A stretch of DNA of 64,000 nucleotides. Origin: Thioalkalivibrio sp. K90mix. GTDB lineage: Bacteria > Pseudomonadota > Gammaproteobacteria > Ectothiorhodospirales > Ectothiorhodospiraceae. The stretch lies in NCBI RefSeq assembly GCF_000025545.1, contig NC_013889.1:2597501-2661500 (forward strand), written 5' to 3'. Positions 1 to 64,000 of the stretch are shown in pieces. Both the position numbers and the translations under genes were made by a program. The notes beneath the pieces are model-generated. The model saw nothing but the letters and a program-made list of their open reading frames with translations. It did no database searches and was not told the DNA's origin. Numbering within the stretch: position 1 is the stretch's first letter; every line of letters starts with the position of its first letter.

Positions 1-267
1 CGCACGCAGACCGGAGAGCAGGTCCGCCAGCGCCTCGGGCGGGAACAGGCTGGGGGTCCCGCCGCCGATGAACACGCTGTCCACACGCCGCCCCCAAACA
101 TCCGGCAGCTGCGACTCGAGGTCGCGCATCAGCGCCTCGACATACGCGTCGAACGGGACCTCGCCCCGCGGCTCGTGGGAGTTGAAGTCGCAGTACGGGC
201 ACTTGCGCACGCACCAGGGCAGGTGCACGTACAGGGCTAGGGGCAGCGGGGTCGGGAATGCGCTCAT
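1..267 (-). CDS. hemW: HemW-like radical SAM protein, N-terminal part (cut by window edge)
   Basis: This is the first 89 residues of a HemN/HemW-family radical SAM protein; the rest lies before base 1. The start ATG is at 267. The sequence shows the radical SAM cysteine triad as C-VRK-C-PY-C, followed by DFNSHE, and then the family signature FIGGGTPSLF. HemW is a heme chaperone related to oxygen-independent coproporphyrinogen III oxidase. The rdgB-hemW adjacency (21 bases apart, same strand) is common in gammaproteobacteria, where rph, rdgB and hemW are often co-transcribed. HemW is preferred over the true oxidase HemN because of that context and the compact N-terminus, but the discriminating C-terminus is not visible. 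Confidence 0.88.
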   Translation of the reverse strand, partial: MSAFPTPLPLALYVHLPWCVRKCPYCDFNSHEPRGEVPFDAYVEALMRDLESQLPDVWGRRVDSVFIGGGTPSLFPPEALADLLSGLRA

Positions 268-288
268 GCCGCGAGCATAGGCGCCGGC

Positions 289-900
289 TCAGTGATCGGC
301 ACGTTCCCGCAGTTGTGCCACCAGTTTGGCCAGGGCCTGGCCGCGATGGCTCAGGCGATTCTTGGCCTCCGGACTCAGTTCGGCCGAGGTGCAGCCCTCC
401 TCGGGCACAAAGAACAGCGGGTCGTAGCCGAAGCCGTTGGCACCGCTGGGCTGCTCGACGATACGACCCGGCCAGACCCCTTCGGCGATCAGCGGAGAAG
501 GGTCCTCGGCATGTTCCAGAAACACGACGACTGCGCGAAACCGCGCGGCTCGCTGGGCCTCGGGGACACCCGCCAGCGCCTTCAGCAGCCTGGCGTTGTT
601 CGCGGCATCGTCCGCCTCCGGCCCCGCATAACGCGCGGAGTAGATGCCCGGCTGGCCGCGCAGGGCATCGACCTCCAGGCCGGAATCATCGGCGATTGCG
701 GGCAGGCCGGTATGCTGCGCGGCGTTGCGTGCCTTGAGGATCGCGTTCTCGACAAAGGTCAGCCCGGTCTCGTCGGCCTCGGGCACCGCGTGCTCCGACT
801 GCGGCTCGATCGCCAGCCCCAGCGGCTCCAGCAGGGCCCGGATCTCACGCAGCTTGCCGGGGTTGCCGGTGGCGAGGACGACGCGACGGGACGGGTCCAT
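289..900 (-). CDS. rdgB: XTP/dITP pyrophosphatase (HAM1/RdgB family)
   Basis: The 203-residue product matches the usual length of RdgB, a cytosolic house-cleaning enzyme that hydrolyses non-canonical purine triphosphates (dITP, XTP) to monophosphates. Visible signatures are [12 protein letters not shown] near residue 10, [11 protein letters not shown] in the middle (metal and substrate binding) and [10 protein letters not shown] in the last third. It is downstream of rph on the same strand and 21 bases upstream of hemW. The start at 900 lies only 12 bases from the end of the palindromic repeat at 912-1195, so the ribosome-binding region is short and squeezed against that element. The repeat probably affects expression from the rph side. 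Confidence 0.95.
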
Positions 901-911
901 GACTCAGCCCC

Positions 912-1195
912 AGGGAGACACTGACTGATGGACACGTTCGCGCTCGAGTCGATTTTGCGTGCTGACAAGGCGTGGTGAGCGACGTGTAGCCGAGCTACAT
1001 AAGCGAGCCGCAACGCAGTCAGCGGGCAAAATCGGCCGAGCCCCGTCCGTCAAGAATTTGTGGGGTTGGCACCCCATGTTCCCCGATCCTGCGTTGCGCC
1101 GCTTGCCGGTAGCACCACTACCGACTGCGCGCCGCGCCTGGTCTCGGGAAACATGGGGCGCCAACGCGAACGTGTCCATCAATCAGTGTCTCCCT
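912..1195. repeat. Palindromic structured element, copy 1 (MITE-like, cloverleaf-forming)
   Basis: A 284-bp element bounded by near-perfect 31-base terminal inverted repeats beginning AGGGAGACACTGA, with one mismatch between the arms. Inside are two long hairpins and a short one. The first, about 950-1036, has arms CGATTTTGC/GCAAAATCG, then GCTGAC/GTCAGC and an apical GTGTAG/CTACAT. The second, about 1061-1167, has CCCCATGTT/AACATGGGG and an apical CGGTAG/CTACCG. A CCCC/GGGG stem with an enlarged loop lies between them. A second copy at 12532-12801 preserves every stem with paired base changes. The element sits between rph and rdgB and supplies the last codons of rph. It encodes no convincing protein. 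It looks like a non-autonomous mobile element or a large REP-type repeat; no target duplication is obvious. Confidence 0.85.
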
Positions 1196-1907
1196 TGGCC
1201 AGCGCCGCCCGCTGGGCCTCGACGATCTGCTGGATGCCCTTCTCGCCCAGATCCAGCATCTGGTTCAGCTCGTCGCGGCGGAAGGCATGGCCCTCGGCCG
1301 TCCCCTGGATCTCGATCACGCCGCCGGCCTCGTTCATCACCAGGTTCAGGTCGGTCTCGGCCTGGGAGTCCTCGTCGTAATCCAGGTCGAGGACCGGCGC
1401 ACCGTTGAAGATGCCCACCGAGATCGCCGCCAGGTGCCCGTGCAGCGGGTCCTTGCGGATCATGCCCTGCTCGCGCGCCTTGCGGATCGCGTCGCGCAGG
1501 GCGACATAGGCACCGCTGATCGAGGCGGTACGGGTCCCGCCGTCAGCCTGGATGACATCGCAGTCGACGATGATCTGGCGCTCGCCCAGGGCCTCCAGGT
1601 CAACCACGGCGCGCAGGGAGCGGCCGATCAGACGCTGGATCTCCATGGTGCGTCCGCCCAGCTTGCCGCGCGCGGCCTCGCGCGCCATGCGGTCGTGCGT
1701 CGAGCGTGGCAGCATGCTGTACTCCGCCGTCACCCAGCCGCGACCCTTGTTCTTCAGCCACGGCGGCACGCGCGACTCGATGGTCGCGTTGCACAGCACC
1801 CGGGTGTCGCCGAACTCCACCAGCACGGAACCCTCCGCGTGCCGGGTGAAATGGCGGGTAAAACGCACCGGGCGCATCTCGTCGGCTTGTCGGCCACTGG
1901 GTCGCAT
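1179..1907 (-). CDS. rph: Ribonuclease PH
   Basis: The 242-residue protein is RNase PH, a phosphorolytic 3'-to-5' exoribonuclease that trims tRNA 3' ends. The N-terminus [16 protein letters not shown] fits the family start, so 1907 is used. Other signatures are [33 protein letters not shown] and [16 protein letters not shown]. It is divergent from yicC and is the first visible gene of an rph-rdgB-hemW group. The final residues G-D-T-D and the stop codon are encoded by the terminal inverted repeat of the palindromic element at 912-1195, so insertion of that element replaced the original 3' end of the gene. All catalytic residues lie upstream, so activity should be retained. Confidence 0.96.
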
Positions 1908-2072
1908 GCTTGATCCTTGCTAGATTGGAGTGGCGCGCAGTATACGGGAGACGGGAGAGGCTCTCACATGAGCGCGCCCGCGGCGGATCTGGGGCAAAGG
2001 CGGCCGAAGACGCCAGCAAATCACACGCGCACCGGGCTGTTACCACGCGCAGGGCTATCAACAGGGGACCTT

Positions 2073-2936
2073 ATGATCGCGAGCATGACCGGCTTCGCCC
2101 GGCAGCCGATGACGCTGGACCAGGGCGTTTACGACTGGGAACTGAAGAGCGTCAACCATCGCTATCTCGAGTTGCGCATCCACCTGCCGGAGGCCCTGCG
2201 GGCGCTGGAGCCCGAGGTGCGCAATCGCCTCAAGAAACGGCTGAGTCGGGGCAAGGTCGATGTGGTGCTGCGCGATCGCGGCCAGTCGGGCGGCTCGCCC
2301 ACCGCATTCGACGTGGACCGCGTGCAGTCGCTGATCGAGGCGACCGAATCCGTCGCCGACATGATGAAACACGATGCCAGCGTGTCGCCGCTGGATATCC
2401 TCGCCTGGCCCGGGGTGCTGGAGGGGGCGAAAATCGACACCGACCGCCTCGCCGGCCCCATTCTTGCCGAGCTCGACAGCGCGATCGACGCCCTGGTGGC
2501 GATGCGCGAGGCCGAGGGCCAGGAACTGGTCAACGGCCTGCGCGATCGCCTGGAGGCCCTGGCCGAGCATGTCGTGCTCATCCGCGAGCGGCGCGAGCCG
2601 ATGCTGGTCGAACAGCGCGAACGCACCCTGAGCCGCATCAACGAGCTAGACCTGAGCCTGGACCCGAAGCGGCTGGAGCAGGAGGTGGCGCTACTGGCAC
2701 AACGCCTGGATATCGCCGAGGAGCTGGATCGCATCGACGGCCACGTGAAGGCGGTGCGCGAGATCCTGGGCAAGGACGGCCCCAGCGGGCGGCGCCTGGA
2801 TTTCCTGATGCAGGAGTTCAACCGCGAGACGAATACCCTCGCCTCCAAGTCGCATGACCTGGAGATCACCCGCGCAACCGTCGAGATGAAGGTCCTGATC
2901 GAGCAGATGCGCGAGCAGGTACAGAACCTCGAATAA
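2073..2936 (+). CDS. yicC: YicC-family endoribonuclease
   Basis: The 287-residue product starts MIASMTGFAR, the diagnostic YicC N-terminus, so the ATG at 2073 is chosen over upstream in-frame codons. The C-terminal DUF1732 region is present, with FLMQEFNRETNTLASKS. YicC-type proteins are conserved RNases implicated in RNA turnover, including small-RNA decay in enterics; the assignment rests on that family knowledge. The gene is divergent from rph across about 165 bases, which must hold both promoters. In many gammaproteobacteria yicC is followed by gmk, but here a DUF2835 gene follows after 14 bases. Confidence 0.93.
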   Translation: MIASMTGFARQPMTLDQGVYDWELKSVNHRYLELRIHLPEALRALEPEVRNRLKKRLSRGKVDVVLRDRGQSGGSPTAFDVDRVQSLIEATESVADMMKHDASVSPLDILAWPGVLEGAKIDTDRLAGPILAELDSAIDALVAMREAEGQELVNGLRDRLEALAEHVVLIRERREPMLVEQRERTLSRINELDLSLDPKRLEQEVALLAQRLDIAEELDRIDGHVKAVREILGKDGPSGRRLDFLMQEFNRETNTLASKSHDLEITRATVEMKVLIEQMREQVQNLE

Positions 2937-2950
2937 TCGGTGTTTCCTTA

Positions 2951-3178
2951 ATGCATCGCTACCGCGTGCACCTGTCCATCTCGCGCCACGAGATGGAGGA
3001 CTACTACACCGGGCGCGCGGCGGTCGTCTACGCCGAGTCGGAAGGCGGCATCAGCGTGCAGTTTCCCGCCCGGCTGCTGCGTCAGCACCTCGACCAGCGC
3101 GGCGTCTATGGCGTGTTCGAGTTGGTCACCGACGACCAGCATCGCCTGCTGGATTTCCGCCGCCTCACACGGCCCTGA
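2951..3178 (+). CDS. DUF2835 family small protein
   Basis: A 75-residue protein. Its pattern DYYTGRAAVVYAESEGG-(I)-SVQFPARLL, then GVYGVFEL and a C-terminal R-R-L matches what I know of DUF2835, a family of about 70-residue gammaproteobacterial proteins with no known function. It has no signal peptide or membrane segment and no cysteines, so it is presumably cytosolic. It starts 14 bases after yicC and is probably co-transcribed with it. The family name is from memory of the motif order, not a search. Confidence 0.72.
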   Translation: MHRYRVHLSISRHEMEDYYTGRAAVVYAESEGGISVQFPARLLRQHLDQRGVYGVFELVTDDQHRLLDFRRLTRP

Positions 3179-3204
3179 CAGCGCGCCGCAGCCCCCTTTC
3201 CCAC

Positions 3205-3234
3205 CCCTTGAAATTTACCCGGCGGCCCCTATCT
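3205..3234 (+). promoter_or_regulatory. Sigma-32 (heat-shock) promoter of hsp20
   Basis: The sequence reads CCCCTTGAA, then 13 bases, then CCCCTATCT. This fits the RpoH consensus (CCCTTGAA, 13-14 bases, CCCCATNT) almost perfectly. Expected transcription start is near 3241, leaving a leader of about 40 bases before the hsp20 ATG at 3280. Confidence 0.85.
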
Positions 3235-3279
3235 CCATGGGTGAGTCAGAGTTGACACCCGGAAGAGGAGGGTAAAGCC

Positions 3280-3711
3280 ATGACAATGATGCGTTACGAA
3301 CCGTGGAGCCTGCTGGGTCAGCTGTCGCGCGAACTCGGCCGCATGCCGGATATGCCCGGCACGGACGACTCCGCCGCGACGTCCGACTGGGCGCCTGCCG
3401 TCGATATCCGCGAGGAGACCGATGCCTACGTGCTGCACGCGGACATCCCCGGCGTGGACCCGAAGGACATTGAACTCCACATGGAGAACGGCGTGCTGAC
3501 CCTGCGCGGCGAGCGCAAGCACGAAAGCGAAGAGGAAAAGAACGGCTACAAGCGGATCGAGCGGGTGCGCGGCACCTTCTTCCGCCGCTTCTCGCTGCCG
3601 GACACCGCGGATGCCGAAAACATCTCCGCGCGCTCCGAAAACGGGGTGCTGGAGGTTCGTATTCCGAAACAGGCACGCGTACAGCCACGCCGGATCGAGA
3701 TCACGGGCTGA
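3280..3711 (+). CDS. Small heat-shock protein, Hsp20/alpha-crystallin family
   Basis: The 143-residue protein has the alpha-crystallin domain from about residue 38 (WAPAVDIREETDAYVLHADI) to near the end. It carries the family hallmarks PGVDPKDIEL, the L-x-x-x-GER segment (GVLTLRGERKHE) and GVLEVRIPK near the C-terminus. It is a cytosolic ATP-independent holdase that binds unfolding proteins and hands them to Hsp70/DnaJ. The strong heat-shock promoter at 3205-3234 and a terminator at 3757-3793 mark it as a single-gene unit. The DnaJ-like and DegQ genes downstream make this a small protein-quality-control cluster. Confidence 0.95.
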   Translation: MTMMRYEPWSLLGQLSRELGRMPDMPGTDDSAATSDWAPAVDIREETDAYVLHADIPGVDPKDIELHMENGVLTLRGERKHESEEEKNGYKRIERVRGTFFRRFSLPDTADAENISARSENGVLEVRIPKQARVQPRRIEITG

Positions 3712-3727
3712 TCCGGCACCAACCCTG

Positions 3728-3793
3728 CCGGCAGCCGTCACGGCTGCCGGAATTCGGGCGCTGCCGGCGCAAGCGGGCGGCGCCTCGTTTTTT
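3728..3793 (+). terminator. Double hairpin terminator after hsp20
   Basis: A perfect 10-bp stem with a 3-base loop at 3728-3750 is followed by a second GC-rich stem at 3757-3784 (GGCGC/GCGCC with a gcaa loop region). A run of six T at 3788-3793 follows. The second hairpin plus T-run is a canonical intrinsic terminator. Confidence 0.8.
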
Positions 3794-3951
3794 GATGGCG
3801 GCAACAGGATCATCGCCACCCGTTTCATGAAGCCGATGCACGGGTGACAGCCGAATCCCGGCTATCATGGGAAAGATCGGGTACGGGCCGACAACCACCA
3901 AGGGATCCGGGTGTCCCCCGGGGATCGGACAGAGGCAACTCTGGGAGTGCA

Positions 3952-4866
3952 ATGGAATACAAGGACTACTACAAGATCCTCGGCGTCAGCCGCGACGCCA
4001 GCCAGGACGCCATCAAGAAGGCGTACCGCAAGCTGGCGCGCAAGTATCACCCGGACGTCAGCAAGGCCCCGGATGCCGAGACCCGAATCAAGGAGGTCAA
4101 CGAGGCCTACGAGGCCCTGGGCGACCCGGAAAAGCGCAAGGCCTACGACCAGCTCGGCTCCAACTGGCGCCAGGGGCAGGACTTTCGTCCGCCGCCTGGA
4201 TGGGACGGCTGGGCCCAGCACCGTGGCGCGGGCGCCGGAGGCGGAGCCGATTTCGGCGGCTTTTCCGACTTCTTCGAGTCCATCTTCGGCGGTGCCGGGA
4301 TGGGCGGCGCGGGCCGTCGCCGCGGTGCGGGCGGCTTCAACATGCGTGGTGCCGACCGCGAGGGTAAGGTCGAGATCACGCTCGATCAGGCCCTTAAGGG
4401 CACGGAGATCTCCGTCAACGATGCCGACGGGCGCGTGCAGCGCGTGCGTATCCCGGCCGGGGCCAAGGACGGCTCGCGCCTGCGCGTGCGCGGCCAGGGC
4501 GACCCGGGCGTGGGCACCGGCGGCTCTGGCGATCTGCTGCTCGAGATTCGCATCAAGCCCGACAGCCGCTACCGCGTCGAGGGCCGCAACCTCTCCCGCG
4601 ACATCCCGATCACCCCCTGGGAGGCCGCACTGGGCGCCACCATCGAGGTCCCCACACCGCACGGCTGGGTCAACCTGAAGATCCCGGCGGGTTCGCAGTC
4701 CGGCAAGCAGATGCGTCTGAAGGGCAAGGGCCTGCCGGGCAAACCGCCCGGCGACCTGTACCTGAAGCTGATGATCCAGGCCCCGCCCGAGGACGAGGCC
4801 GGCGACTGGTACCGCAAGATGGCGGAACAGTCCTCGTTTGCCCCGCGCGCAGGGCTGACACCGTAG
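3952..4866 (+). CDS. cbpA: CbpA-type DnaJ co-chaperone (J domain, no zinc fingers)
   Basis: The 304-residue protein opens with [13 protein letters not shown]. It has a J domain with the Hsp70-activating H-P-D tripeptide (KYHPDVSK), a Gly/Phe-rich linker at about 75-130, then DnaJ C-terminal substrate-binding domains. The four CxxCxGxG zinc-finger repeats of DnaJ are absent, which makes it the CbpA class. It stimulates DnaK ATPase; E. coli CbpA also binds curved DNA. The start at 3952 is preceded by GGGAG four bases away. It lies between hsp20 and degQ, so the context supports a role in proteostasis. The E. coli gene name is by class, not proven orthology. Confidence 0.88.
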
Positions 4867-4903
4867 TTCACGGACACGTAGTGCACGGACACAAGGAGCG
4901 CGC

Positions 4904-6256
<1,353 letters not shown>

Positions 6257-6267
6257 GGCCAGCCTCG

Positions 6268-6347
6268 GTGGGAGCCTGCGTACAGGCGAAGGCTCCTCGT
6301 TACACCCGGCTTTGGCAGGGGCTTCGCCTGCAAGCAGGCTCCTACAG
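6268..6347. repeat. Pair of REP-like palindromes in inverted orientation (BIME-like)
   Basis: Two units of about 30 bases occur in opposite orientation. One is at 6268-6296 (GTGGGAGCCTGCGTACAGG onward). The other is at 6316-6347, whose reverse complement begins CTGTAGGAGCCTGCTTGCAG. Each contains its own GCCTG/CAGGC stem. They lie between degQ and moaE, which converge, so they may also terminate transcription both ways. The form resembles Pseudomonas-type REP sequences. Confidence 0.75.
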
Positions 6348-6413
6348 AGATTCTGCCGCCTCGCTGCGGCCGGGATGACCGGGGCTTTCAGACAGCCTCC
6401 GGGGGCGGAAGGA

Positions 6414-6851
6414 TCAGAAACCGGGGGTGTTTTTCTCGACCCAGCGGTCGCTGCCGTCGGCGAGGCGTTCGCGCTTCCAGAACGGGGCCTCGTGCTTCAG
6501 GCGCTCGAGGATGTCGGAGCAGGCGTCGCGCGCCGCGATCCGGTGTGCGGACCAGGTGGCCACGAGCACCAGGGCATCACCGGGCCGAACGTCCCCTACG
6601 CGATGCGCGACCAGGCAGCCCAGCAGCGGCCAGCGCGACTCGGCCTCGGCGACGATGCGCTCCAGTTCGCGCTCGGTCATGCCGGGATAGTGCTCCAGGA
6701 ACAGTCCGGTCACGGTGTCGTCTTCGTTGAAGTCGCGCATACGCCCGACAAACACACTGGCCGCCCCGCGCGCCTCGGCCGGGATGTCCCGCTCGGCACG
6801 GGCAACCAGCGCCCACGGGTCGAAGTCTTCGCTGTAGAGCTCGACCGCCAC
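6414..6851 (-). CDS. moaE: Molybdopterin synthase catalytic subunit MoaE
   Basis: The 145-residue protein is MoaE, which together with MoaD converts precursor Z (cPMP) to molybdopterin by adding two sulfurs. Visible features are [19 protein letters not shown] near residue 30, [33 protein letters not shown] and the C-terminal catalytic region [10 protein letters not shown]. The start is GTG at 6851, one base after the moaD stop, so the two are translationally coupled. It converges on degQ across the REP-like pair. Confidence 0.95.
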
Positions 6852-6852
6852 C

Positions 6853-7086
6853 TCAGCCCCCGGTCACCGGAGGAAAATAGGCGACCTCGTCGCCGTCCCG
6901 CACCAGTGTATCCAACGCCGCCTGCTCCTGGTTGACCGCCACCATCAGGCGTTCCGGCGGTGCATCGCCATGCAGATGCCGCCAGAGATCGCCCACGGAG
7001 ATCGATTCGGTGGGCAGCTCGGCCTGCTCGTCGGCGCGCCCCATTTCCTCGCGCAGGCGTGCAAAGTAGTGAACGGTTACGGTCAT
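6853..7086 (-). CDS. moaD: Molybdopterin synthase sulfur carrier subunit MoaD
   Basis: A 77-residue ubiquitin-fold protein ending in the diagnostic Gly-Gly ([10 protein letters not shown]), whose C-terminus is thiocarboxylated and donates sulfur to MoaE. The ATG at 7086 gives the expected start [14 protein letters not shown]; an in-frame start 18 bases upstream would add an atypical extension. It is divergent from moaC, with only 45 bases between the two start codons, so the promoters must overlap. Confidence 0.93.
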
Positions 7087-7131
7087 GCGGGCCCCTGTCA
7101 TCACGGGTTCAAGTCAAGCATTATAACGACG

Positions 7132-7623
7132 ATGAACGATCTCACTCACTTTGATGCCGAAGGCCATGCACACATGGTCGATGTCGGCGGCAAGTCGGTC
7201 ACCCACCGGGTCGCGATTGCCGAAGGCCGCATCTACATGCAGCCGGAAACCCTGCAGCGGATCCGCGAAGGCCGCCATGCCAAGGGGGACGTTCTGGGGA
7301 TCGCCCGCGTCGCGGGTATCATGGGCGCCAAGCGTACCGGTGACCTGATCCCGCTGTGCCACCCGATCGGTCTGACGCGTGTGGCCTTGGAACTGGATAT
7401 CGAGAGTACCGCCGTCCGTGTGCAGGCGACCTGCGAGGTCCACGCCAGGACGGGTGTGGAGATGGAGGCCCTGACCGCGGTCTCCACCGCACTGCTGACG
7501 GTGTATGACATGTGCAAGGCCGTGGACCGCGGCATGGTAATCGATGGCGTACGCCTGCTGGAGAAGCGTGGCGGCCGCAGCGGCACCTGGCGGGCGGACA
7601 CGACGCAAGGAGAACCCCGATGA
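7132..7623 (+). CDS. moaC: Cyclic pyranopterin monophosphate synthase MoaC
   Basis: The 163-residue protein is MoaC, which turns the MoaA product into cyclic pyranopterin monophosphate, the first committed step of molybdenum cofactor synthesis. Signatures are [36 protein letters not shown] and [26 protein letters not shown]. The start at 7132 gives the family N-terminus (MNDLTHFD). It faces away from moaD/moaE, and its stop overlaps the start of the AsmA-family gene as ATGA. moaA is not in the window. Confidence 0.95.
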
Positions 7624-9848
7624 AATGGATCAAGCGCCTGCTGGCCCTGATCGCGATCCTGTTGCTGCTGGTCGTGATCGTCGCGATCTACCTGGTCGCG
7701 ACCTTCGACGCCAACGACTACAAGGAACGCATCGAGGCCGAAGTCCGCGACGCCACCGGCCGCGAACTGACCCTGGAGGGCCCGATTGGCCTGACACTCT
7801 TCCCCAACCTGGGCCTGCGCCTGGAAGAGGCTCGACTTGGCAATGCCGAGGGCTTTGGTGACGACCCGTTTGCCGAACTGGATGTCGTTGATGTCTCCCT
7901 TGCGGTGATGCCGCTGCTGCGCCGCGAACTGGACGTGCGCCACATCGAGGCCGATGGCGTGCGCCTGAACCTGGCCCGCGACGAAGACGGGCGCACCAAC
8001 TGGGAGGACCTGACCGAACGCGCGGAGCAGGCCCGCGACGAGGCCGTGACCGGCGACAACGGCGAGGAGCGCACGGCCACCGAATCGCGCCTGGCCATGG
8101 AGCGCATCGGCATTGCCGGCGTGACCCTGACCAACACCCGGGTGCACTGGGACGACCGCATGACCGGCCTGCAGGCCACGCTGGACCCCTTCCGCCTGGA
8201 GGTTGGACGCTTCCGCCCGGGCGTGGAGACACCGCTTGAGATGGAGGCCGTGATCCGCGCCGAGGGCGGCGACCTGGACGAACCGGTGGAGTTCGCGATG
8301 GGCCTGGAGGGCCTGATGAATGTGGACCTCCTGAGCAATCGCTATTCCATCCGCCGCCTGAACGCGAACTTTGGCGTGGAGGGCGCCGGGCTGCCGCGGC
8401 CGGTCGGCATCTCGCTGGAAACCGACGTCGCGCTGGAAGTCGCCGACGAGACCAAGATGCGCTTTGAACGCGTAACTGCGGGCCTTGGCGATGCACGGCT
8501 GACGGGCTTGATCGAGCTGGCCGGACTGGGCGCCGGCGAAGAGCTCTCCGTGCGCAGCGAACTGCGCAGCAACACCTTCTCGGTGCCGGACCTGATGGAA
8601 GGTCTCGGGCTCGAGCCACCCCAAACCAACGATCCGGACGCGTTCAAACGTGTGGCGCTGGACCTGTCGGCCAGTGGCAGTCTGACATCGCTGGAACTGA
8701 ACCCATTCCTGATCACGGTCGATGACACCCGGCTGACCGGCAATGCCCGCTGGGACACCAGTGGCGAGCGGCCCCTTTTCGACTTCAATCTGAGCGGCAA
8801 CGAGCTCAACCTTGATCGCTACCTGCCGCCCGAAGTGGAACGGGCCCGCACCGAGGGTGGCCCCTCCAATGGCGAACGCGATGACGATGACGACATCGCC
8901 ATTGACCTGCCGGTAGAGCTGCTGCGCGGGATCGACGTACGGGGCGAAATGGCACTCGAGCGCCTGGATGCCCTGGGCATGGTGATGCGCAACATCCAGC
9001 TGGAGATCCGCGCCAACGAAGGCGACTGGCGCATCGACCCGCTGGAAGCGCAGGCCTATGAAGGCCAGCTGAGCAGCCGTGTGCGCGTCGACGTACGCGA
9101 AGACACCCCGCGCTACGAACTGGCGGCCGACCTGGCCGACCTGGACATCGGCGCCCTGCTGGAAGACATGCAGGGCGACGACGCGCGACTCATGGGCATC
9201 GGCGACCTGGAACTGGATATCGCCACCCGTGGCAACACGGTAAACGCGCTGCGCAGCGCACTGAACGGCTCCGGCTCCATGCAGTTCTCCGACGGTGCCG
9301 TTCGTGGCATCAACGTCGCCCAGGTGATCCGCCGAGCGGAGGCGCGCCTGCGCGGTGAACGGCTGGAAGAAGACGAACCCAACCAGACCGACTTCAGCGA
9401 CCTGACCGGCACCTTCGACATTCGCGATGGCGTCGTGCACAACGACGACCTGGTGGCCAACTCCCCGCTCCTGCGCGTGCGTGGCGAGGGCAGCGCCGAT
9501 CTTACCGATGACACCCTCGACTACCTCGTCAACACCACCATCGTGGGCACCCTCGAGGGCCAGGGCGGACGCTCCCTGGAAGACCTGAGCGGCATCCGCC
9601 TGCCGATCCGCATCTCGGGCACCTTTGGCGACCCCAGCTTTCGCCTCGACCTGGAAGACATCCTGCGCGAGCGCTTCGAGGACGATGTCCGCGACCGCCT
9701 GGGCGAAGAAGAAGAGCGCCTGCGCGATCGCCTGATGCAGCGCCTCGACGGCGATCGCAGTGACGACGCCGAAGGCGAGACGGAAGAGTCCGGCGAACGC
9801 GATCTTCGACGCGAGCTGGAACGCGGCCTGCGCGAGCGCCTGCGGTAA
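7620..9848 (+). CDS. AsmA-family envelope protein
   Basis: A 742-residue protein with one N-terminal membrane anchor (about residues 6-26, [20 protein letters not shown]) and a long periplasmic part rich in alternating beta-strand segments. The AsmA start pattern is present ([29 protein letters not shown] in pieces), and the conserved C-terminal AsmA domain appears around 520-690 ([20 protein letters not shown]). AsmA-like proteins are now viewed as bridge-like lipid transporters between inner and outer membranes. The C-terminal 60 residues are highly charged (R/E-rich) and probably helical. The ATGA overlap with moaC suggests co-translation, although the functions are unrelated. Confidence 0.9.
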
Positions 9849-9871
9849 TCGTGCCGGCGAACTCGGCATTC

Positions 9872-9900
9872 AAGCGGCCGGCCTTCGAGGCCGGCCGCTT
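9872..9900 (+). terminator. Strong hairpin between the AsmA gene and mutY
   Basis: A perfect 12-bp stem AAGCGGCCGGCC with loop TTCGA. Only a weak T-rich tail (CATTTCG) follows, so it may act as an inefficient terminator or as an mRNA-stabilising hairpin. Confidence 0.6.
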
Positions 9901-9918
9901 CATTTCGACACCCCCGCA

Positions 9919-10974
9919 ATGACACCCTTTGCCGAACGGCTGCTTGCCTGGTTCGCCCGGCACGGCCGCAGCGACCTCCCCTGGCAGCACCCTCGCACGC
10001 CCTATCGCGTCTGGGTCTCCGAGATCATGCTGCAACAGACGCGCGTGGAGACGGTGACCCCGTACTTCCTGCGCTTCATGGAACACTTCCCCGACGTCGA
10101 ATCCCTCGCGGCCGCCGACCAGGACACGGTCCTGCATCTGTGGTCCGGCCTCGGCTACTACGCCCGCGCCCGCAACCTGCATCGCGCCGCACAACACATC
10201 GTGAGCGAGCATGGCGGAGACTTTCCGGATACGCGCGAGGCCCTGGAACAGCTCCCCGGCATCGGCCGCTCCACGGCGGCCGCGATCATCGCCCAGGCCC
10301 ACGACCGGCCGGAGCCCATCCTGGACGGCAACGCCAAGCGCGTCCTCGCCCGCCACGCGGCCGTCGAAGGCTGGCCCGGCAGCCCGAGCGTCCAGCGCGA
10401 ACTGTGGGCCGAGGCGGAGGCACGCACCCCGACCACCCGCTGCGCCGACTACACCCAGGCCATCATGGACCTGGGCGCCCTCCTGTGTACGCGCACGCGC
10501 CCGGACTGCCCCCAGTGCCCCGTAGCCGGCGACTGCCAGGCCCTGGCGCAAGACCGGACCGGAGAGCTGCCCGCGCCGCGCCCACGCAAGGACCTGCCCA
10601 CGCGCATCCGCCACGCCGCCCACCTGCAAACCGTCCAGGGCAGCCTGCTGGTACAACGCGCGGCACAGGGCATCTGGGGCGGGCTGTACAGCCTCCCCGA
10701 GGCCGCCGCGGCGCCCGAACTCGACGAGTGGGTGCGCAGCCAGTGGCCGCAGGCCGAGGCACAAGACACCAACGGGTTGCGCCACACCTTCAGTCACTAC
10801 CACCTCGATCTGCGCATCCACTGCTACCGGCTCCCGCCGAACGCGTGTGGGATCATGGAAGGCGACAGGGCGATTTGGTATAAACCCGGCACATCACGGG
10901 CGGTCGGCATCCCGGCTCCCATCCAGCGTTATCTGCACGAACACAAGGATTCCGGCAATGGCACGAACCGTTAA
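9919..10974 (+). CDS. mutY: A/G-specific adenine glycosylase MutY
   Basis: The 351-residue protein has the HhH-GPD glycosylase fold. [13 protein letters not shown] contains the catalytic Glu, [13 protein letters not shown] is the helix-hairpin-helix, and [10 protein letters not shown] contains the catalytic Asp. The iron-sulfur loop follows as C-x6-C-x2-C-x5-C ([17 protein letters not shown]). The C-terminal third is the NUDIX-like 8-oxoG recognition domain. MutY removes adenine opposite 8-oxoguanine. It overlaps yggX by 17 bases, the usual mutY-yggX operon of gammaproteobacteria. Confidence 0.96.
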
Positions 10975-11233
10975 CTGCGTGAAACTCGGTAAAGAGGCCG
11001 ACGGGCTCGATTTTCCGCCCTACCCCGGCGAGATGGGCAAGAAGATCTACCTGAACGTGTCCAAGGAGGCCTGGCAGGCCTGGCTCGGCCACCAGACCAT
11101 GCTGATCAACGAATACCGCCTGACCCCGGTCGACCCCAAGGCGCGCAAGTTCCTGGAAGAGGAAATGGAAAAGTTCCTGTTCGGCGATGGTTCGGAAAAG
11201 CCGGAAGGCTTCGTCGACCCGAACCAGTCCTGA
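10958..11233 (+). CDS. yggX: YggX-type Fe(2+)-trafficking / oxidative damage protection protein
   Basis: A 91-residue protein starting [20 protein letters not shown], the typical YggX start including the conserved Cys7. It also has [19 protein letters not shown] and [10 protein letters not shown]. YggX protects labile iron-sulfur clusters and DNA from oxidative damage in enterics. It is translationally coupled to mutY, whose own 4Fe-4S cluster makes the pairing sensible. Confidence 0.96.
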
Positions 11234-11258
11234 TTCCCGGCGGTTCGGCGGCGATTGC

Positions 11259-11287
11259 TTGACGTAGCCGCCACGGACCGCTTTAAT
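11259..11287 (+). promoter_or_regulatory. Sigma-70 promoter of tRNA-Phe
   Basis: TTGACG at 11259-11264 is separated by 17 bases from TTTAAT at 11282-11287, close to consensus. A leader hairpin CGCCCTTC/GAAGGGCG follows at about 11290-11309, before the tRNA. Confidence 0.75.
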
Positions 11288-11325
11288 ACCGCCCTTCGCC
11301 CGAAGGGCGAATCCCTCCGAGAAAT

Positions 11326-11401
11326 GGCCGGGTAGCTCAGTCGGTAGAGCAGGGGATTGAAAATCCCCGTGTCGGCGGTTCGATTCCGTCCCCGGCCACC
11401 A
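11326..11401 (+). tRNA. tRNA-Phe (anticodon GAA)
   Basis: A 76-base cloverleaf. The acceptor GGCCGGG pairs with CCCGGCC. The D-arm is GCTCAGTCGGTAGAGC. The anticodon stem GGGGA/TCCCC encloses the loop TTGAAAA (anticodon GAA). The T-arm loop is TTCGATT, and CCA is encoded at the 3' end. Confidence 0.97.
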
Positions 11402-11429
11402 TTATCTCTCCTGTGGCACCATCCTTCCC

Positions 11430-11966
11430 ATGAGCGTTCGCCGTATTCTGCGCATGGGACACCCTGATCTGCGTCGCGTCTGCGACCCGGTACCCGAATC
11501 CGATTTTGACAGCCCCGGGCTGCACGCCCTGGTGGACGACCTCGTCGACACCATGCACGCCAGCGAAGGCCTCGGCCTGGCTGCTGCCCAGATTGGCGTT
11601 CCGCATCGCGTCGCCGTGATCGAGATCCAGCCGGGCAATACCCGCTACCCCGGTGCCGTACCGACCGGCCGCCTGGCCCTCGTGAACCCCGTCGTCACCG
11701 TGCTGGACCCAACCCCGCAACGCTACTGGGAAGGCTGCCTGTCCGTACCCGGGCTGCGCGGGGAGGTCGCCCGGCCGCGCCACATCGCCGTGGATTACCA
11801 CGAGCCCGACGGCACGCCCCGCCACCTGGAACCCGAGGGCTTCCTCGCCACCGTGTTCCAGCACGAGATCGACCACCTCGACGGTACCCTGTTCATCGAT
11901 CGCGTCACCGACACCACCCGCCTCGCCTTCCTCGACGAATACCGCGAGTTTCACGCGCAGGCGTAG
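11430..11966 (+). CDS. def: Peptide deformylase
   Basis: The 178-residue metalloenzyme removes the formyl group from nascent polypeptides. All three signature motifs are present: GLGLAAAQIG (about 50), EGCLSVPG (metal-binding Cys, about 105) and HEIDHLDG (two metal-binding His and catalytic Glu, about 150). It is a stand-alone def 28 bases after tRNA-Phe, not the usual def-fmt operon, so it may be a second deformylase in this genome. Confidence 0.95.
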   Translation: MSVRRILRMGHPDLRRVCDPVPESDFDSPGLHALVDDLVDTMHASEGLGLAAAQIGVPHRVAVIEIQPGNTRYPGAVPTGRLALVNPVVTVLDPTPQRYWEGCLSVPGLRGEVARPRHIAVDYHEPDGTPRHLEPEGFLATVFQHEIDHLDGTLFIDRVTDTTRLAFLDEYREFHAQA

Positions 11967-11969
11967 GCA

Positions 11970-12389
11970 TCACGCCCCGTGTAGGCGCGGCCAGGCGTTG
12001 CGCACCACCTCTGCCCCCAGCGCATCCAGCAGCGGGTGGGCAGCCAGGCCGAGCAGGCCATCGGTCAGGGGATTCTCGTCGCCGCAGCGCACGGCCAGTT
12101 CCAGATGCGTGCCGCGCGCGCTCGGCGTCAGTCGGTAGCAGCCCTCGCAGGACAACCCGGCCAGCGCGCGCCAGCCGAGCAGACGCGGCGGAACCGCGAC
12201 CAGCTCCTCCACATCGAAGACCAGCGGCACCCCGGCCACCCGCACACGCCAGCGGTAGCGCTCGGGCCCGACGCGGGTGATGGACTCGATGGCCTCGCTG
12301 TAGGCGGCGAACGCCTCCACCCGGGCCATCAGATCGAACACCGCCTCCGGAGCGGCGTCGATCTCCATCTCGTGGTGGATCACCGACAT
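11970..12389 (-). CDS. SRPBCC-fold (polyketide cyclase/coenzyme Q-binding-like) protein
   Basis: A 139-residue protein with the start-type lipid-transfer layout: MSVIHHEMEIDAAPEAVFDLM, where an N-terminal strand is followed by the A-P-E-x-V-F helix, then alternating strands and a long C-terminal helix. The family binds hydrophobic ligands, but the ligand here is unknown. The C-terminus lacks the RatA/COQ10-type ending, so that more specific name is not used. It converges on def with 3 bases between the stops. Confidence 0.7.
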   Translation of the reverse strand: MSVIHHEMEIDAAPEAVFDLMARVEAFAAYSEAIESITRVGPERYRWRVRVAGVPLVFDVEELVAVPPRLLGWRALAGLSCEGCYRLTPSARGTHLELAVRCGDENPLTDGLLGLAAHPLLDALGAEVVRNAWPRLHGA

Positions 12390-12446
12390 CGCCCACCGCT
12401 CCAGGTTGCACGGTCACCGCCGGACGGACCGGCGGCCCAGCCCCGA

Positions 12447-12527
12447 TCAGTCGTGCACGACGATGCGGGAGCCCGCGGCGTCGATATCCACGCGCGAGCT
12501 GGAGTAGGCGCAGGCCTTCCCGATGTC
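12447..12527 (-). pseudogene. Possible C-terminal gene remnant beside the palindromic element
   Basis: Reading the reverse strand from a TAG at the edge of the element to TGA at 12447 gives a 26-codon open stretch, DIGKACAYSSSRVDIDAAGSR followed by five more residues. It is unlike random high-GC translation and ends cleanly upstream of the SRPBCC gene. It may be the severed 3' end of a gene interrupted by the element at 12532-12801. I cannot name the parent gene, and joining it to the small gene on the other side of the element is out of frame. Confidence 0.3.
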
Positions 12528-12531
12528 CTAT

Positions 12532-12801
12532 AGGGAAACACTGACCCATGTACACGCTCGCGCTCGAGTCGCTTTTGCGTGCGAACAAGGCGCGGTGACT
12601 GCCGTGCAGTCATTCTGCACAAGGGAGCCGCAACGCCGTGCGCACACAAAAGCGGCCGAGCCCCTTCGGGGTTGGCACCCCAGGTTCCCCGATCCTGCGT
12701 TGCACCGCTTGCGGGTAGAACCACTACCCGCTGCACGCCGCGCCTTGCCTCGGAAAACCTGGGGTACCAACGCGAGTGGGTACATGGGTCAGTGTTTCCC
12801 T
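12532..12801. repeat. Palindromic structured element, copy 2
   Basis: A 270-bp copy of the element at 912-1195. The terminal inverted repeats begin AGGGAAACACTGACCCATGTA on both sides. The internal stems are kept with compensatory changes: CGCTTTTG/CAAAAGCG, apical GTGCAG/CTGCAC, CCCCAGGTT/AACCTGGGG and apical GGGTAG/CTACCC. The small middle hairpin is CCCC-TTC-GGGG, without the extra loop bases of copy 1. It contributes the last codons and stop of the small gene at 12789-13034. Confidence 0.85.
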
Positions 12802-13034
12802 CCGGGCATCTCATTGAGCTCTGCCAGACGATGCAGCAGGCTGCCACCTTCGCAGTCGCGCGGCATGCCGTCCTCGTCCAGCGTGCAGCCGAACTCGCCC
12901 TCGTTCACTGACCAGTCCATGTCGGCCGGCATCTTCAGCACCACCGGCTCCTCGTGCATCACCTGGAACTTCGCCCGCATGGCGTTCTTGCCGTCCTGCC
13001 AGTCGAGCACCGGCATGTTTTCTACGCTGCGCAT
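12789..13034 (-). CDS. Small hypothetical protein with 3' end donated by a repeat
   Basis: An 81-residue acidic protein starting MRSVENMPVLDWQDGKNAM. The start at 13034 is chosen because AAGGAGG sits six bases upstream, the strongest ribosome-binding site in this stretch. I recognise no domain and see no signal or membrane segment. The final G-K-H and stop codon fall inside the terminal repeat of the element at 12532-12801, so the original C-terminus has probably been cut off or replaced. Coding potential is supported by the ribosome site and acidic composition only. Confidence 0.55.
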   Translation of the reverse strand: MRSVENMPVLDWQDGKNAMRAKFQVMHEEPVVLKMPADMDWSVNEGEFGCTLDEDGMPRDCEGGSLLHRLAELNEMPGGKH

Positions 13035-13126
13035 AGTGAGCCTCCTTCGCAATTCGGCGAGGTTGCAACGCATTTCCACGGGCCGTTTACTGCCCCGTCC
13101 TTTGGACGCTAGACCCCGTCCTTGCA

Positions 13127-13391
13127 GCGGTCAAAGGTTACCCCGGTGGCGTTGGGGAAGGGGCTGTGCGGCCGCTCATCAACGCCATGGTGGAATACTT
13201 CAGGCACGCCTATCGCGGGGCAAAAGGCAAGGTCTGACCCCGAAGTTCCGCGCGTGCTGCTCGCGCGGTTCCCGAGGCGGTCAAAGGTGACCCCGGAAGC
13301 GATGGGGAAGGCGCCATGCCGTACTCCATCAACGGCATGGGGGAATGCTTCAGGCACGCCCATCGCAGGGCAAAAGGCAAGGTCTGACCCC
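13127..13391. repeat. Two 115-bp direct repeats, 150-bp period
   Basis: Copy A at 13127-13241 and copy B at 13277-13391 are the same length and roughly 80% identical. Each begins GCGGTCAAAGGT-ACCCC and ends AAAAGGCAAGGTCTGACCCC. The ends are best conserved and the middle (a variable hairpin around ATCAACG-CATGG) diverges. The remaining bases of 13035-13439 hold no convincing gene. The terminal TGACCCC motifs resemble those flanking REP-associated transposase genes, but no transposase is nearby. Confidence 0.7.
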
Positions 13392-13439
13392 CGTGGTCCC
13401 AGGGGCCACGGGACTCCTCGTGTATTCGGCATGCTGTCG

Positions 13440-13508
13440 CTCTAACGCCAAGCTCAGCCGAGGAAGGCCGCATCGCGGCCTGACGTCGGCTGGAGCGACG
13501 TGTTATGC
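13440..13508 (-). other. attC-like integron recombination site (downstream of the 283-residue cassette gene)
   Basis: Read on the reverse strand it runs from GCATAAC (containing the TAA stop of the upstream gene) through ACGTCGCTCCAGCCGACG and an imperfect palindrome centred on GGCCGCGATGCGGCC to CGTCGGCTGAGCTTGGC-GTTAGAG. The paired arms CAGCCGACG/CGTCGGCTG and the AAC...GTTA core ends fit an attC site of about 69 bases. The last core base deviates from the GTTRRRY consensus. Confidence 0.75.
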
Positions 13509-14354
13509 GCTCACATCCATAATCAAAAGCGCACCGATGGAGCTCTCTTTTAGTGGGTCATGCTCATACTCGACCATGCAATGGACTTCCACGTCTGTTT
13601 CAGTCATCGACAGGATATACTCCTCGACTTCTTGTCGCCCTACGACCCTGAACTTGTATTTTCCGGCAGCAATATTCTGACCAGAAGACACTGACAGCCG
13701 CCCTTCTTTTTCGTATTTATTGAAATCGAATATGTCGCAATGAAGCGTTTTAGGTTCTTTGTCTATGGTAATCGGCGGATAATACAACCCCTTTTCTTCA
13801 AGCGGTATTCTTATAGCTGGCTCTTTTTCGTGCTTTGCGCCGAGCTCGATTCCAGACACATTATCTTCCTCCAATGCGTCATCAAAACTCCGAAGACCAA
13901 CGATAATTTGTGCACCCATGAGCTGCACAGGGCCATGGTAGACATTTGTTTTATTACCATCTCCCTTGTGAACCACGGTTGTATTATCATCTCTCTGCTC
14001 AATGTGTATGGCCTCGCCGGAATGCGCAGACTTGTATATATCGTAGAGAAACCTCACCGTCTCTCTCGTATACTCCCACATTGCCTCGGGCGAATTCGAA
14101 TGGACAAGTGGGAGTATCTGCTGGATACCCGAGAAAATCGCGCCTAGCGTTACGAACAGGCATTTGTTTTGGACTTCGTAGGCGACAAGCTTGTATTGCT
14201 CGCGATCTTTCTTAGACAGCCGCCCTTTCCCGGTGACGCCTCTGTAGACGCCATCCAGCACCTGCTGAGTCCCCGACAGCCCCGCGATCATTTTATCGAG
14301 CCTATATCCTTGATCGAAGGCGTTGCCTGTCATTTTCAGATAAAGGTTATCCAC
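13503..14354 (-). CDS. Gene-cassette protein of unknown function
   Basis: A 283-residue protein with a GTG start at 14354 and GAGAG a few bases upstream. I do not recognise the family. The N-terminal half is helical (MTGNAFDQGYRLDKMIAGLSG onward, about 1-120), the middle carries a polar strand-rich stretch (TTVVHKGDGNKTNVYHG, about 130), and the C-terminal part is strand-rich and acidic. There is no signal peptide or membrane segment. The coding region is clearly lower in GC than the flanking core genome, and its stop lies inside an attC-like site, so it is an integron-type cassette gene acquired by transfer. Its partner cassette upstream encodes a reverse transcriptase. A cytosolic accessory or defence role is possible but unproven. 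Confidence 0.75.
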   Translation of the reverse strand: MDNLYLKMTGNAFDQGYRLDKMIAGLSGTQQVLDGVYRGVTGKGRLSKKDREQYKLVAYEVQNKCLFVTLGAIFSGIQQILPLVHSNSPEAMWEYTRETVRFLYDIYKSAHSGEAIHIEQRDDNTTVVHKGDGNKTNVYHGPVQLMGAQIIVGLRSFDDALEEDNVSGIELGAKHEKEPAIRIPLEEKGLYYPPITIDKEPKTLHCDIFDFNKYEKEGRLSVSSGQNIAAGKYKFRVVGRQEVEEYILSMTETDVEVHCMVEYEHDPLKESSIGALLIMDVSA

Positions 14355-14375
14355 ATCCCTACTCTCTGGTTACTC

Positions 14376-14474
14376 GCATAACGCCAGAGTTGAGCGGCGT
14401 TTGAGGCGGCGCCTGCTTTTGCGGCAGAAAAAGTACGTGGCGGGCCAAACGTCTGCTGCAACGATTTGTTCGGC
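14376..14474 (-). other. attC-like integron recombination site (downstream of the reverse transcriptase cassette)
   Basis: Read on the reverse strand it runs from GCCGAAC-AAATCGTTGCAGC to GCTCAACTCTGGC-GTTATGC, about 99 bases, with a GC-rich imperfect palindrome between the ends. The right end CAACTCTGGCGTTATGC closely resembles known attC right halves. It lies 15 bases after the reverse transcriptase stop and about 20 bases before the next cassette gene, exactly where a cassette boundary should be. Confidence 0.8.
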
Positions 14475-14489
14475 GTCATTTGCACCGCA

Positions 14490-15986
14490 CTAGTATGCCC
14501 ATGCATTTTCTTTGAATAATTCGACTTCTTCAGGTTGAACCACTTCCTCTTCATCCGACAAGGCCGCGACAACAATATTCGAAACGTCCAAAGCCTGTTT
14601 GAGTGCGTCATTGGCGATCCACTCGTTTTCCCAGAGCTGTGGTGATTCGCCGTTTACGATCTTGCAGATCGGTTCTGAGCTTTCAAACTCAAGGCCTACC
14701 GCTTGCGGCTGAGTGACACGTTGCAGCCAGATTTCAAGATAGCCGTTGTACGGTATGCGCGCCATCTTCATCCTCACCTTCTCCCAAAGAGCTACCTTCT
14801 GGTTCTTTGGGGCGAGCGAAATTAGGTGACTGAGGATGCCAGCGACTGCTGGAAAGGTAGCGGGTGAAACAAAGGCGATATCGGTCGCGATAGCGACCTG
14901 AACCTCAAGATCCTCGGGGGCTTCCGACTGATCTGCCACACTAGAGTGAAAGTCACTGATCAATCGTCGAAGGGCACCACTGTTTGGGAATTTCTGGCCG
15001 AACGAATGAAGGCGAAGCAATTGCTTCTGGATCGTCTTAGCATTGGCCTCACCTAGATCCTGCAGTTCAATTCCCGCCAGTTTTTCCGGTTTTATGGAAC
15101 CTGCAACCACATTCCTAAAAGCGATCGTCTTCGCGACACCGAGCTTCATTCCGACTTGCCTGAGATGATCGCTAACAACCTTCAGGACCTCCTCTGCGCG
15201 ATCATCGCTATTTGCGAAGATACGAAAATCATCCCGATACCGCAGTATCCGAATGTCGTTGCAATCGCTAAGAGCGTCATTAATTTGTTCATCAACGTAT
15301 CCAAGGACAAGCTCAGCGATGAAATCCATCAGCACCGAACCTTGAGAAATTCCGTTCGTTTGACCGTATCGACTTGCCTGTATGTGTGCATCGATCTTGT
15401 TGCCAAGAAGCGAGTTCTTGCCCTTGTTCTTCTTCGCTGATTCAAGACCGTGAATTGCCCAGGCGATGCTGTGCGTATAAAGCGACCCGTAGCAATCCGT
15501 TACGTCCGTGTGCAGCAGGTGACTGAACTCGAGGGAATAGGTCAAGGAACGCTGCTCGACACTTTGCCACCAACTACGAACTTGCGTGGCTACATCGGTC
15601 TGGTGATCGACAGACATGACCGGGGCGCTACAACAGTCGACAACGCCATTTTCGAACTCCCCGAATCGTTTCTGTATAAGTGCCCAGTTGTCGTTCTCAC
15701 AGATCACATTGACCAGGGACACGTAGATCGCTGGGTGCATGAGCTCGTACGGGCGCCAAGCGAACCGGCCATCCTTGTTGGCGATGAAGTTGTAGTTGAC
15801 GTTTGGCAATAGCCCCGGCTTCGATGCCTGGAACTGGGAGTACAGTCCCCCGTTCAGCACAGCTGCGACGTCGTTGAGAATCGGCTCAAAACTGATATAT
15901 CGGGGCATATCGCCGTTGAAGTAACTGCTCCCCTTCATAAAGTGAGCACGTGCTTCCTCGGCAGTGAGATCAATTAATCGTTTCAT
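14490..15986 (-). CDS. Reverse transcriptase carried on an integron-type cassette (UG/Abi-like, candidate antiphage)
   Basis: The 498-residue protein has the RVT_1 catalytic motifs in order. Motif A is HTDVTDCYGSLYTHSIAW (Asp161, Asp164). Motif B is TNGISQGSVLMDF (Gln215, Gly216). Motif C is RYRDDFRIF (catalytic Asp252 and Asp253 in YRDD rather than retron YADD). Motif D is VGMKLGVAKT. An N-terminal extension of about 150 residues and a C-terminal region of about 190 follow no maturase or endonuclease pattern, so this is not a group II intron. The layout fits the non-retron reverse transcriptases linked to phage defence (DRT/UG and Abi groups); the exact group cannot be assigned by eye. The low GC and the attC-like site after its stop mark it as a mobile cassette. 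The ribosome site is weak, as is common for cassette genes. Confidence 0.88.
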   Translation of the reverse strand: MKRLIDLTAEEARAHFMKGSSYFNGDMPRYISFEPILNDVAAVLNGGLYSQFQASKPGLLPNVNYNFIANKDGRFAWRPYELMHPAIYVSLVNVICENDNWALIQKRFGEFENGVVDCCSAPVMSVDHQTDVATQVRSWWQSVEQRSLTYSLEFSHLLHTDVTDCYGSLYTHSIAWAIHGLESAKKNKGKNSLLGNKIDAHIQASRYGQTNGISQGSVLMDFIAELVLGYVDEQINDALSDCNDIRILRYRDDFRIFANSDDRAEEVLKVVSDHLRQVGMKLGVAKTIAFRNVVAGSIKPEKLAGIELQDLGEANAKTIQKQLLRLHSFGQKFPNSGALRRLISDFHSSVADQSEAPEDLEVQVAIATDIAFVSPATFPAVAGILSHLISLAPKNQKVALWEKVRMKMARIPYNGYLEIWLQRVTQPQAVGLEFESSEPICKIVNGESPQLWENEWIANDALKQALDVSNIVVAALSDEEEVVQPEEVELFKENAWAY

Positions 15987-16460
15987 TTCAACGAAAACGT
16001 CCAGATGACGGCGAACAGTAGATTAGACAGAATCTGCCAGATTGGTGATATACAGATTCTGCATATCATCCCGGCGTTCTCCTATCGGTGGCACACCACC
16101 ACAGGTAAACCACGCTTTTATCATGGTAGTGTGCGTCGCGTCGAGTGGCAGGGCGTCCCACCCACTGTAATGAACAATCGTTGGCGCTTGATCAAAGGCT
16201 TAGATCGGCCGGCCGATCCAACTTAGGCGGGATGCAGGGGCCGACGTTGAAGGCTTGGGGGTGAACGGATTCGGGACGAGTCGTGGAGAGCGGCGCCTCG
16301 GGTATGACAGAACGTGGTGTTATACAGAATCGGTATATCACCGTTATGGCCGAGTGGCGTGACGGGAGGAACGACGACGCGTGGCTCGAAAATCAGGCTT
16401 CCGACGGGAGCTGTCGCGGCGTTCCCTGGTACGCTCCGGCCAGAGGTTAACGGAGAGCCG
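15987..16460. other. Intergenic region with nested inverted repeats upstream of the reverse transcriptase
   Basis: No convincing gene is seen. The inverted 9-mers CAGAATCTG (16028-16036) and CAGATTCTG (16053-16061) form a hairpin about 40-75 bases upstream of the reverse transcriptase start. A longer motif GGTGATATACAGATTCTG (16044-16061) recurs inverted at 16325-16342 with one mismatch. Other structures are a GGTGG/CCACC hairpin at 16087-16100 and a perfect 16-base palindrome GATCGGCCGGCCGATC at 16203-16218. The region could contain the reverse transcriptase promoter, a structured RNA, or remains of a small repeat element. No attI site or integrase is visible. Confidence 0.6.
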
Positions 16461-16877
16461 GTGTTGGAAACTCTCACGGAAGCGAGTCAGGCGGTGGTGG
16501 TCTGCGGCATTCTGGAGGACGCACAGGGGCGGGTCTTTCTGGCGCGTCGCGGGGCCGATCAGGCTTTGGCGGGGTATTGGGAATTCCCCGGGGGCAAGGC
16601 TGAGGCGGGCGAGAGCCTGGAGGCCGCGTTGTGCCGGGAATTCCGCGAGGAGCTGTCGATGGGGCTCCGGGTGGGGGAAGAGATCGGGCGTACGCCGATT
16701 CCGGGTAATGGGGGCCTTGAGCTGGTGGCGCTGCGAGCCTGGACGGAAGACGAGAATCCGGTGCTGTCCGTGCACGATCGGTGGTGCTGGGTGTCGCCAT
16801 CGGAAGCTCAAGGGCTCGAGCTTGCGCCTGCGGACATACCATTGCTCGAAGCCTTTATCGCTGCACGTTCCGAATGA
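16461..16877 (+). CDS. NUDIX hydrolase (MutT-like)
   Basis: A 138-residue protein containing a full NUDIX box GGKAEAGESLEAALCREFREEL (fits G-x5-E-x7-R-E-x2-E-E; written here as separate parts GGKAEAGESLEAAL and CREFREEL). These enzymes hydrolyse nucleoside diphosphates linked to another moiety; MutT-like members clean 8-oxo-dGTP. The GTG at 16461 is chosen because GGAGAG lies five bases upstream and it gives the normal MutT length; an in-frame start at 16314 would add 49 unrelated residues. Its stop overlaps the next gene as ATGA, so the two proteins are made together. That pairing suggests a role with the helicase rather than general sanitation. Confidence 0.85.
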   Translation: MLETLTEASQAVVVCGILEDAQGRVFLARRGADQALAGYWEFPGGKAEAGESLEAALCREFREELSMGLRVGEEIGRTPIPGNGGLELVALRAWTEDENPVLSVHDRWCWVSPSEAQGLELAPADIPLLEAFIAARSE

Positions 16878-19800
16878 GCCGAGATAGCGCTGCCAAATCC
16901 CTGTCCAGTGGCCAATGGGTCGGCCTGCATGAACGGTTGGATACGCCGCGGGTACGACAGGCGCTCGAGGCCCTGGGGTTGGAGGATCACGCCCGCTGGA
17001 GCCAGGGTCTAGAGGGCGATGATCTGGCGATGGCCCTGGTCGCCGAGCTGGCGCAGCGGCTTGCGGAGCGCGCAGGTGAGTTGCGCGAAAAGGGACACGA
17101 GGACTGGACGCGAGCCGTGCAGGGGCTGGCGGATGCGTTGGCGGCGGCGGGGCATCCGCTTTCGGGGATCGAGGAGGACCTTCCGCAGCCGCCGTTTCGG
17201 CAGTTGCTGGAGGTGCGTTCCCCGTCGGCTGATCAGGTTGGGCAGCAGGAGACGCCACGGCCGGATGTTCCCTTGGCTCTGTCCAGCCTGCTGACTGGGT
17301 CCGATCGCACACCGAGTCTGGTCACGCAGATCGAGAAGGAGCTGGCCAGTGCGGAGCGGGCCGATTGGTTGGTGTCCTTCATCAAGTGGAGTGGGATTCG
17401 CACCCTGCGCGAGACGCTGAAGCGCTTTACCGAGACCCCGACGGCCGATGGCTCGCCCAGGCTGCGGATCGCGACGACCTCGTACCTCGGGGCTACGGAT
17501 CTCAAGGCGATCGAGTTTCTGCTGGGCCTGCCGAACACGGAGGTTCGGGTTTCGTACGACACCCACCGCACGCGTCTGCATGCCAAGGCTTACCTGTTCC
17601 ATCGCAGCACCGGCTTCGGCAGCGCCTACATCGGGTCGGCGAATGTCTCGCGGGTGGCGATGGATGAGGGCCTGGAGTGGACGGCCAAGGTCAGCGAGTA
17701 CGAGCTGCCGCATATGTGGCGCCAGATCCAGACCTCGTTCGAGGCGCATTGGGCAGACCCGGCGGAGTTCGAACCGCTCACCACGGACGACCTACCCCGT
17801 CTGCAACAGGCACTGGAATCGGAATTCAGCTCGGGGCCTGGGGCGCAGAAAGAAGCCACCACGTTCTTCGACCTGCGGCCGTATGCCTTTCAGCAGGAGA
17901 TCCTGGAGGACATCCGGCGCGAGCGCCGTTCGGGCATCGACCGTCATCTGGTGATCGCGGCCACCGGGACCGGCAAAACCATGATCGCCGCGTTCGACTA
18001 TCGCCGGTTTGCGCGCGAGCAGGCGGACAAGGGGCGCCCGTCGCTGCTGTTCATCGCGCACCGCGAGGAGATCCTGCGTCAGGCGATGGCCAGCTTTCGG
18101 CAAGTGCTGCAGGACCACGAGTTTGGCGACGTGCTGGTGGGCGGGGCGCGTCCGAGTCAGGACCGCCACCTGTTCTGTACGGTGGCGAGTTGGAATGCAC
18201 GGGACCTCGATCGCCTAGACCCGGAGCATTTCGATTACGTGGTGCTGGATGAGGCGCACCACAGTAGCGCCGGCAGCTACCAGCGCATCCTCGAGCATGT
18301 GCGGCCCAAGTGCCTGCTGGGTCTGACGGCGACGCCGGAGCGCACGGATGCCGACGACATCCGCCAGCACTTCGGCCAGCGTTACACGCATGAGATCCGC
18401 CTGCCGGATGCGATCGAGCGCCGCCTGCTGGTGCCGTTCCACTACTTCGGTGTAGCCGACCATGAGTCCGTGGATCTGAGCCGAGTGAGTTGGCGGCGCG
18501 GGGGCTATGACGCCGAAGAATTGGAAGGGGTGTTCACCGGCAACCGGGCGCGCGCCGATTGGGTCTTGCAGCAGGCCCATGAACACGCCACGGATCTCGG
18601 CTCGGTCAGGGGCTTGGGTTTCTGCATCAGTCGCGCCCATGCCCGGTTCATGGCGGAGTATTTTTCGGCCAAGCAGGTGCCCAGCGCGGTGCTGACGGGC
18701 GACAGCTCAGATCACGAGCGGAAGTCGATACAGCGTGACCTGCGCGAGGGGCGCATCCGCTTCATCTTTACGGTGGATCTCTACAACGAAGGCGTGGACC
18801 TGCCGGAGGTGGACACCGTTTTGCTGCTGCGCCCGACCGAGAGCCTGACGGTCTACCTGCAGCAGATGGGCCGCGGCCTGCGCTTGCACGAGGGCAAGCC
18901 GCATCTGACCGTGCTGGATTTCGTCGCGCCGCAGCACCGGCGCTTTCGCTACGCCGCTCGGTTCCGGGCGCTCAGCGCGCGGCCGGAGAAGCGGGTGGAT
19001 CACCAGATTCAGGAAGGCTTCCCCTGGTTACCCAGCGGCTGCCTGATCCACCTCGACCGCCTGGCCACCCAGCACGTGCTCGACAACATCCGTGCGCAGA
19101 TCAACCGCCAGCGACCGCAGATCGTGCGCGAGCTGAAGGACTGTTTCCGGGAGGACATCGACTCCGCCAGCCTGCCCAAGATGCTCGACTGCCTGCATAT
19201 GGATGAAGCGGAAGACCTGCTGCGCAAGGACCTGCCCTCCCGGCTGCGCGCGGACTGCGGAGGCGAGTCGACCGAAGCGCTGGGACCCTATGTCAGCGGC
19301 CTCAAACGTGGGCTGCAGCGCTTAGCGCGGTGTGACGATCACCAGTTGCTGGAAACCCTGCAGACCCATCTGGCGCAGCCGGCCGCGAACGTGGAGCAGC
19401 TTGCCGAAGAAGATCGGCTCCGGCTGGCCCTTGTCCACAGCACGCTATGGGGCAAGACGCGGCCGGGGGACGGGGACCTATCCGCCGTGGACGCCTTCGT
19501 CCGCGAACAGCGCCCCCTGTACCGGGATCTCCAGGAAGTCGCCGCCTGGCGACACGAGCGTATCGTCCCCGCCAGCGGCATCACCTTCCCGGAGCAGACG
19601 GGGCCACTGGAACTGCACGCGTCCTACACCCGCGAGCAGATCCTGCTGGCGCTGGGGCTCGGTAGCCTGGAGAAGCCGATCACCCAGCAGGAGGGTGTGC
19701 GGCACGTACCGGAGCGGCGGGTGGATGCGTTGTTTGTGACCCTGGAGAAATCCGAGCAGGAGTTCTCGCCCACCACCATGTACGAGGACTACGCCCTCAA

Positions 19801-20074
19801 CGAGCGGCGGTTCCACTGGCAGTCACAGTCCGGCACCTCACCCACCTCGGAGACCGGGCAGCGTTACATCCACCACGAAGAGCTCGGCTACACGCCCATG
19901 CTGTTCATTCGGCGGGCTAAGCGTGATGCGACGGGCCTCAGTGAGCCATTCACCTTCTGCGGCCCGGTGCGTTACCAGCACCACGAGGGCAGCAAGCCGA
20001 TGAGCATCATCTGGGAGCTGGAGTACGAGATGCCCGCGCGGCTCCTGCACCTCGCCCGCCGCACGGTCCTGTAA
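16874..20074 (+). CDS. PLD-nuclease / DEAH helicase / DUF3427 fusion protein
   Basis: A 1066-residue multidomain protein. Residues about 140-300 form a phospholipase-D-type nuclease unit (RLHAKAY with His236 and Lys238, then YIGSANVS). Residues about 335-500 are helicase domain 1 with ATGTGKT (363-369) and the DEAH box (459-462). Domain 2 follows to about 720 (QQMGRGLRLHEGKPHLTVLD in part). The C-terminal 100 residues match DUF3427 (FHWQSQSG, LFIRRAKR, CGPVRYQHHEGSKPMSI). Such fusions occur in genomic islands and are suspected to act on foreign DNA. It is translationally coupled to the NUDIX gene and next to the reverse transcriptase cassette, which supports a defence-island reading. Confidence 0.88.
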   Translation: MSRDSAAKSLSSGQWVGLHERLDTPRVRQALEALGLEDHARWSQGLEGDDLAMALVAELAQRLAERAGELREKGHEDWTRAVQGLADALAAAGHPLSGIEEDLPQPPFRQLLEVRSPSADQVGQQETPRPDVPLALSSLLTGSDRTPSLVTQIEKELASAERADWLVSFIKWSGIRTLRETLKRFTETPTADGSPRLRIATTSYLGATDLKAIEFLLGLPNTEVRVSYDTHRTRLHAKAYLFHRSTGFGSAYIGSANVSRVAMDEGLEWTAKVSEYELPHMWRQIQTSFEAHWADPAEFEPLTTDDLPRLQQALESEFSSGPGAQKEATTFFDLRPYAFQQEILEDIRRERRSGIDRHLVIAATGTGKTMIAAFDYRRFAREQADKGRPSLLFIAHREEILRQAMASFRQVLQDHEFGDVLVGGARPSQDRHLFCTVASWNARDLDRLDPEHFDYVVLDEAHHSSAGSYQRILEHVRPKCLLGLTATPERTDADDIRQHFGQRYTHEIRLPDAIERRLLVPFHYFGVADHESVDLSRVSWRRGGYDAEELEGVFTGNRARADWVLQQAHEHATDLGSVRGLGFCISRAHARFMAEYFSAKQVPSAVLTGDSSDHERKSIQRDLREGRIRFIFTVDLYNEGVDLPEVDTVLLLRPTESLTVYLQQMGRGLRLHEGKPHLTVLDFVAPQHRRFRYAARFRALSARPEKRVDHQIQEGFPWLPSGCLIHLDRLATQHVLDNIRAQINRQRPQIVRELKDCFREDIDSASLPKMLDCLHMDEAEDLLRKDLPSRLRADCGGESTEALGPYVSGLKRGLQRLARCDDHQLLETLQTHLAQPAANVEQLAEEDRLRLALVHSTLWGKTRPGDGDLSAVDAFVREQRPLYRDLQEVAAWRHERIVPASGITFPEQTGPLELHASYTREQILLALGLGSLEKPITQQEGVRHVPERRVDALFVTLEKSEQEFSPTTMYEDYALNERRFHWQSQSGTSPTSETGQRYIHHEELGYTPMLFIRRAKRDATGLSEPFTFCGPVRYQHHEGSKPMSIIWELEYEMPARLLHLARRTVL

Positions 20075-20117
20075 CGGGAGAGGCTGCCCGCTTGCGGACG
20101 ACCGCCTCGACGGAGGA

Positions 20118-21170
20118 TCAGGGGGCGCCGTAGGCGTGGGCGGTGGTTTCCGGCATGGGCAGGGGGTGGAGCCGGACGGCCAGGTGGGGTGCGGCGGCGG
20201 TGGTCATGCGGCGTTCCCAGGTGAGGGCGTGACGGACGATGAGGTCCAGGTCGTCGTACTCGGGGGACCAGGCCAGCAGGTCGCGGATTCGGGATGCGTC
20301 TGCGGTCAGGGCGGGCGGATCGCCGGCGCGGCGGGGGCCATGGATGACGGGGAATCGGTAACCGCTGATGCGCTGCACGGACTCGAGGACCTGCAACACG
20401 CTGTAGCCATGGCCATACCCGCAGTTGAGGGCCTGCGAGGAGCCGCCCGCGACCAGGTAGTCCATCGCGCGAAGGTGGGCCGCGGCGAGATCCTCGACAT
20501 GGATGTAGTCGCGGACGCAGGTGCCATCGGCGGTTGGGTAATCGGTGCCGAAGACGGTGATGCTTTCGCGCTCGCCCAGGGCGGCCTGGCAGGCCACCTT
20601 GATCAGGTGGGTCGCGTTGGGAGTGGCCTGGCCCAGCGTCCCGTCGGGGGCCGCGCCGGCCACGTTGAAATAGCGCAGACAGACGTAACGCAGATCACTC
20701 GCCTGACCGAAGTCGGCGATCATCCGCTCGGACATGACCTTGGACGCGCCGTAGGGGTTGATGGGCAGGAGCGGGCTGGTTTCGTCGACGGGGTTATTTT
20801 CCGGGATGCCGTATACCGCGGCGGTCGAGGAAAAGACGAGGAAACGCACGCCCGTCGCCTGGCACCCCTCCAGGAGGTTCAGGGTGTTGCGGGTGTTGCT
20901 GCCGTAGTACCCCAGCGGATCGGCCAGCGACTCCGGAACGACGATCCTGGCGGCGAAGTGCAGGACGCCATCAAAAGCGTAGTCCGCAAGAACACCGTGC
21001 AGGCGCTGGCGGTCTGCCATGTCGCCGACGATCAGCGCGGCATGACCAATGGCCCAGCGATGCCCTGTGCTGAGATTGTCGTACACGACGACATCGTGAC
21101 CATCGGCCAGCAACTGGCGCACGACATGTGAACCAATGTAGCCCGCCCCACCCGTTACCAGGATTTTCAT
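20118..21170 (-). CDS. galE: UDP-glucose 4-epimerase
   Basis: The 350-residue protein is an extended short-chain dehydrogenase. It has the NAD-binding GGAGYIGSH at the N-terminus, Ser in FSSTAAVYG, the catalytic Y-x3-K in NPYGASKVMSE, and YFNVAGAAPDG. GalE interconverts UDP-glucose and UDP-galactose, supplying the exopolysaccharide pathway that follows. The last 25 residues are a short family-atypical tail. It is on the opposite strand to the main polysaccharide operon, with ydcF upstream on the same strand. Confidence 0.93.
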   Translation of the reverse strand: MKILVTGGAGYIGSHVVRQLLADGHDVVVYDNLSTGHRWAIGHAALIVGDMADRQRLHGVLADYAFDGVLHFAARIVVPESLADPLGYYGSNTRNTLNLLEGCQATGVRFLVFSSTAAVYGIPENNPVDETSPLLPINPYGASKVMSERMIADFGQASDLRYVCLRYFNVAGAAPDGTLGQATPNATHLIKVACQAALGERESITVFGTDYPTADGTCVRDYIHVEDLAAAHLRAMDYLVAGGSSQALNCGYGHGYSVLQVLESVQRISGYRFPVIHGPRRAGDPPALTADASRIRDLLAWSPEYDDLDLIVRHALTWERRMTTAAAPHLAVRLHPLPMPETTAHAYGAP

Positions 21171-21230
21171 CGTCGAACCTTCGCCTCGTCGTTGATCGAA
21201 CGGCTGTACATAAATGAGTGTCGTGCCGGG

Positions 21231-21989
21231 CTATTCCGGCCCGTATTGCCAGCGATACCAGGCCATGCCCCAGTACTCGTGCAGTGCGAGCCAGCTGGCC
21301 CAGACCGCACTGGCCTGCGGGCGAAAGCCCTCCAGGGACCAGCCGTTATCTCGCGGCACATAGGCACCGGTCGGGGCCGGGATAATCTCCAGGCCCGCGC
21401 GCTCGAATGACCAAGTGGCGCGCGGCATGTGATGGGCATGGCTCACGAGTGCCACGCGCTCGATCCCCTCTGCATGCAGCTGCTCGGCGGAGTGCCGGGC
21501 ATTGCCCCAGGTGTCGCGCGCATTGGGTTCCCGCAGGATCGGGTGGACGCCATATTCCTTCAGTACCTCTGCCATGTAGTCGGCTTCTGGAACTCGCTCC
21601 TCGGGGCCCCCGCCCGAAACCATCACGGGCAGCCCGGTGCGGTGGTGCAGGTACGCCGCGTAACGCAGGCGCACCAGTGCCAGGTCGTGGACGGTCTCGC
21701 CCGAGAACTCTTCGGCTCCACTGCGATACCCGGCCCCCAGCACCACAATCGCTTGTGCGTCCGCCAGCTGGTTGTCGTCCGGCGGCGCAAACCCCTCCTG
21801 CAAGGGCTTCATGAGGGCGTAACTAAATACAGGAGTAGATAAGGAATAGCTCAATAGAAGGCCGATTACCAACAGCACTTTTCCAACATTTGTTCGGTAA
21901 ATAATCCACCCGACAATGGCAAGTATGAGAGGACCGGAAGGAGGCAGAAGAAGCCAATTGGCTAGCAGACGCAGAGGGATGGGGTCCAA
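21231..21989 (-). CDS. YdcF/ElyC-family (DUF218) envelope protein
   Basis: A 252-residue protein with two N-terminal membrane segments (about 8-30 and 36-55) followed by a DUF218 domain. That domain has AQAIVVLGAGYRSG, VMVSGGGPEE, EPNARDTWGNA and VSHAHHMPRA. Relatives (ElyC, SanA, YdcF) are tied to envelope and peptidoglycan or lipid-carrier homeostasis. It is commonly found beside polysaccharide genes, as here. Codon use changes in the first 60 residues (21815-21989), which are noticeably AT-richer than the rest and continue into the low-GC intergenic region upstream. Confidence 0.85.
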   Translation of the reverse strand: MDPIPLRLLANWLLLPPSGPLILAIVGWIIYRTNVGKVLLVIGLLLSYSLSTPVFSYALMKPLQEGFAPPDDNQLADAQAIVVLGAGYRSGAEEFSGETVHDLALVRLRYAAYLHHRTGLPVMVSGGGPEERVPEADYMAEVLKEYGVHPILREPNARDTWGNARHSAEQLHAEGIERVALVSHAHHMPRATWSFERAGLEIIPAPTGAYVPRDNGWSLEGFRPQASAVWASWLALHEYWGMAWYRWQYGPE

Positions 21990-22330
21990 CGTTTTTCCCC
22001 GGTAGTAGACGCAAAATCAAGGACCCTATTTTGGGCCCACCAACGGGATTTGAAAGGACCAAATAAACCGAACGGAAAACACCCCATCGTCAGTCTAAAG
22101 ACTGATGGTCTGGGCCGGGGGCCACGTCTAACATCGATTATCCAGGGGAATAGCCAATACTAACTAAGTGCTTGCTATTGCCCGCACCGTTTCGAGGCTA
22201 AACGGAGACGGGTCCGGGCACGATCAGGGCCGGGTCCGGGTTTCGCCGGACAATGAAGTCGGCGGTGTCAAATTGGACTGACTCAAGGAAGCGGAAGCGT
22301 TTCCTTACACGCCCAAAGGGGAGACAAGCG
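21990..22330. other. Intergenic region before the exopolysaccharide operon
   Basis: 341 bases without a gene, AT-rich up to about 22190 and GC-rich afterwards. It holds a perfect TCAGTCT/AGACTGA hairpin near 22090-22105, a direct repeat GGGTCCGGG (about 22209 and 22231) and a GGAAGC/GCGTTTCC-type hairpin near 22288-22309 just before the ribosome site. It must contain divergent promoters for ydcF and the export gene. I found no convincing sigma-54 site here. Confidence 0.6.
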
Positions 22331-22969
22331 ATGACCGTCAAGACCAGCCCACAAAGTGCTTTTATTGTTCTCATTTTGTCCCTGGCATTCGTCCTGGTGA
22401 CGACCAGCGCCTGCACCACCACGCCCTATCCGGATGCCCCCTCGACCGTGGAAAAAACGGTGGTGGACCAGTACATCATCGGTCCCGGAGACACGCTGAA
22501 TATCGCGGTCCGCAACAACCCGGATCTGTCCACCGCAGTGGCGGTGCGGCCGGATGGCCAGATCACCACGCCGCTGGTGGAAGACGTGCAGGCCAGCGGC
22601 AGAACCCCCAGTGAGCTGGCGCGGGACATGGAAGACAAGCTCTCCGACTTCCTCCGCGACCCGATCGTGACGGTGATGGTGACCAGTTTTGCTGGCCCCT
22701 ATGCCCGCCAGGTGCGCGTGATCGGCCAGGCGGCCGAGCCTCAGGCGCTGCAGTACCGCGAAGAGATGACCGTGATGGATGTGATGATCGCGGTCGGCGG
22801 GATTACCGATTTCGCGGCCGGCAATCGCGCCGTGCTGGTGCGCAACGAAAACGGCGAACGCCAGCAGTACCGCGTCCGCCTGAACGACCTGATCTACGGG
22901 GGCGACATCTCGGCCAACGTGGACATGTTGCCGGGCGACATCCTGATCATCCCGGAACGCCGCTTCTGA
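22331..22969 (+). CDS. XrtA-system polysaccharide export lipoprotein (Wza-like)
   Basis: The 212-residue precursor has a lipoprotein signal ending TTSA-C28. It then has the polysaccharide export (Poly_export) domain starting YIIGPGDTLNIAVRNNPDLS and a SLBB-like region (VRVIGQAAEPQALQYREEMT). The start at 22331 is preceded by GGGGAG. It forms the outer-membrane or periplasmic exit for the exopolysaccharide. It is shorter than Wza (about 380 residues), which is normal for the PEP-CTERM-associated subfamily. It leads the forward operon that continues with the priming sugar transferase and PrsK/PrsR/PrsT. Confidence 0.9.
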   Translation: MTVKTSPQSAFIVLILSLAFVLVTTSACTTTPYPDAPSTVEKTVVDQYIIGPGDTLNIAVRNNPDLSTAVAVRPDGQITTPLVEDVQASGRTPSELARDMEDKLSDFLRDPIVTVMVTSFAGPYARQVRVIGQAAEPQALQYREEMTVMDVMIAVGGITDFAAGNRAVLVRNENGERQQYRVRLNDLIYGGDISANVDMLPGDILIIPERRF

Positions 22970-22975
22970 CCGGTG

Positions 22976-23007
22976 CGGGCACGGCAAGGCCTCTTGCCGC
23001 GCCCGCA
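22976..23007 (+). other. Intercistronic hairpin
   Basis: A GC-rich stem (GCGGGCACGGCAAG pairing with CTTGCCGCGCCCGC, loop GCCT) lies between the export gene and the sugar transferase. It has no T-run, so a transcript-stabilising or attenuation role is more likely than full termination. Confidence 0.5.
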
Positions 23008-23102
23008 GGTTACAAGCCGAGCGGACAACCCGGTTTCGGGAAAGAAACAGGCATCGATCGCCTCCCCGGCTCTGGGGGAGGTGACCGGGGGGTATCTTGA
23101 GC

Positions 23103-24497
23103 ATGCGCATACTTGGACATTACGTATCGCGACGGATCCTGGCGCTGGTGGGGCTGGAGCTGGTTGCGATCTACATCGCGCTCTACCTGACGCTCGCCCT
23201 GTTCGCCCTGTCGCTGGGCCCGGTCGCCCCCTGGATGCCGGAACTCCTGATCGCCGTGGCGGTGGTGCTGTTCGCGGTGATGCTGGTGGGGCTTTACGAG
23301 CAGGAGTGCCTGGCAAGGTTCAGCCTGCGATCCGCTGTGGTGCGCCTGGGCGGGGCTCTGGTCCTGGCGGGTGGCGCGCTGGCGATCTACGGGTTGCTCA
23401 CGGCCAGCAGCGTACTGACACCGACGATCGTGGGCAGTGGCGCGGTGATCCTGCTGGCAAGCCTGACGGCCGAGCGCAGCCTCTTTCGCGGGCTGTCGGA
23501 GACCGATGCCTTCAAGCGGCGCATCCTGGTCCTGGGCACGGGCAGCCGTGCGCGCTCACTGGAGGTACGCCATGCCGGACCCGACGGGGGCGATGCCACC
23601 TATCAGGTCGTCGGCTATGTGGCGACCGAGCGCGAGACCGATCGGCTGGTGGACCAGCAACGACTCCGGGTGCTGGACGACAAGACCAGCCTGCTGGATG
23701 TGGCGCGCTCGCTGCGGGTGGAGGAAATCGTGGTGGGCATGCGCGAGCGCCGCGAGAACCTGCCGATCAACCAGCTGCTGGAATGCAAGCTCAACGGCAT
23801 CCGCATCACGGACCTGTCGACTTTCTTCGAGCGCGAGGACCGCCAGCTCCAGCTGGACGGGATCAACACCAGCTGGCTGGTGTTTGGCGGGGGCTTCCGC
23901 CAGCACCGCGCACGCGCCCTGGTCAAGCGCAGCTTCGATCTGCTGGCGAGCACGGCCCTGCTGGTGGCGACCCTGCCGGTAATGCTGCTGACCGCGATCG
24001 CCATCAAGCTCGACAGCCCGGGGCCGGTGCTCTACTGGCAGACCCGGGTCGGCCAGGGCAACACGCCGTTCGAGATCTGCAAGTTCCGCAGCATGCGCAT
24101 GGATGCCGAAGGGGACGGCGTGGCCCGCTGGGCCAGCGGTGACGACGACCGCATCACGCGCGTGGGCCGGGTAATCCGCAAGCTACGCATCGACGAGCTG
24201 CCGCAGATCATCAACGTGTTTCAGGGGCGCATGTCGTTCGTGGGGCCGCGCCCGGAGCGCCCGGTGTTCGTGGAGCAGCTCAGCGAGCAGATCCCGTATT
24301 TCCTCGCGCGCCACAGCATCCGCCCCGGTATCACCGGGTGGGCGCAGGTGCGCTACGCCTACGGCGCATCGGTCGAGGATGCCCGGCAGAAGCTCCAGTA
24401 CGACCTGTACTACGTCAAGAACCACAGCCTGTTCATGGATCTGATGATCCTGTTCGAGACGGTCCGCGTCGTCCTGTTTGGCCGCGGGGCCCGCTGA
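23103..24497 (+). CDS. XrtA/PEP-CTERM-system priming sugar transferase (EpsB-like)
   Basis: The 464-residue membrane protein has N-terminal membrane segments (about 10-115), a Rossmann-like cytoplasmic middle (RRILVLGTGSRA) and a C-terminal bacterial sugar-transferase domain. That domain carries KRSFDLLAS, FEICKFRSMRMDAEG, KLRIDELPQIINVF and SFVGPRPERP. It transfers the first sugar phosphate to undecaprenyl phosphate and so starts repeat-unit assembly. The ATG at 23103 is used; a TTG two codons upstream is the alternative. It is followed after 3 bases by prsK. Confidence 0.9.
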   Translation: MRILGHYVSRRILALVGLELVAIYIALYLTLALFALSLGPVAPWMPELLIAVAVVLFAVMLVGLYEQECLARFSLRSAVVRLGGALVLAGGALAIYGLLTASSVLTPTIVGSGAVILLASLTAERSLFRGLSETDAFKRRILVLGTGSRARSLEVRHAGPDGGDATYQVVGYVATERETDRLVDQQRLRVLDDKTSLLDVARSLRVEEIVVGMRERRENLPINQLLECKLNGIRITDLSTFFEREDRQLQLDGINTSWLVFGGGFRQHRARALVKRSFDLLASTALLVATLPVMLLTAIAIKLDSPGPVLYWQTRVGQGNTPFEICKFRSMRMDAEGDGVARWASGDDDRITRVGRVIRKLRIDELPQIINVFQGRMSFVGPRPERPVFVEQLSEQIPYFLARHSIRPGITGWAQVRYAYGASVEDARQKLQYDLYYVKNHSLFMDLMILFETVRVVLFGRGAR

Positions 24498-24500
24498 GCC

Positions 24501-26567
24501 ATGAATCTCGCCGCGCCCAGCTATCTCCTGGCCGCCCTCGCCTTTCTCGTCCTGGTGGTGCTGGCCCTGTGGACCTGGCGGCAGCGCCCGGGGAGCCTGT
24601 GGGTCGCCGGGGCGGCGCTGCTGTCCGTGATCTGGGCGCTGCACATGGCGCTGGTAGCACGCGAGATCGGCGAGGCCCCCGTCTCCGGCGGGGCCTTCGA
24701 GGTGCTTCGCAACGCCGGGTGGTTTGCGGTCCTGTTCGCGCTGCTCGCGCGCCGCGGCGCGTCCGCGGCGCGACCGCCCGCACCCTTGCGGACCGCGATG
24801 ATCGTCACCGCCGCCCTGATGTTCGGGCTGTTCGCGGCCCTCGCCCTGCCGCTCCCGCTGACCTATGGCGCCTGGGTGGGCACTGCGATGCTGGGCATGG
24901 CGGTGCTGGGCCTGGTGCTCGTCGAGCAGGTCTTTCGCAATACACCCCTGCAGCGGCGTTGGGAGATCAAGTTCCTGAGCCTGGGCCTCGGGGCGCTGTT
25001 CGCCTTCGACCTGTTCCTGTTTGCCGATCTCGTGCTGTTCGGGGCGATCAACAGCCCCGTCTGGCAGGCCCGCGGCCTGGTGAACGCCCTGGTCGTACCA
25101 TTGATCGCGATCTCCCTGGCCCGCCGGCCGCTGCAGGCACGCGAGGCCCCGGTGGTCTCGCGCCACCTGCTGTTCCATACCGCGGCGCTGATCGGTGCCG
25201 GGCTTTATCTGTTCGCCATCGGCGCCGCGGGCTACTACCTGCGGCATGTCGGCGGCGACCTGGGCGCCTTCCTGCAGGCGGTCTTTCTGTTCGGCGCCGC
25301 GTTGCTGCTGGCCGTCATTGTCGCCTCGGGCAGTCTGCGCTCGCGCCTGCGCGTCTTCCTGGCCAAACACTTCTTTCGCTATTCGTTCGATTACCGCCAG
25401 GAGTGGTTGCGGTTTACCGGCACCCTCTCGGCCGAGGATGACGAGATCCCGTTCCGCCAGCGCGCCATCCAGGCGATCGGCGAGCTGGTGGACAGCCCCG
25501 GGGGCCTGCTGTGGGTGCGTGACCGCAACGGCACCTACGCCCCGGAGGGAGTGCTGAACCTGGGCGATCCGAGTTATCCCCCGGAGGAACCCGACGGGGC
25601 GCTGGTGGAGTTCGTCGCGCGCACCGGCTGGGTGATCGACCTCAACGAATACCGCCGGGACCCCGAGCTGTATCAGGGGCTGCAACTGCCGGAATGGCTG
25701 GCGCAGAACACGCGCCTGTGGGTGGTGGTGCCGCTGCTCAAGGGCGAGCGGCTGCAGGGGTTCGTCGTGCTCGCCCAGCCCCGCGCGCCGCGCAAGATCG
25801 ACTGGGAGGAACGCGACCTCCTGAAGACCGCCGGGCGCCAGCTCGCGGTGTATGTCGCGCTGGTGCAGACGGACGAGGCCCTGCTGGAGGCCCGCCAGTT
25901 CGAGGCCTTTCATCGGCTGGCGGCGTTTCTGGTGCACGACCTCAAGAATGTCTCGGCCCAGCTGTCCCTGGTGTGCTCCAACGCCGAGCGTCACCTGTCC
26001 AATCCGGACTTTGTTCGCGATGCCCTGAACACAGTGGGCAATGCCCGCGACCGGCTGGAACGGACCCTGGCCCAGCTGCGCCACGCCCAGGCCACGCCCG
26101 ACACCCCGAGCCGCATCATCCCGCTGGACCGGCTGCTCGCCGAGGTCTCCGAGGCCAGCAGCCACCGCTCGCCCCTGCCCCGGCTCGACCTGCGCGAACC
26201 CGCGGCGGTCATCGGCGACCAGGATGGACTTAAAAATGTACTACTCAATCTTGTAAGAAATGCTCAAGAGGCTACGCCGGATGACGGCTCAATCAATCTC
26301 AATCTTTACACCGAAGGGGGTTGGGCTATTGTTCAAATTGAAGACACGGGGAGCGGTATGGAGCCGGCCTTTCTCAAGAATCGGCTCTTCAAACCCTTTC
26401 AAACCACCAAGGGAAATGCAGGGATGGGGATTGGCTTATATGAAGCGCGCGACCGGATTCTACGCATGGGTGGACGCATCACCGTCGACAGCGAGGCCGG
26501 CGTCGGAACGGTCTTTACCCTGAAGCTCCCCTTGCAGATGGCGCCAGCCATGGCCGAGCCGTCATGA
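24501..26567 (+). CDS. prsK: XrtA/PEP-CTERM-system sensor histidine kinase PrsK
   Basis: The 688-residue protein has about nine N-terminal membrane segments (to about 280), a GAF-like domain (about 310-450), a HisKA-like phosphoacceptor with His479 in LVHDLKNVSAQ, and a HATPase domain (NLVRNAQEA, DTGSGM, KGNAGMGIGLYEARD). It phosphorylates PrsR; the pair controls exopolysaccharide and PEP-CTERM genes in related bacteria. Stop and start codons around 26565 overlap or nearly overlap prsR. Oddly, the stretch 26224-26450, covering the N and G boxes of the ATPase domain, is much AT-richer than the rest of the gene. Confidence 0.92.
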   Translation: MNLAAPSYLLAALAFLVLVVLALWTWRQRPGSLWVAGAALLSVIWALHMALVAREIGEAPVSGGAFEVLRNAGWFAVLFALLARRGASAARPPAPLRTAMIVTAALMFGLFAALALPLPLTYGAWVGTAMLGMAVLGLVLVEQVFRNTPLQRRWEIKFLSLGLGALFAFDLFLFADLVLFGAINSPVWQARGLVNALVVPLIAISLARRPLQAREAPVVSRHLLFHTAALIGAGLYLFAIGAAGYYLRHVGGDLGAFLQAVFLFGAALLLAVIVASGSLRSRLRVFLAKHFFRYSFDYRQEWLRFTGTLSAEDDEIPFRQRAIQAIGELVDSPGGLLWVRDRNGTYAPEGVLNLGDPSYPPEEPDGALVEFVARTGWVIDLNEYRRDPELYQGLQLPEWLAQNTRLWVVVPLLKGERLQGFVVLAQPRAPRKIDWEERDLLKTAGRQLAVYVALVQTDEALLEARQFEAFHRLAAFLVHDLKNVSAQLSLVCSNAERHLSNPDFVRDALNTVGNARDRLERTLAQLRHAQATPDTPSRIIPLDRLLAEVSEASSHRSPLPRLDLREPAAVIGDQDGLKNVLLNLVRNAQEATPDDGSINLNLYTEGGWAIVQIEDTGSGMEPAFLKNRLFKPFQTTKGNAGMGIGLYEARDRILRMGGRITVDSEAGVGTVFTLKLPLQMAPAMAEPS

Positions 26568-26593
26568 AGACCGCTGGTGAGCAAGAGGGTTCT

Positions 26594-27931
26594 ATGCTGA
26601 AGCTTCTCATCGTCGAAGACGACCAGGGTCTGCGCAACCAGCTGAGCTGGTGCTTTGAGGGATACGAGATCCTGGAGGCCGAGGATCGCGAAAGCGCCAT
26701 GTCCAGGATGCGCCGCCATCAGCCGGAACTGGTGACGCTGGATCTGGGCCTGCCACCGGACCCGGCCAACGCCTCCGAAGGCCTGGCCCTGCTGCAGGAC
26801 ATCCTGGCAATGGATCCGGAGACCAAGGTCATCGTCGTCACCGGCAATGACGATCGCGAGAACGCGCTCAAGGCCGTGGCCCTGGGGGCCTACGACTACT
26901 ACATCAAACCGGTCGAATCCGACCTGCTGCGGATGATCGTCGATCGCGCCGCTCACCTGTACGGGCTCGAGGCGGAGAATCGCAAGCTGGCACGCAAGCC
27001 CGGTGCATCCCTGAGCGGGATGATTACTGCCGACCCGGGGATGCTCGATGTCTGCCGGGTGGTCGAGCGTGTCGCGCCCTCGGACGCCACCGTGCTGCTG
27101 CTGGGCGAGAGCGGCACCGGAAAGGAGGTGCTGGCACGCGCACTGCACGACCTGAGCGGGCGCGCCGATGAACGCTTTGTGGCGATCAACTGCGCCGCAA
27201 TCCCGGAGAACCTGCTGGAAAGCGAACTGTTCGGGTACGAGAAGGGCGCCTTTACCGGGGCCACGCGGCAAACCATCGGCCGCATCGAGCACGCCAACAA
27301 CGGGACCCTGTTCCTGGACGAGATTGGCGACCTGCCGCACAGCCTGCAGGCCAAGCTGCTGCGCTTTCTGCAGGAGCGCAAGATCGAACGCCTGGGCGGT
27401 CGCAGCGAGATTCCGGTCAACGTGCGCATCATCGGCGCCACGAACCAGGACCTGAAGGCGCTGATCCAGAAGGGCGAGTTCCGCGAAGACCTGTATTACC
27501 GCATCAGCGAGATCTCGGTCTCGATCCCCCCCCTGCGCGAGCGCAAGGGGGATGCAACGCTGCTCGCGCACTACCTGCTCGACCGCTTCACCCAGGATCA
27601 GCGGCGGCCGCGCCGCGGCTTTACCCAGGATGCCACCCACGCGATCGAAGCCTACGACTGGCCGGGCAACGTCCGCGAGATGGAAAACCTGATCCGCCGC
27701 GCCGTGATCATGGCCGACAGCCAGTTGATTACCGCGAAGGACCTGGGCCTGGAGCCCCCCGAGGGCGAGGCCCCGGCGGTCCGACTACGCGACATCCGTG
27801 ACAGCGCGGAACACGAGGCCATCCTGAAGGCGATGGCCCGCAGCAAGAACAACATTGCCCAGGCTGCCGACCAGCTCGGAATCACGCGGCCGACGCTCTA
27901 CAGCCTGCTCGACAAATTTGGCCTGAGGTAA
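26594..27931 (+). CDS. prsR: XrtA/PEP-CTERM-system response regulator PrsR (sigma-54 activator)
   Basis: The 445-residue NtrC-type regulator has a receiver domain (1-120) with phosphoacceptor Asp50. An AAA+ domain follows with GESGTGKE (171-178), the sigma-54-contacting GAFTGA loop (218-223) and Walker B TLFLDEIG (238-245). A Fis-type helix-turn-helix lies at the C-terminus (NNIAQAADQLGITRPTLYSLL). The ATG at 26594 is chosen because AAGAGGG lies four bases upstream and the family begins K-L-L-I-V-D/E-D. A start at 26564 overlapping the prsK stop is possible. Its likely target is the sigma-54 promoter at 31612-31628. Confidence 0.93.
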   Translation: MLKLLIVEDDQGLRNQLSWCFEGYEILEAEDRESAMSRMRRHQPELVTLDLGLPPDPANASEGLALLQDILAMDPETKVIVVTGNDDRENALKAVALGAYDYYIKPVESDLLRMIVDRAAHLYGLEAENRKLARKPGASLSGMITADPGMLDVCRVVERVAPSDATVLLLGESGTGKEVLARALHDLSGRADERFVAINCAAIPENLLESELFGYEKGAFTGATRQTIGRIEHANNGTLFLDEIGDLPHSLQAKLLRFLQERKIERLGGRSEIPVNVRIIGATNQDLKALIQKGEFREDLYYRISEISVSIPPLRERKGDATLLAHYLLDRFTQDQRRPRRGFTQDATHAIEAYDWPGNVREMENLIRRAVIMADSQLITAKDLGLEPPEGEAPAVRLRDIRDSAEHEAILKAMARSKNNIAQAADQLGITRPTLYSLLDKFGLR

Positions 27932-27938
27932 ACCCGCC

Positions 27939-30746
27939 ATGAAGACTCCCCGTTCTGTATCCCGTGTGGTGCACGCGCCCCGCCGTACCCTCCCGCGCCT
28001 GGCCCCGTTGCTGATGGCGCTGACTCTGGTCGGCTGCGATGCCCTGGGCACCCCGACCGAGGCCGAGCACCGGGAACGTGCCGAGCGCCACATGGACGCG
28101 GGCGAATACGCCGCGGCCACCATCGAATACCGCAACGCACTGCAGCACAACGCGGACCCCGAGATCCGGGGCCGCCTGGGCCTGGCCTATCTGCGCGACC
28201 AGCAGCCGGAACCGGCCGTACGTCACCTGCAGCGGGCCCTGGAGATGGGTGCGGACCCGAATGTGTATGCCCTGCCTCTGGCGCGCCTGCTGTTCACGCT
28301 GGGCGGCAGTGGCGCGATCGCCGAGATCCCCGAGGCCGATGCCCTGGAAGGCGAGGATGCCGCGCGTCTGCTGGCCTACCGGTCGCTGGCGGCCTATCAG
28401 GCGGGAGATGCCAGCGCCGGATCGGATTATCTTGAGGCCGCCCGGGAGGTCCAGGACGACCTGGTCGAGATTCAGCTGGCGCGCGGCTACCAGGCAATGT
28501 CCGATGGCGACGCCGAGCAGGCCATGAACATGACCGATGCGGCCCTGGAAACGGACCCCGAATTTTCCCCTGCCTGGTCCCTCAAGGGCGATCTGGAACG
28601 GGTGCAGGGCGACCCCGAGGCTGCGCTCAAGGCCTTTAGCCGCGCCGTCGAGCTGCGCCCGGATGCGATCGCCGAACGCCTGAAGCGCGGGCTGATGCAC
28701 GTCGAACTGGAGCAGTTCGACGAGGCCCGGGCCGATGGCAAGTTCCTGAAGGATGGCGCACCCAATCACCCCGGCGGCCACTTCCTGCTGGGGCTGATCG
28801 AGTTCGAGACGGGTGAACCCCTGCAGGCCCGCCCCCACCTGGAAGAGGCGCTGGCGGCCTCGGCCAACTACCGTCTCGCGATGCCCTATCTGGCGGCGAT
28901 CCAGCTGGAGGAAGGCAACTGGTCCCAGGCGGAGCGCCTGCTGGAGCGCCATCATGCGCTGGGCCCGGCCAATGCGATGAGCTACCGGCTGCTGGCGCAG
29001 CTGCGCATCGAACAGGGCCGCACGCAGGAGGCGCGACGGATTCTGGCCGAGGCACTGAGCGAGCGGCCCGACCTGATCGAGGCCCTGGGCGATCAGCTCG
29101 CCGCGCTCTATATCGGCGAGGGCGACACCGACAGCGGGATCGAGGTCCTGCGCGAGGCCCTGGCCAACCGCGCGGACCGCCCGGAGCTGCAGGAGATGCT
29201 GGGAATCGCCCTGGTGCGGCACGGCGACCACGAGCAAGGCATGGCGCTGCTGCACCGGGTCGCCAGCGAAAGCGCGGATGTACGCCTGGCCGACTATTCG
29301 GTGGCGCTGGCACATATCCGTGACGAGCAGTACGAACAGGCCCTGGAGGCTACTCAGCGCCTGCGCGACAAAGACCCGGAAAACCCGCAGGGCTTCAACC
29401 TGATGGGCGCCGCCCTGCTGGGGCTGGGCGAAATCCACGAGGCCCGCCTGATCTACCAGGAAGGGCTGTCGCTCCACCCGGACAACAGCACCCTGGCCCT
29501 GAACCTGAGCTCGCTCGAAGTCCGTCAGGGCAACCTGGAGACGGCCCGCGAGATCCTCGAGGACCTCCAGGAACGCGACCCCGGGCATCCCACCTCGGCG
29601 ATTCGGCTGGCAACACTGCACTTTCAGCAGGGCGAGATGGAGGCCGGCAAGCGCTGGCTGCAGGACGCAATCGAGGCACACCCGGATCGGATCGAGCCCT
29701 ACCTGATGCTGGCACGCGCCCAGAACCAGCAGGAGGATCACGCCGCCGCCCGATCCACCCTGGAAAAAGCACGTGAACATCACCCCAACGACACCCGAGT
29801 GCTGGGCCTGCTGGTCGACCTGCAGGAGCGCGAGGGGGACTTCGCGGGCGCGGCACAGACGCTTGGGCACCTGGCCGTACTGCGTCCGGATGCCGCGGAG
29901 CTGCGCTTCCGGCAGGCGCGCAATCTCGCCGCTCTGGGCGAGACCGAGCAGGCGGTCACGGCCCTGCGCCAGACGCTGTCGATCGACTCCAGCCATATGA
30001 GCGCACGCATGGTGCTGACCCGCCACCTGAGTCTGGCCGGCGAGGTCGATGAGGCGCGTCAGGTCTTCGAGCCCGTCGTGGAGCGCGCCCCGGAGGCAGC
30101 GCAGGTGATCGCGCAGCAGGCCTGGTTCGACGCGCAAGCCGGCGAGCTCGAAAAAGCGATCGAAGGCTACGAGCGTGCACTCGGGCGCGAGTCCCGACGC
30201 GACTGGCTGGTGGAAAAATACCAGGCTCAGCAGCGCGCCGGCCATTCCGAGGCGGCCCTGGAGACGCTGAAGGGCTGGCTGCAGGAGCACCCCGAAGATG
30301 CGGCCTCGCGCCACCTGCTCGGCTCGGCGCAGATCAACGCCGGCCACGAGGCCGAGGCCCTGGACACCTACGAAACGGTGCTGGAGCAGCGCCCCAACGA
30401 TGTCATCGCGTTGAACAACGCGGCGTGGCTGGCCCGCGAGACGGACAACCCGCGCGCCCGCGAGTATGCCCGGCGGGCCGTCGAACTGGCCCCGGATCAG
30501 CCCGCAATTCTCGACACCCTGGGCGTGGTCCTGCTGGAGGGCGGTGACACCGAGAGCGCCCTGGAGACCCTGCAGCGGGCCTACCGGATGAGCCCGCAGG
30601 CACCGGATATCGGGTTCCATCTGGCGCAGGCCTACCAGGCCAGCGGCGAAACCGAACAGGCGCGGGCCCTGCTGACGGAGCTGCTGGAGGCACACGAGGA
30701 CTTCCCGGAACGCGAGCGGGCCCAGTCGCTGCGCGAGTCGCTATAG
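27939..30746 (+). CDS. prsT: XrtA/PEP-CTERM-system TPR lipoprotein PrsT
   Basis: The 935-residue precursor has a lipoprotein signal with the lipobox LVG-C33, followed almost entirely by tetratricopeptide repeats (about 24 copies by eye, e.g. AERHMDAGEYAAATIEYRNA and ETGEPLQARPHLEEAL). PrsT-family proteins accompany PrsK/PrsR in exosortase A loci. They are thought to be periplasmic scaffolds for polysaccharide assembly or export, by analogy with AlgK-type TPR lipoproteins. It begins 7 bases after prsR and ends the operon at a bidirectional terminator. Confidence 0.92.
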   Translation: MKTPRSVSRVVHAPRRTLPRLAPLLMALTLVGCDALGTPTEAEHRERAERHMDAGEYAAATIEYRNALQHNADPEIRGRLGLAYLRDQQPEPAVRHLQRALEMGADPNVYALPLARLLFTLGGSGAIAEIPEADALEGEDAARLLAYRSLAAYQAGDASAGSDYLEAAREVQDDLVEIQLARGYQAMSDGDAEQAMNMTDAALETDPEFSPAWSLKGDLERVQGDPEAALKAFSRAVELRPDAIAERLKRGLMHVELEQFDEARADGKFLKDGAPNHPGGHFLLGLIEFETGEPLQARPHLEEALAASANYRLAMPYLAAIQLEEGNWSQAERLLERHHALGPANAMSYRLLAQLRIEQGRTQEARRILAEALSERPDLIEALGDQLAALYIGEGDTDSGIEVLREALANRADRPELQEMLGIALVRHGDHEQGMALLHRVASESADVRLADYSVALAHIRDEQYEQALEATQRLRDKDPENPQGFNLMGAALLGLGEIHEARLIYQEGLSLHPDNSTLALNLSSLEVRQGNLETAREILEDLQERDPGHPTSAIRLATLHFQQGEMEAGKRWLQDAIEAHPDRIEPYLMLARAQNQQEDHAAARSTLEKAREHHPNDTRVLGLLVDLQEREGDFAGAAQTLGHLAVLRPDAAELRFRQARNLAALGETEQAVTALRQTLSIDSSHMSARMVLTRHLSLAGEVDEARQVFEPVVERAPEAAQVIAQQAWFDAQAGELEKAIEGYERALGRESRRDWLVEKYQAQQRAGHSEAALETLKGWLQEHPEDAASRHLLGSAQINAGHEAEALDTYETVLEQRPNDVIALNNAAWLARETDNPRAREYARRAVELAPDQPAILDTLGVVLLEGGDTESALETLQRAYRMSPQAPDIGFHLAQAYQASGETEQARALLTELLEAHEDFPERERAQSLRESL

Positions 30747-30774
30747 GCGAAACCAGCGGGAAGAATGCCCTGAC

Positions 30775-30809
30775 CTGAAGCCCACGCTCGCGCGGGCTTC
30801 AGTGTTTCT
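30775..30809. terminator. Bidirectional terminator between prsT and the methyltransferase gene
   Basis: The stem CTGAAGCCC/GGGCTTCAG at 30775-30783 and 30794-30802 encloses a 10-base GC-rich loop and is followed by TGTTTCT. It lies between two convergent genes. Confidence 0.72.
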
Positions 30810-30818
30810 CCGGGACGA

Positions 30819-31484
30819 TTACGGTTTCTTCAACAGCAGGTTGTAGCAGTTGCCCGAGATCGAGGAGTCGACCACCTGGAATCCGACGCGGGTAAAGCGG
30901 CTCAGGATATCCCGGGCCTCGTACGGGGTATGCAGGATGCCCTTGCGCATGCCCCAGCGGTTGATGCGTTCGGCAATCGCCTTGAGTGGCTGTGGCGTGC
31001 GCGGGTACAGCAGGACGTTCGCGGCCAGGGTGCCCCCGGGCTTGAGCACCCGAAAGGCCTCGTGGATGGCGCCGTCCACATCCGGAAAGCAGTGCACCGA
31101 GTTGGCGATATTGGCCGTATCGAATTCGCTATCGGCGAACGGCAGCTCCGCGGCGTCGGCGTGTTTGACAGTCACGTACTCGTCCTTGGCGAAGCGATGG
31201 CGCGCGCCCGCCAGCATGGATTCGGCGTAATCCACGCCGACGACTTCGCTCTCCGGCAATTTGCGCCGGCGCCGCCACTTGATCGCCATCTCCAGCAACG
31301 TCCCCGTGCCGCAGCCGATCTCGAGGTGTCGGGCCCCCATGTTGCGGCCAAAAAACCGGATCTGGGCGCCCAGGGTGCTGTTGTAGGCAAAGGTCAGGAT
31401 GAAAAACCCCCGCGCGTCGTACCACCACGGTGGCGACTTGTAGGCCTCGGCAATCTCGTCGCGGGTCTTGGCACGCTTGGACAT
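30819..31484 (-). CDS. Class I SAM-dependent methyltransferase
   Basis: A 221-residue cytosolic protein with motif I HLEIGCGTGTLLEMA, motif II VVGVDYAESML and DAAELPFADSEFDTANIANSVHCFPD, the usual Methyltransf_11 layout. The substrate is unknown. AAGGAG lies seven bases before the ATG at 31484. It is divergent from the PEP-CTERM gene across 237 bases that include the sigma-54 promoter, and convergent with prsT. Location inside the locus suggests a role in polysaccharide or lipid modification, but this is inference. Confidence 0.85.
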   Translation of the reverse strand: MSKRAKTRDEIAEAYKSPPWWYDARGFFILTFAYNSTLGAQIRFFGRNMGARHLEIGCGTGTLLEMAIKWRRRRKLPESEVVGVDYAESMLAGARHRFAKDEYVTVKHADAAELPFADSEFDTANIANSVHCFPDVDGAIHEAFRVLKPGGTLAANVLLYPRTPQPLKAIAERINRWGMRKGILHTPYEARDILSRFTRVGFQVVDSSISGNCYNLLLKKP

Positions 31485-31611
31485 GTGGCATCTCCTTCAC
31501 GGAAAGAACGGCCGAGCCCCCAATCCCTGCCGTCCGTTTTTTTTACATGGCCCTTTTCCATGGCCAAGGAAAACAAACGAAAAACTATTTAAAATCCGAT
31601 AGTTATCGCGC

Positions 31612-31628
31612 TTGGCACGCAGCCTGCT
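31612..31628 (+). promoter_or_regulatory. Sigma-54 (-24/-12) promoter of the PEP-CTERM gene
   Basis: TTGGCACG-N5-TGCT: the -24 GG is at 31614-31615 and the -12 GC at 31626-31627, exactly ten bases between them as required. Expected transcription start is near 31639, about 80 bases before the ATG at 31722. The sigma-54 activator PrsR is encoded 4 kb upstream. Confidence 0.88.
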
Positions 31629-31721
31629 TTACTTCACTCGCAAGACAGGACGACTAGCAAATTGAAGTAGAAGTAAGCGTTAACTCAAACACATTGATTC
31701 TAACTGGTGGAGGATTACAAC

Positions 31722-32558
31722 ATGGAAAGGTTCAAGCAAACAGCGCTGGGGGCGGTACTGGCAGTGGCCAGTCTGGGGCTTGCGGGCACCGCACATGCCG
31801 GCGTCTTTACGATTGATGATTCGCAGCTCGATCTCTCGACGATCGCCGTGGGTGAACGTGAAGTCGACCGCATTACCGGTGGGTATGAGGAACTGCTGAC
31901 CCTCGATACCGACGGTTCCTTCGACGCGGCGGCCTACTGGAACGTGGGTCAGTACTTCCTCGGCGGCACATCGGTCAGCAACCGACTGGGATCCACCGGG
32001 GACGATGGCGACCTGTTCTACGGTCTGTATGCCGTGTTCGAGTCCTCCGGGAACTTCGATGCGGATACGGGCGAGTTCACCGGCACCACCGGCTCGATCG
32101 CGCTCTATCTGGACCCGAATCTGGATACCACCTTTGGATTCAACTCGAACGATGCGGCCGATGGTGTGGCCCTGGGCGGCACGGGTGACGACATTCTCGT
32201 CGGCTGGTCCGACATCTTCGAGCGGGGCGCAGGTTCCTTCGACCCCGATTCGGACGACATCGGCAGCTTCGCGCTGATCTTCAACGAGTGGATGCTGTCC
32301 GACGAAGGCAAGCAGTTCTTCACCAGTCCGGATCCGTTCTACATGAATGTACGTGTGACCGGACAGTTCGACTTCATCGAAGGCTTCGAGGAAGTCGACC
32401 AGCGCACCACCTTTGAGGTGGTCGGCTCGGCCGACGCCCGCTGGTCCGGACAGGAAGTGCCGGAACCGGCCATGCTGCTTCTGCTGGGAACCGGGCTGGT
32501 ATTGCTCGGCTTCGTCGCCACGCGACGCCGCCGCCGCGAGACCGGCCTGGCTGCCTAG
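31722..32558 (+). CDS. PEP-CTERM protein, PepA-like (flocculation-associated type)
   Basis: The 278-residue secreted protein has a signal peptide ending about GTAHA-G (residues 24-26) and a Thr/Gly/Asp-rich beta-structured body. It ends in a textbook PEP-CTERM sorting signal: VPEP at 246-249, a membrane helix, then RRRRR. XrtA should cleave near the PEP motif. The sequence between, including YGLYAVFES and DPFYMNVRVTGQFDF, recalls the flocculation-associated protein PepA of Zoogloea, also controlled by PrsK/PrsR and sigma-54. GGAGG lies eight bases before the ATG. It has its own sigma-54 promoter and a strong terminator, so it is a single-gene unit. Confidence 0.9.
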   Translation: MERFKQTALGAVLAVASLGLAGTAHAGVFTIDDSQLDLSTIAVGEREVDRITGGYEELLTLDTDGSFDAAAYWNVGQYFLGGTSVSNRLGSTGDDGDLFYGLYAVFESSGNFDADTGEFTGTTGSIALYLDPNLDTTFGFNSNDAADGVALGGTGDDILVGWSDIFERGAGSFDPDSDDIGSFALIFNEWMLSDEGKQFFTSPDPFYMNVRVTGQFDFIEGFEEVDQRTTFEVVGSADARWSGQEVPEPAMLLLLGTGLVLLGFVATRRRRRETGLAA

Positions 32559-32611
32559 CAGCCCTTGTGGTTGGGCCTTCTGCTCCCCCCTGGGTGGAAA
32601 GCCTCTCCCGG

Positions 32612-32639
32612 CCCCTCGTCTTCGGACGAGGGGTTTTTT
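32612..32639 (+). terminator. Intrinsic terminator after the PEP-CTERM gene
   Basis: A 9-bp stem CCCCTCGTC/GACGAGGGG with a TTCG tetraloop is followed by TTTTTT. It is a textbook rho-independent terminator. Confidence 0.93.
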
Positions 32640-32660
32640 ATGCCTGAGCATTCAGCACGA

Positions 32661-33539
32661 CTACTGCGCATTCGCCCGGAGACGCGCGAGGCGACGGCGC
32701 CCGATGGCCAGGAGCAGACGCTGCAGGGGGTTGCGGTTGCCACCGGGGCGCCAGGTGCGGGCGAGGCGCTGGCGGTAGGCATCGAAGTGAACACCATGCG
32801 GGGCCCAGACGACGCGGCCTCGCCCCAGCAGGATCTTCAGCGCCTCGGTACCCATGACGCCGGCGCACAGCTCGCAGGCCATCACGGTGGACGGGCCATG
32901 CTGGGCCTTCAGGTCGACGGCGGCAGGATCGGCCAGATAGCCCATCTGCATCATCGACGGGGCCAGCCCCATCATGAAACGCAGCGCCAACTCCTCGTCG
33001 GGCAACCCGTCGCGCAGGTCGAAGTAGTCATCGAACGACACGCCACCCGGGCGGAAGTTAAGCAATGCCGCCCCCATGCCGAGCGGGGCCACGGTGATCG
33101 CCGGGATCCCTCGCTCTGCACACACGGCGAAGACCTCGCGACGGGCCTGAAACACGAAGAAGTCGAGCCCGTCGACGTAGAGATCCACACCCTGGAGGAA
33201 AGCCTCCAGATTGTGCTGGTGCACGCCCTCCGGGAACGTCGTGATCTCGAGCTCCGGATTGATGTCCAGCGCCATCTCGCGCAGGACCTCGACCTTGGGC
33301 CGGCCCAGACGCGACATGCCCGCCCCCGCCTGGCGATTCATGTTGTGCAGCTCGAAGCAGTCGAAATCCGCGATATGAAAGCGCCCCACCCCCAGGCGGG
33401 CGAGTGTCAGCAGGTGGCTCCCGCCCACACCGCCAAGACCGGCGATTGCCACTCGCGCGCCACGCAGGCGTTCCAGCTCCGGCCAGGTCACCCAGCCATG
33501 GGTGCGCCGGAACGCCGCGTGATAGTCGAATTCAGGCAT
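32661..33539 (-). CDS. ThiF/MoeB/HesA-family adenylyltransferase (E1-like)
   Basis: A 292-residue E1-type protein with a nucleotide-binding glycine loop (RVAIAGLGGVGGSHLLTLARL), the acidic strand ADFDCFELHNMNRQ with the conserved N-x-x-R-Q, and a downstream K (GRPKVEVL). Family members adenylate the C-terminal glycine of ubiquitin-like carriers or other carboxylates. Only one C-x-x-C (CELC) is seen rather than the usual zinc-binding pair. The start codon overlaps the stop of the preceding acyltransferase by one base (TGATG), so they are translationally coupled. No ubiquitin-like partner is visible nearby, and the substrate may be an N-acyl amino acid. Confidence 0.85.
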   Translation of the reverse strand: MPEFDYHAAFRRTHGWVTWPELERLRGARVAIAGLGGVGGSHLLTLARLGVGRFHIADFDCFELHNMNRQAGAGMSRLGRPKVEVLREMALDINPELEITTFPEGVHQHNLEAFLQGVDLYVDGLDFFVFQARREVFAVCAERGIPAITVAPLGMGAALLNFRPGGVSFDDYFDLRDGLPDEELALRFMMGLAPSMMQMGYLADPAAVDLKAQHGPSTVMACELCAGVMGTEALKILLGRGRVVWAPHGVHFDAYRQRLARTWRPGGNRNPLQRLLLAIGRRRLARLRANAQ

Positions 33540-34315
33540 CAGGCCGCGCTGGCAATCGCGTCCCAGAGAGAGTCGGAGGGGTGGGGGTCGGAGAGATTGG
33601 CATAGGAGTGTGCATACAGCTGGCTCAGCGACGGTGACCGGTGAATCCCGGACAGGGCTGTAAGCAGACTAATATGAAATGGCGCGCGGCGGCCATGGTA
33701 GTTCTGAAGCGTACCGATCTGTTTCACCTTCAGGCCGTGGCGCCGCAGGATGCGCGCCAGCGATGGCTCCATCATGGCGAAGGCATGCGAACGGCCCTGG
33801 ATCTCCATCATGGCGACCGCGCTCATGAACAGACTCAGCGCCAGCAGCGGGAAGGTGCGCGCCTGCTCCAGAGGCACGTTCAGCAGGTGAAGGTCCCCGA
33901 CAGGCGTGACCGACTCCCCCAGACGTCGCCGGAACAGGCCGTTGACGGCCAGCCGCGAGACCTCGCAGATCGCGTCCCGCTCCAGCCGGTCCGGGCGGTA
34001 CTCGGTCTCGTAAAAGCAGTTATCGCAGTGACGCTCCATCGGGAGTTCGTGGATCTTCTGACGCGCGTCGACATGAACGACCCGGACGCAGCCCGCGTGG
34101 GTGCCACTCACCACATGTTCCAGCAGGCAATGCGAGGCCTGGGCGTCATATTCGTCGATCTCCCGCTCGCCCGGGCAGTTCTCCGGAGACTCGTAACGGA
34201 ACTCTCGGCAGTAGACCTCGTAGCGCAGCCGGTACACCGCCTCCAGCTGCTCTTTGTCCGGCTTCACCAGAGAAAAATAGCGGCAGAACGCCGTGATGAG
34301 CGGGTCATCCTGCAC
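33539..34315 (-). CDS. PEP-CTERM/exosortase-associated acyltransferase 1 (LuxI/FeeM-like fold)
   Basis: A 258-residue protein of the exosortase-system acyltransferase family, related to N-acyl amino acid synthases and to autoinducer synthases. Landmarks are LEAVYRLRYEVYCREFRYE near residue 22 (the LuxI-like R-Y-E-V segment) and AICEVSRLAV near 120 (E-x-SRL). It probably transfers an acyl group to an amino acid or similar amine. The GTG at 34315 overlaps the end of the upstream acyltransferase gene by 11 bases and is preceded by TGGAAG. The next gene, thiF-like, overlaps its stop. Confidence 0.85.
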   Translation of the reverse strand: MQDDPLITAFCRYFSLVKPDKEQLEAVYRLRYEVYCREFRYESPENCPGEREIDEYDAQASHCLLEHVVSGTHAGCVRVVHVDARQKIHELPMERHCDNCFYETEYRPDRLERDAICEVSRLAVNGLFRRRLGESVTPVGDLHLLNVPLEQARTFPLLALSLFMSAVAMMEIQGRSHAFAMMEPSLARILRRHGLKVKQIGTLQNYHGRRAPFHISLLTALSGIHRSPSLSQLYAHSYANLSDPHPSDSLWDAIASAA

Positions 34316-35123
34316 AGGGCACTTCCATAGCCCTTGGGGCGTGATACCCACGCGGGCGCCAGCAACGCTTGTACCCCGGCGCCGCTCGGTACGGGAACGG
34401 TGGGTGCCCGGCCAGTTGCGCGTAGTGAGGGCGCTCCGGTGTGTTGCCCAGTCCCAGCCGGCGGCGCCAGGCCGACAGCGCCAGGCCGGACTCGGCAGTC
34501 GGGGCCCGGAACGGCAGCCGCAGCCCCCGATGGTCGCAGGCCTCGCCACACAACTCGATGGGGATGTAGTGGCGCTGAAGCAGACGGGCCAGGGCCGGGC
34601 GAATCATGAACAGCAGAAAGTCATACCCGTGATCCTCGGCATAGGCCTGGGCGGCCTGGCACAAGTGGTACAGCAGGCGCGGCGATCCGCGTTCCGGGGA
34701 ACCACGGGCAATCAGGCGGGAAACCTCGAGCACCCGCGGGGACTCGACCCTGGGCGTAGCAAAGGCATCCGGAAACAGATGCCCGGCGGCCATGGTCGGG
34801 AGGGGACCCGCCTCCGGCCGAATCAGGCGCATGGCGCCAACCCAGCGCCCGCCGTCGTACAGTCCGCCCATCCGCACCAGAAAATGAGCGGCGTGCTCAT
34901 CGTGGACGTCGCGCTCGAACCCCTCCGGGTAACGCTCGGCCGCTTCAAAACCGGTCTCCAGGCAGTACACCGCGTAGCGCATCCGATAGTGAATGCGCCG
35001 CGCCCGGGCGCCTGTGGCGAGATACACCTGATAGGACGGGGAATGCCCATCCGGCAGGCAACGATCTGAGGTGGGGCGTCCCGGTTCGACGCCAGCATGG
35101 GTATACAAACGTTCGTCCTCCAT
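34305..35123 (-). CDS. PEP-CTERM/exosortase-associated acyltransferase 2 (LuxI/FeeM-like fold)
   Basis: A 272-residue paralogue of the next gene, with RIHYRMRYAVYCLETGFE near residue 43 and VLEVSRLIARG near 132. The two share the R-Y-x-V-Y-C and E-V-S-R-L landmarks but diverge elsewhere, suggesting an old duplication with different substrates. The ATG at 35123 is used although its ribosome site is weak; a GTG five codons upstream is possible. It lies 43 bases after the PilZ gene, and all four genes to the thiF-like gene form one operon. Confidence 0.83.
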   Translation of the reverse strand: MEDERLYTHAGVEPGRPTSDRCLPDGHSPSYQVYLATGARARRIHYRMRYAVYCLETGFEAAERYPEGFERDVHDEHAAHFLVRMGGLYDGGRWVGAMRLIRPEAGPLPTMAAGHLFPDAFATPRVESPRVLEVSRLIARGSPERGSPRLLYHLCQAAQAYAEDHGYDFLLFMIRPALARLLQRHYIPIELCGEACDHRGLRLPFRAPTAESGLALSAWRRRLGLGNTPERPHYAQLAGHPPFPYRAAPGYKRCWRPRGYHAPRAMEVPCAG

Positions 35124-35166
35124 TGGGCAATTCAGCACTGAGCCCCCCGAGCACGGCCCCATCGGT

Positions 35167-35760
35167 TCAGGCCGTGGTGTCGATGCGGTGACCCGGGCGG
35201 TTGCGCCTGAGAAAGCGCAGGCCCAGCCCCACCCGGCGATCGGAAACCACAACGGCATCGAAGGTCCCGGCGGTCGGGAGCACCAGCTGCAAGGTGGTCT
35301 CAGGCGGCAGGTACGGGTACTGCCCGACCAGCACAATCCGCGCGCCACCCCGCGAAAGATCCATCAGGCGGCACTTGCGCCACTCCTTTCGGATGCCGAT
35401 CTCGGTCAGCAGATTGACCGCATACCTCGGCCAGCACCGCTGCTCGGGCCGGCCGGGTGTCATGCGCCCGTAGCGCCAGGCGAATGCGGCCGACCAGTGC
35501 CGTGGGTTCGGCGAGCAGGCGTAGAGATCGGCCTGATCCGGATCCGCGACCGGGGGTTCCCCGAGCCGGTCGATTACGGCCTCCACCAGCTGTCCGGCCC
35601 AGGACTCGTACTCCTCGTCACTAGCGCTGAACCGGTGGAGCTGTCGGTAGATGTCGTTCATCAGCGCGAGACGCTCGCTCCAGTTCCGCTTGAGCATGGC
35701 GGGATGCCAAAACTCCGCCAGGTTCTGCGCGAGGCTTCTCTGGCTCAGATCGTCGTCCAT
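35167..35760 (-). CDS. PilZ-domain protein (c-di-GMP receptor-like)
   Basis: A 197-residue protein with a helical N-terminal half and a C-terminal PilZ domain (about 100-190) containing RYAVNLLTEIGIRKEW and DLSRGGARIVL. The D/N-x-S-x-x-G part of the c-di-GMP-binding motif is intact. The upstream R-x-x-x-R is present only as Q-R-C-W-P-R, which can still provide arginines. It heads the acyltransferase/thiF operon, so c-di-GMP could post-translationally control this pathway. It has no membrane segment. Confidence 0.82.
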   Translation of the reverse strand: MDDDLSQRSLAQNLAEFWHPAMLKRNWSERLALMNDIYRQLHRFSASDEEYESWAGQLVEAVIDRLGEPPVADPDQADLYACSPNPRHWSAAFAWRYGRMTPGRPEQRCWPRYAVNLLTEIGIRKEWRKCRLMDLSRGGARIVLVGQYPYLPPETTLQLVLPTAGTFDAVVVSDRRVGLGLRFLRRNRPGHRIDTTA

Positions 35761-36112
35761 TTGAGAATCCCTCCCAACTGCAACGCCACCCCCGCCGCAG
35801 CCGTTTCGAGCCTAATCGAACAAACCCCAGCAAACTGCGTACCAGTTAACGTAAACCCCTGATCCGTTATAAAACCGCGAAAATTTATTAGAAAACTCAG
35901 CTTCAAAACTTTTTCAGGTGTAAACATTCTCGACATCTGTAGACAAGGGAAAACAAACGATCTTCAATAGCCCTAGACGTCTCCCGGGTGGGGTCCAGGC
36001 AAGGTGACAAAAGGGCTTTGCGGGGAACCCTTTTACTGGAGAACCGTTACTCCGTTCTAAGACCCGCAAGGCGGCATTGAGCGTCAAAGGGTTCAACAGG
36101 GGGCCGCAAGGA
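35761..36112. other. Intergenic region between the PilZ operon and the chain-length operon
   Basis: 352 bases with no gene and a strongly AT-rich core (35860-35960). The 13-mer GGAAAACAAACGA at 35948-35960 is identical to one at 31568-31580 upstream of the sigma-54 promoter. A hairpin AAAAGGG/CCCTTTT spans about 36007-36033. It must hold divergent promoters; no -24/-12 element is convincing. Confidence 0.6.
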
Positions 36113-37669
36113 ATGGAAAAGATTGTTCAGGATTTTGTTCAGCGGGCACGCGCCACATGGCGCCGTCGCTGGTGGATTCTGCCGATTGCCTGGATTGTGT
36201 GTCTGGGCGGATGGGCTTACATCCAGAGCCTTCCGGATACCTATCAGGCTAATGCGCAGGTATTCGTAAACACCCAGTCCGTACTGAATCCGCTGCTGCG
36301 CGGGATGACGGTGCGTCCGGATACAGAGGAGCGGCTGCGGATGGTGACGCGCACTCTGCTCAGCCGCGACAACCTGGAAACCATCGCCCAGCAAAGCGAC
36401 CTGGACGTCTACATGGGCAGTGCCGACCTCGACGCACAGGTCAACCTGCTGCGCGGCAGGCTGACCCTGGACGGCGAACGGCGCGAAAACATCTTCACTG
36501 TGCGTTTTCGCCACAGCAATCCTGACGTCGCCGAGCGCGTGGTCCGCGAGACGGTGAATCTGTTCATGGAGCGCGGCCTGGGCGACTCGCGCCTGGACCT
36601 GAGCACCTCGCAGCGATTCATTGAGCGTCAGCTCGAGACCTACGAGCGCCAGCTGCAGGCCAGGGAAGCCGAGATCGAAGACTTCAAGCGGCAGAACGCG
36701 CGGTTTATCAGCGGCGACGGCAACTTCTACTCGCGCCTGGAGCGCGGCCGCGAACAGGTGGCTCAGGCAGAGCTGCAACTGCGCGAGGCGCACAGCCGCC
36801 TGGCCGCGTTACAGCGCCGTGCCGAGGAAAGCCGGTCGGGCGGAGGCACGGTCAGGGCGCAGTACCGCAACCCCGAGCTGGACCGGCGGATTAACGACCT
36901 GCAGGAAAACATCGATGCCATGCGGCATCGCTACACCGACGACCATCCCGACATCGTTGCCGCAAGGCGCATCCTCTCGGAGCTGGAAGAACGCCGCTCG
37001 CGCGAAGCCGCCGACTACGCCCGCAACCCAGCGGTGGTCCCCATTGGGGGCACCGGGGGTGGCGACTCGCTGCAGGCCGCGATCACCGAGGCCGAGAGCG
37101 AGATCGCGATGCTGGAGACCCGCATCGAGGAGTTCCAGGCGCGGGTCGCGCGGCTGGAACAGGATGTCGACCGCGCCCCGGCCGTGGAGTCGGAGCTGAC
37201 CGCGCTGACGCGCAACTACGACGTGCTGCGCGACTCCTACCGCCAGCTCCAGAGCCGCCGCGAGCAGGCGATCATGTCCGGCGCGGTGGAGTCGGAGACC
37301 GACTCGGTCGATTTCCGCGTCCTTGAACCGCCGCGCCGACCGACGGCCCCCTCGGCACCCGATCGCCCACTGATGGCCACCGGCATCCTGCTGGTCGGCC
37401 TGGGCGCGGGAACGGGCTTCGCCTTCCTGCTTTCGCAGCTGCGGCGGACGATCAACAGCCGACGACAGCTTGCGGAAATCGCCGGTCGCCCGGTTCTGGG
37501 CACCCTCTCGGCCGTACGCACACCCCAGATACGGCGCCGCCGCAGGCTGGAGCTATCGGCCTTTTCGATCGCCCTGGCCACACTCCTGCTGGTGTATGCC
37601 GTGGTCATGGGTCTTTACCTCACCGGATCGGCCGGTGTTCTCGACGAACTGCTGAGCCTGTTGCGATGA
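36113..37669 (+). CDS. XrtA-system polysaccharide chain-length determinant (Wzz-like)
   Basis: The 518-residue inner-membrane protein has a first membrane segment at about 22-42 (WWILPIAWIVCLGGWAYI), a long periplasmic coiled coil (about 170-390) and a second membrane region near 420-440. A last segment lies at about 485-510. The Wzz motif YQANAQVFVN is near the N-terminus and the Pro-rich segment (LEPPRRPTAPSAPDRP) precedes the second membrane helix, as in the PCP family. It sets polymer length together with the tyrosine kinase downstream. The ATG at 36113 is chosen over an upstream TTG by homology. Confidence 0.9.
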   Translation: MEKIVQDFVQRARATWRRRWWILPIAWIVCLGGWAYIQSLPDTYQANAQVFVNTQSVLNPLLRGMTVRPDTEERLRMVTRTLLSRDNLETIAQQSDLDVYMGSADLDAQVNLLRGRLTLDGERRENIFTVRFRHSNPDVAERVVRETVNLFMERGLGDSRLDLSTSQRFIERQLETYERQLQAREAEIEDFKRQNARFISGDGNFYSRLERGREQVAQAELQLREAHSRLAALQRRAEESRSGGGTVRAQYRNPELDRRINDLQENIDAMRHRYTDDHPDIVAARRILSELEERRSREAADYARNPAVVPIGGTGGGDSLQAAITEAESEIAMLETRIEEFQARVARLEQDVDRAPAVESELTALTRNYDVLRDSYRQLQSRREQAIMSGAVESETDSVDFRVLEPPRRPTAPSAPDRPLMATGILLVGLGAGTGFAFLLSQLRRTINSRRQLAEIAGRPVLGTLSAVRTPQIRRRRRLELSAFSIALATLLLVYAVVMGLYLTGSAGVLDELLSLLR

Positions 37670-37786
37670 ACAGCCGCGGCCATCGGCCCGGCGTGTCGCA
37701 TGCGAGTCATCACGGACCGGGATGCATTTGTTCCATGGAGGCGCGGGTCTTGCAGGCCGGCGCCCGGCAAGGGGAGCCAGACGCTC

Positions 37787-38680
37787 ATGAGCATCATTGA
37801 AAAAGCCCTCGACAAGAGCCGGTCGGCTCCCATACACCCCCTTGCTACCGACGCAGCATCCGGGCAGCCGGACCGGGAGACGGGGATCCCGGAGGCCCCG
37901 GCATCCGGGCACGGCGAGCACCCGGAGGCGGCCCGCATCGACTTCGGGCAGCTGCGGCGGCAGGGGCTGATCGTGCCCGGCGACCAGCGCTCCACCCTGG
38001 CCGAAGAGATCCGCATGATGAAGCGGCCGCTTTTGAACAATGCCTTCGGGCGCCATTCCGCCATGCGGATACCGCGCGGTCGGCTGATCATGGTGACCAG
38101 CTCGCTGCCACGCGAGGGCAAGACCTTTCTGACCACCAACCTGGCGATCAGCATGGCGATGGAGGTCGACCGCACGGTCTTGCTGGTGGACGCCGATGTG
38201 GCCCAGCCCACGATCCCGAAGGTCCTCGGCTTCAAGGCCGAGCGCGGGCTGATGGATGTCCTGACGGATCCGGACCTCGGCATCCCGGATGTCCTGATGC
38301 GGACCAACATCGAGAATCTCTCGGTGCTGCCCGCCGGGCGCCCGCATGGGCGATCCACCGAGATCCTGGCCAGTGACGGGATGCGAGCCTTGCTGGACGA
38401 ACTCCACGACCGCTATCAGGACCGCATCATCCTGTTCGACTCCCCGCCACTACTGGCCACCAGCGAGCCAGGCGTGCTGGCCGCCGGGATGGGGCAGGTC
38501 GTGATGGTGGTCGACGCCGAGCGTACCCCGGCCGCATCGGTGGAGAACGCGATGCAGCAGCTCGCCAGTTGCGACGTGGTCCTGACCGCACTCAACCGTG
38601 CGCCCTCCACCCCGGGGCTTGGCTACGGCACGGGCTACTACCACGACCGCCCGTACGGGGAGGTGAGCCATGAGCACTAA
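37787..38680 (+). CDS. XrtA-associated tyrosine autokinase (CpsD/CapB family)
   Basis: The 297-residue BY-kinase has Walker A in SSLPREGKTFLTTNLA, Walker A' in VLLVDADVAQP and Walker B in IILFDSPPLL. A tyrosine-rich tail GLGYGTGYYHDRPYGE provides autophosphorylation sites. It partners the Wzz-like protein to control chain length. The start at 37787 has GGGGAG upstream and gives the family start MSIIEKALDK. It overlaps the outer-membrane protein gene by 11 bases. Confidence 0.92.
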   Translation: MSIIEKALDKSRSAPIHPLATDAASGQPDRETGIPEAPASGHGEHPEAARIDFGQLRRQGLIVPGDQRSTLAEEIRMMKRPLLNNAFGRHSAMRIPRGRLIMVTSSLPREGKTFLTTNLAISMAMEVDRTVLLVDADVAQPTIPKVLGFKAERGLMDVLTDPDLGIPDVLMRTNIENLSVLPAGRPHGRSTEILASDGMRALLDELHDRYQDRIILFDSPPLLATSEPGVLAAGMGQVVMVVDAERTPAASVENAMQQLASCDVVLTALNRAPSTPGLGYGTGYYHDRPYGEVSHEH

Positions 38681-40211
38681 CCAGGGACGGGTGCGGGCCA
38701 CACACCGCAAGGAGGCTCCGGCACGGAACGACCGGGCGATCTGTCTGATCGCCGTGCTGGGCGGCTGCACGCTGGCGCTGCCCGCCTCGGGCCTGGCCAC
38801 CGAATGGGACTTCACGCCGCGGGTCACGGTGGGGGTGGAGGCGACCGACAACGTCCGCCTGGCCCCCCGCGGGCAGGAGGATGCGGACTTGATCGGGCAT
38901 GCGCGCCCCGGCTTCACCCTGCGTCGGGACGGCGCGCGCAATGACACCCGCGTGGACTACCAGCTGAACCATCGCACCCACCTGTCCGAGTCGAGCGAAG
39001 ACCGCACGACCCACATGCTGCGCGCCCGCAACCAGACCGAGGTCATCGAAGACACGCTCTTTGTCGACGTGACGGCCTCGCGCCGGGAGCAGGCCACCTC
39101 GCTGCTGGATCCGGTCGGCATTGGCGGCAGCACGCCGCGCAGCAATATCGAGGAGACCTCGTACTACAGCGTGTCGCCCAACCTGCAAAACGAGTTTGGT
39201 GGCTTTGCCCGCCAGGACATCCGCTACACCTACGACGAGCGGCACTATCACCGCAGCAACCGGGCCAGCAGCACGGGCAACCGGGCGGAGTACACCCTGG
39301 ACAGCGGCCCCATGTTTGATCGCGTGTTCTGGCAACTGGCGGGTTTCTACGACCGCCTGAAGTACGAAGACGGACTCGAAGGCGAATTCAGCGAGATCAG
39401 CGCGACCCTCGGGTACAACATTGGCCGCACCCTGCGTGTGTTCGGCGTCGTGGGCGAGGAGTTCAACGACTACGAAACCCTGCGCGACGAAAACGACGGC
39501 AGCTTCTGGGAGGTCGGTGTCGGCTGGACCCCGACACCGGTGACCTCCGTCGAGGCCCGTTATGGCGAACGCTTCTTCGGCAAGACGCGCGCCCTCAGCG
39601 CGACGCACCGCAGCCGCCGGGCCAGCTACGGTGTCAGCTACAGCGAGGGGATCACCTCCACGCGTGATCGGCGTGACTTCCAGTTCTTCGACGTTTCCCA
39701 ACTGGCCGAACTGGAAGGCATGACGATCGAGGAAGTGTTCGACCAGTACACCTTCGAGGAGCTCCAGTTGCTGTTCGCGAGCGCACTGGTCACGCAAGAA
39801 GCGCTGATCGAGGGCTTCTACCTGACGCGTAGCGCCCGCGCGAACTGGCGCTACGACACCGGCCTCAGTGTATTTGGGGTCACCGCCTACCAGACCCGGC
39901 GCGAAGCGGAATTCCAGATCGGGGAGGGTCTGTTCGAGGACGACAATCGCCGCACCGGCGTGATCGCGTTCTGGGAGCTGACGCTGGGGCCACGCACCAC
40001 CACGGAGCTGAGCTCCGGGGTCTCGCGCACGGAGTTTCTGGGCACCGACCGCGAAGATGACTTCTTCTACCTCCGCGCCAGCCTGAACCGCCAGTTTGCT
40101 CCGGACCTGCGGGGCAGCCTGTCCTATCGCTATCAGCAGCGCGATTCGAACAGCCAGCTCAACGAGTACCGGGAAAACTCGATCCTCGCGCTGATCACCA
40201 AGGAGTTCTGA
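38670..40211 (+). CDS. XrtA-system outer-membrane beta-barrel protein
   Basis: The 513-residue precursor has a long signal region cleaved around SGLA-TE (about residue 45). Many alternating amphipathic strands follow, and it ends in the terminal Phe (LITKEF) typical of barrel proteins. It matches the PEP-CTERM-associated outer-membrane family (EpsL-like) found between the tyrosine kinase and ATPase genes in these loci. It probably forms the outer-membrane conduit or anchor for the exopolysaccharide. Start by overlap with the kinase gene. Confidence 0.85.
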   Translation: MSTNQGRVRATHRKEAPARNDRAICLIAVLGGCTLALPASGLATEWDFTPRVTVGVEATDNVRLAPRGQEDADLIGHARPGFTLRRDGARNDTRVDYQLNHRTHLSESSEDRTTHMLRARNQTEVIEDTLFVDVTASRREQATSLLDPVGIGGSTPRSNIEETSYYSVSPNLQNEFGGFARQDIRYTYDERHYHRSNRASSTGNRAEYTLDSGPMFDRVFWQLAGFYDRLKYEDGLEGEFSEISATLGYNIGRTLRVFGVVGEEFNDYETLRDENDGSFWEVGVGWTPTPVTSVEARYGERFFGKTRALSATHRSRRASYGVSYSEGITSTRDRRDFQFFDVSQLAELEGMTIEEVFDQYTFEELQLLFASALVTQEALIEGFYLTRSARANWRYDTGLSVFGVTAYQTRREAEFQIGEGLFEDDNRRTGVIAFWELTLGPRTTTELSSGVSRTEFLGTDREDDFFYLRASLNRQFAPDLRGSLSYRYQQRDSNSQLNEYRENSILALITKEF

Positions 40212-40213
40212 GC

Positions 40214-41275
40214 ATGTACGAGAACTTCTACGGGCTGCAGGGCAAGCCATTCGCCCTCAGCCCGGACCCGAAATTCTTCTACGCCAGCAAGGGCCATCGG
40301 CGAGCCATGGCCTACCTCGAATACGGCGTACAGCAGCAGGAGGGCTTCATCGTCATCACCGGCGAGGTCGGGGCCGGCAAGACGACCCTGGTGCGCAGCC
40401 TGTTCGAGACCCTCGGCACCAAGCGGGTACTCGCGGCACAGCTGGTCAGCACCCAGCTGGATGCCGAAAACCTGCTGCGCTCGGTGTGCCTGGCCTTTGG
40501 CCTGGAAGGGACGGGCGACGACAAGGCCAGCCAGCTGCGTCACATGGAGCGGTTCCTGCTGAACACACGTTCACGCGGGCAGCGCGCGCTACTGGTGGTG
40601 GACGAGGCGCAGAACCTCGGCATGGATGCGGTGGAAGAGCTGCGCATGCTGTCCAATTTTCAGGGCATTGACGGGCCACTGCTGCAGAGCTTCCTGCTGG
40701 GCCAGCCCGAATTTCGCGACATCCTGCGCAGCGAAAACATGCAGCAGCTGCGCCAGCGGGTGATCGCCACCTATCACCTGGGCCCGATGGACGAGAGCGA
40801 CACGCGGGCCTACGTCGAACACCGCCTTTCACGCGTGGGTTGGGAGGGGACACCCCACTTTGCCACCGATATCTGGCCGGTGATCCATGAGTTCACCGGC
40901 GGCATCCCGCGCAAGGTGAACACCCTGTGCGACCGCCTGCTGCTGATGGGATACCTCGAGGAGCGCTACGACCTCGACGCCGACGAGGCCCGCCGGGTAA
41001 TCGACGAGATCGAGGAGGACTTTGGCGCACAGCAGGAAACGGTCACAGCGGAACCTGGCAACGCCATCAATGGCGTGATCGACAGCGAACGCGCCGTTGC
41101 CAACGAGCTGGCCCTGATCCGTCTGGAGGACAGCTACGAGGCGATGGAAAAACGCCTGGACCGGATCGAACACGCCCTGGCAATCAACTACCGGCAGTCG
41201 CAGCGCATCCTCGACGCCCTGGACTCGCTGAACAGGTTCTCGGACCTCAATCACAAGGAGGTCGCCCGGCACTAG
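40214..41275 (+). CDS. XrtA-system AAA ATPase (ExeA-like)
   Basis: The 353-residue protein starts MYENFYGLQGKPFALSPDP, the standard ExeA-like opening. It has Walker A GEVGAGKTT (50-58), Walker B ALLVVDEAQNL and a C-terminal helical extension. It belongs to the PEP-CTERM-associated ATPase family and presumably energises or positions the envelope assembly machine. It starts 2 bases after the barrel gene. Confidence 0.92.
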   Translation: MYENFYGLQGKPFALSPDPKFFYASKGHRRAMAYLEYGVQQQEGFIVITGEVGAGKTTLVRSLFETLGTKRVLAAQLVSTQLDAENLLRSVCLAFGLEGTGDDKASQLRHMERFLLNTRSRGQRALLVVDEAQNLGMDAVEELRMLSNFQGIDGPLLQSFLLGQPEFRDILRSENMQQLRQRVIATYHLGPMDESDTRAYVEHRLSRVGWEGTPHFATDIWPVIHEFTGGIPRKVNTLCDRLLLMGYLEERYDLDADEARRVIDEIEEDFGAQQETVTAEPGNAINGVIDSERAVANELALIRLEDSYEAMEKRLDRIEHALAINYRQSQRILDALDSLNRFSDLNHKEVARH

Positions 41276-41291
41276 TGCCGGCGAAACCGCC

Positions 41292-42200
41292 ATGCCGTCC
41301 GCTCCGCCTCCCGTGTCCAATGCCTTGACGGTCGATGTAGAAGACTACTTTCAGGTCTCGGCGCTGGCACCGCATTTCCCGAGGCATTGCTGGGACAGCC
41401 AGGAGTGTCGTGTGGAATACAACCTCGAGCGGATCCTGGCGCTATTCGATCATCACCGGGTGCGCGCGACCTTCTTTACCCTCGGCTGGATCGCCGAGCG
41501 CTACCCCCAGGCGGTGCGCCGGATCGTCGACGCCGGACACGAGCTGGCCAGCCACGGTTACGGGCACCAGCGGGTGACCGAACTGGAGCCTCAGGCATTT
41601 CGCGCGGATATCGTCCGCGCCAAGGCCATCCTGGAAGACATCGCCGGCGTCGAGGTGCGCGGCTATCGCGCCCCCAGCTTCTCGATCGGCGAGGGCAACC
41701 TGTGGGCACTCGACCTGCTGGCCGAGACGGGGCACACCTACAGCTCGAGCATCTATCCGGTACAGCACGATCACTACGGCACGCCGACTGCGCCGCGTCA
41801 CCCCTATCGTCCACGGGGCCCTCAGGGCGTGCTGGAACTGCCCCCGGCCACCCTGCGCGTGGCTGGCCGCAATCTGCCGGCGGCCGGCGGCGGCTACTTT
41901 CGGCTGCTGCCCTATGCCGTCTCCCGCCAGGCACTGCGGAGGATCAACACCCGGGACGGCCTTTCCGGGGTGTTCTACTTCCACCCCTGGGAGATCGACC
42001 CCGGACAACCGCGTGTTCCCGGAGTGAGCACCAGGACGCGATTTCGTCACTACCTCAACCTGGGGCGTACGGAACGGCGGCTGCAGCGGCTGCTGCAGGA
42101 CTTCCGCTGGGACCGCATGGACCAGGTGTTTGCCCACCTCCTCGCCAGCCCCGCGCCGCAATCCCCGACGACAGCGAACAGCCATGCTCAAGTCCACTGA
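41292..42200 (+). CDS. XrtA-system polysaccharide deacetylase
   Basis: The 302-residue NodB-fold enzyme has the catalytic base/metal motif LTVDVEDYFQV near the N-terminus, the metal-binding ELASHGYGHQ (S-H-x-x-x-H) near 75, and YRAPSFSIGE. It removes N-acetyl groups from the exopolysaccharide, changing charge and adhesion. There is no signal peptide, so it may act on lipid-linked units in the cytoplasm or be exported in an unusual way. It overlaps the FemAB gene by 17 bases. Confidence 0.92.
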   Translation: MPSAPPPVSNALTVDVEDYFQVSALAPHFPRHCWDSQECRVEYNLERILALFDHHRVRATFFTLGWIAERYPQAVRRIVDAGHELASHGYGHQRVTELEPQAFRADIVRAKAILEDIAGVEVRGYRAPSFSIGEGNLWALDLLAETGHTYSSSIYPVQHDHYGTPTAPRHPYRPRGPQGVLELPPATLRVAGRNLPAAGGGYFRLLPYAVSRQALRRINTRDGLSGVFYFHPWEIDPGQPRVPGVSTRTRFRHYLNLGRTERRLQRLLQDFRWDRMDQVFAHLLASPAPQSPTTANSHAQVH

Positions 42201-43254
42201 CCCGCGATCCACGACCACGCGCGCGGCCGCGCTGCGGGTCCAGGAGCTCACACCGGCCGATGTGGCCCGGTGGGATGCCTTTGTCGAGACCTGCCCGGTG
42301 GCGACGTTTTTCCATCGCGCGGGCTGGCAGACGGTCATCGAACAGGCCTTCGGGCACTCGACCCATTTCCTGTTGGCCGAGGGCCCGAACGGGATCGAGG
42401 GAGTCCTGCCCCTGGCGCGCGTGCGCAGCGTGCTGTTCGGCCATTCCCTGGTTTCGCTGCCGTTCTGTGTGTACGGCGGCATCGCCGCGCGCACCGAAGA
42501 GGCCTTCGTGGCCCTGGACAACCGGGCCCGGGAACTCGCGCGGCAACACAAGGTGGATTATCTCGAGTACCGCCATATGGCACCCTACCACCCGGACCGG
42601 CCGACCAAGCACCTCTACGTGACCTTTCGCAAGGAGATGGCGAACGAGGTCGAAGAGAACCTGGAGGCGATCCCGCGCAAACAGCGGCGCATGGTGCGCA
42701 AGGGCATCAAGGCCGGGCTGGTCAGCGAGATCGACCAGGATATCGATCGCTTCTTCCCGATCTATGCGGCCAACGTGCATCGCATGGGGACCCCCGTGTT
42801 CAGCCGGCGCTACTTCCGCATCCTGCGCACCGTGTTCGGCGACGACTGCCGGATCCTGACCGTCACCGACGCGGGGACCCCTGTGGCCAGCGTGCTCAAC
42901 TTCTACTTCCGCGACCAGGTCCTGCCCTACTACGGCGGCGGCACACCGCGCGCCCGCGAGGTGGCCGGGTATGACTTCATGTACTGGGAGGTGATGCGCC
43001 GGGCCTGCGAGTCGGGCCTGCGCATCTTCGATTATGGCCGCAGCAAGCGTGATACCGGGTCGTTCAGCTTCAAGAAGAACTGGGGCTTCGAGCCGCAGCC
43101 CCTGTACTACGAATACGACCTGGTGCGTGCCCGGACCATGCCCGACGTGAACCCGCTCAACCCGAAGTACCGCTACTTCATACAGGCGTGGCAGCGACTG
43201 CCGCTATCGGTAGCCAACCGCGTGGGGCCCTGGCTGTCCCGCAGTCTCGGCTAA
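42184..43254 (+). CDS. XrtA-associated FemAB-like aminoacyl/acyltransferase
   Basis: The 356-residue protein has a double GNAT fold of the FemAB type, with PVATFFHRAGWQTVIEQAFGH near residue 35 and VLPYYGGGTPRAREV and DYGRSKRDTGSFSFKKNWGF near the C-terminus. FemAB proteins transfer amino acids from aminoacyl-tRNA to peptidoglycan precursors. The exosortase-associated branch may decorate the exopolysaccharide or a lipid intermediate with an amino acid. The start at 42184 overlaps the deacetylase gene. Confidence 0.88.
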   Translation: MLKSTDPRSTTTRAAALRVQELTPADVARWDAFVETCPVATFFHRAGWQTVIEQAFGHSTHFLLAEGPNGIEGVLPLARVRSVLFGHSLVSLPFCVYGGIAARTEEAFVALDNRARELARQHKVDYLEYRHMAPYHPDRPTKHLYVTFRKEMANEVEENLEAIPRKQRRMVRKGIKAGLVSEIDQDIDRFFPIYAANVHRMGTPVFSRRYFRILRTVFGDDCRILTVTDAGTPVASVLNFYFRDQVLPYYGGGTPRAREVAGYDFMYWEVMRRACESGLRIFDYGRSKRDTGSFSFKKNWGFEPQPLYYEYDLVRARTMPDVNPLNPKYRYFIQAWQRLPLSVANRVGPWLSRSLG

Positions 43255-43297
43255 CACGGGTTTCTGAATTTCAACTGTGGCAACGGGTGAACCTGCA

Positions 43298-44539
43298 ATG
43301 GATGCCGTTCTTTATCTGACCCATCGAATCCCGTGGCCGCCCAACAAGGGCGACAAGATTCGCTCGCACCATATCCTGCGCGATCTGACACGGCGCTATC
43401 GGGTCTACCTGGGCACCTTTATCGACGACCCGGCCGATGCGGCCTGCGTCGAAGAGCTGGAGCGCTGCTGCGCGGGCGTCTGCGTGCGCCCTCTCTCGCC
43501 GGGACGCGCGAAATGGCGCGCCCTGCGCGGCCTGCTGACACAGGAGCCGCTGACCCTGCCCTGGTATCGCGATGCGGCGCTGCAGCACTGGGTCAACCAG
43601 GTACTGGAGCAGCAGGAGATCACCCGTGCGCTGGTGTTCTCCTCGGCAATGGCGCAATACCTGCCGCACCGGGCCGGCCTGACGCGAGTGGTGGACTTCG
43701 TGGATGTCGACTCCGACAAGTGGACCCAGTACGCCGCCAGCAAGCCCTGGCCGATGAGCGCGATCTACCGCCGCGAGGGCCGTCAGCTGTTGCGTTATGA
43801 ACGGCAGGTCGCGGCGCGCAGCGAGGCCAGCCTGTTCGTATCACCGGACGAGGCCGCGACGTTTCGGGCCCTGGCGCCGGAAAGTGCCGAGCGGGTACAT
43901 GCACTGAACAATGGCGTGGATGCGGCGTACTTCGACCCGCAGCAGATCCCGCAGAAAAGCCCCTACCCGGATCATGTCCAGCCGATCGTGTTCAGCGGGG
44001 CCATGGATTACTGGCCGAACGTGGAGGCGGTGGTCTGGTTCGCTGAATCCGTCCTGCCACGCATTCGCCAGGTTCATCCGGATGTGCGTTTTTACATTGT
44101 CGGCAGCCGGCCCGCGCCGGAGGTCCGCGAACTGGAGCGCCAGCCGGGCGTCGAGGTCGTGGGGCCGGTGGAGGACATGCGCCCCTGGGTCGGCGGCGCC
44201 GCGGTCTCGGTGGCGCCCCTGCGGATCGCGCGCGGGGTCCAGAACAAGGTGCTCGAGGCCATGGCGCTGGCGCGGCCGGTCGTGGCCTCCCCGCAGGCGC
44301 TCGAGGGGATCACCGCCGTACGCAACGACGAGGTGATCGAGGCCGATACTGACCCCGAGGTGTTTGCCCGCGCGGTCCTGCAGTGTCTGGAACAGCCCGA
44401 TCCCGGGATGGCTGTCCGCGCGCGCCGACGCATCACCACGGACTACGACTGGGGCCGCAACCTCGCGTGCCTGCACGACTATCTCGAGAGCGGGCTGGCG
44501 CATGAGAGCGAGGCCATCGCCTCCCGGGGGGATGCATGA
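43298..44539 (+). CDS. XrtA-system glycosyltransferase (first of the locus, GT4-like)
   Basis: A 413-residue GT-B enzyme with the family start AVLYLTHRIPWPPNKGDKIRSH, VFSGAMDYWPNVEAV and the C-terminal donor-binding stretch APLRIARGVQNKVLEAMALA. It matches the PEP-CTERM-associated sugar transferase placed just before XrtA. The ATG at 43298 is used; a GTG at 43277 is possible. Its stop overlaps the xrtA start as ATGA. Confidence 0.9.
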   Translation: MDAVLYLTHRIPWPPNKGDKIRSHHILRDLTRRYRVYLGTFIDDPADAACVEELERCCAGVCVRPLSPGRAKWRALRGLLTQEPLTLPWYRDAALQHWVNQVLEQQEITRALVFSSAMAQYLPHRAGLTRVVDFVDVDSDKWTQYAASKPWPMSAIYRREGRQLLRYERQVAARSEASLFVSPDEAATFRALAPESAERVHALNNGVDAAYFDPQQIPQKSPYPDHVQPIVFSGAMDYWPNVEAVVWFAESVLPRIRQVHPDVRFYIVGSRPAPEVRELERQPGVEVVGPVEDMRPWVGGAAVSVAPLRIARGVQNKVLEAMALARPVVASPQALEGITAVRNDEVIEADTDPEVFARAVLQCLEQPDPGMAVRARRRITTDYDWGRNLACLHDYLESGLAHESEAIASRGDA

Positions 44540-46080
44540 GCACGCCGGCCACCGTGATGTCCCAGCCGCTGGTGCAGCGGTGGTGGGCTCCCGTACTGGC
44601 GCTGGCCGCCCTGATTGCGACCACGCTGATCGTGTTCGCGCCCACCTTCGTCTCGATGGTGGATACCTGGGCGCGTTCGGATACCTTCGCGCACGGGTTC
44701 CTGGTCGTGCCGATCGTCCTGTTTCTGGTCTATCTCAAGCGCGACGAACTGGCAGCCGTATCGCCCCGCCCCTATCCCCTGGCGCTGGTACCGATCGTGC
44801 TGCTGGGGCTTGCCTGGGTCATGGGCGAACTGGTGGATGTCATCTCGGTGCGCCAGTTTGCCGCGACCCTGATGATCCCCTTCCTGGTGTGGCTGGTCAT
44901 GGGCACCGCGGTCGTGCGTATCCTGCAGTTTCCCCTGGCCTACCTGCTGTTCGCGGTCCCACTGGGTGAATTTCTGGTGCCGCCGCTGATGGACTTCACC
45001 GCGGAGTTCACCGTCGCGGCCGTGCAGCTGTCCGGGATACCGATTTACCGCGACGGCCTGCACTTCGAACTGCCAACCGGACGCTGGTCGGTGGTCGAGG
45101 CCTGCAGCGGCGTGCGCTATCTGATTGCGTCGGTCGCGCTGGGGACGCTGTACGCCTACCTGATGTATCGCAGCCTCTGGCGGCGGCTGGCCTTTGTCGG
45201 TGTCGCGATCATCGTCCCGATCATCGCCAATGGCCTGCGCGCCTACATGATCGTGATGATCGGGCACCTGAGCGACATGGAATATGCCGCGGGTGCCGAC
45301 CACTTGCTCTACGGTTGGGTCTTCTTCGGTGTCGTGATCTTTCTGATGTTCTGGATCGGCGCCCTCTGGCGCGAGGATGGTACGGAAGAAGCCCCCGCCC
45401 GCCGCCCCCCCGCACCAGCCCAACAGACCGGGGCCATGGGCTTTGCTCACATGGCGGTGATCGCCGCGCTGGTGGTCACGCTGGGTCCCGTTTATGCCCA
45501 CTGGATGGACACCCGGGATCTCGGCCCGGTACAGGGGCTGGGCACCGGGCCGGTCGTGCCTTCCGGGTGGACCGCCGTGCCCGCTGAGGAGCGGCCCGGC
45601 TGGCAACCCGGCTACCAGTTCATGCGTGCGGAGCGCGGGGGCTGGGTCGTGAACGATTCACAGGCCGCAGTTGGGATGCACGTAGGCTTCTACCGCGAAC
45701 AGGCGCGCCACGGAAACATGCTCGGCTGGCACAACACGCTGGCGGGCCGGGAGCGGGCCGAGTGGAGCCAGACCCGCCGTGGCCAGGCGGAGGTCGCGGG
45801 CTATCCCGATCCGCAGCGGGTCCTGCTGCGCGGCCGCCAGCAGCAGATGGTGGCGTGGCAGTGGTACTGGGCGAACGGACATCTCACCACCCGGCCCTTC
45901 GAGGTCAAGGCCCGCGAGGCCACGAGCCGGCTGCTGGGCGGGCGCGACGATGCCGCACTGATCGTGGTCTATGCCGAGTACCGAGACGACTTGCAGCCGG
46001 CAGAGGACGCAATGCGCGCCTATGTGGAGGCCGCGATGCCACAGATGCTGGAACAGCTGCAGGACGTGAGCCAGCGATGA
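44536..46080 (+). CDS. xrtA: Exosortase A fused to an EpsI domain
   Basis: The 514-residue protein has an N-terminal exosortase of about eight membrane segments with the cysteine-protease-like triad Cys190 (VEACSGVRYL), Arg235 (ANGLRAYMIV) and His256 (GADHLLYGW). A periplasmic EpsI (DUF3485) domain follows from about residue 310 to the end. It recognises PEP-CTERM tails, cleaves them and transfers the protein to another molecule, probably a lipid-linked or polysaccharide acceptor. It is coupled by ATGA overlaps to glycosyltransferase genes on both sides. The target in this window is the PepA-like protein at 31722. Confidence 0.95.
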   Translation: MSTPATVMSQPLVQRWWAPVLALAALIATTLIVFAPTFVSMVDTWARSDTFAHGFLVVPIVLFLVYLKRDELAAVSPRPYPLALVPIVLLGLAWVMGELVDVISVRQFAATLMIPFLVWLVMGTAVVRILQFPLAYLLFAVPLGEFLVPPLMDFTAEFTVAAVQLSGIPIYRDGLHFELPTGRWSVVEACSGVRYLIASVALGTLYAYLMYRSLWRRLAFVGVAIIVPIIANGLRAYMIVMIGHLSDMEYAAGADHLLYGWVFFGVVIFLMFWIGALWREDGTEEAPARRPPAPAQQTGAMGFAHMAVIAALVVTLGPVYAHWMDTRDLGPVQGLGTGPVVPSGWTAVPAEERPGWQPGYQFMRAERGGWVVNDSQAAVGMHVGFYREQARHGNMLGWHNTLAGRERAEWSQTRRGQAEVAGYPDPQRVLLRGRQQQMVAWQWYWANGHLTTRPFEVKAREATSRLLGGRDDAALIVVYAEYRDDLQPAEDAMRAYVEAAMPQMLEQLQDVSQR

Positions 46081-47312
46081 ATACCCGGACACCCCAGGAC
46101 AGCGCCACCGACCCGCGCCCATGCGTGGCTCATGTCATCCATCGCCTGGATGTCGGCGGCATGGAGAACGGGCTGGTCAACCTGCTCAATCACATGCCCG
46201 CCGAGCGCTACCGGCACGCGATCATCTGCATGACCGACTACACGCGGTTCAGCGAGCGCCTGCAGCGGGAGGACGTCAGCCTGCATGCCCTGCACAAGCG
46301 CGAGGGCAAGGACTTCGGGGTGCATCGGCGCCTGTGGCGGCTGCTCCGCGAACTGCGGCCCGCGATCGTCCACACCCGCAATCTGGCCACGCTGGAGGGG
46401 CAGGTCACCGCCGCCCTGGCCGGCGTGCGCGCCCGGGTACATGGCGAGCATGGCTGGGATATTGCCGACCTCGATGGCTCCCGCGACAAGCATCGTTACA
46501 TGCGACGGCTGGTGCGCCCCCTGGTCGGCCGGTACATCGCCCTGTCGCGCCATCAGATGGACTACCTGCAGCAACGGGTTGGTGTCGGAACCGAGCGGGT
46601 CGCGCACATCTGCAACGGGGTGGATACCGGACGCTTCCACCCGCGCGAGGGCGCCCGCACAGGCCCCTGGCCCCCGGGCTTTGCCGGCCCGGAGAACATC
46701 GTGATCGGGAGCGTGATGCGGATGCAGGCGGTGAAGGCCCCACTGGATCTGGTGGAGGCGTTCATCGCCTTGCGCGAAAACGCCCCGGTGCCCTTCGACC
46801 GTCTTCGCCTGGTGATCGTGGGTGACGGCCCGCTGAGGGAACAGGCCCGCCAGCGCCTGGAGGGCGCCCGGGTCGCGCAGCAGGCATGGCTGCCGGGCGC
46901 CCGCGAGGACATCCCGCAGTGCCTGCGGGCGATGGACCTCTTTGTCCTCCCCTCGCTGGCCGAGGGGATCTGCAACACCATTCTCGAGGCCATGGCGTCC
47001 GGGCTCCCGGTGATCGCGACCGACGTCGGCGGCAATCCTGACCTGGTGACCCCCGGAAAGACGGGGGCCCTGGTCCCCGCAGGGGCGCCCGGTGCCCTCG
47101 CCGAGGCCATCCGTAATGCGCTCGCCAATCCGGATGCCCGCAAGCGCATGGGACAGGCGGCCCGCATTCGCGCCGAGGCCGCGTTCAGCCTGGACGCCAT
47201 GGTGGCCGGCTACCTCGGGGTCTACGACAGCCTGCTGGACAGGGCCAACGCCCGAACCCCCTCGGTTCGGGCGGGGGGCCGCCGGCGACAACACGAAACG
47301 ACGGGACGCTGA
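46077..47312 (+). CDS. XrtA-system glycosyltransferase (second, GT4-like)
   Basis: A 411-residue GT-B enzyme with VAHVIHRLDVGGMENGLVNL at the N-terminus, the motif that marks the exosortase-associated second sugar transferase. It also has ARVHGEHGWDIADLDGS, and the donor-binding SLAEGICNTILEAMASGLPV near 300. It adds a sugar to the lipid-linked repeat unit. The start overlaps the xrtA stop (ATGA), and the amidotransferase gene follows after one base. Confidence 0.92.
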   Translation: MNTRTPQDSATDPRPCVAHVIHRLDVGGMENGLVNLLNHMPAERYRHAIICMTDYTRFSERLQREDVSLHALHKREGKDFGVHRRLWRLLRELRPAIVHTRNLATLEGQVTAALAGVRARVHGEHGWDIADLDGSRDKHRYMRRLVRPLVGRYIALSRHQMDYLQQRVGVGTERVAHICNGVDTGRFHPREGARTGPWPPGFAGPENIVIGSVMRMQAVKAPLDLVEAFIALRENAPVPFDRLRLVIVGDGPLREQARQRLEGARVAQQAWLPGAREDIPQCLRAMDLFVLPSLAEGICNTILEAMASGLPVIATDVGGNPDLVTPGKTGALVPAGAPGALAEAIRNALANPDARKRMGQAARIRAEAAFSLDAMVAGYLGVYDSLLDRANARTPSVRAGGRRRQHETTGR

Positions 47313-47313
47313 C

Positions 47314-49245
47314 ATGTGCGGTATCGCCGGTATTTTCGATCTGAACGGGCGGCGCCCGATCGATCGCGCCTGCCTGGAGGGCATGAATGCGACCCAGTTC
47401 CACCGGGGCCCGGACGAAGGTGGAATCCACCTGGAACCGGGGGTCGGGCTGGCGCACCGACGCCTGTCCATCATCGACCTCAAGGGTGGCCAGCAGCCGC
47501 TGTTCAACGAGGACGGCAGCGTCGTCGTCACCTACAACGGCGAGATCTACAACTTCCCGGAGCTGACTCACGAACTCCAGCGGGCGGGCCATCGCTTTCG
47601 TACCCACTGCGATACGGAAGTCATCGTGCACGCCTGGGAGGAATGGGGCGAGGACTGCGTCCAGCGCTTTCGCGGGATGTTCGCCTTCGCCCTCTGGGAT
47701 CGCCACACCCAGACCCTGTTTCTGGCGCGGGATCGCCTGGGCATCAAGCCGCTTTACTACAGCGAACTCCCGGATGGCCAACTGATCTTTGGCTCCGAGC
47801 TCAAGGTCCTGCTGGCCCATCCCGGGCAGACGCGCGAGCTCGACCCCTGCGCGGTCGAGGAATACTTCGCCTATGGCTATGTGCCCGAGCCGCGCAGCAT
47901 TCTGTCCGGCGTCCACAAGCTGCCACCGGGGCATACGCTGAGCGTACGGCGCAACCAGCGCTCCGCCGCCAGTCCGCGCGCGTACTGGGATGTCCCCTTT
48001 GCGACAGCCGCGCCCATCGGCATGTCGGAGGCGGCGGAGGAGTTGACCGAACGTCTGCGCGAGGCCGTGCGCATCCGCATGGTGGCCGAGGTACCGCTGG
48101 GGGCCTTCCTGTCGGGGGGCGTGGATTCCAGCGCCGTGGTGGCGATGATGGCCGGGCTCTCCTCCGAGCCCGTGCGCACCTGCTCCATCGGCTTTGCCGA
48201 CCCCGCCTATGACGAGTCACGCTATGCCCGGGAGGTCGCCGAGCGCTACGCAACGGACCATCACAACCGCGAGGTCGACCCCGATGACTTTGCCCTGCTG
48301 GAGCGTCTGGGCGATCTCTACGACGAGCCGTTTGCCGACAGCTCGGCCCTGCCGACCTACCGCGTCTGCGAGCAGGCCCGCCGACAGGTCGTGGTCGCGC
48401 TGTCCGGCGACGGGGGCGACGAAACCCTGGCGGGCTATCGCCGCTATCGGCACCACCTCGCCGAGGAACGCCTGCGCAACCCGCTGCCCCTGGGCCTGCG
48501 GCGCGTGCTGTTCGGCAGCCTGGCCCAGGTCTACCCCAAGGCGGACTGGGCCCCGCGCCCGCTGCGCGCTCGGGCGACCTTTCAGGCACTGGCACGGGAT
48601 GCGGTCGAGGGCTACTTCCAGGGCGTGTCGGTGCTGCGCGACGAGCAGCGCAGCACGCTGTTCTCGTCCGCATTCCGCCGCGAGCTGCAGGGCTACGGGG
48701 CGGTCGAGGTGCTGCGCGCCCATGCCGGGCGGGCCCCGACCGATGACCCGCTCTCGCTGGTGCAGTACCTGGACCTCAAGACCTACCTCCCGGGCGACAT
48801 CCTGACCAAGGTCGACCGCGCCAGCATGGCTCACTCGCTGGAGGTCCGCGTGCCGCTGCTGGATCACCCGCTGGTGGAGTGGGCCTCCACCCTTGCACCG
48901 GAACTGAAGCTGCGCGATGGCGAAGGCAAGGCGGTTCTGAAAAAGGCGATGGAACCCTACCTGCCCCACTCGATTCTCTATCGGCGCAAGCGGGGCTTCG
49001 CCGTACCCCTGGCCAACTGGTTCCGGGGGCCGTTGCGCGAGGTGATGCACGAGCGGGTGCTGGGGGAGCAGATGCGCGATTCCGGGCTGTTCGACGAACG
49101 CACCCTCAGGCGTCTGGTCGACGAGCACGGCCGGGGCGCGCGCGATCACAGCGCGGCGCTGTGGTCATTGATGATGTTCCAGACCTTTCTGGACAAGGTG
49201 CAACCGACCAGCCCGCGCAGCGGCTGTGTCCTGCCTGGAGCCTAG
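47314..49245 (+). CDS. XrtA-system amidotransferase 1 (asparagine synthase family)
   Basis: The 643-residue protein has an N-terminal class II glutamine amidotransferase domain with nucleophile Cys2 (MCGIAGIFDL) and VTYNGEIYNFPEL. A synthase domain follows with the PP-loop LSGGVDSSAVVAM and LSGDGGDETLAGY. It amidates a carboxylate, likely a uronic acid or precursor of the exopolysaccharide, using glutamine and ATP. All active-site landmarks are intact, unlike the relative at 53977-55839. The start at 47314 is fixed because Cys must follow Met. Confidence 0.93.
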   Translation: MCGIAGIFDLNGRRPIDRACLEGMNATQFHRGPDEGGIHLEPGVGLAHRRLSIIDLKGGQQPLFNEDGSVVVTYNGEIYNFPELTHELQRAGHRFRTHCDTEVIVHAWEEWGEDCVQRFRGMFAFALWDRHTQTLFLARDRLGIKPLYYSELPDGQLIFGSELKVLLAHPGQTRELDPCAVEEYFAYGYVPEPRSILSGVHKLPPGHTLSVRRNQRSAASPRAYWDVPFATAAPIGMSEAAEELTERLREAVRIRMVAEVPLGAFLSGGVDSSAVVAMMAGLSSEPVRTCSIGFADPAYDESRYAREVAERYATDHHNREVDPDDFALLERLGDLYDEPFADSSALPTYRVCEQARRQVVVALSGDGGDETLAGYRRYRHHLAEERLRNPLPLGLRRVLFGSLAQVYPKADWAPRPLRARATFQALARDAVEGYFQGVSVLRDEQRSTLFSSAFRRELQGYGAVEVLRAHAGRAPTDDPLSLVQYLDLKTYLPGDILTKVDRASMAHSLEVRVPLLDHPLVEWASTLAPELKLRDGEGKAVLKKAMEPYLPHSILYRRKRGFAVPLANWFRGPLREVMHERVLGEQMRDSGLFDERTLRRLVDEHGRGARDHSAALWSLMMFQTFLDKVQPTSPRSGCVLPGA

Positions 49246-49247
49246 CC

Positions 49248-50195
49248 ATGTATGGACGCCACCCGGTTGCCGATGCCTCGCGTGCCTCCCGCGCGATCCT
49301 CAGCAACCTCCTGGCCCGGGGCGCCCCCGGACTCTATGTGCGTCTGACCCAAGAGACCGGCCGTGGTCGGGGCGCGGAGACGGCGGAATCCGTGGCGCAG
49401 TACTTCACCACCTGTTTCTTCGACTACTTCGATCAGCTGGAGGTCCCGCCCGAGGCGATCGAGGACGCGCTTCGCGACAAGCACCTGCTGGAGTACGGGC
49501 CCGGCGACGTACCCGGCGTGGCCCTGCTGATGCTGGCCCATGGCGCGGCCCGGGTAACCTGCGTCGACCGCTTTGCACTGTCGCAGCGCAGTCCCTTTCA
49601 GCTGGAGGTCCTGCAGTGCCTGCTGGACGGCCTGGACCCCGCCGCGCGCGAACGGGCGGCCGCGTGCTTCGTACGTCCCGATGATCCGGCCTCGGGGTTT
49701 CGCCGCGAGCGGCTGGAATACCGCGTGACCCGGGATGGACTGTCGGGCCTGAACGCCGACGTCGACCTGATCTATTCGCGCGCGGTGCTGGAACACGTCA
49801 ACGACCTGGACGCGACCTTTCGCGACATGGCGAAGGCCCTGAAACCGGGGGCGCTGGCGGTCCACCAGGTGGACCTCAAGAGTCATGGCCTGCACCGCGA
49901 GAATCCGCTCGACTTTCTCACCTGGCCGGTCGGCCTGTGGCACTGGATGTATGCCGGCAAGGGGGTCCCGAACCGCTGGCGTCTGGACCGCTACCGGCAG
50001 GCGATCGAGAACACGGGGCTGGTGATACGGCATATCGAGTCCACGGCCGAGGCACTGGACGAGGATGTGGCTGCAGTGGCCCCTTATCTGGCCGCGCCGT
50101 TTCGCGGGCTCGACAAGGCCACGCTGCGCTGCCTGGGATTCTGGCTCGTGGTGACCCGACCGGCGCCGGGCGACGAAGCGAGGGCGGCGGCATGA
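49248..50195 (+). CDS. SAM-dependent methyltransferase
   Basis: A 315-residue protein with LLEYGPGDVPGVALLMLAHG as motif I (an E-x-G-P-G-D variant), VTCVDRFALSQ and VDLIYSRAVLEHVNDLD. This is a class I methyltransferase typical of polysaccharide loci. It starts 2 bases after the amidotransferase stop and overlaps the next glycosyltransferase (ATGA). Target unknown; O-methylation of a sugar is the simplest idea. Confidence 0.85.
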   Translation: MYGRHPVADASRASRAILSNLLARGAPGLYVRLTQETGRGRGAETAESVAQYFTTCFFDYFDQLEVPPEAIEDALRDKHLLEYGPGDVPGVALLMLAHGAARVTCVDRFALSQRSPFQLEVLQCLLDGLDPAARERAAACFVRPDDPASGFRRERLEYRVTRDGLSGLNADVDLIYSRAVLEHVNDLDATFRDMAKALKPGALAVHQVDLKSHGLHRENPLDFLTWPVGLWHWMYAGKGVPNRWRLDRYRQAIENTGLVIRHIESTAEALDEDVAAVAPYLAAPFRGLDKATLRCLGFWLVVTRPAPGDEARAAA

Positions 50196-51409
50196 AGATC
50201 CTCCACGTCCTCGACCACTCCATCCCGCTGCACAGCGGGTACACCTTTCGCACCGCGGCCATCCTGCGCGAACAGCACCGCAGGGGCTGGCAGACGTGTC
50301 ACCTGACCAGCCCCAAGCATACCGGCGCCCAGACCGACGAGGAGACGATCGACGGCCTGCATTTCTACCGCACGACCTACAACCCGAGCGCGATCCCGGG
50401 GGTGGAACAATGGGGGTTGATGCAGGCACTGACCCAGCGGCTGACCCGCGTCGCCTGCCAGGTCGCACCCGACATCATCCATGCGCACTCGCCCGCGCTG
50501 AATGCCCTGCCGGCCCTGCGTGCCGGTCGCCGGCTGGGCATTCCGGTGGTCTACGAGGTGCGGGCATTCTGGGAGGACGCCGCGGTCGACCATGGCACCG
50601 CCCGCGAACATGGGCTGCGCTACCGCCTGACGCGAGAGCTGGAGACCTATGCCCTGAAGCGCGTGGGCCATGTCACCACCATCTGCGAGGGGCTGCGCCG
50701 CGACATCATCGCGCGCGGGATCCCGCCCGAACGGGTCACCGTGATCCCCAATGCGGTGGACGCGGATGACTTCCACCTGGGCGGTCAGCCCGACCCCGCC
50801 CTGAAGGCCCAACTGGGTCTGGGTGACGCCCGTGTGCTCGGCTTTCTCGGGTCCTTTTATGCCTACGAGGGACTGGATACCCTGCTCGAGGCCTGTCCGC
50901 TTATCCAGGCCCGGACGCCCGACGTCCGCATCCTGCTGGTCGGGGGCGGGCCGCAGGCCGAACGCCTGAAGGCCCAGGCCGAACGCCTCGGCATCCAGGA
51001 CCGCGTCATCTTCACCGGGCGCGTCCCGCATCACCAGGTACAGCGCTACTACGACCTGGTCGACCTGCTCGTGTATCCACGCCATTCGATGCGCCTGACC
51101 GAGCTGGTCACGCCGCTGAAACCACTGGAGGCGATGGCCCAGGGGCGCCTGCTGGTGGCATCGGACGTGGGCGGCCACCGGGAACTGATCCGCGATGGCG
51201 AGACCGGCTGGCTGTTCCCCGCCGACAACCCCGAAGCCCTGGCCGCCCGGGTGCTGGCGACACTGGAGCACCCGGAACACTGGCCACGGGTGCGCGAGAA
51301 CGGGCGGCGCTTCGTGGAACAGGAGCGCACCTGGGCGGCGAGTGTCGCTCGCTACCAGTCCGTCTACGACGGGCTGCGGGCCCGGCCGGAGGTGCTGCGT
51401 GCCGGATGA
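50192..51409 (+). CDS. XrtA-system glycosyltransferase (third, GT4-like)
   Basis: A 405-residue GT-B enzyme with MKILHVLDHSIPLHSGYTFR, the distinctive start of the exosortase-associated third sugar transferase. It also has VVYEVRAFWEDAAVDHGT and LGFLGSFYAYEGLDTLLEA, and donor-site VTPLKPLEAMAQGRLLVASD. It is translationally coupled to the methyltransferase and overlaps the next glycosyltransferase by 11 bases. Confidence 0.92.
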   Translation: MKILHVLDHSIPLHSGYTFRTAAILREQHRRGWQTCHLTSPKHTGAQTDEETIDGLHFYRTTYNPSAIPGVEQWGLMQALTQRLTRVACQVAPDIIHAHSPALNALPALRAGRRLGIPVVYEVRAFWEDAAVDHGTAREHGLRYRLTRELETYALKRVGHVTTICEGLRRDIIARGIPPERVTVIPNAVDADDFHLGGQPDPALKAQLGLGDARVLGFLGSFYAYEGLDTLLEACPLIQARTPDVRILLVGGGPQAERLKAQAERLGIQDRVIFTGRVPHHQVQRYYDLVDLLVYPRHSMRLTELVTPLKPLEAMAQGRLLVASDVGGHRELIRDGETGWLFPADNPEALAARVLATLEHPEHWPRVRENGRRFVEQERTWAASVARYQSVYDGLRARPEVLRAG

Positions 51410-52634
51410 GCGGCGGCCACGTCTGATGGTCTTCACGCGCGTGTACCCGAACGCGGCACAGCCCAATCTGGGCTTGTTCGTGCGCGAGCGCATGCGCCGG
51501 GTCGCCGAACATCTGGATCTGGTCGTCGTCGCTCCGGCGCCCTGGTTCCCGTTCCAGAACTGGCTGGGGCGCCTGCGCCCGCACGCCCGACCGCCGCTGC
51601 CGGCCTTCGAGAGACAGGGCTCGATTCGCGTCTACCACCCCCGTTTCCTGTGTATCCCGGGCCTGTTCAAGTGGACCGACGGCTTCTTTCAGGCGCTCGG
51701 CAGTCTGCGCCTGATGCGTCGGCTGCAGCGCGAACTCGGCTTCGACGTGATCGATGCCCATTTCATCTATCCCGACGGGGTCGCCGCGCGCTGGCTGTCG
51801 CGCTGGTTGCACCACCCCTACACCATCACCCTGCGCGGCAGCCTGAACCGTTTCCGCGACCGGCCACTGCACCGGGGGCAGATTCGCCGGGCGCTGGAGG
51901 ATGCGGCGCGGGTGTTCTCGGTGGCCAGCGCGCTGCGCGACGAGGCGCTGGACTGGGGCATCGAGCCCGATCATCTGCAGGTCGTGGGGAACGGGGCCGA
52001 TCTCGACCGCTTCAAGCCGGAGGATCGGGCTCAAGCCCGGCAACGCCTGGGGCTGCCCGCCGAGGGGCGGTTCCTGATCTCCGTCGGCGGACTGTCCGAG
52101 CGCAAGGGCTTTCACCGCGTGATCGCAACCCTGCCGGAACTGCTGCAACAGCACCGGGATCTGCACCTGGTGATTGCCGGAGGCGGGACCCCCGAGGGCA
52201 ACAACGAGGCCGAGCTGCGCCAGCAGGTCCAGTCCCTGGGGCTGCAGGACCGGGTATGGTTCCTCGGGCCCGTCGCGCCCGACGCGCTACGGTTCGTATA
52301 CTCCGCGGGGGACTTGTTCGTGCTGGCCACGCGCTTTGAAGGCTGGGCGAATGTCTTCCTGGAGGCCTCGGCCTGCGGGCTGCCCATCGTCACCACGGAT
52401 GTGGGGGGCAACGCCGAGGTCGTCGCCTCGGAGCAGGTGGGGCTGATCGTCCCGTACGGGGATCATGACGCACTGCGCGCGGCGATCCACGAGGCCCTGG
52501 GTCGCGAGTGGGACCGCGCGGCGATCCTGGCCCATGCGCGGGCGAATGACTGGCGGGTGCGGATTCCGGAACTGGTCGCGGCCTTCGAGACGATCGCCGG
52601 GCCCGTGGACCACCGCCTGCCAAGGCGCGCCTGA
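51399..52634 (+). CDS. Glycosyltransferase, family 4-like
   Basis: A 411-residue GT-B enzyme: RLMVFTRVYPNAAQPNLGLFV near the start, FDVIDAHFIYPDGVAA, ISVGGLSERKGFHRVI, and the acceptor/donor region RFEGWANVFLEASACGLPIV. The start is taken as GTG at 51399, overlapping the previous gene by 11 bases; an ATG at 51426 is an alternative. It adds a further sugar to the repeat unit. Confidence 0.9.
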   Translation: MPDERRPRLMVFTRVYPNAAQPNLGLFVRERMRRVAEHLDLVVVAPAPWFPFQNWLGRLRPHARPPLPAFERQGSIRVYHPRFLCIPGLFKWTDGFFQALGSLRLMRRLQRELGFDVIDAHFIYPDGVAARWLSRWLHHPYTITLRGSLNRFRDRPLHRGQIRRALEDAARVFSVASALRDEALDWGIEPDHLQVVGNGADLDRFKPEDRAQARQRLGLPAEGRFLISVGGLSERKGFHRVIATLPELLQQHRDLHLVIAGGGTPEGNNEAELRQQVQSLGLQDRVWFLGPVAPDALRFVYSAGDLFVLATRFEGWANVFLEASACGLPIVTTDVGGNAEVVASEQVGLIVPYGDHDALRAAIHEALGREWDRAAILAHARANDWRVRIPELVAAFETIAGPVDHRLPRRA

Positions 52635-52636
52635 AG

Positions 52637-53983
52637 ATGGGGCTGTACACCTCGCTGGTCGCGCATGGCGCGTTTCCCGTACACGAACGGCTGAAGGGGC
52701 ACCCGACGGTGCCCCTGCGCAAGGCGCTGGAGGCGACCCAGTGGTGGGCACCCGCGGCGCTGGAGAACCTGCAGCTGACCCGCCTGCAGATCCTGCTCGA
52801 GCGCGTCGCACAACAGGTACCGTTCTATCGCCAGTGGTTTGCCGACCAGGACTGGTCACCCCGCGCACTGACGAGCCTTGCGGATCTGGAGCGCCTGCCG
52901 GTCATCGACAAGGCCGTGCTGCGCCAGGCAGGCGCCGGGTGGCGGGCCGAGGGGGCACAAGGCCTGGTCGCGCAACGTACCAGCGGTTCGACCGGCGAAC
53001 CGCTGGCCTTCTGGCTGGGCCACGAACGCATTGCGATGGACATCGCCGCCAAGTGGCGCGCGACCCGCTGGTGGGGCGTCGACATTGGCGATCGCGAGCT
53101 GGTCCTGTGGGGCGCACCGAACGAGACCGACGTACAGAATCGCCTGCGGTCCTGGCGCGACCGCGTACTGCGCTCGCGCCTGGTCCCGGCCCGTGACCTC
53201 GACCGGGCACGGGTCGATGCCATCATTGACCAGATTCGCGAGTTCCGCCCGCGCATGATCTTCGGCTATCCCTCCGTACTGGCACGGGTCTGCGCACGCG
53301 CGCGGGAACAGGGGCGGTGCCTGGATGATCTGGGCATTCGGGTGGCCTTTACCACGTCGGAGGTCCTGCGCCCGGAATGGCGGGCGATCATCACCGACGT
53401 ACTGGGCTGCGGGGTCGCGAACGAGTATGGCGGCCGGGATGCCGGCCTGATCGCACGCGAGTGCCCGCATGGCGGGCTGCACCTGACGGCCGAGGCGCTG
53501 ATCGTCGAGATTCTGGACGATGCCGGCCGCCCGCTTCCGGCCGGCGCGACCGGACAGATCGTGGTCACCAACCTGATGGGCCCGGAGTATCCCTTCATCC
53601 GCTACCGTACCGGTGATCGTGGCGCGCTGGACCCCGCGCCCTGCCCCTGCGGGCGCGGCCTGCCGCTGCTGCGGGAGATCGAGGGCCGGGCCAACGACGG
53701 CCTGGTCGCGCTCGATGGCCGCTGGGTGCACGGCAGTCATTTCAACTACTGCCTGCGCGAGATCGCGGGGCTGCGCTCGTACAAGATCATCCAGCACGCG
53801 CCGGACCGGGTCGAGCTGTTGCTGGTCCTCGACGAGCCACTGGCCGAGGCCGTGGCGCAAGGCCTGCGGCGTGCCTTCACACAGGCCCTGGGGGAATCCC
53901 TGACGATGGAGATCCGCCAGGTCGAGGCGATCGCCCCGGAAGCCGGCGGCAAGCACCGGCACGTGGTCTGCCGGGTTCAGTAA
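52637..53983 (+). CDS. PaaK/CapK-like adenylate-forming enzyme
   Basis: A 448-residue relative of phenylacetate-CoA ligase. It has the P-loop-like AQRTSGSTGEPLAFWLG, NEYGGRDAGLIARECPHGG and YRTGDRGALDPAPCPCGRG (a Cys-rich turn typical of this family). In capsule and exosortase loci such proteins activate an acyl group for transfer to the polysaccharide. It is 2 bases after the previous gene and is the last gene of the long operon. Its stop codon overlaps the convergent asparagine-synthase-like gene by 7 bases. Confidence 0.87.
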   Translation: MGLYTSLVAHGAFPVHERLKGHPTVPLRKALEATQWWAPAALENLQLTRLQILLERVAQQVPFYRQWFADQDWSPRALTSLADLERLPVIDKAVLRQAGAGWRAEGAQGLVAQRTSGSTGEPLAFWLGHERIAMDIAAKWRATRWWGVDIGDRELVLWGAPNETDVQNRLRSWRDRVLRSRLVPARDLDRARVDAIIDQIREFRPRMIFGYPSVLARVCARAREQGRCLDDLGIRVAFTTSEVLRPEWRAIITDVLGCGVANEYGGRDAGLIARECPHGGLHLTAEALIVEILDDAGRPLPAGATGQIVVTNLMGPEYPFIRYRTGDRGALDPAPCPCGRGLPLLREIEGRANDGLVALDGRWVHGSHFNYCLREIAGLRSYKIIQHAPDRVELLLVLDEPLAEAVAQGLRRAFTQALGESLTMEIRQVEAIAPEAGGKHRHVVCRVQ

Positions 53984-55839
53984 CCGCCCGCCTGGGCGCG
54001 CGCTTCGGCCGGCATCTCGCTCGGCGGGGCGTGCAGCCAGAGATCCAGCATCATCAGCACCCACACCATGTCGCCGTAGTAGGCCGCGTGTCCGTCGCGG
54101 TGCAGCGCGATCAGTTCGTCGATGAACTGCGGCCGCAAAAAGCCCTGCCCCTTGAGGCGCAGCAGGCTGTCATAGGCCAGTTCGCGCAGTGGCGCGTGGT
54201 CGTGCATCCACACCCCGAAGGGCAGACCAAAGCCATGCTTCTTCTTGTCGATGATGGCGTCGGGCAGGAAGCCCTGCATCGCCTCCTTGTAGAAGTGGCG
54301 CAGCCGCTGCCCGCGCAGTTTCTGGTCGGACGGGATGCCCAGGGAGAATTCCACCACGTCGTCGTCCAGCATCGGAAAGACGACATCCACGCCGGCCAGC
54401 TCGCACATCCGAGTGACCTTGCGCAGGTCGTTGTCGGCCAGGGTCTGCTGCCAGTCCAGGTACATCATGCGGTTCAGCGACGAGGCGTGTGCCGGCTGGT
54501 CGTGGATCTCGCGCATCAAATCCCACGGGGCCCGGGTATCCACCGCCGCGAGAAAGTCCGGTTCGAACATCGCCGTGGGCGAGAGGTGGTACAGGTAGTT
54601 GTAGGTCTGCAGCCGATCGGGCAGCGGGATGCGCGCCTGCTCCACATAGCGGCGCGCCTTGCTCAGCCAGCCGGCCCCCTGGGGGATGCGGGTCGCCAGG
54701 GGTTCCAGCATGCCCTGGCGCAAGGTGCGCGGCAGGCGCTGCCAGTGCTCGAACAGGCCCTGCTTGGCATAGCGTGCGTTGCCGGCAAACAGCTCGTCGC
54801 CACCATCACCGGCCAGCAGCCGGGTCACGCCCGCCTGTGCCGCCATGCGGGCACAGAAATAGGCAGGCAGTGCCGAGGAGTTGCCAAAGGGCTCGTCATA
54901 ACTGCCGGCAATCAGGGGGACGGCAGCGACGACATCGTCCGGCGTCACGTAGTACTCGTTCGCCTGGGTCGCAAAGTGCCGGGCCGCGATGCGGGCGTAC
55001 TCCATCTCGTCGTAACCCGGGGCATCGAAACCGATGCTGAATGTCGGCGGCGGCTCGGGGGTGGTCTCGGCCAGGAGCCCGGCCACGGTCGAACTGTCCA
55101 GCCCTCCGCTGAGAAAGGCCCCCGGCTTCGGCGTCTCCTGCTGCTGCTTGACGGCATTGCGCAGCTGATCCCGCAGGGCCGTGCCCATCTCGGCGGCATC
55201 GCCCATGCGCGCCTCGCGAAAATGCGGGACCCAGTACGACCTCACGCGGATGGTGTCCGCCTGGCGGTCCAGGTAGTGCGCGGCGCGCAGCTTCTCGACG
55301 CCCGCGAACACACTGACCGGTGCGGGCAACATGTGGAAGAAGAGGTAGTGATAAAGCCCCGAGGGGGTCGGGTCGCGGCTCAGACCAGGATAGCGAACCA
55401 CACTGCCCGCAGTGGTCCCGAAGACTACCCCGCCCGGCACCGCCGCCCAGTGCAGCGAGGCCTGCCCCATACGGTCCACGCCCGCGAGCAGGCGCGGCCG
55501 CTGCGGGTCCAGGATCGCCACCACGAAATCCCCCGCCAGCTGGCTGAACAGGGCATCGCCGAAACGCCGGTAGGCGTCCAGCAAGGCATGTCCGGGCGAC
55601 TGCTGCAGCGCCAGGCGCTGCAGGCCGCGCTCCCGCCACCGGGGGTGGCCGGCGACGGCCGCGATCAGCCCATCCGGGGCCTGGGCCACCCAGCCGCCCT
55701 GGACCAGACACCCGCCCCGGGGGCCATCACAGCGCGCACTGGACTCACCCGGGACCGAAGGGAGCCCGGCCTCCTGCAGGCCGAGGATATTGCCCGCCGC
55801 CTCCCTGGGCGACCCAAACCATCCACATAGTCCCGCCAT
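53977..55839 (-). CDS. Asparagine-synthase-like protein with degenerate glutaminase domain
   Basis: The 620-residue protein has a full synthase domain, with the PP-loop FLSGGLDSSTVAGLL (244-249 core) and LLAGDGGDELFAGNARY. The N-terminal amidotransferase half is abnormal. It begins M-A-G-L-C-G-W, so Cys is residue 5 instead of 2, and the glutamine-binding Y-N-G-E-I-Y-N is replaced by V-A-G-H-P-R-W. It probably cannot use glutamine unless the N-terminus is processed, and may form an amide or a ring from an internal or free amine, as beta-lactam synthetase relatives do. AGGAAGG precedes the ATG. It is divergent from the carrier-protein operon. Confidence 0.88.
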   Translation of the reverse strand: MAGLCGWFGSPREAAGNILGLQEAGLPSVPGESSARCDGPRGGCLVQGGWVAQAPDGLIAAVAGHPRWRERGLQRLALQQSPGHALLDAYRRFGDALFSQLAGDFVVAILDPQRPRLLAGVDRMGQASLHWAAVPGGVVFGTTAGSVVRYPGLSRDPTPSGLYHYLFFHMLPAPVSVFAGVEKLRAAHYLDRQADTIRVRSYWVPHFREARMGDAAEMGTALRDQLRNAVKQQQETPKPGAFLSGGLDSSTVAGLLAETTPEPPPTFSIGFDAPGYDEMEYARIAARHFATQANEYYVTPDDVVAAVPLIAGSYDEPFGNSSALPAYFCARMAAQAGVTRLLAGDGGDELFAGNARYAKQGLFEHWQRLPRTLRQGMLEPLATRIPQGAGWLSKARRYVEQARIPLPDRLQTYNYLYHLSPTAMFEPDFLAAVDTRAPWDLMREIHDQPAHASSLNRMMYLDWQQTLADNDLRKVTRMCELAGVDVVFPMLDDDVVEFSLGIPSDQKLRGQRLRHFYKEAMQGFLPDAIIDKKKHGFGLPFGVWMHDHAPLRELAYDSLLRLKGQGFLRPQFIDELIALHRDGHAAYYGDMVWVLMMLDLWLHAPPSEMPAEARAQAGGY

Positions 55840-56104
55840 TGGCCTTCCTGTCGCCTTCGGTGGCGTTCAAACGCCCGCCTGTGATGGCGTCCGTGGGCAT
55901 GCCGATATATACATTTCCGTGTTTGCCTTACAGCAAACAAAAATGCCGGCAAAAGTTAAAACTCAATGATGGAGGGACTGCCGACCACTTTAAAGTATTG
56001 ATTATTTGGTACCCGCAAGGTCTCCAGTTGTCGGCCACAAACTTTCACAATAGGGCTTCCGGAAGTATGTGGAATGCGCCACCAGGGAACAGGAGATCAG
56101 CATT

Positions 56105-56356
56105 ATGTCGACGCTCGAGCACATCAAGGCCTTGCTTGACAGCGCCCTTGGTCTGAACGGCCGCGCCCAGCACTTTGACCGCTCCACACCCCTGCTGGGC
56201 GGGGTCCCCGAACTGGACTCCATGGCGGTGGTTTCCTTGATCAACGAGATGGAAGAACAGTTCGACATCGTGATCGATGACGATGACGTCAGTGCGGAGA
56301 CGTTCGAGACCGTCGGCGCCCTGGTCGATTTCGTTGAACACAAGAATGGTGCCTAG
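56105..56356 (+). CDS. Acyl carrier protein, XrtA locus
   Basis: An 83-residue acidic carrier protein with the phosphopantetheine attachment Ser39 in PELDSMAVVSLINEME. The start at 56105 follows AGGAGA. It is the first of a four-gene operon with the two exosortase-A hydrolases and a GT2, and it lies 3 kb from an AMP-forming ligase that could load it. It probably carries an amino-acyl or acyl unit rather than serving fatty-acid synthesis. Confidence 0.92.
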   Translation: MSTLEHIKALLDSALGLNGRAQHFDRSTPLLGGVPELDSMAVVSLINEMEEQFDIVIDDDDVSAETFETVGALVDFVEHKNGA

Positions 56357-57184
56357 ATGGAGGCCGGTTTCCTGCCGGGCTGCGCCGGACCAGTCTTTTA
56401 TGTCCTGTATCCGACCGCCCGGACCCCGGCCCGCGGGCGGGTCCTGTTCGTACCACCCTTTGCCGAGGAGCTGAACAAGGCCCGGCGCATGGTGGCGCTG
56501 CAAGCCCGACTCATGGCCCGCGAGGGCTACACCGTCCTGTTGCCGGACCTGTACGGCTGCGGCGACAGCGGAGGCGATTTTGGCGATGCGCGCTGGGAGA
56601 CCTGGCTCGACGACGTCACGCGCTGCCTGGATCACCTGGAGGCGACATCCGACGACCAGGGGCCCCTGATTCTCTGGGGACTGCGCGCGGGCGCCCTGCT
56701 GATCAGCGAGCTTCTGGCCACACGCGCCCCGTCGGTGGCGGCGACCGTGCTGTGGCAACCGGTCACCAACGGCGAACAGCACCTGACACAGTTCCTCCGC
56801 CTGCGCATGGCCGCCGCCATGATGGGCGGAGAGAAAGAAAGCACGGGGCAGCTGCGCGGCCGACTGGAGGCGGGAGAAGCCATCGAGGTCGCCGGCTATA
56901 CCCTGGCGCCGGCCCTGGCAGAGGCACTGGCAAAAGCCCGGCTGGCACCACCGCCACACGGGCCGGTGTACTGGTTCGAGGTCAGCGACAGCGAGGGCGC
57001 TGCTCTGTCCCCGGGGAGCACCCGGACGCTGGATGCGTGGCGCGAGCAGGGGGTGGAAGCACACGCCTCCGTTGTCCTCGGCGAACCCTTCTGGAATGCG
57101 CCGGACATCCTCGAGGTCCCGGCCCTGCTGGAACACACCATGGATTGCCTGGGACACACGGTATCCCTGGGGCGGGCGGCATGA
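56357..57184 (+). CDS. Exosortase A-associated hydrolase 2 (alpha/beta-hydrolase fold)
   Basis: A 275-residue alpha/beta-hydrolase-like protein: VLFVPPFAEELNKARRM (oxyanion region), LLPDLYGCGDSGGDF, and the nucleophile elbow LWGLRAGALLI. The elbow reads G-L-R-A-G, so the serine nucleophile is replaced by arginine. It therefore may not be a classical esterase. The start abuts the carrier-protein stop exactly, and its own stop overlaps the next gene (ATGA). The role is unknown but conserved next to the carrier protein in exosortase A loci. Confidence 0.87.
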   Translation: MEAGFLPGCAGPVFYVLYPTARTPARGRVLFVPPFAEELNKARRMVALQARLMAREGYTVLLPDLYGCGDSGGDFGDARWETWLDDVTRCLDHLEATSDDQGPLILWGLRAGALLISELLATRAPSVAATVLWQPVTNGEQHLTQFLRLRMAAAMMGGEKESTGQLRGRLEAGEAIEVAGYTLAPALAEALAKARLAPPPHGPVYWFEVSDSEGAALSPGSTRTLDAWREQGVEAHASVVLGEPFWNAPDILEVPALLEHTMDCLGHTVSLGRAA

Positions 57185-58068
57185 ACGAGCGGGCGGTCGT
57201 CTTCCGGCTGGGCGAGGATGAGCTGCTCGGCATTCTCCACCCCGGTTCCGCCGGGGCCACGCGAGGTGTGCTGATCGCCGTGGGCGGCCCGCAGTATCGC
57301 GTCGGCAGCCATCGCCAGTTTCTGCTCCTGGCGCGCGACCTGGCGGCTCAAGGGGTCCCGGTATTTCGTTTCGACTTCCGCGGCATGGGCGACTCGTCCG
57401 GCGCCCAGCGCGATTACGAAGAAGTGCACGATGACCTGCGCGCGGCGATGGATACCTTCTCGGCCGAGGTGCCGGGCATGCGCGAGGTCGTAATCTGGGG
57501 TCTGTGCGGTGCGGCCTCCGCCGCCTTGTTCTATGCCTGGCGGGACCCCCGGGTGGCGGGCCTGGTGCTGGCCAACCCGTGGGTCCGCACCGACGAGGGC
57601 CTGGCCCGCGCCTACCTGAAGACCTACTACCTCCAGCGGCTTGTTTCGCGCGACTTCTGGTCAGGCGCCCTGAAGGGGCGTTTCAACCCGTGGGTCTCCC
57701 TGCGTTCCCTGGGACGGATGGTCGGCACGGTACTGGGCCGTCGTCGTACCGGGGCTTCCCCGGCTGCGACCGACGAGGGCCGTGCCGATGTTTCGTCGGC
57801 CCCCCTGCCGGACCGGATGGCCGAGGGCTGGCGCCGCTTTCGCGGGCCGATCCTGCTGGTCCTGAGCGGAGAGGACCTGACAGCCGCCGAGTTTCGGGAT
57901 GTGGCCAGCCATGCACCGGCCTGGGACGGCTTGCTGCGACAGCCACGCGTGACCCTGCGCGAACTGCCGGACGCGAACCACACCTTTTCCCGCCGTGAAT
58001 GGCGCGACCAGGTTGCAACATGGACGCATGACTGGCTGCGCCAGGTGCCAGGGCAAAGCCCGGGATGA
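57181..58068 (+). CDS. Exosortase A-associated hydrolase 1 (alpha/beta-hydrolase fold)
   Basis: A 295-residue alpha/beta hydrolase: LIAVGGPQYRVGSHRQFLLL, FRFDFRGMGDSSG, and the nucleophile elbow IWGLCGAASAAL, where Cys stands in the nucleophile position. A D-x-N-H-T-F near the C-terminus supplies the catalytic His. A Cys nucleophile would suit transfer of a thioester-bound group from the neighbouring carrier protein. It is coupled by overlaps to genes on both sides. Confidence 0.87.
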   Translation: MNERAVVFRLGEDELLGILHPGSAGATRGVLIAVGGPQYRVGSHRQFLLLARDLAAQGVPVFRFDFRGMGDSSGAQRDYEEVHDDLRAAMDTFSAEVPGMREVVIWGLCGAASAALFYAWRDPRVAGLVLANPWVRTDEGLARAYLKTYYLQRLVSRDFWSGALKGRFNPWVSLRSLGRMVGTVLGRRRTGASPAATDEGRADVSSAPLPDRMAEGWRRFRGPILLVLSGEDLTAAEFRDVASHAPAWDGLLRQPRVTLRELPDANHTFSRREWRDQVATWTHDWLRQVPGQSPG

Positions 58069-59078
58069 TGTCCCCCATGGAAACTTCCCTGGCGCACAGC
58101 ACACCCTCGGCCGAGCCGGAGGGGCTCCCCCGCAAGCCACTGGTGTCGGTGATCATGCCCGCCTACAACACGGCGGCCTACATTGCCGAATCGGTCGACA
58201 GCGTCCTGGATCAGGACTATCCCGGCATCGAGCTGATCGTGGTGGATGACGGCTCGACCGACGGGACGGTCGAGGTCCTGCGCGGGTATGGCGACCGTCT
58301 GACGCTACTGACCCAGCAGAACCAGGGGGCGGCCGTGGCCCGCAATGCGGGCATCGCGGCCGCACAGGGCGACTTCATCGCCTTCATCGATTCCGACGAT
58401 GTCTGGCTGCCCGGCAAGCTGACCGCGCAGGTGCTGTACATGCAGCAGCACCCGGAGATCGGCCTGGTACACACGGATTTTCTGGCGTGGAAACCGGATG
58501 CCAAGGGACAGTTCGCCCCGCCCCATACCCTGGCCGATCCCCCGGTCCCGGTGACCGAGACACCGGGGATTGTCCCGGAGGGTTCGGGCTGGGTGTACAA
58601 CCAGCTGCTGATGGAATCCCTGCCGCATACGATCACGGTGATGATGCGGCGCGAGCTGGTGGAACAAGTGGGCCCGTTCGACCCGCAACTCAAGCGCGGC
58701 CAGGACTATGACTACTGGATTCGCGCCTCGCGACTGACCGAATACCGCCAGCTGGACCGGGTCACCGCCCTTTATCGACTGCACGGGCGTGGCTGCATGA
58801 CCAAGTACCCGGATGTGAACTACGAGGTCGAGGTCGTCCAGCGGGCGCTGGGCCGCTGGGGTCTGGTGGGACCCAACGGCGAGAAGACCCCCTGGCCCCG
58901 GGTTCGCGAGCGCCTGGGTAATGCCTGTTTCACCTTTGGCTACCACCACTACTGGGAGGGGGACCCACGGATCGCCCGGCGCGCGTTCTTTCAGGCCCTG
59001 GTCCGACGACCGGGACGCATGAAGACCTGGGGGTATCTGGGGGCCAGTACGGTGAAGGCCCTGCTCGCGCGGGGCTAG
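58065..59078 (+). CDS. Glycosyltransferase family 2
   Basis: A 337-residue GT-A enzyme: VSVIMPAYNTAAYIAESVDS, VVDDGSTDGTVEVL, ARNAGIAAAQGDFIAFIDSD with the D-x-D (DSDD). The first 24 residues before VSVIMP are extra, so a later ATG is possible, but 58065 overlaps the preceding stop (ATGATG) and is kept. It adds a sugar or other unit in the locus. It is convergent with the truncated methyltransferase gene. Confidence 0.9.
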   Translation: MMSPMETSLAHSTPSAEPEGLPRKPLVSVIMPAYNTAAYIAESVDSVLDQDYPGIELIVVDDGSTDGTVEVLRGYGDRLTLLTQQNQGAAVARNAGIAAAQGDFIAFIDSDDVWLPGKLTAQVLYMQQHPEIGLVHTDFLAWKPDAKGQFAPPHTLADPPVPVTETPGIVPEGSGWVYNQLLMESLPHTITVMMRRELVEQVGPFDPQLKRGQDYDYWIRASRLTEYRQLDRVTALYRLHGRGCMTKYPDVNYEVEVVQRALGRWGLVGPNGEKTPWPRVRERLGNACFTFGYHHYWEGDPRIARRAFFQALVRRPGRMKTWGYLGASTVKALLARG

Positions 59079-59092
59079 GCGCGCGCAGGGCC

Positions 59093-59611
59093 TCAGTGGT
59101 TTCGGTACACCGCGACACGACCGATCGGCATCTTTCGCAGCCGCCTGGTGCGGTACTCCCGGTAGGCCACCCGCTCCAGAAACGGGGCCTCGTCCAGCAG
59201 CCTTCGCTGGGTCGGGTTCTGGTACACGACCAGCACGTCCCGCTCTCCGTCGGCCTGCAGGGCGCTCTCGAGGTTCGCGAGCACGCGCTCCATGATCGCG
59301 GCCTTGAAGGGGTTGAACAGGTAGATCAGCAGGTCGCCCGGCGGCAACTCGAACGCACCGGCGTCGCCACAGACGGTTTCGATCCGGTGCATGCAGCGCT
59401 CGGGGTGCCGGTAGATCCGCGCATTCGCGGCGGCGATCGCATCCAGGCGGGGGTTGTACTCGACCCCGATGATCCGCCGAAACGGGTGATGCGACGCGAG
59501 TAGCAGCGCCTTGCCCTTGCCCGACCCCAGATCGATGAACGCATAGCGCGCGGGGGCGATTGCACCAGCGCATCCATCATCTCGCCGCCCTCGCAGTGGC
59601 CGGGTTTGCAA
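59093..59611 (-). pseudogene. N-terminally truncated, possibly frameshifted class I methyltransferase
   Basis: The frame from 59611 (TTG) encodes motif I YAFIDLGSGKGKALLLASHHP, RRIIGVEYNPRLDAI and a normal C-terminus, 172 codons in all. Relatives with this motif I normally carry about 70 more N-terminal residues. Here the first 22 codons are unlike the family. In another frame the same DNA reads EMMDALVQSPPR, as expected just before motif I, which indicates a one-base deletion in the run of C near 59555. Upstream the coding sequence runs directly into the end of the ligase gene. The remnant may be non-functional, although the SAM-binding core is intact. Confidence 0.6.
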
Positions 59612-59623
59612 GCGCAGAGTGAT

Positions 59624-61231
59624 TCACGCTTCGGCCGCCTGCAGCGTCTCGACGAGCATCTTGCGATCGACCTTGCCATTCGCGTTCAGCGGCAGCTCGT
59701 CCAGAAGATGGATCTCCCGCGGCACCATCACGGTGGGGAGCCGCTGCCTCAGTTGTTCCCGAATCCTCTCCGCGTCGGCGTGTTCGGCGACCACGAACGC
59801 GATGATGCCGGAGGCCCCGCTCGCGGTGCGCGGCCAGCCGATCGCAACCGCCTGGTCGGTCACCGCGGCCTCGCGCAGGGCCTGTTCGATCTCGCCCAGT
59901 TCGATGCGCACGCCGCCAATCTTGATCTGGTGATCGAAGCGCCCGAGGAATTGCAGGGGCTCTCCGGGATACGGGCGCCGCACGAGATCGCCCGTGCGGT
60001 AATACAGGGCGCTGTCGTCCCCGAGCCGGATGAATGCAGCCGCGGTGCGCTCCGGGTCCTTCCAGTACCCGGCGCTGACCTGCGGCCCGCTGATCAGGAG
60101 TTCGCCCTCGTCCCCTTCCGGCACGTCGTGAAAGGCCTCGTCGACCACGCGAATGCCGACCTGGTTGCCCGGATAGCCGATGGGGGCCATCCCGTGTATG
60201 CATTCCGCGGGCGACCGCTCGGGATCCCAGCGGTAGAAACAGGCATCGACGGTGCACTCGGTGGGCCCGTAGGCATTGTCGATCGTGGCGTTGGGCGCGG
60301 CGGCCGCCATGATCCTGGCCAGTTCCGCCGACAGGGCCTCGCCGCCAAAGCGGCACAGCCGCAGGTGGGGGAAACGGCCGGGGGCCCAGCCGTTGCGGCG
60401 ACTCATGCCATGGCCGGCCGACGGCGTGATGTCGATGACGGTCAGGGCCTTGTCGGCAATGTAGCGGTTGGGGTTGAACCACTCGCGGGCGGAGGGGCAG
60501 CAAAGACACGCCCCGTAGGCCCAGCCCACGTACAGGTCGAACATCGAGGAGTCGAAGGTAATGTCGTAGAACTGCGAGAACCGATCATTCTCGCTCAGCC
60601 CCAGAGGGTCATAGCGCTCCCGCGACATCGCGACGAACCGGGCCGCATTGCGATGACGCACGGCCACGCCCTTGGGTACGCCGGTACTGCCCGAGGTGAA
60701 GAACAGACAGGCAAGATCGTCGGGATTGACCGGGGCCGGCGACCATCCCTTGGGGAGAGACGCCTCGTCCATGGCATGGAAGGCATGTCCGGGCCAGCGG
60801 GACTGAAAGGCATCGCAGTCCTCCCGGGTCGGCAGCCAGATCGCACAGTCGGAATGCTCCGGCCCCAGCCAGCCATCCAGCGACTGCATCCCGGTGGCAT
60901 CCACAACCAGGGCCCCCAGGCCGGCCAGGTCGACCATCCGCCGTGTTCGCTCGGGGGGGAAGGACGGATTCAGGGGTACCAGCGTGTGCCCGGCCATCAG
61001 CACCCCGAGAAGGCCCTGATACAGGATGCGCGAGCGCTGGGCCAGGACGCCGATCGTGCGCGGCCCGTCGGCGGGCAGGACGGCCTGAAGGGCTGAAGCC
61101 AGGCTGGCACTGGCGGCGTAGAGATCCCGATAACGGATCTCGCCCCCCTCCACATCCAGCGCCGGGCGATCCGCGAACTGCCTTGCCGCGTGCAGGAAAC
61201 CGGCGTGCAAACCGAACTCGTCCATGGCCAT
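59624..61231 (-). CDS. AMP-forming acyl/aminoacyl ligase, XrtA-associated
   Basis: A 535-residue ANL-superfamily enzyme: LACLFFTSGSTGVPKGVAVR (A3), NAYGPTECTVDA (A5), YRTGDLVRRPY (A7) and LPLNANGKVDRKMLV (A10 Lys). It activates a carboxylate as adenylate and passes it to a phosphopantetheine thiol, probably on the acyl carrier protein at 56105. AAGGAG seven bases before the ATG at 61231 decides the start over in-frame codons further upstream. It lies near the PLP decarboxylase gene, the usual ligase-decarboxylase pair of exosortase A loci. Confidence 0.88.
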   Translation of the reverse strand: MAMDEFGLHAGFLHAARQFADRPALDVEGGEIRYRDLYAASASLASALQAVLPADGPRTIGVLAQRSRILYQGLLGVLMAGHTLVPLNPSFPPERTRRMVDLAGLGALVVDATGMQSLDGWLGPEHSDCAIWLPTREDCDAFQSRWPGHAFHAMDEASLPKGWSPAPVNPDDLACLFFTSGSTGVPKGVAVRHRNAARFVAMSRERYDPLGLSENDRFSQFYDITFDSSMFDLYVGWAYGACLCCPSAREWFNPNRYIADKALTVIDITPSAGHGMSRRNGWAPGRFPHLRLCRFGGEALSAELARIMAAAAPNATIDNAYGPTECTVDACFYRWDPERSPAECIHGMAPIGYPGNQVGIRVVDEAFHDVPEGDEGELLISGPQVSAGYWKDPERTAAAFIRLGDDSALYYRTGDLVRRPYPGEPLQFLGRFDHQIKIGGVRIELGEIEQALREAAVTDQAVAIGWPRTASGASGIIAFVVAEHADAERIREQLRQRLPTVMVPREIHLLDELPLNANGKVDRKMLVETLQAAEA

Positions 61232-61527
61232 TCGACCACTCCTTGAAGTCACAAATGTACGGGATGGAGGCCGCTCCTGCTGGCGGCGGTTTTACTTGAA
61301 TACTCGCCGATAGCGGGCTGTCCACCCTCTTCTGGGAGAATCCGGAAACCTGTTAAATCACGCAATCCCGACCGCGGGGGATTTACCTGATGTTTCGAAT
61401 TGGACGACCGCATGAGTTTTGTAATTAACGCGCCATTCCGCCCCGTCAGGACTCACTTTCCCGTTTCCTCGAGGGTAAAAAAACGCTATACGTCATAGGG
61501 ATCTCGATACTGAAAACCGGTTGATTC
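61232..61527. other. Divergent promoter region between the ligase and ABC transporter genes
   Basis: 296 bases without a gene, AT-rich at 61330-61500. Apart from the ligase ribosome site at its left end I see no clear -35/-10 or -24/-12 pair. Confidence 0.55.
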
Positions 61528-63327
61528 ATGTTTGGAACCTTGCGCAAGTTAAACGCCCTTTTGCACCCCCGGGATCGGCGCAAGGTCGGCCTGCTGGTGA
61601 TCCTCATGATCATCGCGGCGTTCATGCAGACCGTAGGGGTCGCCTCGGTGATGCCGTTTCTCGCAGTGCTGTCCGACCCGGACATGGTTCACGGCCACGC
61701 GCTGTTAAACGAGGCGTACAACACCCTCGGGTTCGAGTCGACCGGAGAGTTTCTCTACTTTCTGGGGGTAGCCGCGTTTGTGATGTTCATGCTCGGGACG
61801 CTCTTGCAGGCGCTGACGCAGTGGTCGATCACCCGTTTCTCCCACATGCAGCAATACGAACTGTCCCGCCGCCTGATGGCCGACTATCTGCGGCGGCCCT
61901 ATACCTTCTTTCTGCACCGCAATTCCGGTGACCTGGCCAAGACGATCCTGCAGGAGACTACGCACGCGATCAGTGGCGCGGTAATGCCGGCCATGCGGCT
62001 GGTCAGCCAGGGCCTGCTGGCAGTCTCGATTATCGCCCTGCTCATCCTGGTCGAGCCGTGGCTCGCGCTCACCGTGGCCCTGGGTCTGGGCAGCGTTTAT
62101 GCGGCCATCTACATCGTGGCCCGAATCTGGCTGAACCGGATCGGACAGGACCGGGTGGAGGCCAACCGCGAGCGCTTCACCGCGGCGGCCGAGGCCTTCG
62201 CGGGCGCCAAGGAGATCCGCCTGCTGGGGCGCGAGCGCGACTACCTGGAGCGCTACCGGCACCCGTCCAGGCGCTATGCCCGGCACCAGGCGAATGCGGT
62301 ACTCCTGCAGGACACCCCGCAATACGCGATCGAGGCGATCGCCTTTGGTGGCGTACTGCTGCTCGTGCTGTACCTGATGGCCGGCGACGGGGGCCTCGCC
62401 CAGGCCCTCCCCCTGCTTGGCCTGTATGCGCTGGCGGGCAAGCAGCTGATTCCCGCCTTCCAGAAAATCTTCCAGAACGTGGCGGCCCTGCGCTTCAATT
62501 TTGCGGCGGTCGACAACATCCTGAAGGACCTGGGTGACCGCGGCGGCGACATCCAGCCCCCGCGCGGCGAGGGCTTTGCCCCACTGGCGCCGCAGCAGGC
62601 CATTCGGGTCGAGGGCGTGACCTATCGCTATCCACAGCATGATCGACCCGCGCTGGACAAACTCTCGCTGGAAATACCCGCCCGCACGACCATTGGCCTG
62701 GTGGGATCATCCGGGGCCGGCAAGAGCACACTGGTGGACTTGCTGCTGGGGCTGCTGGAACCCGAAGAGGGCGCGATTCTCGTCGACGGTCAGCCGCTAG
62801 CGCCAGCAAACGTGCGCCAATGGCAGGCGGCGCTCGGGTATGTCCCGCAGCACATCTTTCTGGCCGACCAGAGCGTCGCCGCCAATATCGCCCTGGGCGT
62901 ACCGGAGGCCGAGATCGATCATGCCGCGGTGGAGCGGGCCGCGCGCCTGGCCAACCTGCACGACTTCGTGATGAACGACCTCCCGCACGGCTACGACACC
63001 CTGATCGGTGAACGCGGAACCCGCCTGTCCGGCGGACAGCGTCAGCGCATCGGCATCGCCCGGGCCCTCTACCGCGACCCGGCGGTGCTGTTCTTCGACG
63101 AGGCCACCAGCGCCCTGGACAACGCCACGGAGCGCGCCGTGATGGATGCCATTCACAACCTGAGCGGCGACAAGACAATCATCCTGGTCGCGCACCGGCT
63201 GAGCACCGTCAAACCCTGCGACCAGATCTACGTGCTCGATGGCGGGCGCCTGGTCGACCAGGGCCGCTGGGAGATGCTGGTCGACGGCAGCACGCACTTC
63301 CAGCAGCTGGCCGCCGGGCACGCCTGA
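61528..63327 (+). CDS. ABC transporter (lipid-linked saccharide flippase type, PglK/MsbA-like)
   Basis: A 599-residue half-transporter. Six membrane segments lie in the first 310 residues (LLVILMIIAAFMQTVGVASV at the start). The ATPase domain has Walker A GSSGAGKST, signature LSGGQRQRIGIARAL, Walker B AVLFFDEATSALD and the H-loop VAHRLSTV. Fused half-transporters of this type flip lipid-linked oligosaccharides (PglK) or lipid A. In a locus with no other obvious flippase in the window it is the best candidate to move the repeat unit across the inner membrane. It is flanked by genes on the opposite strand. Confidence 0.9.
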   Translation: MFGTLRKLNALLHPRDRRKVGLLVILMIIAAFMQTVGVASVMPFLAVLSDPDMVHGHALLNEAYNTLGFESTGEFLYFLGVAAFVMFMLGTLLQALTQWSITRFSHMQQYELSRRLMADYLRRPYTFFLHRNSGDLAKTILQETTHAISGAVMPAMRLVSQGLLAVSIIALLILVEPWLALTVALGLGSVYAAIYIVARIWLNRIGQDRVEANRERFTAAAEAFAGAKEIRLLGRERDYLERYRHPSRRYARHQANAVLLQDTPQYAIEAIAFGGVLLLVLYLMAGDGGLAQALPLLGLYALAGKQLIPAFQKIFQNVAALRFNFAAVDNILKDLGDRGGDIQPPRGEGFAPLAPQQAIRVEGVTYRYPQHDRPALDKLSLEIPARTTIGLVGSSGAGKSTLVDLLLGLLEPEEGAILVDGQPLAPANVRQWQAALGYVPQHIFLADQSVAANIALGVPEAEIDHAAVERAARLANLHDFVMNDLPHGYDTLIGERGTRLSGGQRQRIGIARALYRDPAVLFFDEATSALDNATERAVMDAIHNLSGDKTIILVAHRLSTVKPCDQIYVLDGGRLVDQGRWEMLVDGSTHFQQLAAGHA

Positions 63328-63343
63328 CACCGGACGCCTCGCG

Positions 63344-64000
63344 TCAGACGAGGATTTCCGCGGGCTCCGGGTGGCTGAGGAAGCCCCTGGGGCTGGCCGT
63401 GTAGCCATAGGCCCCGGACTGGAAGACCACGACCAGATCGCCAATCTCCGCGCGGGGCAGCTCCACCTGCTGACCCAGAACGTCCAGCGGGGTGCACAGC
63501 GGCCCGACGATGTCGACGACTTCACTGGCGGCCTCCCCCATGCGGTTGCCGATGGCGACCGGGTAGTTCTTGCGGATCACCTGGCCAAAGTTGCCCGAGG
63601 CCGCCAGATGGTGATGAAGGCCCCCGTTGGTGACGAGGAATACCCGGCCGCGCGAGACCTTGCGGTCCAGCACCTCGGCGACGTATACGCCCGCCTCCCC
63701 CACCAGGTAGCGACCCAGCTCGAGGATGACCTCGGCCTGCGGCATCCGCGCGCGAACCTCTGGCAGACGCCGCTCGAGCTGCTCCGCGATGGGGCCCAGG
63801 GTCAGCGGTTGATCGCCCGGGAAATAGGGGATGCCGAAACCGCCCCCGATGTTCAGTGTCTCCACCGACCCCGGAGCATGGTCGGCCAGGCGTAATGCCA
63901 GGTCCAGGGTCAGGCCCTGGGCCTCCACCAGCGACTCGGCGCGCAGGTTCTGCGAGCCGGCAAAGATGTGAAAGCCGCGAAAGTGCAGCCCCAGCTCGCC
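63344..64000 (-). CDS. Exosortase A-associated PLP-dependent decarboxylase, C-terminal part
   Basis: The last 218 residues of a fold-type III PLP decarboxylase; its start lies beyond base 64000. Visible are the phosphate-binding TLNIGGGFGIPYFPGD, ELGRYLVGEAGVYVAEVLDRK, and a conserved Cys region near CTPLDVLGQQV. It belongs with ornithine/diaminopimelate decarboxylases, in the branch found in exosortase A loci beside an AMP-forming ligase. It may decarboxylate a carrier-bound or free amino acid to give an amine that is attached to the product. Confidence 0.9.
   Translation of the reverse strand, partial: GELGLHFRGFHIFAGSQNLRAESLVEAQGLTLDLALRLADHAPGSVETLNIGGGFGIPYFPGDQPLTLGPIAEQLERRLPEVRARMPQAEVILELGRYLVGEAGVYVAEVLDRKVSRGRVFLVTNGGLHHHLAASGNFGQVIRKNYPVAIGNRMGEAASEVVDIVGPLCTPLDVLGQQVELPRAEIGDLVVVFQSGAYGYTASPRGFLSHPEPAEILV

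Follow-up and report, generated by a model that had tools for sequence, protein, structure and literature searches.

MITEs are usually viewed as the empty shells of dead insertion sequences, and their interiors are usually not conserved between families. RAYT-associated REPIN/REP doublets are built from two related hairpins in inverted orientation, which together form a mobile unit, and Correia elements have reportedly been found inverted in place. The element described here occurs twice in the 64,000-nucleotide stretch of Thioalkalivibrio sp. K90mix DNA that was analysed (the window). As in IS5-family MITEs, its ends are shared with an IS5 element, TA duplication is seen at several loci, it probably has no transposase of its own and the copies are many. 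It differs from these MITEs in its interior, a conserved pair of covarying hairpins that recurs with several kinds of terminal repeat. With REPIN/REP doublets it has in common the use of two related inverted hairpins as the mobile unit, but it carries DDE-type terminal repeats with TA duplication, and GTAG, which (or CGTC) marks the hairpin foot of REPs, here sits in the upper stem, inside the stem of the tip, whereas the foot reads CAAGGCG/CAACGC. The terminal repeats and two-arm architecture seen here are not known from Correia/NEMIS, ERIC or QMITE2 elements. The likeness to this last group lies in stable transcript folds, which PMC10969869 reports for MITEs. REPs are given as 20–40 bp in PMC3733652, compared with hairpins of ~83 nt here.

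The new part of this element is its conserved two-hairpin cargo, carried across differing transposon ends; the MITE nature itself is known. The initial annotation had hinted at an undescribed class of structured mobile DNA or RNA. The element is indeed mobile and structured, and no description of the two-arm architecture was found in the literature searched, which covered subscription papers in small part, but the vehicle belongs to a known kind of element, MITEs with IS5-type ends. Because families with different ends share a conserved, structured interior, it becomes testable whether a non-coding transposon carries its own functional fold, as RNA or DNA, and also whether a host factor reads that fold.

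Both copies in the window are present where the initial annotation placed them (912–1195 and 12532–12801), with true limits that are one base narrower at each end as judged from empty sites and the family alignment (Table 1). Searching the whole genome (2.99 Mb, 2 contigs) with these copies revealed a family that extends well past the window, with at least 40 related places; this copy number is a lower bound because 40 of 86 candidates were scored. The terminal-repeat motif by itself, with up to 3 mismatches allowed, occurs 183 times in the genome versus 2 occurrences for a reversed control. Full-length copies differ by indels of ~15 nt in the alignment of the family (A1), and in some copies a ~15-nt mini-hairpin cassette (CCCGTT.TTGAT..AACGGG type) substitutes for part of either arm (A1 columns 116–131 and 207–221). 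One 205-bp copy (L038:1505–1709) has cleanly lost the tip of one arm; its G039 ortholog is complete. Two tiny palindromes consist of the two terminal repeats alone (L048:1217–1240, 24 bp; L050:574–607, 34 bp), and these are likely elements that have lost their whole interior. A tRNA gene lies on the + strand ~1.1 kb before copy 2 (window positions 11326–11398, RF00005, 70.7 bits); it was the only match in an Rfam 15 scan of the window, and a scan of five loci from outside the genus gave nothing near a gathering score.

Table 1. Coordinates of the two cloverleaf MITE copies and their parts (window positions)
Feature	Position	Strand	Basis
Cloverleaf MITE copy 1, 282 bp	913..1194	+	Empty sites in sister species; alignment A1
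Copy 1 left terminal inverted repeat / outer stem	913..942	+	
Copy 1 left arm hairpin; sense strand CAAGGCG..CAACGC on +	948..1036	+	A1 columns 36–140
Copy 1 central CCCC/GGGG mini-stem, loop enlarged	1040..1066	+	A1 columns 144–172
Copy 1 right arm hairpin; left-arm homologue, inverted, sense strand on -	1067..1163	-	A1 columns 173–285; arm homology
Copy 1 right terminal inverted repeat / outer stem	1165..1194	+	
Cloverleaf MITE copy 2, 268 bp	12533..12800	+	Sequence match; empty sites
Copy 2 left terminal inverted repeat / outer stem	12533..12562	+	
Copy 2 left arm hairpin, sense strand on +	12568..12656	+	A1 columns 36–140
Copy 2 central CCCC/GGGG mini-stem	12660..12672	+	A1 columns 144–172
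Copy 2 right arm hairpin, sense strand on -	12673..12769	-	A1 columns 173–285
Copy 2 right terminal inverted repeat / outer stem	12771..12800	+	

The predicted folds of the two copies are highly stable (z = -13.2 for copy 1 and -13.4 for copy 2), with none of 200 dinucleotide shuffles as stable in either case. A consensus of 44 own-genome copies has two long hairpins and a short central stem inside an outer stem formed by the terminal repeats, and thus matches the four-way cloverleaf of one outer stem and three hairpins that had been proposed from the two copies. The paired changes on which that proposal was based (CGATTTTG/CAAAATCG, GTGTAG/CTACAT, ATGTT/AACAT and CGGTAG/CTACCG, each with its counterpart) are found in the sequence, as is the middle stem CCCC/GGGG with extra loop bases in copy 1. 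Covariation also holds genome-wide, as, for 36 of the 90 predicted pairs, one or more of the 44 copies have changed on both sides and still pair. The left arm is similar to the reverse complement of the right arm beyond shuffles (z 3.0–6.8 in seven copies), with at least one of 500 shuffles reaching the real score in three of them. Left and right arms are homologous, and the element therefore looks like an inverted pair of one hairpin, which is borne out outside the genus, where a single model finds both arms.

Our comparisons with sister species show that this element has moved. The MITE is matched in 16 of 47 genomes of the family, all of them within the genus Thioalkalivibrio. Locus 1 is occupied in the own genome, G023 and G024, and at least eight genomes (G016, G017, G018, G019, G020, G025, G026 and G039) have an empty site there with a short overlap. 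At locus 2, the own genome, G020 and G022 carry the element, and six genomes (G012, G016, G017, G021, G024 and G039) have an empty site. Several insertions show a clean 2-bp TA duplication relative to the empty site (L011, L012, L026 and L030), and one a 3-bp TTA duplication (L004). One flank is altered at L007 and L018, and the flanks are unlike the empty site at L006 and at locus 1 and locus 2 (L001 and L020). By its terminal repeats and target duplication, the element is a MITE. A candidate source of transposase is present in the same genome, where a 1202-bp insertion sequence has the same ends as the MITE terminal repeats and encodes a transposase of the IS5 family (NF033581, E 2e-95), identical in three copies. 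At L036:1521–3036, a MITE copy directly adjoins this 1202-bp element with a CTAG junction common to both, as if either one had inserted into the end of the other.

The distribution of the insertion sequence within the genus overlaps that of the MITE. Its transposase is matched in six of 30 genus genomes (once as a fragment), all six being among the 16 MITE carriers, with no match in the other 10 MITE-bearing genomes. The ends of the copies in G019, G021 and G026, and the single visible end in G016, match the MITE repeats, and one of the two G021 copies has a second repeat variant that is also present in MITEs; around the G012 transposase fragment, no MITE-type end was seen. From this co-occurrence, we infer that IS5-family transposases probably mobilise the MITE in trans. 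Outside the genus, NF033581 is matched (E <= 1e-20) in seven of 15 genomes tested, and the insertion sequence ends that were compared with the MITE repeats known there gave no match in six NF033581-positive genomes, nor did the ends of the G167 insertion sequence copies when compared with those of the G167 MITEs.

The hairpin module itself recurs far outside Thioalkalivibrio. A covariance model for which the own genome supplied all 20 arms (R1; 21 pairs, 0.68 bits per position) matched 67 of 274 evenly drawn genomes of the class at E <= 1e-4, spread over 53 families, or 65 of 272 without the two genus genomes, with E-values that are rough. In a phylum sample, R1 matched 39 of 398 genomes, 17 in the class and 22 outside it (17 of these 22 in one family). 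A plain sequence pattern derived from the arms found 52 stretches in the genome collection, 37 of them non-Thioalkalivibrio, including Woeseiaceae, Nitrococcus, Salinisphaera, Thiohalobacter, Halopseudomonas pachastrellae, Pseudomonas abyssi, Methylophaga and a Lysobacter MAG. We scanned 56 outside loci with R1, comprising 30 of the 37 pattern stretches (all but L248, L260, L265, L266, L277, L278 and L293), 18 class-survey loci and 8 of 9 further arm loci (all but L313); L223 and L252 have identical flanks and are one element, which leaves 55 distinct loci. Over these 270,099 bases of outside DNA, R1 gave 95 matches at E <= 0.01, consisting of 56 first arms, 36 partners on the opposite strand, one more pair and one single match. 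The inverted partner lies beside the first arm in 36 of the 55 distinct loci, at a distance of 21–73 nt (median 23), and in 36 of 36 such pairs the sense arm is the 5′ arm on its own strand.

Many of these outside elements are bounded by terminal repeats of their own. Flanking inverted repeats are present in 42 of 49 loci tested (41 of 48 distinct), the set of 56 having been reduced by the single-arm loci L218, L229, L232 and L315 and by L230, L268 and L317. The 42 repeat-bounded elements span 249 to 353 bp, with 37 of them between 269 and 291 bp, and all have the sense arm 5′. By eye, their repeats fall into about 10 types (for example GGGCCTGTTAACAC, GAACCTATCTCA, GCCCTGCCCTTGA, TTAACCCGGCAAGGG and CTAAGCCCAACGGGC) and are flanked by TA in many cases, with some not clear. 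A second end was sought for unpaired GGGCCTGTT ends, and none was convincing. The four single-arm elements are ~160–167 bp long, come from other families and have their own terminal repeats. A repeat of the GGGCCTGTTAACAC type also bounds an IS5 element of subgroup IS5_3 (NF033580) on an Enterobacter plasmid, whose transposase has no significant BLASTP similarity to that of Thioalkalivibrio. In a tree of arms from 36 two-arm elements (33 of the 36 outside plus 3 own, with repeat labels set by eye), the labels need 10 changes where the minimum is 9. The Thioalkalivibrio arms fall in a clade (97/97) with four Salinisphaeraceae elements and L221, all of which have another kind of repeat. This mixing of repeat kinds within a clade suggests that ends may have been exchanged while the interior stayed, a suggestion that is not firm given several long branches.

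The comparison across families bears on how the covariation is to be understood. The initial annotation took it to imply selection on, or copying through, a folded single strand. Two copies alone are insufficient for this, because arm-to-arm correction or exchange between copies could also yield covariation in a palindromic family; the wider comparison does support the idea. Among the 95 outside arms (94 distinct), 92.6% of cells are paired versus 34.1–48.2% with partners slid, part of the former value being built in, as the structure guided the alignment. The covariation score is 0.824 versus 0.108–0.166 with partners slid and 0.205 when shuffled, with copies and families entering these counts, and the strand counts below, as non-independent samples. 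The number of doubly changed pairs is a measure that does not discriminate here (20 versus a shuffled mean of 19.0). In addition, the unpaired foot bases C20, A21, A22, A101 and A102 are kept in 94–99% of outside arms. Were the fold not under selection, it would be difficult to account for a hairpin module that turns up across the class with its covariation and its unpaired bases preserved, and it is this cross-family evidence, not the two copies, which argues that the cargo seems to be kept by such selection.

We think it probable that the element is a TA-targeting non-autonomous MITE moved in trans by IS5 transposases, with a two-hairpin cargo that is kept by selection on its fold, most likely as RNA. 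In this mechanism, IS5-family transposases would recognise the terminal repeats and move the element, whose interior is a conserved cargo: two inverted copies of one ~83-nt hairpin, which has CAAGGCG opposite CAACGC as its bulged foot, are joined by a small central stem, and cargo and terminal repeats together form the four-way cloverleaf. Since the two arms point towards each other in a constant orientation, the first hairpin of a transcript running in from left or right would be a sense hairpin. A host factor that binds or processes RNA could then recognise the bulged foot and make intergenic insertions tolerable, and tolerated insertions would allow copies to accumulate between genes. We propose, as parts of this mechanism, that the element is transcribed, that such a host factor exists and that tolerated insertion is of benefit. 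More tentatively, and at somewhat under even chances, the module may be a proteobacteria-wide selfish structured cargo, in which an inverted hairpin pair of fixed polarity has long kept its fold and its bulged recognition motif while ends and transposase were repeatedly swapped among IS5 subgroups, and which a conserved host factor reads as RNA.

The fold could instead act as DNA, with the cloverleaf extruded in single-stranded or supercoiled DNA and read by a structure-specific host protein or the transposase, so that it aids transposition or targeting to replication forks and covariation keeps DNA hairpins intact. We regard this as unlikely on balance, and the strand tests bear on it most directly. 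Among whole own elements, the plus strand is more stable in 34 of 94, so neither strand is favoured, and G-U pairs number 63 versus 29 A-C, with 27 of the G-U coming from two columns. Such neutrality is expected if inverted arms cancel, but is expected for DNA too. A DNA-only reading was at first suggested by this whole-element test; a per-arm retest, made after the arm inversion had been seen, showed a sense bias. In that retest, the sense strand gives the more stable fold for 30 of the 44 own left arms (a weak bias), for 43 of the 44 own right arms and for 73 of the 77 outside arms, the last being a set drawn from 90 matches. The same is true of 33 of 36 outside partner arms, and when partner halves were chosen by position alone, sense was better in 29 of 41 (p 0.012), or 29 of 40 distinct (p 0.006), and in 8 of the 13 partner arms undetected by the model.

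The kinds of pairs in the outside arms also differ between the strands. Their alignment (A3) contains 194 G-U versus 8 A-C pairs, a gap that may be enlarged by the model that selected and aligned the arms, as it favours G-U over A-C. Read as sense-strand G-T, this excess is unpredicted by pure DNA pairing, and a cruciform needs no two arms of fixed polarity. The G-U excess thus favours selection as RNA without proving it. The sense bias persists with G-U forbidden (own left 37 of 44, own right 43 of 44, outside 69 of 77) and with DNA parameters (32 of 44, 37 of 44 and 73 of 77, respectively), so wobble pairs are not its sole cause; this persistence suits a fold acting as DNA, as do the double use of the outer stem as terminal repeat and the block changes and in-place inversions described below, which resemble products of DNA folding or exchange. 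With G-U forbidden, the mean gap falls from 9.05 to 2.99 kcal/mol in own right arms, from 6.65 to 2.70 in outside arms and from 2.49 to 1.68 in own left arms, which indicates that wobble pairs account for much of the size of the bias and not for all of its sign. Calls of flanking-gene orientation from codon GC were weak in 29 of 38 cases. With moderate confidence, we read the strand bias together with the fixed polarity as favouring RNA.

Orthologous filled sites compared across genomes of the genus show how individual elements change, and this bears on a reading without function, in which both arms are rewritten jointly, by replication template switching inside the palindrome and by gene conversion among copies. 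Among the comparisons listed, whole elements are inverted in place at two or more sites (L011/L178 and L047/L073), the tips of hairpins have changed in blocks on both sides (L002/L169, L027/L172 and L038/L071), and the ~15-nt cassette is present or absent at the same site (L004, L011, L016, L027, L030 and L031). The block changes in tips and cassette correspond to variants seen in other copies (L002/L169, L027/L172 and L031/L081), as such rewriting would predict. These inversion and exchange calls are provisional, because most sister genomes are drafts in which 280-bp repeats can be misassembled, and apparent exchange may stem in part from that source. Moreover, neither process keeps specific unpaired bases, the 36 of 36 polarity or a roughly constant length in dozens of families with several kinds of terminal repeat, which makes this reading improbable. 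At one site (L020/L054), the element differs by 1 substitution while the flanks are 93% alike, so that the element is far more alike than its surroundings. Sequences of three genomes at the L007 site (L181–L183) could be aligned to the element in neither orientation and were left out.

That the recurrence outside the genus reflects convergence or chance GC-rich hairpins matched by a permissive covariance model is very improbable, for even with a model as small as R1 and E-values as rough as those above, the matches in the outside DNA are almost all first arms and inverted partners, and the plain sequence pattern also found such elements, many of them with terminal repeats at the expected distance. 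A covariance model of this kind can annotate the multi-copy repeat in many genomes. In searches of plasmids, L217 gave no match, and L247 gave partial matches alone, in one Halomonas and one Methylophaga record.
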